In this document: positions 1-11,090 of the stretch, piece after piece
Layout: every line of letters starts with the position of its first letter
Position numbering within the stretch: the first letter of the stretch is position 1
From: JAGLHV01 sp023143305 [NCBI: Clostridia bacterium]
GTDB taxonomy: Bacteria > CBDUZB01 > JAGLHV01
Assembly: GCA_030637025.1 (NCBI GenBank)
Contig: DAOVVV010000053.1
Location: 1-11,090 of the forward strand
Reading direction: 5' to 3'
Length of the DNA stretch: 11,090 nt
Program-made: the position numbers and the translations under genes
The notes under the pieces: generated by a model
Told to the model about the DNA's origin: nothing
Databases searched by the model: none
Seen by the model: only the letters and a program-made list of their open reading frames with translations

Positions 1-691
1 CTATAGGTGTTTGTTGTATAGAAGATTGCTGATCGAGAGCTTGTTGGACTATGCTTTGTTCATCAACGGGTTGTTCAACAGAAGGTTGTTCGGGAACAAT
101 TTGTTCTGTTGGTGTTTGTTGTATAGAAGATTGCTGATCAAGAGCTTGTTGGACTATGTTTTGCTCATCAACGGGTTGTTCAACAGAAAGTTGTTCGGGA
201 ATAATTTGTTCTGTTGGTGGGGGTTCTATATTATTTTGTTTATCAGCAGGTTGTTGGTCATCCGGTTGTTCATCAATGGGTAAAATAGATTCTAAGGCCT
301 CTTTGACCTGTTGTATGTGAGAAGAAAAGCTTTCTTTTTTTTGGATTGTTTCCGGCTCAAGTATTTGTTTTATTCTCTCTTCTCGTTCTTTTTCTATCAA
401 CAGTTCTTTTACTTCGGTAGTTGTTTCTGTTTGTTCTTCCGGTGTTTTTTCTTGAGTTCCAATGGTTGGGTCCGGATCTTGTACCAGTTTTTCTTCCAGA
501 TAATCTACGATTTTTTTTAGCTGATTTTCTATGGGAAGGACATCTTCCGGATCTTTGTTTTTAATTGCATTGTCTTTTGTAGGAGGTTTATAAAAGACTT
601 TTATTTCTTCCTGGTCTTTGATGTCATTAGCGTCATTGTTATTATTATCGTTATTATTATCGTTATTATTATCGTTATTATTATCGTCCAT
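1..691 (-). CDS. Gln/Glu/Pro-rich repeat protein, 5' part only (runs off left edge)
   Basis: An uninterrupted minus-strand reading frame runs from an ATG at 691 to the window edge, giving 230 codons with no stop, so the C-terminus is missing. I do not recognise the family. The N-terminus is an Asp/Asn microsatellite (DNNN repeated, about residues 2-19). A charged, probably partly helical stretch follows (about 20-135, with Lys/Glu-rich segments). From about residue 155 comes a low-complexity part built of 35-residue repeats rich in Gln, Glu, Pro and Val (units contain PTEQI.PEQ, VEQPVDEQ and QQALDQQSSIQQ). There is no signal peptide or membrane segment in the visible part, so it looks cytoplasmic and largely disordered. 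The composition is coherent as protein on this strand, whereas the opposite frames give Leu/Phe-rich nonsense. The ATG is chosen because no other usual start codon lies in frame between it and the Shine-Dalgarno sequence. Existence fairly sure, function unknown. Confidence 0.8.
   Translation of the reverse strand, partial: MDDNNNDNNNDNNNDNNNNDANDIKDQEEIKVFYKPPTKDNAIKNKDPEDVLPIENQLKKIVDYLEEKLVQDPDPTIGTQEKTPEEQTETTTEVKELLIEKEREERIKQILEPETIQKKESFSSHIQQVKEALESILPIDEQPDDQQPADKQNNIEPPPTEQIIPEQLSVEQPVDEQNIVQQALDQQSSIQQTPTEQIVPEQPSVEQPVDEQSIVQQALDQQSSIQQTPI
6..215 (-). repeat. Two tandem 105-bp coding repeats (35-aa unit)
   Basis: Positions 6-110 and 111-215 align without gaps with 5 differences in 105 bases (about 95% identity). 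At least two of the differences change an amino acid (Pro/Leu and Ser/Asn on the minus strand); others are silent. The period is a multiple of three, so copy-number change keeps the frame. A further copy appears to begin at the window edge (1-5), so the array probably continues outside. Confidence 0.9.
637..684 (-). repeat. 12-bp microsatellite encoding Asp-Asn-Asn-Asn
   Basis: Three exact plus-strand copies of cgttattattat (649-684) are preceded by one copy with a single change (637-648). On the minus strand they encode DNNN units at the very N-terminus of the repeat protein. The 12-bp unit allows slippage without frameshift. Confidence 0.9.
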
Positions 692-698
692 TTTTTTT

Positions 699-747
699 GT
701 ATACTTTAAAATAACAAATTTTAAACAGTATACTTTCCTCCTTTTTT
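699..747 (-). promoter_or_regulatory. Hairpin-bridged ribosome binding site of the repeat protein
   Basis: Read on the minus strand, a strong Shine-Dalgarno run (AAGGAGGAAA, 734-743) lies about 45 bases from the ATG at 691, too far for normal initiation. The bases between form a hairpin. Bases 733-727 pair with 699-705 (GTATACT/AGTATAC), and 724-718 pair with 706-712 (TTAAAAT/ATTTTAA), with a 2-base bulge and a TTGTT loop. With the 14-bp stem closed, only AAA plus AAAAAAA (10 bases) separate the Shine-Dalgarno core from the start codon, which is a workable distance. Hairpins of this sort are known in phage T4 genes 25 and 38. The pairing is seen directly; the function is inferred. Confidence 0.6.
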
Positions 748-815
748 AAAGTTTCCGGAAAACAGATATTTTAAAGACTAATATTTTATTAAATTAAATC
801 CAATAAGACAACATA

Positions 816-844
816 AATATACCATTCCTTTTCTATTTTGTCAA
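816..844 (-). promoter_or_regulatory. Sigma-70-type promoter with extended -10 for the repeat protein
   Basis: On the minus strand, TTGACA (844-839), a 17-base spacer and TATATT (821-816), with TGG directly before the -10 box (extended -10). Transcription would start near 809, giving a leader of about 118 bases that contains the palindrome at 752-761 and the structured ribosome binding site. Confidence 0.75.
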
Positions 845-1053
845 GAAAATCAAAGAGTATTTTAAAAAGATAAATATTATGATTTTTGAAGAAGGGTAAT
901 TGTTTTTTAACAGAGTTAGTTTGTATTGAATTTTAATGATAAGAAAAAAGAAATTGGCTAATCCAAAATAATTTATTTATAGAGGAAACGTGCTTAAAAA
1001 GTAAAAGCCGGAATAATTTTTGGGAATTAGATATTTCTTAAGAGGAAAAGTAA

Positions 1054-1082
1054 TTGACAAGCATTAAATTTTATGTTAATTT
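1054..1082 (+). promoter_or_regulatory. Putative promoter upstream of dusB
   Basis: TTGACA (1054-1059), 17 bases, then TAATTT (1077-1082) preceded by TGT. The ten bases ATGTTAATTT recur at the same spacing in the promoter at 3278-3306, which supports a real signal. A transcript from here would carry a leader of about 200 bases ending in the terminator at 1250-1290. Confidence 0.5.
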
Positions 1083-1249
1083 ATAAAAAAAATAAAAGGC
1101 AGCTGGACATTTAAAGACTAAAAATTAAGTATAATTGTCTTTTAAAGTGTTTCTTTAGGTTATAAAAATAATTCTGTACAAGAAAAAGGTATTTTGATTG
1201 CGAAAATATTTATTTAAAGGAAAAAAAAGAATAAAAAAATTAATTTAGT

Positions 1250-1290
1250 ATCCAGAGATTTTAGAAAAAATCTTTGGATTTTTTCTTTTT
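1250..1290 (+). terminator. Intrinsic terminator just ahead of dusB (possible attenuator)
   Basis: ATCCAGAGATTTT (1250-1262) pairs with AAAATCTTTGGAT (1267-1279) as a 13-bp stem with one G-U pair and an AGAA loop. It is followed by a T-rich tract (1279-1290). It ends 5 bases before the dusB Shine-Dalgarno sequence. No plus-strand gene lies upstream in the window, so it either ends a leader/small RNA begun near 1089 or attenuates dusB. Confidence 0.75.
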
Positions 1291-1308
1291 AATTAAGGGA
1301 TAAATAAT

Positions 1309-2274
1309 ATGTCTGAATTTAAAATAGGTAAACTTACGCTTAAAAACAATGTGCTTTTATCTCCGTTGGCAGGAATTTCAGATTTACCTTTTAGAATAAT
1401 AAACCGCCAATTTGGTTGTCAATTTGCTTTTACCGAAATGGTTGATGCCGCTTCCATTAAATATCGCAAAGGGGTAAAAATTTGCAAGCTGGAGACAATT
1501 CCGGAAGATAGCCCCTTAGGAAGTCAATTGTTAGGACAGGATGCCGGGATAATGCTGGAAGGGGCTTTATTTCTTCAAGACCGGGGAATAGATTTGATTG
1601 AAGTGAATGCTTCTTGTCCGGCGAGGAAGGTAATTAAAAAAAAAGCCGGTGCTTTTTTAATGAAAAACACAGGAAGATTAAAAGAGATATTAAAATTATT
1701 GGCTAAAAATCTTAAAGTACCGCTTACCCTGAAAATTAGAACCGGGTGGGATGATAACAGCCTTAATGCTGTAGAAGTTGCATTATTAGCCGAAGATTGT
1801 GGAATTGATGCTTTAGTTATTCACGGGCGCCATTGCCGGCAAGGACATCAGGGCCCGGTCAATTATGCATTGATTAAAGCAGTTAAAGAACGGTTAAGTA
1901 TTCCGGTAATTGGTAATGGAGGAATATGGTGCGGGAGAGATGCTCTGTTGATGTTTGAGCAAACCGGTTGTGATGGGATAATGATTGCCCGTGGTGCACT
2001 GGGAAATCCATGGATATTTAAAGAAATAGATGTTTTTTTAAGTCAGGGAATAATTTTACCCCGGCCAGGCTGGGATAAGGTAAAGGATACGCTAATTCAA
2101 CATTTGCATTTTTTAATTAATAAAGACGGGGTCCCTTTGGCTATTATTAAAATGAGAAAATTTTTTCGGTATTATCTTAAAAACCTTTCGGGAAGAAAAA
2201 AAATAGTTTCTCTCCTGGATAAAGCTAAATCAGAAGAAGAAGTAATTAGCATGCTTAATTCTCTGCAGGATTAA
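1309..2274 (+). CDS. dusB: tRNA-dihydrouridine synthase (DusB-like)
   Basis: FMN-dependent, NADPH-using enzyme that reduces specific uridines of tRNA to dihydrouridine in the cytoplasm. The 321-residue length is normal. The TIM-barrel begins with the family's PLAGISDLPFR (19-29). The catalytic cysteine is C103 in NASCPARKV, where it serves as general acid. KIRTGW (142-147) and IHGR (171-174) match the flavin/substrate-contacting segments. GNGGIW (202-207) and ARGALGNPW (227-235) are the phosphate-binding strands typical of DusB-type proteins. The C-terminal helical domain (about 245-321) is present. The ATG is preceded by AAGGGA at 8 bases. An intrinsic terminator sits directly upstream, so expression may be attenuated. 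The gene precedes a sigma factor gene by 77 bases and could share its transcript. Family assignment is firm; the exact tRNA position modified cannot be read from sequence. Confidence 0.95.
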   Translation: MSEFKIGKLTLKNNVLLSPLAGISDLPFRIINRQFGCQFAFTEMVDAASIKYRKGVKICKLETIPEDSPLGSQLLGQDAGIMLEGALFLQDRGIDLIEVNASCPARKVIKKKAGAFLMKNTGRLKEILKLLAKNLKVPLTLKIRTGWDDNSLNAVEVALLAEDCGIDALVIHGRHCRQGHQGPVNYALIKAVKERLSIPVIGNGGIWCGRDALLMFEQTGCDGIMIARGALGNPWIFKEIDVFLSQGIILPRPGWDKVKDTLIQHLHFLINKDGVPLAIIKMRKFFRYYLKNLSGRKKIVSLLDKAKSEEEVISMLNSLQD

Positions 2275-2282
2275 AAGGTTAT

Positions 2283-2342
2283 ATGAAATTTATTATAAAA
2301 AATGTTGAATCGGGAAATATACTTTTGCATCTAAATAACTGA
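2283..2342 (+). CDS. Possible 19-codon leader peptide before the sigma factor
   Basis: An ATG at 2283 opens a 19-codon frame (MKFIIKNVESGNILLHLNN) with AAAAGG 4 bases upstream. It ends at a TGA (2340-2342) that overlaps the GAGGGG Shine-Dalgarno sequence of the sigma factor gene. That layout would allow translational coupling. The peptide resembles nothing I know and the Shine-Dalgarno spacing is short, so it may be chance. Confidence 0.3.
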   Translation: MKFIIKNVESGNILLHLNN

Positions 2343-2351
2343 GGGGAAAAA

Positions 2352-2939
2352 ATGGTTGCAGATAAACAATTTTTAATTAAAAAATCCCAGGCAGGAGATT
2401 TACTTGCTTTTGAAGAATTAGTTAAGCGCTACGAAAAAAAGATTTATAATCTCGCCTGCCGGATAATGGGTAATCAGGAAGAAGCAAGCGATATTCTTCA
2501 GGAAACTTTTTTACAAGCTTTTCGTAAACTGGCAAGTTTTAGGGGAGAAGCTGATTTTTCTACCTGGCTATACCGTATAGCGGTTAATCTTTGTTTTATG
2601 AAAAAACGAAAGGGTAAAAAAATGAAAGTTTTTTCTCTGGATGCGCCTATTTTAACGGATACGGGGGATTTAAAAAAGGAAATTCCTGATAATTGGTCAA
2701 AAAACCCTTTAGCTTCTTTGGAGAACAAAGAATTAAAAGAGTATTTAAATAAAGCAATAAATCAACTTTCTCCGGAATATAAAACAGTATTTATCTTGCG
2801 GGATGTAGATAAATTATCTAACACGCAGGTGGCTAAAATTTTAAAGCTTTCCCTTTCTGCGGTTAAATCCCGTGTACATCGAGCGCGTTCTTTTTTACGG
2901 CATAAAATTTCATCGTATTTTAAAGAACATAAGGAGTGA
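2352..2939 (+). CDS. ECF-type RNA polymerase sigma factor (sigma-70 family, RpoE/SigW-like)
   Basis: Alternative sigma factor that directs RNA polymerase to a stress or envelope regulon. At 195 residues it has only the two ECF domains. Sigma2 (about 8-80) contains DILQETFLQAFRKL and the -10-binding segment FSTWLYRIAVNLC. Sigma4 (about 135-190) contains LSPEYKTVFILRDVDKLSNT and the helix-turn-helix VAKILKLSLSAVKSRVHRAR that reads the -35 element. A charged, Lys-rich linker of about 50 residues separates them. The ATG has GAGG 7 bases upstream. The gene ends 6 bases before a small zinc-binding anti-sigma gene, the classic pairing. I could not identify a self-regulated ECF promoter upstream, so its target motif is unknown. 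Family certain, stimulus unknown. Confidence 0.95.
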   Translation: MVADKQFLIKKSQAGDLLAFEELVKRYEKKIYNLACRIMGNQEEASDILQETFLQAFRKLASFRGEADFSTWLYRIAVNLCFMKKRKGKKMKVFSLDAPILTDTGDLKKEIPDNWSKNPLASLENKELKEYLNKAINQLSPEYKTVFILRDVDKLSNTQVAKILKLSLSAVKSRVHRARSFLRHKISSYFKEHKE

Positions 2940-2945
2940 AAATCA

Positions 2946-3185
2946 ATGGATTGTGAGGAATTATTTTTTATTTTATCCGATTACTTTGATCAGGAATTGG
3001 AAATGGAACTTTATGATGAAATGGAGGAACATATAAAGACTTGTTGTTATTGTGAGTTTTTGTTTGATACCTTTAGTAAAACACTGGAACTTTGTTCTGA
3101 GATGGAACAATTAGAAGTTTCGCCGGAAGTTCATTTAAGAATTATACAATTAATTCGTATAGAAATAGAAAATGACACAAGGTAA
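2946..3185 (+). CDS. Small soluble zinc-finger anti-sigma factor (ZAS type)
   Basis: A protein of 79 residues directly after the ECF sigma gene, which it probably binds and holds inactive. It has the anti-sigma zinc motif H29-x3-C33-x2-C36, with C3 placed 25 residues earlier as the likely fourth ligand, as in the RsrA/ChrR-type ZAS fold. Hydrophobic segments are short and there is no transmembrane helix, so unlike RsiW-type anti-sigmas it should act in the cytoplasm. Known soluble ZAS proteins often sense redox or metal stress through these thiols, but that is inference here. Extra cysteines (C34, and another at about residue 50) could join a disulfide switch. AAGGAG overlaps the end of the sigma gene, indicating coupled translation. 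No second domain follows, so it is a minimal anti-sigma. Confidence 0.85.
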   Translation: MDCEELFFILSDYFDQELEMELYDEMEEHIKTCCYCEFLFDTFSKTLELCSEMEQLEVSPEVHLRIIQLIRIEIENDTR

Positions 3186-3277
3186 ATCTTTTTTTAAAAA
3201 ATACATCTAATATAAGTTAACCGCCTTAAGCAATTTCACTTTATTTTTGTTCTACCTTACACCAAAAAATTTCATTA

Positions 3278-3306
3278 TTGACTTTCTGTTGTTTTGATGT
3301 TAATTT
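3278..3306 (+). promoter_or_regulatory. Putative promoter of the TPR lipoprotein gene
   Basis: TTGACT (3278-3283), 17 bases, then TAATTT (3301-3306) preceded by TGT (extended -10). The -10 region ATGTTAATTT and its spacing match those of the promoter at 1054-1082. The predicted leader is about 35 bases. Confidence 0.55.
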
Positions 3307-3348
3307 TTTTATATAAAGGCTTGCTTTTTAAATAGGGAGAAAAAACAA

Positions 3349-4431
3349 ATGGTTTTTTCTAAAACAGCAGTAGTTTTAATCGGTATTAGTTTTTTATGCA
3401 GTTGTACGTCATCACAAAATAATAAAGAAATAAAAGAGAATAAGGAAGTAGTAAAAGTTAATCCCAATAAGGCGGAATTGCATTATATTTGTGGGGTGGG
3501 TTATCATAAGAAAGGATTATATGATAAAGCGATAAAGGAGTTTAAAGAAGCCATAAGGATAAATCCGGATTATGTAAATGCTCATGAAAATCTTAAGGTG
3601 GTTTGTGAGGAGAAGCTTTTATATAATAGAGCAATAGAAGAATTCAAAGAAACAATAAAAAATAATCCTTACGATGCAGACTCACATTTCGGTCTGGGAA
3701 TTGTTTATGAAGGGGGAGGGTTGTATAATAAAGCGATAAAAGAATATAGAAAGGTTATAAAGATAAATTATAATCATGCGGAGGCACATTATAATCTTGG
3801 GGTGGTTTATTATAAAAAAGGATTATATAGTAAAGCGATAAAAGAATATAGAGCGGTTATAAAAATAAGTTACAATTATGAGAAGGTACATTATAATCTT
3901 GGGATGGTTTATAAAAAGAAAGGTTTGTATAATAAGGCGATAAGGGAGTTTAAAGAGGCTCTAAGGATAAATCCCAATTATACAAAGATTCATAGTGATA
4001 TGGGGGATGTTTATGAAAAGAAAGGTTTATATGATAAAGCGATAAGGGAATATAAAAAGGTGGTGAGTTTGAATCCTGATTGTGCGGAAGCGCATTGTGG
4101 TCTTGGAGTAGCTTATGAAGGGAAGCGTTTGTATGATAAGGCGATAGAAGAGTTTAAAAAAGCGATAAGGATAAAGCCGTATTATGCAGATGCCTACAAT
4201 CGCCTTGAGGTGGTGTATAGTAAGAAAGTTTTGCAGGATAAGGAGATATGGGAATATAAAGAAGAGATAAGGATAAAACCTGATAATGCGGGAGCGCATT
4301 ATAATCTTGGGGTTAGGTATTCAATTTTAGGTAAGCGAAAAAAAGCTATGGATGAATACAACACATTGGAAAAATTAGATAAAAAATTAGCCAATAGGCT
4401 TTTAGATAAAATTAACAAAATTACGGATTAA
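3349..4431 (+). CDS. TPR-repeat lipoprotein
   Basis: Predicted envelope lipoprotein made almost entirely of tetratricopeptide repeats, a protein-protein interaction scaffold. Residues 1-18 form a signal peptide with the lipobox L16-C17-S18-C19. Lipidation is expected at C19, followed by Thr, so there is no Asp retention signal and outer-membrane sorting is plausible in a diderm. After a short polar linker (20-41) come about nine 34-residue TPR units from about 42 to 347, with the recurring pattern A..HYNLG.VY.KKGLY.KAI.E(F/Y)K.AI.INP. One unit (about 280-313) is degenerate at VLQDKEIWEYKE. The units are similar at DNA level, suggesting growth by internal duplication. It sits alone, with its own promoter upstream and terminator downstream. 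GGGAGA lies 8 bases before the ATG. Partner and role (for example pilus, secretion or assembly scaffold) cannot be told from sequence. Confidence 0.88.
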   Translation: MVFSKTAVVLIGISFLCSCTSSQNNKEIKENKEVVKVNPNKAELHYICGVGYHKKGLYDKAIKEFKEAIRINPDYVNAHENLKVVCEEKLLYNRAIEEFKETIKNNPYDADSHFGLGIVYEGGGLYNKAIKEYRKVIKINYNHAEAHYNLGVVYYKKGLYSKAIKEYRAVIKISYNYEKVHYNLGMVYKKKGLYNKAIREFKEALRINPNYTKIHSDMGDVYEKKGLYDKAIREYKKVVSLNPDCAEAHCGLGVAYEGKRLYDKAIEEFKKAIRIKPYYADAYNRLEVVYSKKVLQDKEIWEYKEEIRIKPDNAGAHYNLGVRYSILGKRKKAMDEYNTLEKLDKKLANRLLDKINKITD

Positions 4432-4452
4432 CCAAAAAATAATTTAAAAACG

Positions 4453-4504
4453 TAGGAAGAAAAAATTCCTATTACCAAATGATTTGCCCTTTGTTAAAGA
4501 GCAA
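4453..4504 (+). other. Two small hairpins in the 3' region of the TPR gene
   Basis: TAGGAA (4453-4458) pairs with TTCCTA (4466-4471). TTGC-C-CTTT (4484-4492) pairs with AAAG-A-GCAA (4496-4504) with one mismatch. They stand directly before the terminator at 4507, giving a row of three hairpins. The rest of the 309-base gap (4432-4740) holds that terminator and the hppA promoter, and nothing else I can name. Confidence 0.4.
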
Positions 4505-4506
4505 GG

Positions 4507-4544
4507 AATACTTTAACCAATAAGTTTAATTGGTTAGTATTTTT
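4507..4544 (+). terminator. Intrinsic terminator after the TPR lipoprotein gene
   Basis: AATACT (4507-4512) and AACCAAT (4515-4521), with a 2-base TT bulge between, pair with ATTGGTT (4529-4535) and AGTATT (4536-4541). The loop is 7 bases and a T-run ends at 4544. The stem is AT-rich and the T-run short, so termination may be moderate. Confidence 0.6.
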
Positions 4545-4631
4545 ACAAGATTACTGCCAAAAATAACTCTCCTATATGTTAATCAAAGAAACTAAATATT
4601 GAGCAAAATAATTTTTTAGTTTAGAATATTC

Positions 4632-4661
4632 TTTACTTTTTAAATAAGTTTATGTTATATT
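4632..4661 (+). promoter_or_regulatory. Putative promoter of hppA
   Basis: TTTACT (4632-4637), 18 bases, then TATATT (4656-4661) preceded by TGT (extended -10). It lies after the TPR terminator and about 80 bases before the hppA start, leaving a leader of roughly 70 bases. Confidence 0.45.
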
Positions 4662-4740
4662 AATCAGAATTAATCTGGGGATTGCTTTTTTAGTGAACCG
4701 GGAAAAAATAAAAAATAAAGAAAAGGATAGGTGAAAAATT

Positions 4741-6699
4741 ATGAACAGTTTGATTTTTCCGATTGTAGTAGGGTTCTTAGGGCTTTTATTTGCTGGGTGG
4801 ACATATTTGACGGTAAAGAAGAAGAATGAAGGTTCGGAAAAAATGAAAGAAATTGCTGAAGAGATTCATTTAGGAGCGATGGTGTTTTTGCGCAGGGAGT
4901 ATAAAATCATTGGTTTTTTTATTGTTTTGGTATTTATTGTTTTGAGTGTTTTTTTAAGTTTTTGGACCGGGATGGCGTATCTTTTAGGTGCGGGTTGTTC
5001 GATGTTAGCCGGTTTTTTGGGTATGCAGGCAGCGACCAGATCCAGTAGTCGTACCTGCCAGGGAGCTGTTACCGGAAAAATATCGGAAGCATTAAATATT
5101 GCTTTTTGCGGCGGTTCGGTAATGGGAATATCTGTAGCAGCTTTAGGTTTGATTGGTTTAGGTTTTACTTATATTTTAACTAAGAATCCGCTTATAATTA
5201 ACGGATTTGCCATGGGTGCCAGTTCTATTGCTCTTTTTGCCCGTGTAGGCGGTGGAATTTATACCAAAAGCGCGGATGTAGGAGCGGATTTAGTAGGTAA
5301 AGTGGAAGCGGGTATACCCGAAGATGATCCGCGTAATCCGGGAGTTATTGCTGATAATGTCGGAGATTGTGTGGGAGATACAGCCGGGATGGGAGCGGAT
5401 TTATTTGAGTCTTACGTCGGTTCGGTAATTGCTACTATGGCTATCGGGGCTACTCTGGCCAACCCTTTAAAATGGATGTCTTTACCCTTGTTTCTAATTA
5501 CTATCGGATTAGTTGCTTCGGTTTGTGGAATACTGTCTTTAAAAATTTTAAAGAATATAAAACCGCAATTAGCTCTCAGATATGCCACTTATATAGGGGG
5601 AGTTCTTTTTCTGCTGGGTGCCTATTTTATAATCGCTAAAACTTTTTCTTCGCTAAATTTATTTTGGGCTGTTTTAACCGGATTGGTTGCCGGAATGTTG
5701 ATTGGATTAGAAAGTGAATATTTTACCAGCGGCCCTCCTATAAAAAATATTGCTAAAAGTTGTCAATCCGGAGCGGCAACAAATATTATTACCGGTTTAG
5801 CCGTGGGTTTTGAAAGTACAATATTACCTGTTTTAACTATAAGTTTGGCTATTTATATTGCTTATTTTTTTGGAGGACTTTATGGTATTGGTATTGCCAG
5901 TGTAGGTATGCTGGCTACTATCGGTATAGTAATGTCTACTGATTCCTATGGCCCGATTGCCGATAATGCCGGAGGAATTGCCCAAATGTCCAAGCAGGGA
6001 CCGGAAGTAAGAAAAATTACCGATGAGCTGGATTCTTTAGGTAATACTACCGCTGCTGTAGGTAAAGGGTTTGCTATTGGTTCTGCGGCTCTTACTTCTT
6101 TAGCGTTGTTTTCTGCTTATCAGCGTACGGCGAATCTGTCGGTGATAAATTTAACCAATACTACGACGGTTATCGGCTTATTGTTAGGGGGGTTAATGCC
6201 CTTTATTATGGCCGCTTTAACCTTGAAAGCCGTAGGCAGGGCTGCTAACAAAATGGTAATAGAAATCAGGCGGCAATTTCGGGAAATTGTAGGTTTAATG
6301 GATGGAAAGGCAAAACCGGATACAAAAAGGTGTGTTGATATTGTTACCACCGGTGCACTTAAAGAAATGATATTGCCCGGATTGATTGCTTTACTTGCTC
6401 CTTTAGTAGTTGGTTTTGTTATGGGAAAAGAAGCCCTGGGCGGATTCTTGGCGGGGGCGACTACCTGTGGTGTTTTATTAGGCATAATGATGAGTAATGG
6501 AGGAGCTTGCTGGGATAATGCTAAAAAATGGATTGAGGAAGGAAATATGGGAGGAAAGGGTACACCGACTCATGCGGCAGCGGTGGTTGGGGATACAGTA
6601 GGAGATCCTTTTAAAGATACCTCCGGACCATCTATGAATATTTTAATAAAATTAATGGCCATAGTATCTTTGGTTTTTGTCCCTCTTTTTAGTAAATAA
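4741..6699 (+). CDS. hppA: Membrane-bound ion-translocating pyrophosphatase, K+-dependent, Na+-type signature
   Basis: Integral membrane pump that hydrolyses cytoplasmic pyrophosphate to phosphate and exports a cation. At 652 residues with about 16 hydrophobic segments it is full length. The catalytic face is complete: [11 protein letters not shown] (179-189), [20 protein letters not shown] (194-213), the [18 protein letters not shown] block (399-416) and the C-terminal [17 protein letters not shown] block. In [19 protein letters not shown] (434-452), A438 and G441 occupy the positions where K+-independent enzymes have Lys and Thr, so it should need K+. Glu223 in DLFESY is placed as in Na+-pumping family members, whereas plant H+-pumps carry the acidic residue about one turn later (SYAESS). 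I therefore infer Na+ (or mixed Na+/H+) transport. AGGTGA precedes the ATG by 6 bases. Family is certain; ion choice needs assay. Confidence 0.95.
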
Positions 6700-6722
6700 A
6701 GTTTTTAAATTTAGACTTTATT
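6695..6722 (+). terminator. Weak hairpin at the hppA stop codon
   Basis: AATAAAGT (6695-6702) pairs perfectly with ACTTTATT (6715-6722) around a 12-base loop. No T-run follows, so it is a poor terminator, and readthrough to the NifX-like gene is possible. Confidence 0.25.
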
Positions 6723-6770
6723 GGTTAATAAACAGAAAAAAACAGTGAATGGATAATAATTTTTATAGAA

Positions 6771-6798
6771 TTAACAGAAGGCTTAATTTGTGTAAGAT
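6771..6798 (+). promoter_or_regulatory. Weak candidate promoter for the NifX-like gene
   Basis: TTAACA (6771-6776), 16 bases, then TAAGAT (6793-6798). Both boxes deviate from consensus. The alternative is readthrough from hppA. Confidence 0.25.
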
Positions 6799-6827
6799 AA
6801 AAATAAAATTTCGGAGGGAATAAATAA

Positions 6828-7238
6828 ATGTGTAATGAAAAAAAAGATGTTTTTAGTGGAAAAATTTGTGTAACGGCAGAGGATGGTAATTTGGATGCTC
6901 AGGTTGATCCTCGTTTTGGAAGGTGTCGGTATTTTATTATTATTACTCCTGAAACAATGGAATTTGAAGCAATAAAAAATCCTAATATGGAAGCAATGGG
7001 TGGGGCTGGTATTCAGTCAGGGCAGTTAGTGGCTGATAAAGGAGCAGAAGTTGTTTTAACCGGAAACATCGGACCAAATGCTTTTCAAACTTTACAGGCA
7101 GCGGGGGTTAAAGTTATTACCGGAGTAGAAGGGGAGATTAAGCAGGTAGTTTCCCGGTATAAGACAGGAGAATTAGTTCCTGATTCTAATCCCAATGTGG
7201 GGGAACACTTTGGAGTGCAGAAAAATAAAGACAAGTAA
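6828..7238 (+). CDS. NifX/NifB-like dinitrogenase iron-molybdenum cofactor family protein
   Basis: Small single-domain protein (136 residues) of the Nitro_FeMo-Co family (PF02579), an RNase H-like fold that in NifX and NifY carries metal-sulfur cofactor precursors. Visible marks are the N-terminal strand KICVTAEDGNLDAQVDPRFGR (12-32) with the DPRFGRC signature at 27-33, then GGAGIQSGQLVADKGAEVV (58-76), TGNIGPNAF (78-86) and a C-terminal strand/helix. Cysteines C2, C14 and C33 could bind metal, but there is no Cys-rich extension. Stand-alone members are common in anaerobes that do not fix nitrogen, and no nif gene lies nearby, so a cofactor role in nitrogenase should not be assumed. GGAGGG sits 9 bases before the ATG, one of the best Shine-Dalgarno sequences in the window. 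Family sure, role unknown. Confidence 0.88.
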   Translation: MCNEKKDVFSGKICVTAEDGNLDAQVDPRFGRCRYFIIITPETMEFEAIKNPNMEAMGGAGIQSGQLVADKGAEVVLTGNIGPNAFQTLQAAGVKVITGVEGEIKQVVSRYKTGELVPDSNPNVGEHFGVQKNKDK

Positions 7239-7360
7239 TTATTAGACTGAAATAAGGATAATATTGTGGCAGCAGGTAATTAGATAAAATGTTATTTGCG
7301 GGGGATGTCTTTTTCATGGGGGGGGACCAAAGAATAGCGGGTTAGATTCCTTTTTTTCTC

Positions 7361-7389
7361 TTGACATTGATAAAGGATGTTTTTATAAT
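7361..7389 (+). promoter_or_regulatory. Perfect-consensus sigma-70 promoter in the 7239-7688 gap
   Basis: TTGACA (7361-7366), exactly 17 bases, TATAAT (7384-7389): no mismatch in either box. It is the strongest promoter-like sequence in the window, yet no credible coding gene follows before the terminator at 7458-7493. The stretch before it (7239-7360) holds nothing I recognise apart from a run of eight G. Confidence 0.8.
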
Positions 7390-7395
7390 TAGAAA

Positions 7396-7493
7396 AAATC
7401 AGGAAAATTTATTTTTTGGTGTTATTGTGTGATGAGCAATCTATAATATAAATTTATAAAAGACAGTCAGTTTTATACGGCTGTCTTTTTTTT
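7396..7493 (+). ncRNA. Candidate independently transcribed small RNA (about 100 nt)
   Basis: The start is estimated 6-7 bases after the perfect -10 box and the end is the T-run of a strong terminator. Between them is AT-rich sequence with no ORF longer than about 10 codons (a GTG frame ending TAA near 7448 has no good Shine-Dalgarno). It does not match SRP RNA, 6S RNA or tmRNA motifs that I know. It may be a trans-acting small RNA or a leader attenuating the Na+/Pi gene 200 bases downstream. Start position and function are inference. Confidence 0.5.
7458..7493 (+). terminator. Strong intrinsic terminator
   Basis: AAAAGACAG (7458-7466) pairs perfectly with CTGTCTTTT (7481-7489) around a 14-base loop, followed by eight T (7486-7493). 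A textbook form that closes the candidate small RNA. Confidence 0.85.
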
Positions 7494-7581
7494 GTAGGAA
7501 GTTAAGTAATAATCAATAAAGTAAAGTTTTAATTTTGATAAATAAATATTATATTTAAAGAGTTCTGTAAAATACAATATT

Positions 7582-7669
7582 TTGTCATTCCGCTCCGCCT
7601 CAGGCGGATGATGCGGAATCTATAATTTTTTTAAATATCAATAGATTCCTGCTTTCGCAGGAATGACAA
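7582..7669. repeat. Palindromic MITE-like element with two inverted hairpin arms
   Basis: The ends are exact inverted repeats: TTGTCATTCC (7582-7591) and GGAATGACAA (7660-7669). Each arm is itself a hairpin. The left arm runs ATTCCGC to GCGGAAT with an inner TCCGCC/GGCGGA stem. The right arm is ATTCCTGC-TTTC-GCAGGAAT. The inner edges carry GGAATCTAT and ATAGATTCC, so the unit is two opposed copies of one 'GTCATTCC...GGAATCTAT' module around an AT-rich centre. It is more GC-rich than its surroundings, as expected for an inserted mobile repeat. Similar GTCATTCC-type repeats are widespread in bacterial intergenic DNA. No transposase is present. Confidence 0.75.
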
Positions 7670-7688
7670 TCAAGGTAAAAAGGCTATT

Positions 7689-9461
7689 TTGCAGAAGTTT
7701 AATTATATTGGAGAAAGAGAGGTTTTAAAAAAAGTAATGATTTCCGATATTATTTTTGGATTAATAGGGGGATTAGCTTTTTTTCTTTTTGGAATGAAGT
7801 TAATGTCTGAAGGATTACGCAAAGTAGCCGGGGAACGTTTAAAGAAGATTATTCATCTTTTCACTAAAACACCGTTTATAGGTGTTTTAGTGGGAGCAGG
7901 GGTAACCTGTCTGATTCAAAGCAGTAGTGCTACCAGCATTATAGTTATTGGTTTAGTTAATGCTACTCTGCTTACGCTGAGGCAGGCTATCAGTGTAATT
8001 CTGGGAGCTAATATCGGAACGACCCTGACGGCCTGGTTGGTATCATTTATGGCGGTTTTTAAGATTACTCATTATGCTTTACCGGCGGTAGGTTTAGGTT
8101 TTGCCCTTAACAGTCTGGGAAAGACCAGAAAGACAAAAGAGTGGGGTGAAGTCCTTCTTGGTTTTGGAATTCTCTTTGTGGGTTTATCTATTATGAAAGA
8201 TAGTTTTGAACCTCTGAGCCATAGCGAAATGGTAAAAAATATCTTTATTAAATTTAGTGCTTATCCTATTTTAGGGGTTATTGTAGGAATGTTGGCGACT
8301 ATGATTTTGCAGTCAAGTAGTGCCACAATAGCCATAGTTCAGGTTTTGGCTTTTAATGGCTTAATCAGTTTTGAGGCAGCTATTCCTTTAGTCTTGGGTG
8401 AAAATATTGGTACAACTATTACTGCCGAATTGGCGGCTATCGGGACTAATCTTTCTGCCCGCCGGGCAGCGAGATCACATGCCTTGTTTAATATAATAGG
8501 GGTGGCTTATATGCTTATTCCCCTTTATTTGGGAATTTATTCGAAAGCTATTGACTATTTTTTTCCCGGCCCGGTGACCACGACAAATGTGATGATTCAT
8601 ATTGCTGTTGCCCATAGTGTTTTTAATATTTTTAATACTTTTGTGGTTTTTTTGCCTTTAATTGGGTGGCTGGAGAGAATGTCAATTAAAATGATTCCCG
8701 GGGAAGTTGAATTATTAGAATCGGTTCCCCGGTATTTAGAGAAACGTCTCCTGGATACTCCTCCGGTGGCTTTAGAACAAGCAACCAAAGAAATAGTACG
8801 GATGGCAGAAATATCCCGGGAAGCGATGAGTAATGCTGTAGAAGCCTTTTTTAATAACAATCAGAAATTGATAGCTAAAGCTTGTAAGAGGGAAGATGCC
8901 ACGGATGATTTACAAAAAGAAATAGCTCAATATTTAATAGAATTATCTCAGAGGAATTTAAATTCTTCCGAAGCGGAAGAATTACCGGTGTTACTCCATT
9001 CGATAAATGATATTGAAAGAATCGGAGATCACGCTGTAAATATCTGCGAATTAGCCGAGCGTAAAATAGAGCAAAAATTACCTTTTACAGCAAAGGCTAT
9101 TGAAGAATTAAAAACTATGTATCAGGAAATGGATAATATGACCGGAGAAGTTATCGAGGCTCTGGAAAATGATGATTTGGACAAAGCAAGAGCGGCATTA
9201 AGAAGAGAAGATATTCTTAACAAAATGCAAACAGACTTAAGACAAAGTCATGTTCAGAGATTAAATGATGGTAATTGTAAGCTTTTATCAGGACTTATTT
9301 TTATTGATTTTGTTGATAATATAGAAAAAGCAGGAGATCATTTAACCAATATCGCTCAATCTGTTTTGAGTGGTTTACGCTGGGCAGGGACAAATATAGA
9401 ACGGATTAAAGAAGTTGAAGTAAAAAATGAAGAAAGCGGGAAGGTGGAAAATTCGGTTTGA
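7689..9461 (+). CDS. Na+/phosphate cotransporter with C-terminal PhoU-like domain (NptA/YjbB type)
   Basis: Inner-membrane carrier that couples phosphate movement to sodium. Two inverted Na_Pi_cotrans halves carry the family signature QSSSAT at 77-82 and 208-213, each followed by a GxNIGTT motif (106-112 and 237-243). About eight or more hydrophobic segments span 18-330. The cytoplasmic tail (about 360-565) is a pair of PhoU-like helical repeats, with ERIGDHAVNICELAE (443-457) and DNIEKAGDHLTNIAQ (543-557) as the metal-binding helices, probably regulatory. The start is uncertain. I give the TTG at 7689 because AAAAAGG lies 5 bases upstream, but the ATG at 7737 (residue 17), with AGAGG 14 bases upstream, fits the usual family start just before the first membrane helix. 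A palindromic repeat ends 19 bases before the TTG. The stop overlaps the radC start. Transport direction (uptake or export) cannot be told. Confidence 0.92.
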   Translation: MQKFNYIGEREVLKKVMISDIIFGLIGGLAFFLFGMKLMSEGLRKVAGERLKKIIHLFTKTPFIGVLVGAGVTCLIQSSSATSIIVIGLVNATLLTLRQAISVILGANIGTTLTAWLVSFMAVFKITHYALPAVGLGFALNSLGKTRKTKEWGEVLLGFGILFVGLSIMKDSFEPLSHSEMVKNIFIKFSAYPILGVIVGMLATMILQSSSATIAIVQVLAFNGLISFEAAIPLVLGENIGTTITAELAAIGTNLSARRAARSHALFNIIGVAYMLIPLYLGIYSKAIDYFFPGPVTTTNVMIHIAVAHSVFNIFNTFVVFLPLIGWLERMSIKMIPGEVELLESVPRYLEKRLLDTPPVALEQATKEIVRMAEISREAMSNAVEAFFNNNQKLIAKACKREDATDDLQKEIAQYLIELSQRNLNSSEAEELPVLLHSINDIERIGDHAVNICELAERKIEQKLPFTAKAIEELKTMYQEMDNMTGEVIEALENDDLDKARAALRREDILNKMQTDLRQSHVQRLNDGNCKLLSGLIFIDFVDNIEKAGDHLTNIAQSVLSGLRWAGTNIERIKEVEVKNEESGKVENSV

Positions 9462-10162
9462 TTAAGAAGAAACAAAATGAAGATATATCCTTTAAGGCAG
9501 GACATAGAAAAAGATTAAGAGATAAATTTTTAAAACACGGGCTTAAAGCTTTTTACGATTATGAAATTATAGAATTACTTTTGACTTTAGGTACTCCCCG
9601 TAAAGATTGCAAGCAGCAGGCAAAAGAAGCTGTAAAGAGATTTAAAGGATTAAAAGGAACACTAGAGGCGTCAATAGAAGAATTAGGTAAAATAAAAGAT
9701 ATCGGTCCGCTTAATGCTTTTGGAATAAAACTTTTTCAAGCGGTAGCGGAAAGGTATCTGCAAGAGCGAATTATTAATACTGAGTTCAAAATAGATTCTG
9801 CTAAAGTAATTTTTGATTACTTATATCAATCAATGCAAAAAGAAAAAAAGGAACTTTTTAAAGTTTTTTATCTTAATAATGCTAATAAAATTTTGGAAAT
9901 AGAAGATATTTTTTGCGGTACAGTAGACCATATTGTTATTTATCCCAGGGAAATAATTAAATCTGCTTTAGACCGAAATGCAACCCGGCTTATTTTTGTT
10001 CACAATCACCCTTCCGGTAATCTAAAGCCAAGTAGTTGTGATATTCAGATTACTCAGGAACTTAAAAATGCCTGCCATGCGGTACAAATAGAATTACTTG
10101 ATCATATTATTATTAGCAGGGATGGTTATTATAGTTTTAAGGCAAATAACTTACTCCTTTAG
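9458..10162 (+). CDS. radC: RadC-family JAB/MPN domain protein
   Basis: RadC proteins were named for DNA repair, but their biochemical role is unsettled; the fold is that of JAMM metalloproteases. The 234-residue length is typical. An N-terminal helical part (15-65) with the conserved GHRKRLRDKFLKHG is followed by a helix-hairpin-helix-like IKDIGPLNAFGI (79-90) that may touch DNA. The C-terminal JAB domain (about 110-234) keeps the zinc motif H182-x-H184-x7-S192-x2-D195 in HNHPSGNLKPSSCD. Translation starts at TTG 9458, whose last two bases are the start of the upstream stop (TGA 9459-9461). AGGTGG lies 10 bases upstream inside the transporter gene. This indicates an operon with coupled translation, though no functional link between phosphate transport and RadC is obvious. 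No terminator hairpin is seen after it. Confidence 0.93.
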   Translation: MIKKKQNEDISFKAGHRKRLRDKFLKHGLKAFYDYEIIELLLTLGTPRKDCKQQAKEAVKRFKGLKGTLEASIEELGKIKDIGPLNAFGIKLFQAVAERYLQERIINTEFKIDSAKVIFDYLYQSMQKEKKELFKVFYLNNANKILEIEDIFCGTVDHIVIYPREIIKSALDRNATRLIFVHNHPSGNLKPSSCDIQITQELKNACHAVQIELLDHIIISRDGYYSFKANNLLL

Positions 10163-10256
10163 TCCTATCAAATAGTACAATCAATGTTTATTTTTTATTT
10201 TATAATTTAATGATTCATTTTTAAAGAAAACATTTTTAATATTTGTTGTAAATTCG

Positions 10257-10284
10257 TTGACAAAACGGAAATTTGTGCTATATT
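10257..10284 (+). promoter_or_regulatory. Promoter of the riboswitch-controlled transcript
   Basis: TTGACA (10257-10262), 16 bases, then TATATT (10279-10284) preceded by TGC (extended -10). Transcription would begin near 10291, about 25 bases before the aptamer. Confidence 0.75.
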
Positions 10285-10315
10285 TAAATTAGAAAAAGGA
10301 AATATGTAAACTTTA

Positions 10316-10405
10316 GTCCGAAAAGGCAAACCTCGAGTGATTGAGGGGCGCAAAGCTACGGAACTTAACTGGGTTACAAAATTGGTAAAGTTAGCCGAGC
10401 TACCG
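10316..10405 (+). promoter_or_regulatory. Cyclic di-GMP class I (GEMM-I) riboswitch aptamer
   Basis: The core follows the GEMM-I consensus. GGCAAACC (10325-10332) comes first. Stem P2, CCTCGA/TTGAGG (10331-10336 with 10341-10346), is capped by the GNRA loop GTGA (10337-10340). Next is GGCGCAAAGC (10347-10356), then a P3 arm holding ACGG, a CTTAACT/AGTTAG stem and the closing GTTAGCCGAGCTACCG, which aligns with the consensus GGTAGCCGGGTTACCG. Ligand is cyclic di-GMP. The aptamer's 3' strand overlaps the left arm of the terminator at 10395-10437, so the two folds should exclude each other. Together with the promoter and terminator this accounts for most of the gene-free stretch 10163-10535; nothing else is seen there. 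Confidence 0.9.
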
Positions 10406-10437
10406 AAAAAATACTTTTCCGGTAGGTCGGTTTTTTT
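10395..10437 (+). terminator. Riboswitch expression platform: intrinsic terminator
   Basis: CCGAGCTACCG (10395-10405) pairs with CGGTAGGTCGG (10420-10430) with one G-G mismatch. Inner AAAA/TTTT pairs may extend it, and seven T (10431-10437) follow. The left arm is shared with the aptamer's 3' strand. Ligand binding should therefore break the terminator and let transcription continue (ON switch, inferred). Confidence 0.85.
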
Positions 10438-10535
10438 ATATCCTGATATCCAGGGGAATTATAATACCTGGAATAGTCAAGGAGAAAGAGACAAATAAAG
10501 TATTATATGGTGGTTGAAAGAGGTATAACAAAAAA

Positions 10536-11090
10536 ATGGAATCAAAGATGATTAATATAATAAAAACAACTAAATTAACGGTAAGGGGTTCTTTATTATT
10601 TGTTTGTTTCTTAGGTGGTATATCTATATTTTCATTAGCGATGAATTCTACCAATTATACTCTTGATTGGGATGTAATTAATAGTGGGGGAGACGAGGGG
10701 AGTTCTACTAATTACCGGATAAATGTTTCTGTTGCTCAAGCTGCTATTGATTCAGCAGCAAGTACTAGTTATCAATTAGAAGCAGGCTACTGGTCCGGGC
10801 TTGCCGGTGAAGAGGCTATTTCTTATCAGACAGATAACCAGATAAAGAATAGTACTGAAGGAATTTATATTGGTAATGGTATTTATAATCTTGACGGAAG
10901 CAGTCAAACTAAAGCCCGGAATGTAAACAATAGCCAAACAGCAATTTATCATATTCGTATAGAAAACGACGGAAATAGCTCTGATACCTTTGTGGTTACC
11001 GGAACCGGAGGAGATATTAATTGGACGGTGACTTATTACGATGCCTTAAGCGGAGGGAGTAATATTACAGCTAATGTAACCGGGGGTGGA
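10536..11090 (+). CDS. Secreted surface protein under c-di-GMP control, 5' part only (runs off right edge)
   Basis: An open frame of 185 codons from an ATG at 10536 to the window end with no stop. The N-terminus is a Sec signal peptide: basic n-region (Lys4, Lys10, Lys13, Arg17), hydrophobic core LLFVCFLGGISIF and a likely cut after SLA at residue 35. The mature part starts with NSTNYTLDWDVINSGGDEGS and ends its first unit at YQLEAGYWSG (about 79-88). I associate this NYxL...GG...SxxYxLxxGyW pattern with surface proteins of uncultured lineages. A second beta-rich segment (about 105-185) reads IYHIRIENDGNSSDTFVVTGTGG and then WTVTYYDALSGG, like Ig-like extracellular modules. AAAGAGG lies 12 bases before the ATG; a second ATG at codon 5 is possible. 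The long leader carries the c-di-GMP riboswitch. Probable adhesin or matrix protein; the exact role is open because most of the gene is outside. Confidence 0.85.
   Translation, partial: MESKMINIIKTTKLTVRGSLLFVCFLGGISIFSLAMNSTNYTLDWDVINSGGDEGSSTNYRINVSVAQAAIDSAASTSYQLEAGYWSGLAGEEAISYQTDNQIKNSTEGIYIGNGIYNLDGSSQTKARNVNNSQTAIYHIRIENDGNSSDTFVVTGTGGDINWTVTYYDALSGGSNITANVTGGG

What the first reader, a model, noticed from the sequence alone, without database searches (positions are those of the whole stretch)
10257..11090. c-di-GMP riboswitch with overlapping terminator ahead of a large secreted protein
A strong promoter, a GEMM-I aptamer and a terminator whose left arm (10395-10405) is also the aptamer's 3' strand stand before a signal-peptide-bearing, beta-rich surface protein. 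Mutual exclusion of the two folds predicts that c-di-GMP turns expression ON. This makes the protein a likely adhesin or matrix component. The riboswitch class is known; this target protein family and its logic appear worth describing.
Basis: partly seen in the sequence, partly recalled or inferred. Interest (0 to 1): 0.7.

Follow-up and report, generated by a model that had tools for sequence, protein, structure and literature searches.

The report
c-di-GMP switch before secreted protein
A known kind of RNA sensor for the bacterial signal c-di-GMP sits in front of a secreted surface protein and is built to switch it on; it is one of a dozen such sensors in the same little-known species, some apparently wired on and others off.

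Summary
Window 10316-10408 is a c-di-GMP class I (GEMM-I) aptamer: RF03167 61.4 bits, and RF01051 65.3 bits on the identical stretch of the same species. A terminator hairpin (10394-10405 with 10420-10431, ending in seven T) uses the aptamer's own 3' strand. Computed folds exclude each other, so c-di-GMP should turn the gene ON. The promoter is conserved in two sister genomes. The target has a signal peptide; homologues of 427 and 508 aa carry a beta-sandwich repeat and a type IX secretion-type C-terminal domain. 'Secreted surface protein' is supported; 'adhesin' is inferred; 'large' is not shown.

Three species, the only ones held of their phylum, carry 12, 12 and 19 GEMM-I leaders. By terminator position 13 of 43 are ON-type like the window (its own copy included) and 15 OFF-type with an antiterminator whose pairing is leader-specific; both types occur in one pilin-like gene cluster. 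In both sisters the window's orthologous leader carries a second copy of the aptamer's 3' strand. A new member of a known riboswitch class inside a large, possibly two-way regulon. Nothing was tested at the bench.

The parts
10257..10284 (+). sigma-70 type promoter, TTGACA-16-TATATT, extended -10
   Evidence: scan, 11 of 12 matches; conserved in both sister loci
10316..10408 (+). c-di-GMP class I (GEMM-I) aptamer; pocket bases by recalled Vc2 numbering G10325 (G20), A10352 (A47), C10403 (C92); P2 loop GUGA at 10337-10340
   Evidence: RF03167 61.4 bits; RF01051 65.3 bits on the identical stretch; the pair 10327-10350 is C-G or T-A in 42 of 43 related leaders
10394..10437 (+). intrinsic terminator whose left arm (10394-10405) lies in the aptamer's P3/P1 3' strand; right arm 10420-10431; T run 10431-10437
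   Evidence: -19.2 kcal/mol hairpin; mutual exclusion
10536..11090 (+). target gene, open at window end: signal peptide, STNY..YQLEAGYW module, start of a DUF11-like beta-sandwich repeat (from about 10827)
   Evidence: homologues with T9SS-type C-terminal domain

Best explanation
A transcriptional ON riboswitch of c-di-GMP class I. Transcription starts downstream of the 10257-10284 promoter; the aptamer folds first. If c-di-GMP binds, the P3/P1 3' strand stays in the aptamer and RNA polymerase reads through to the gene at 10536. If not, the same strand is taken by the 10420-10431 arm and transcription stops in the T run. The product is exported by Sec, probably passed on by a type IX-like secretion system, and displayed on the cell surface as part of a c-di-GMP-driven change of surface proteins and pili. 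Shown here: the aptamer match, the shared strand, computed exclusivity, the conserved promoter, domains of homologues, GGDEF proteins with intact motifs in the same species. Inferred: ligand identity, sign of control, secretion route, role on the surface.
For: Covariance-model matches. Terminator left arm inside the aptamer; stem probability 0.97 free, 0.12 with the aptamer enforced. The same direct layout is found in 13 of 43 leaders of the three genomes, the window's own copy among them, ahead of TadE/G-like, pilin-like, C25-protease and other exported proteins. The selectivity base is G, as in 39 of 43 leaders. GGDEF domains: 8 in G002, 7 in G005, 9 in G001; all 15 that I read have an intact GG(D/E)EF motif. 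HD_5 (HD-GYP type) domains: 3, 6 and 7 in the same order. The G001 homologue carries a T9SS type A sorting domain (39.5 bits, cut-off 23); PorV-like genes follow in G001 (25.2 bits, under the cut-off 27) and G005 (28.3, over it); SprA-like blocks occur in all three genomes, under the cut-off. Precedent: the pilM riboswitch, an ON switch whose terminator uses aptamer strands (PMC9262584, passages).
Against: P1 is nearly absent: of three model pairs one is standard, the others G-A and C-C, so affinity may be low; Cd1 also lacks P1 yet binds (PMC9262584). The full-length fold strongly prefers the terminator, so switching must be kinetic. In both sister genomes the orthologous leader has a second copy of the aptamer 3' strand and its terminator is compatible with the proximal aptamer (0.96-0.97), so the layout is not conserved across orthologues. 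In G001 the homologue's signal-peptide region is not in one open frame with the rest. No binding or expression data.
Confidence: 0.82

Rival explanations
1. The aptamer senses 3',3'-cAMP-GMP rather than c-di-GMP, with the same ON logic.
For: GEMM-I variants changed at a pocket base do so (PMC9481103 and PMC7266159 passages; that the change is G20 to A is recalled); 4 of 43 leaders of this lineage have A there; 4 of 15 GGDEF domains have N at a base-recognising Asp (position recalled).
Against: The window has G at this position.
Confidence: 0.08
2. OFF switch: ligand binding favours termination.
For: 15 of 43 related leaders have an OFF-type layout with a separate terminator; class I switches of C. 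difficile act as OFF switches (PMC6200980 passages).
Against: In the window the terminator does not form beside an insulated aptamer (0.00), and no strand after the aptamer pairs with the P3 5' strand (0.0 expected pairs).
Confidence: 0.06
3. Decayed or non-switching leader: the terminator always wins, giving constitutive attenuation.
For: Weak P1; terminator probability 0.97 in the full leader.
Against: Pocket bases, GNRA loop, promoter and terminator are present, and the aptamer and promoter are conserved with the sisters.
Confidence: 0.04

Closest known systems
c-di-GMP class I riboswitch (GEMM-I, RF01051; sibling model RF03167 c-di-GMP-I-GGC)
   Same: aptamer fold, pocket bases, genes for surface and pili
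   Different: no difference found in the core apart from a weak P1; target and host lineage are not mentioned in the passages I read
pilM riboswitch of Geobacter metallireducens (cAMP-GMP sensing, ON; PMC9262584 passages)
   Same: terminator built from aptamer strands plus a downstream arm; ligand gives ON
   Different: pilM senses cAMP-GMP; the window keeps G at the selecting position
Cd1 riboswitch of Clostridioides difficile (class I, OFF; PMC9262584, PMC6200980 passages)
   Same: the OFF-type related leaders resemble it: separate terminator plus antiterminator
   Different: the window's own leader is not of this type; in C. difficile OFF and ON go with two different aptamer classes
Bc2 riboswitch of Bacillus thuringiensis (class I, ON; PMC11218506 passages)
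   Same: class I aptamer acting as an ON switch, ahead of the gene cap (an adhesion protein, recalled)
   Different: other host and target; its platform was not compared here

Membership tests
c-di-GMP class I riboswitch | match to the curated covariance model above its cut-off | tested here: met
   RF03167 61.4 (cut-off 59); RF01051 65.3 (cut-off 35, identical stretch)
c-di-GMP class I riboswitch | pocket bases G20, A47, C92 (named in PMC11218506, passage) | tested here: met
   G10325, A10352, C10403; placed by recalled Vc2 numbering on the model alignment
c-di-GMP class I riboswitch | GNRA tetraloop on P2 | tested here: met
   GUGA 10337-10340 between paired 10331-10336 and 10341-10346
c-di-GMP class I riboswitch | P1 helix | tested here: inconclusive
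   one standard pair of three in the model's register
c-di-GMP class I riboswitch | binds c-di-GMP and changes expression | not testable with these tools
   needs in-line probing and transcription assays
c-di-GMP-I-GGC subfamily (RF03167) | fits this model better than the parent model | tested here: inconclusive
   cmscan keeps RF03167 by E-value, but the parent gives more bits; bits of two models are not directly comparable
cAMP-GMP riboswitch (GEMM-Ib) | A at position 20 (recalled) | tested here: not met
   G in the window
Type IX secretion substrate | C-terminal sorting domain | tested here: inconclusive
   met in the G001 homologue (TIGR04183 39.5 over 23); the G005 homologue passes FlgD_ig but Por_Secre_tail is 24.7 under 27; the C-terminus of the window's own gene lies outside the window
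Type IX secretion substrate | SprA translocon in the genome | tested here: inconclusive
   four blocks in each genome, best E 9.6e-19, in one open frame in G001 and G002 and on two contigs in G005, none over the 200-bit cut-off

The most novel reading that the evidence does not exclude
One aptamer class runs a two-way surface programme across a candidate phylum: the same c-di-GMP signal turns some pilin, Tad and surface genes on and others off, including paralogues in one gene cluster, purely through the expression platform; and the sign of an individual switch flips during evolution by gain or loss of a second copy of the aptamer's 3' strand, the window's locus being one such flip relative to both sister species.
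Probability: 0.35. Interest if true: 0.66.

Novelty: new member of a known kind. Interest (0 to 1): 0.45.

Why it matters
It gives uncultured bacteria a testable rule for when they change their surface. C. difficile 630, with 16 c-di-GMP switches, was described in 2018 as having more than any sequenced genome outside a few deltaproteobacteria (PMC6200980, passage); here three incomplete genomes of 1.8, 1.9 and 2.6 Mb carry 12, 12 and 19. Both platform types with one aptamer class in the same genome, with orthologues to compare, would make the evolution of riboswitch sign directly testable in vitro.

Tried and rejected
No whole genome is held for the window; the species was reached through L002 instead. 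The viral contig scan with the target protein found 5 pattern matches and no relative. The profile of the beta repeat found one solved sequence, at E = 1, a superoxide dismutase, taken as chance; the fold search gave no match with E at or below 0.001, best 0.0066, with TM-scores about 0.2-0.47 in the 50 rows shown, among them pilin domains, so no named fold is claimed. No c-di-GMP-II switch was found in the three genomes, but that search rang in no control either, so absence is not shown. EAL domains were not found in the three genomes while ringing in 6 of 14 controls. I tried to read the 2017 survey in which I recall RF03167 was described; it is not held, and the three held papers that name c-di-GMP-I-GGC only list it (passages). 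I considered that the left arm of OFF-type terminators is a diverged copy of the aptamer 3' strand: mean similarity over 15 leaders is 4.7 against 3.8 in shuffles (highest of 500 shuffle means 4.4), but only 4 of 15 stand out singly, so it is not claimed; complementarity of the right arm to the aptamer 3' strand is clearer (-13.1 against -7.1 kcal/mol).

Failed or flawed scripts: one search used a structure string one character short; one search did not enforce its constraints (redone); one search blocked pairs wrongly and gave zeros throughout (redone); misplaced the P3 5' strand in several leaders, the window included (redone). In some searches the window and its copy G002:C119 are both rows; counts 'of 43' leave the window out and keep C119. 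The 18 'direct' rows were sorted by an earlier rule and are not the same set as the 13.

Full report
What is there. The stretch 10257-11090 holds a promoter, a c-di-GMP class I aptamer, an intrinsic terminator and the start of an exported protein, in that order on the + strand. At gathering scores cmscan over Rfam lists one match in the whole window, RF03167 at 10316-10408 with 61.4 bits, one overlapping clan member being left out. The parent model RF01051 gives 65.3 bits on contig G002:C119, identical over the aptamer. Which label is better cannot be settled from bits of two models. The promoter has 11 of 12 consensus bases with a TG before the -10, and its core stands unchanged in the two sister loci.

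How it should switch. The hairpin 10394-10405/10420-10431 has -19.2 kcal/mol and ends in the T run 10431-10437; 9 of the 15 bases on its full predicted left arm are paired positions of the aptamer model, 7 of them in standard pairs. Chance complementarity is unlikely: 2 of 5000 shuffles of 10409-10431 reach the observed -19.0 kcal/mol. In the free fold of 10291-10438 the terminator stem has mean probability 0.97 and P3 0.05; with P2 and P3 enforced the terminator falls to 0.12. Along the growing transcript P3 has 0.61-0.84 for ends 10405 to 10424 and 0.06 or less from 10426, where the terminator takes over. Ligand binding before that point should give read-through: an ON switch under kinetic control. 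That is inference; nothing was measured. A weak point is P1, with one standard pair of three in the model's register.

Ligand. The base equivalent to Vc2 G20 is a selectivity factor between cyclic dinucleotides (PMC9262584 passage; see also PMC9481103 passage); in the window it is G. Equivalents of A47 and C92 are present, placed by recalled numbering. G002 has 8 GGDEF domains, G005 7 and G001 9; of these 24 I read 15, all with an intact GG(D/E)EF motif and 13 with an RxxD just before it. HD_5 domains number 3, 6 and 7 in the same order; no EAL domain was found.

The target. The window shows 185 codons: a signal peptide by simple criteria, a module found also in MAGs named Clostridia, and the start of a repeat shared with MAGs named Zipacnadia and Stahlbacteria. 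Ten copies of the repeat (seven from L003, one each from L001, L004 and, cut short, the window) align with 63% mean column identity. AlphaFold2 on the L001 copy gives a beta-rich domain with pLDDT 85 and pTM 0.81, which I read as a beta-sandwich; 6 of 10 copies match DUF11 at E <= 0.1, best 1.8e-5, the L001 copy scoring 21.6 bits under the cut-off of 24.6. The homologue in G001 (427 aa as read) ends in FlgD_ig and T9SS type A sorting domains over their cut-offs; its signal-peptide region is not in one frame with the rest, so that copy may be broken or misassembled. The homologue in G005 (508 aa, with a hydrophobic N-terminal stretch) ends in FlgD_ig over the cut-off and Por_Secre_tail under it. 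A PorV-like gene follows in G001 (25.2 bits, under 27) and G005 (28.3, over 27). SprA-like blocks occur in all three genomes, below the curated cut-off. So a secreted, probably surface-displayed protein is supported; adhesin or matrix remains a guess.

Context: a regulon. The window is the same species as MAG contig JAGLHV010000205.1 (3140 of 3148 bases), genome G002. Of 41 genomes searched (G002 and relatives), 9 have an RF01051 match at E <= 0.001, 8 over the cut-off: G002 12, G005 12, G001 19 (one of them under the cut-off), and six others 1 or 2. The collection holds three species of the phylum, and all three have the set. In the 43 leaders the pair next to the pocket is C-G in 30, T-A in 12 and C with T in 1, which supports the fold; relatedness inflates the p-value printed there.

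Two platforms. I sorted the 43 leaders by where the terminator lies. Direct, like the window: the left arm starts 14-25 bases before the aptamer's end, and beside an insulated aptamer the terminator has probability 0-0.15: 13 of 43, among them the window's own copy and one disrupted leader under the cut-off (G001:C32). Mimic: the terminator lies wholly downstream (+13 to +31), keeps 0.67-0.99 beside an insulated aptamer, and the strand after the aptamer pairs with the P3 5' strand before the right arm is made: 15 of 43, with 3.3-11.1 expected pairs in 14 and 1.6 in one. The remaining 15: five with a second 3' strand; four (G001:C142, C183, C48, G005:C333) with a mainly downstream terminator and 0.2-2.2 expected pairs, so the line to the weakest mimic leader is not sharp; three with the start codon 2 bases after the aptamer; three with no clear platform (G001:C86, G005:C346, G005:C112:16431). 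For 16 mimic-type leaders (the 15 and G005:C346), own pairing averages -11.6 against -9.9 kcal/mol for swapped partners, reached by 6 of 20000 permutations; 18 rows classed direct show nothing (-7.4 against -7.3, 6388 of 20000). The set was picked by a motif, and orthologues are not independent, so this is support, not proof. The mimic layout predicts OFF.

What they control. Not every target was scanned. Direct leaders stand before TadE/G-like genes (by eye in G002:C31, where Pfam found nothing; Pfam TadE and Tad just under cut-off in G001:C56's operon), 2 kb before a Tad-like operon with a secretin (G001:C169), before a 580-aa pilin-like protein (by eye; DUF4900 under cut-off), a HEAT-like gene followed by a C25 protease (37.9 bits, cut-off 23), and the window's gene. 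Mimic leaders stand before pilin-like proteins with DUF7305 (over the cut-off in four of five scanned) and small exported proteins without Pfam match. The start-codon type precedes a subtilase in all three genomes, split in two frames in G001. In G002:C323 three leaders stand in series before three pilin-like genes: direct, mimic, mimic; G001:C72 has direct then mimic. If the signs are right, c-di-GMP would exchange paralogous pilin-like proteins. Mixed signs have precedents: in C. difficile class I is OFF and class II ON (PMC6200980 abstract and passages), and class I Bc2 of B. thuringiensis is ON (PMC11218506 passages). In the searches made I saw no report of both signs at this scale with one class (listings and abstracts; passages); most subscription papers are not held, and GEMM-rich Geobacter genomes were not examined.

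The window locus against its sisters. Promoter, aptamer and terminator align closely, but in G001:C9 and G005:C69 about 76 bases more lie between, bounded by two copies of the aptamer 3' strand, and the terminator uses the second copy. There the switch precedes an unmatched ORF and an S74-domain ORF in G001 and a similar ORF without Pfam match in G005; in G001 the target's homologue comes next, then the PorV-like gene; in G005 an S74 gene, the homologue and a PorV-like gene lie on another contig. Either the window lineage deleted the stretch between the two copies, or the sisters gained it. The sisters' terminator is compatible with the proximal aptamer (0.96-0.97), so their sign may differ; I could not decide it.

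Verdict. As a riboswitch it is a new member of a known class; the two-way regulon and the possible sign flips are what would interest a specialist.

Noticed in passing
G002:C323 (L087) 7260-7343, 4833-4918, 1497-1578, - strand; G001:C72 (L112): Riboswitches of opposite predicted sign in series before paralogous pilin-like genes.
   Followed up: partly
G001:C9 (L117), G005:C69 (L101), G001:C178:2822, G002:C31:4467, G005:C336:3944: Leaders with a second copy of the aptamer 3' strand; sign of control unclear. The last three precede a giant exported-looking protein in G001 and G005.
   Followed up: partly
G001:C56, G002:C125, G002:C323:7260, G005:C179: 4 of 43 leaders have A instead of G at the ligand-selecting position; at two of the loci the related copies in the sister genomes keep G.
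   Followed up: no
L134, L139, L141, L145: 4 of 15 GGDEF domains read have N where a base-recognising Asp is expected (position recalled), a possible change of nucleotide preference.
   Followed up: no
L085, L097, L109: Subtilase gene whose ATG lies 2 bases after the aptamer in all three genomes, suggesting control of translation.
   Followed up: partly
L114 3164-3619, L095 4479-4934: PilZ-domain gene (a protein family that often binds c-di-GMP) right behind an OFF-type pilin-like gene in two genomes.
   Followed up: partly
L003 2070-7394: Protein of 1774 aa in a MAG named Zipacnadia with seven copies of the target's beta repeat.
   Followed up: partly
window 2-691, - strand: Start of a low-complexity acidic protein with repeated E-Q segments, open at the window edge, no Pfam match.
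   Followed up: no
window 2946-3185: Small cysteine-bearing ORF after an ECF sigma factor gene, looks like its anti-sigma factor (by eye).
   Followed up: no
window 7585-7670: Intergenic element with inverted repeats (ATTCC..GGAAT type) before the Na/Pi cotransporter gene, seen by eye.
   Followed up: no
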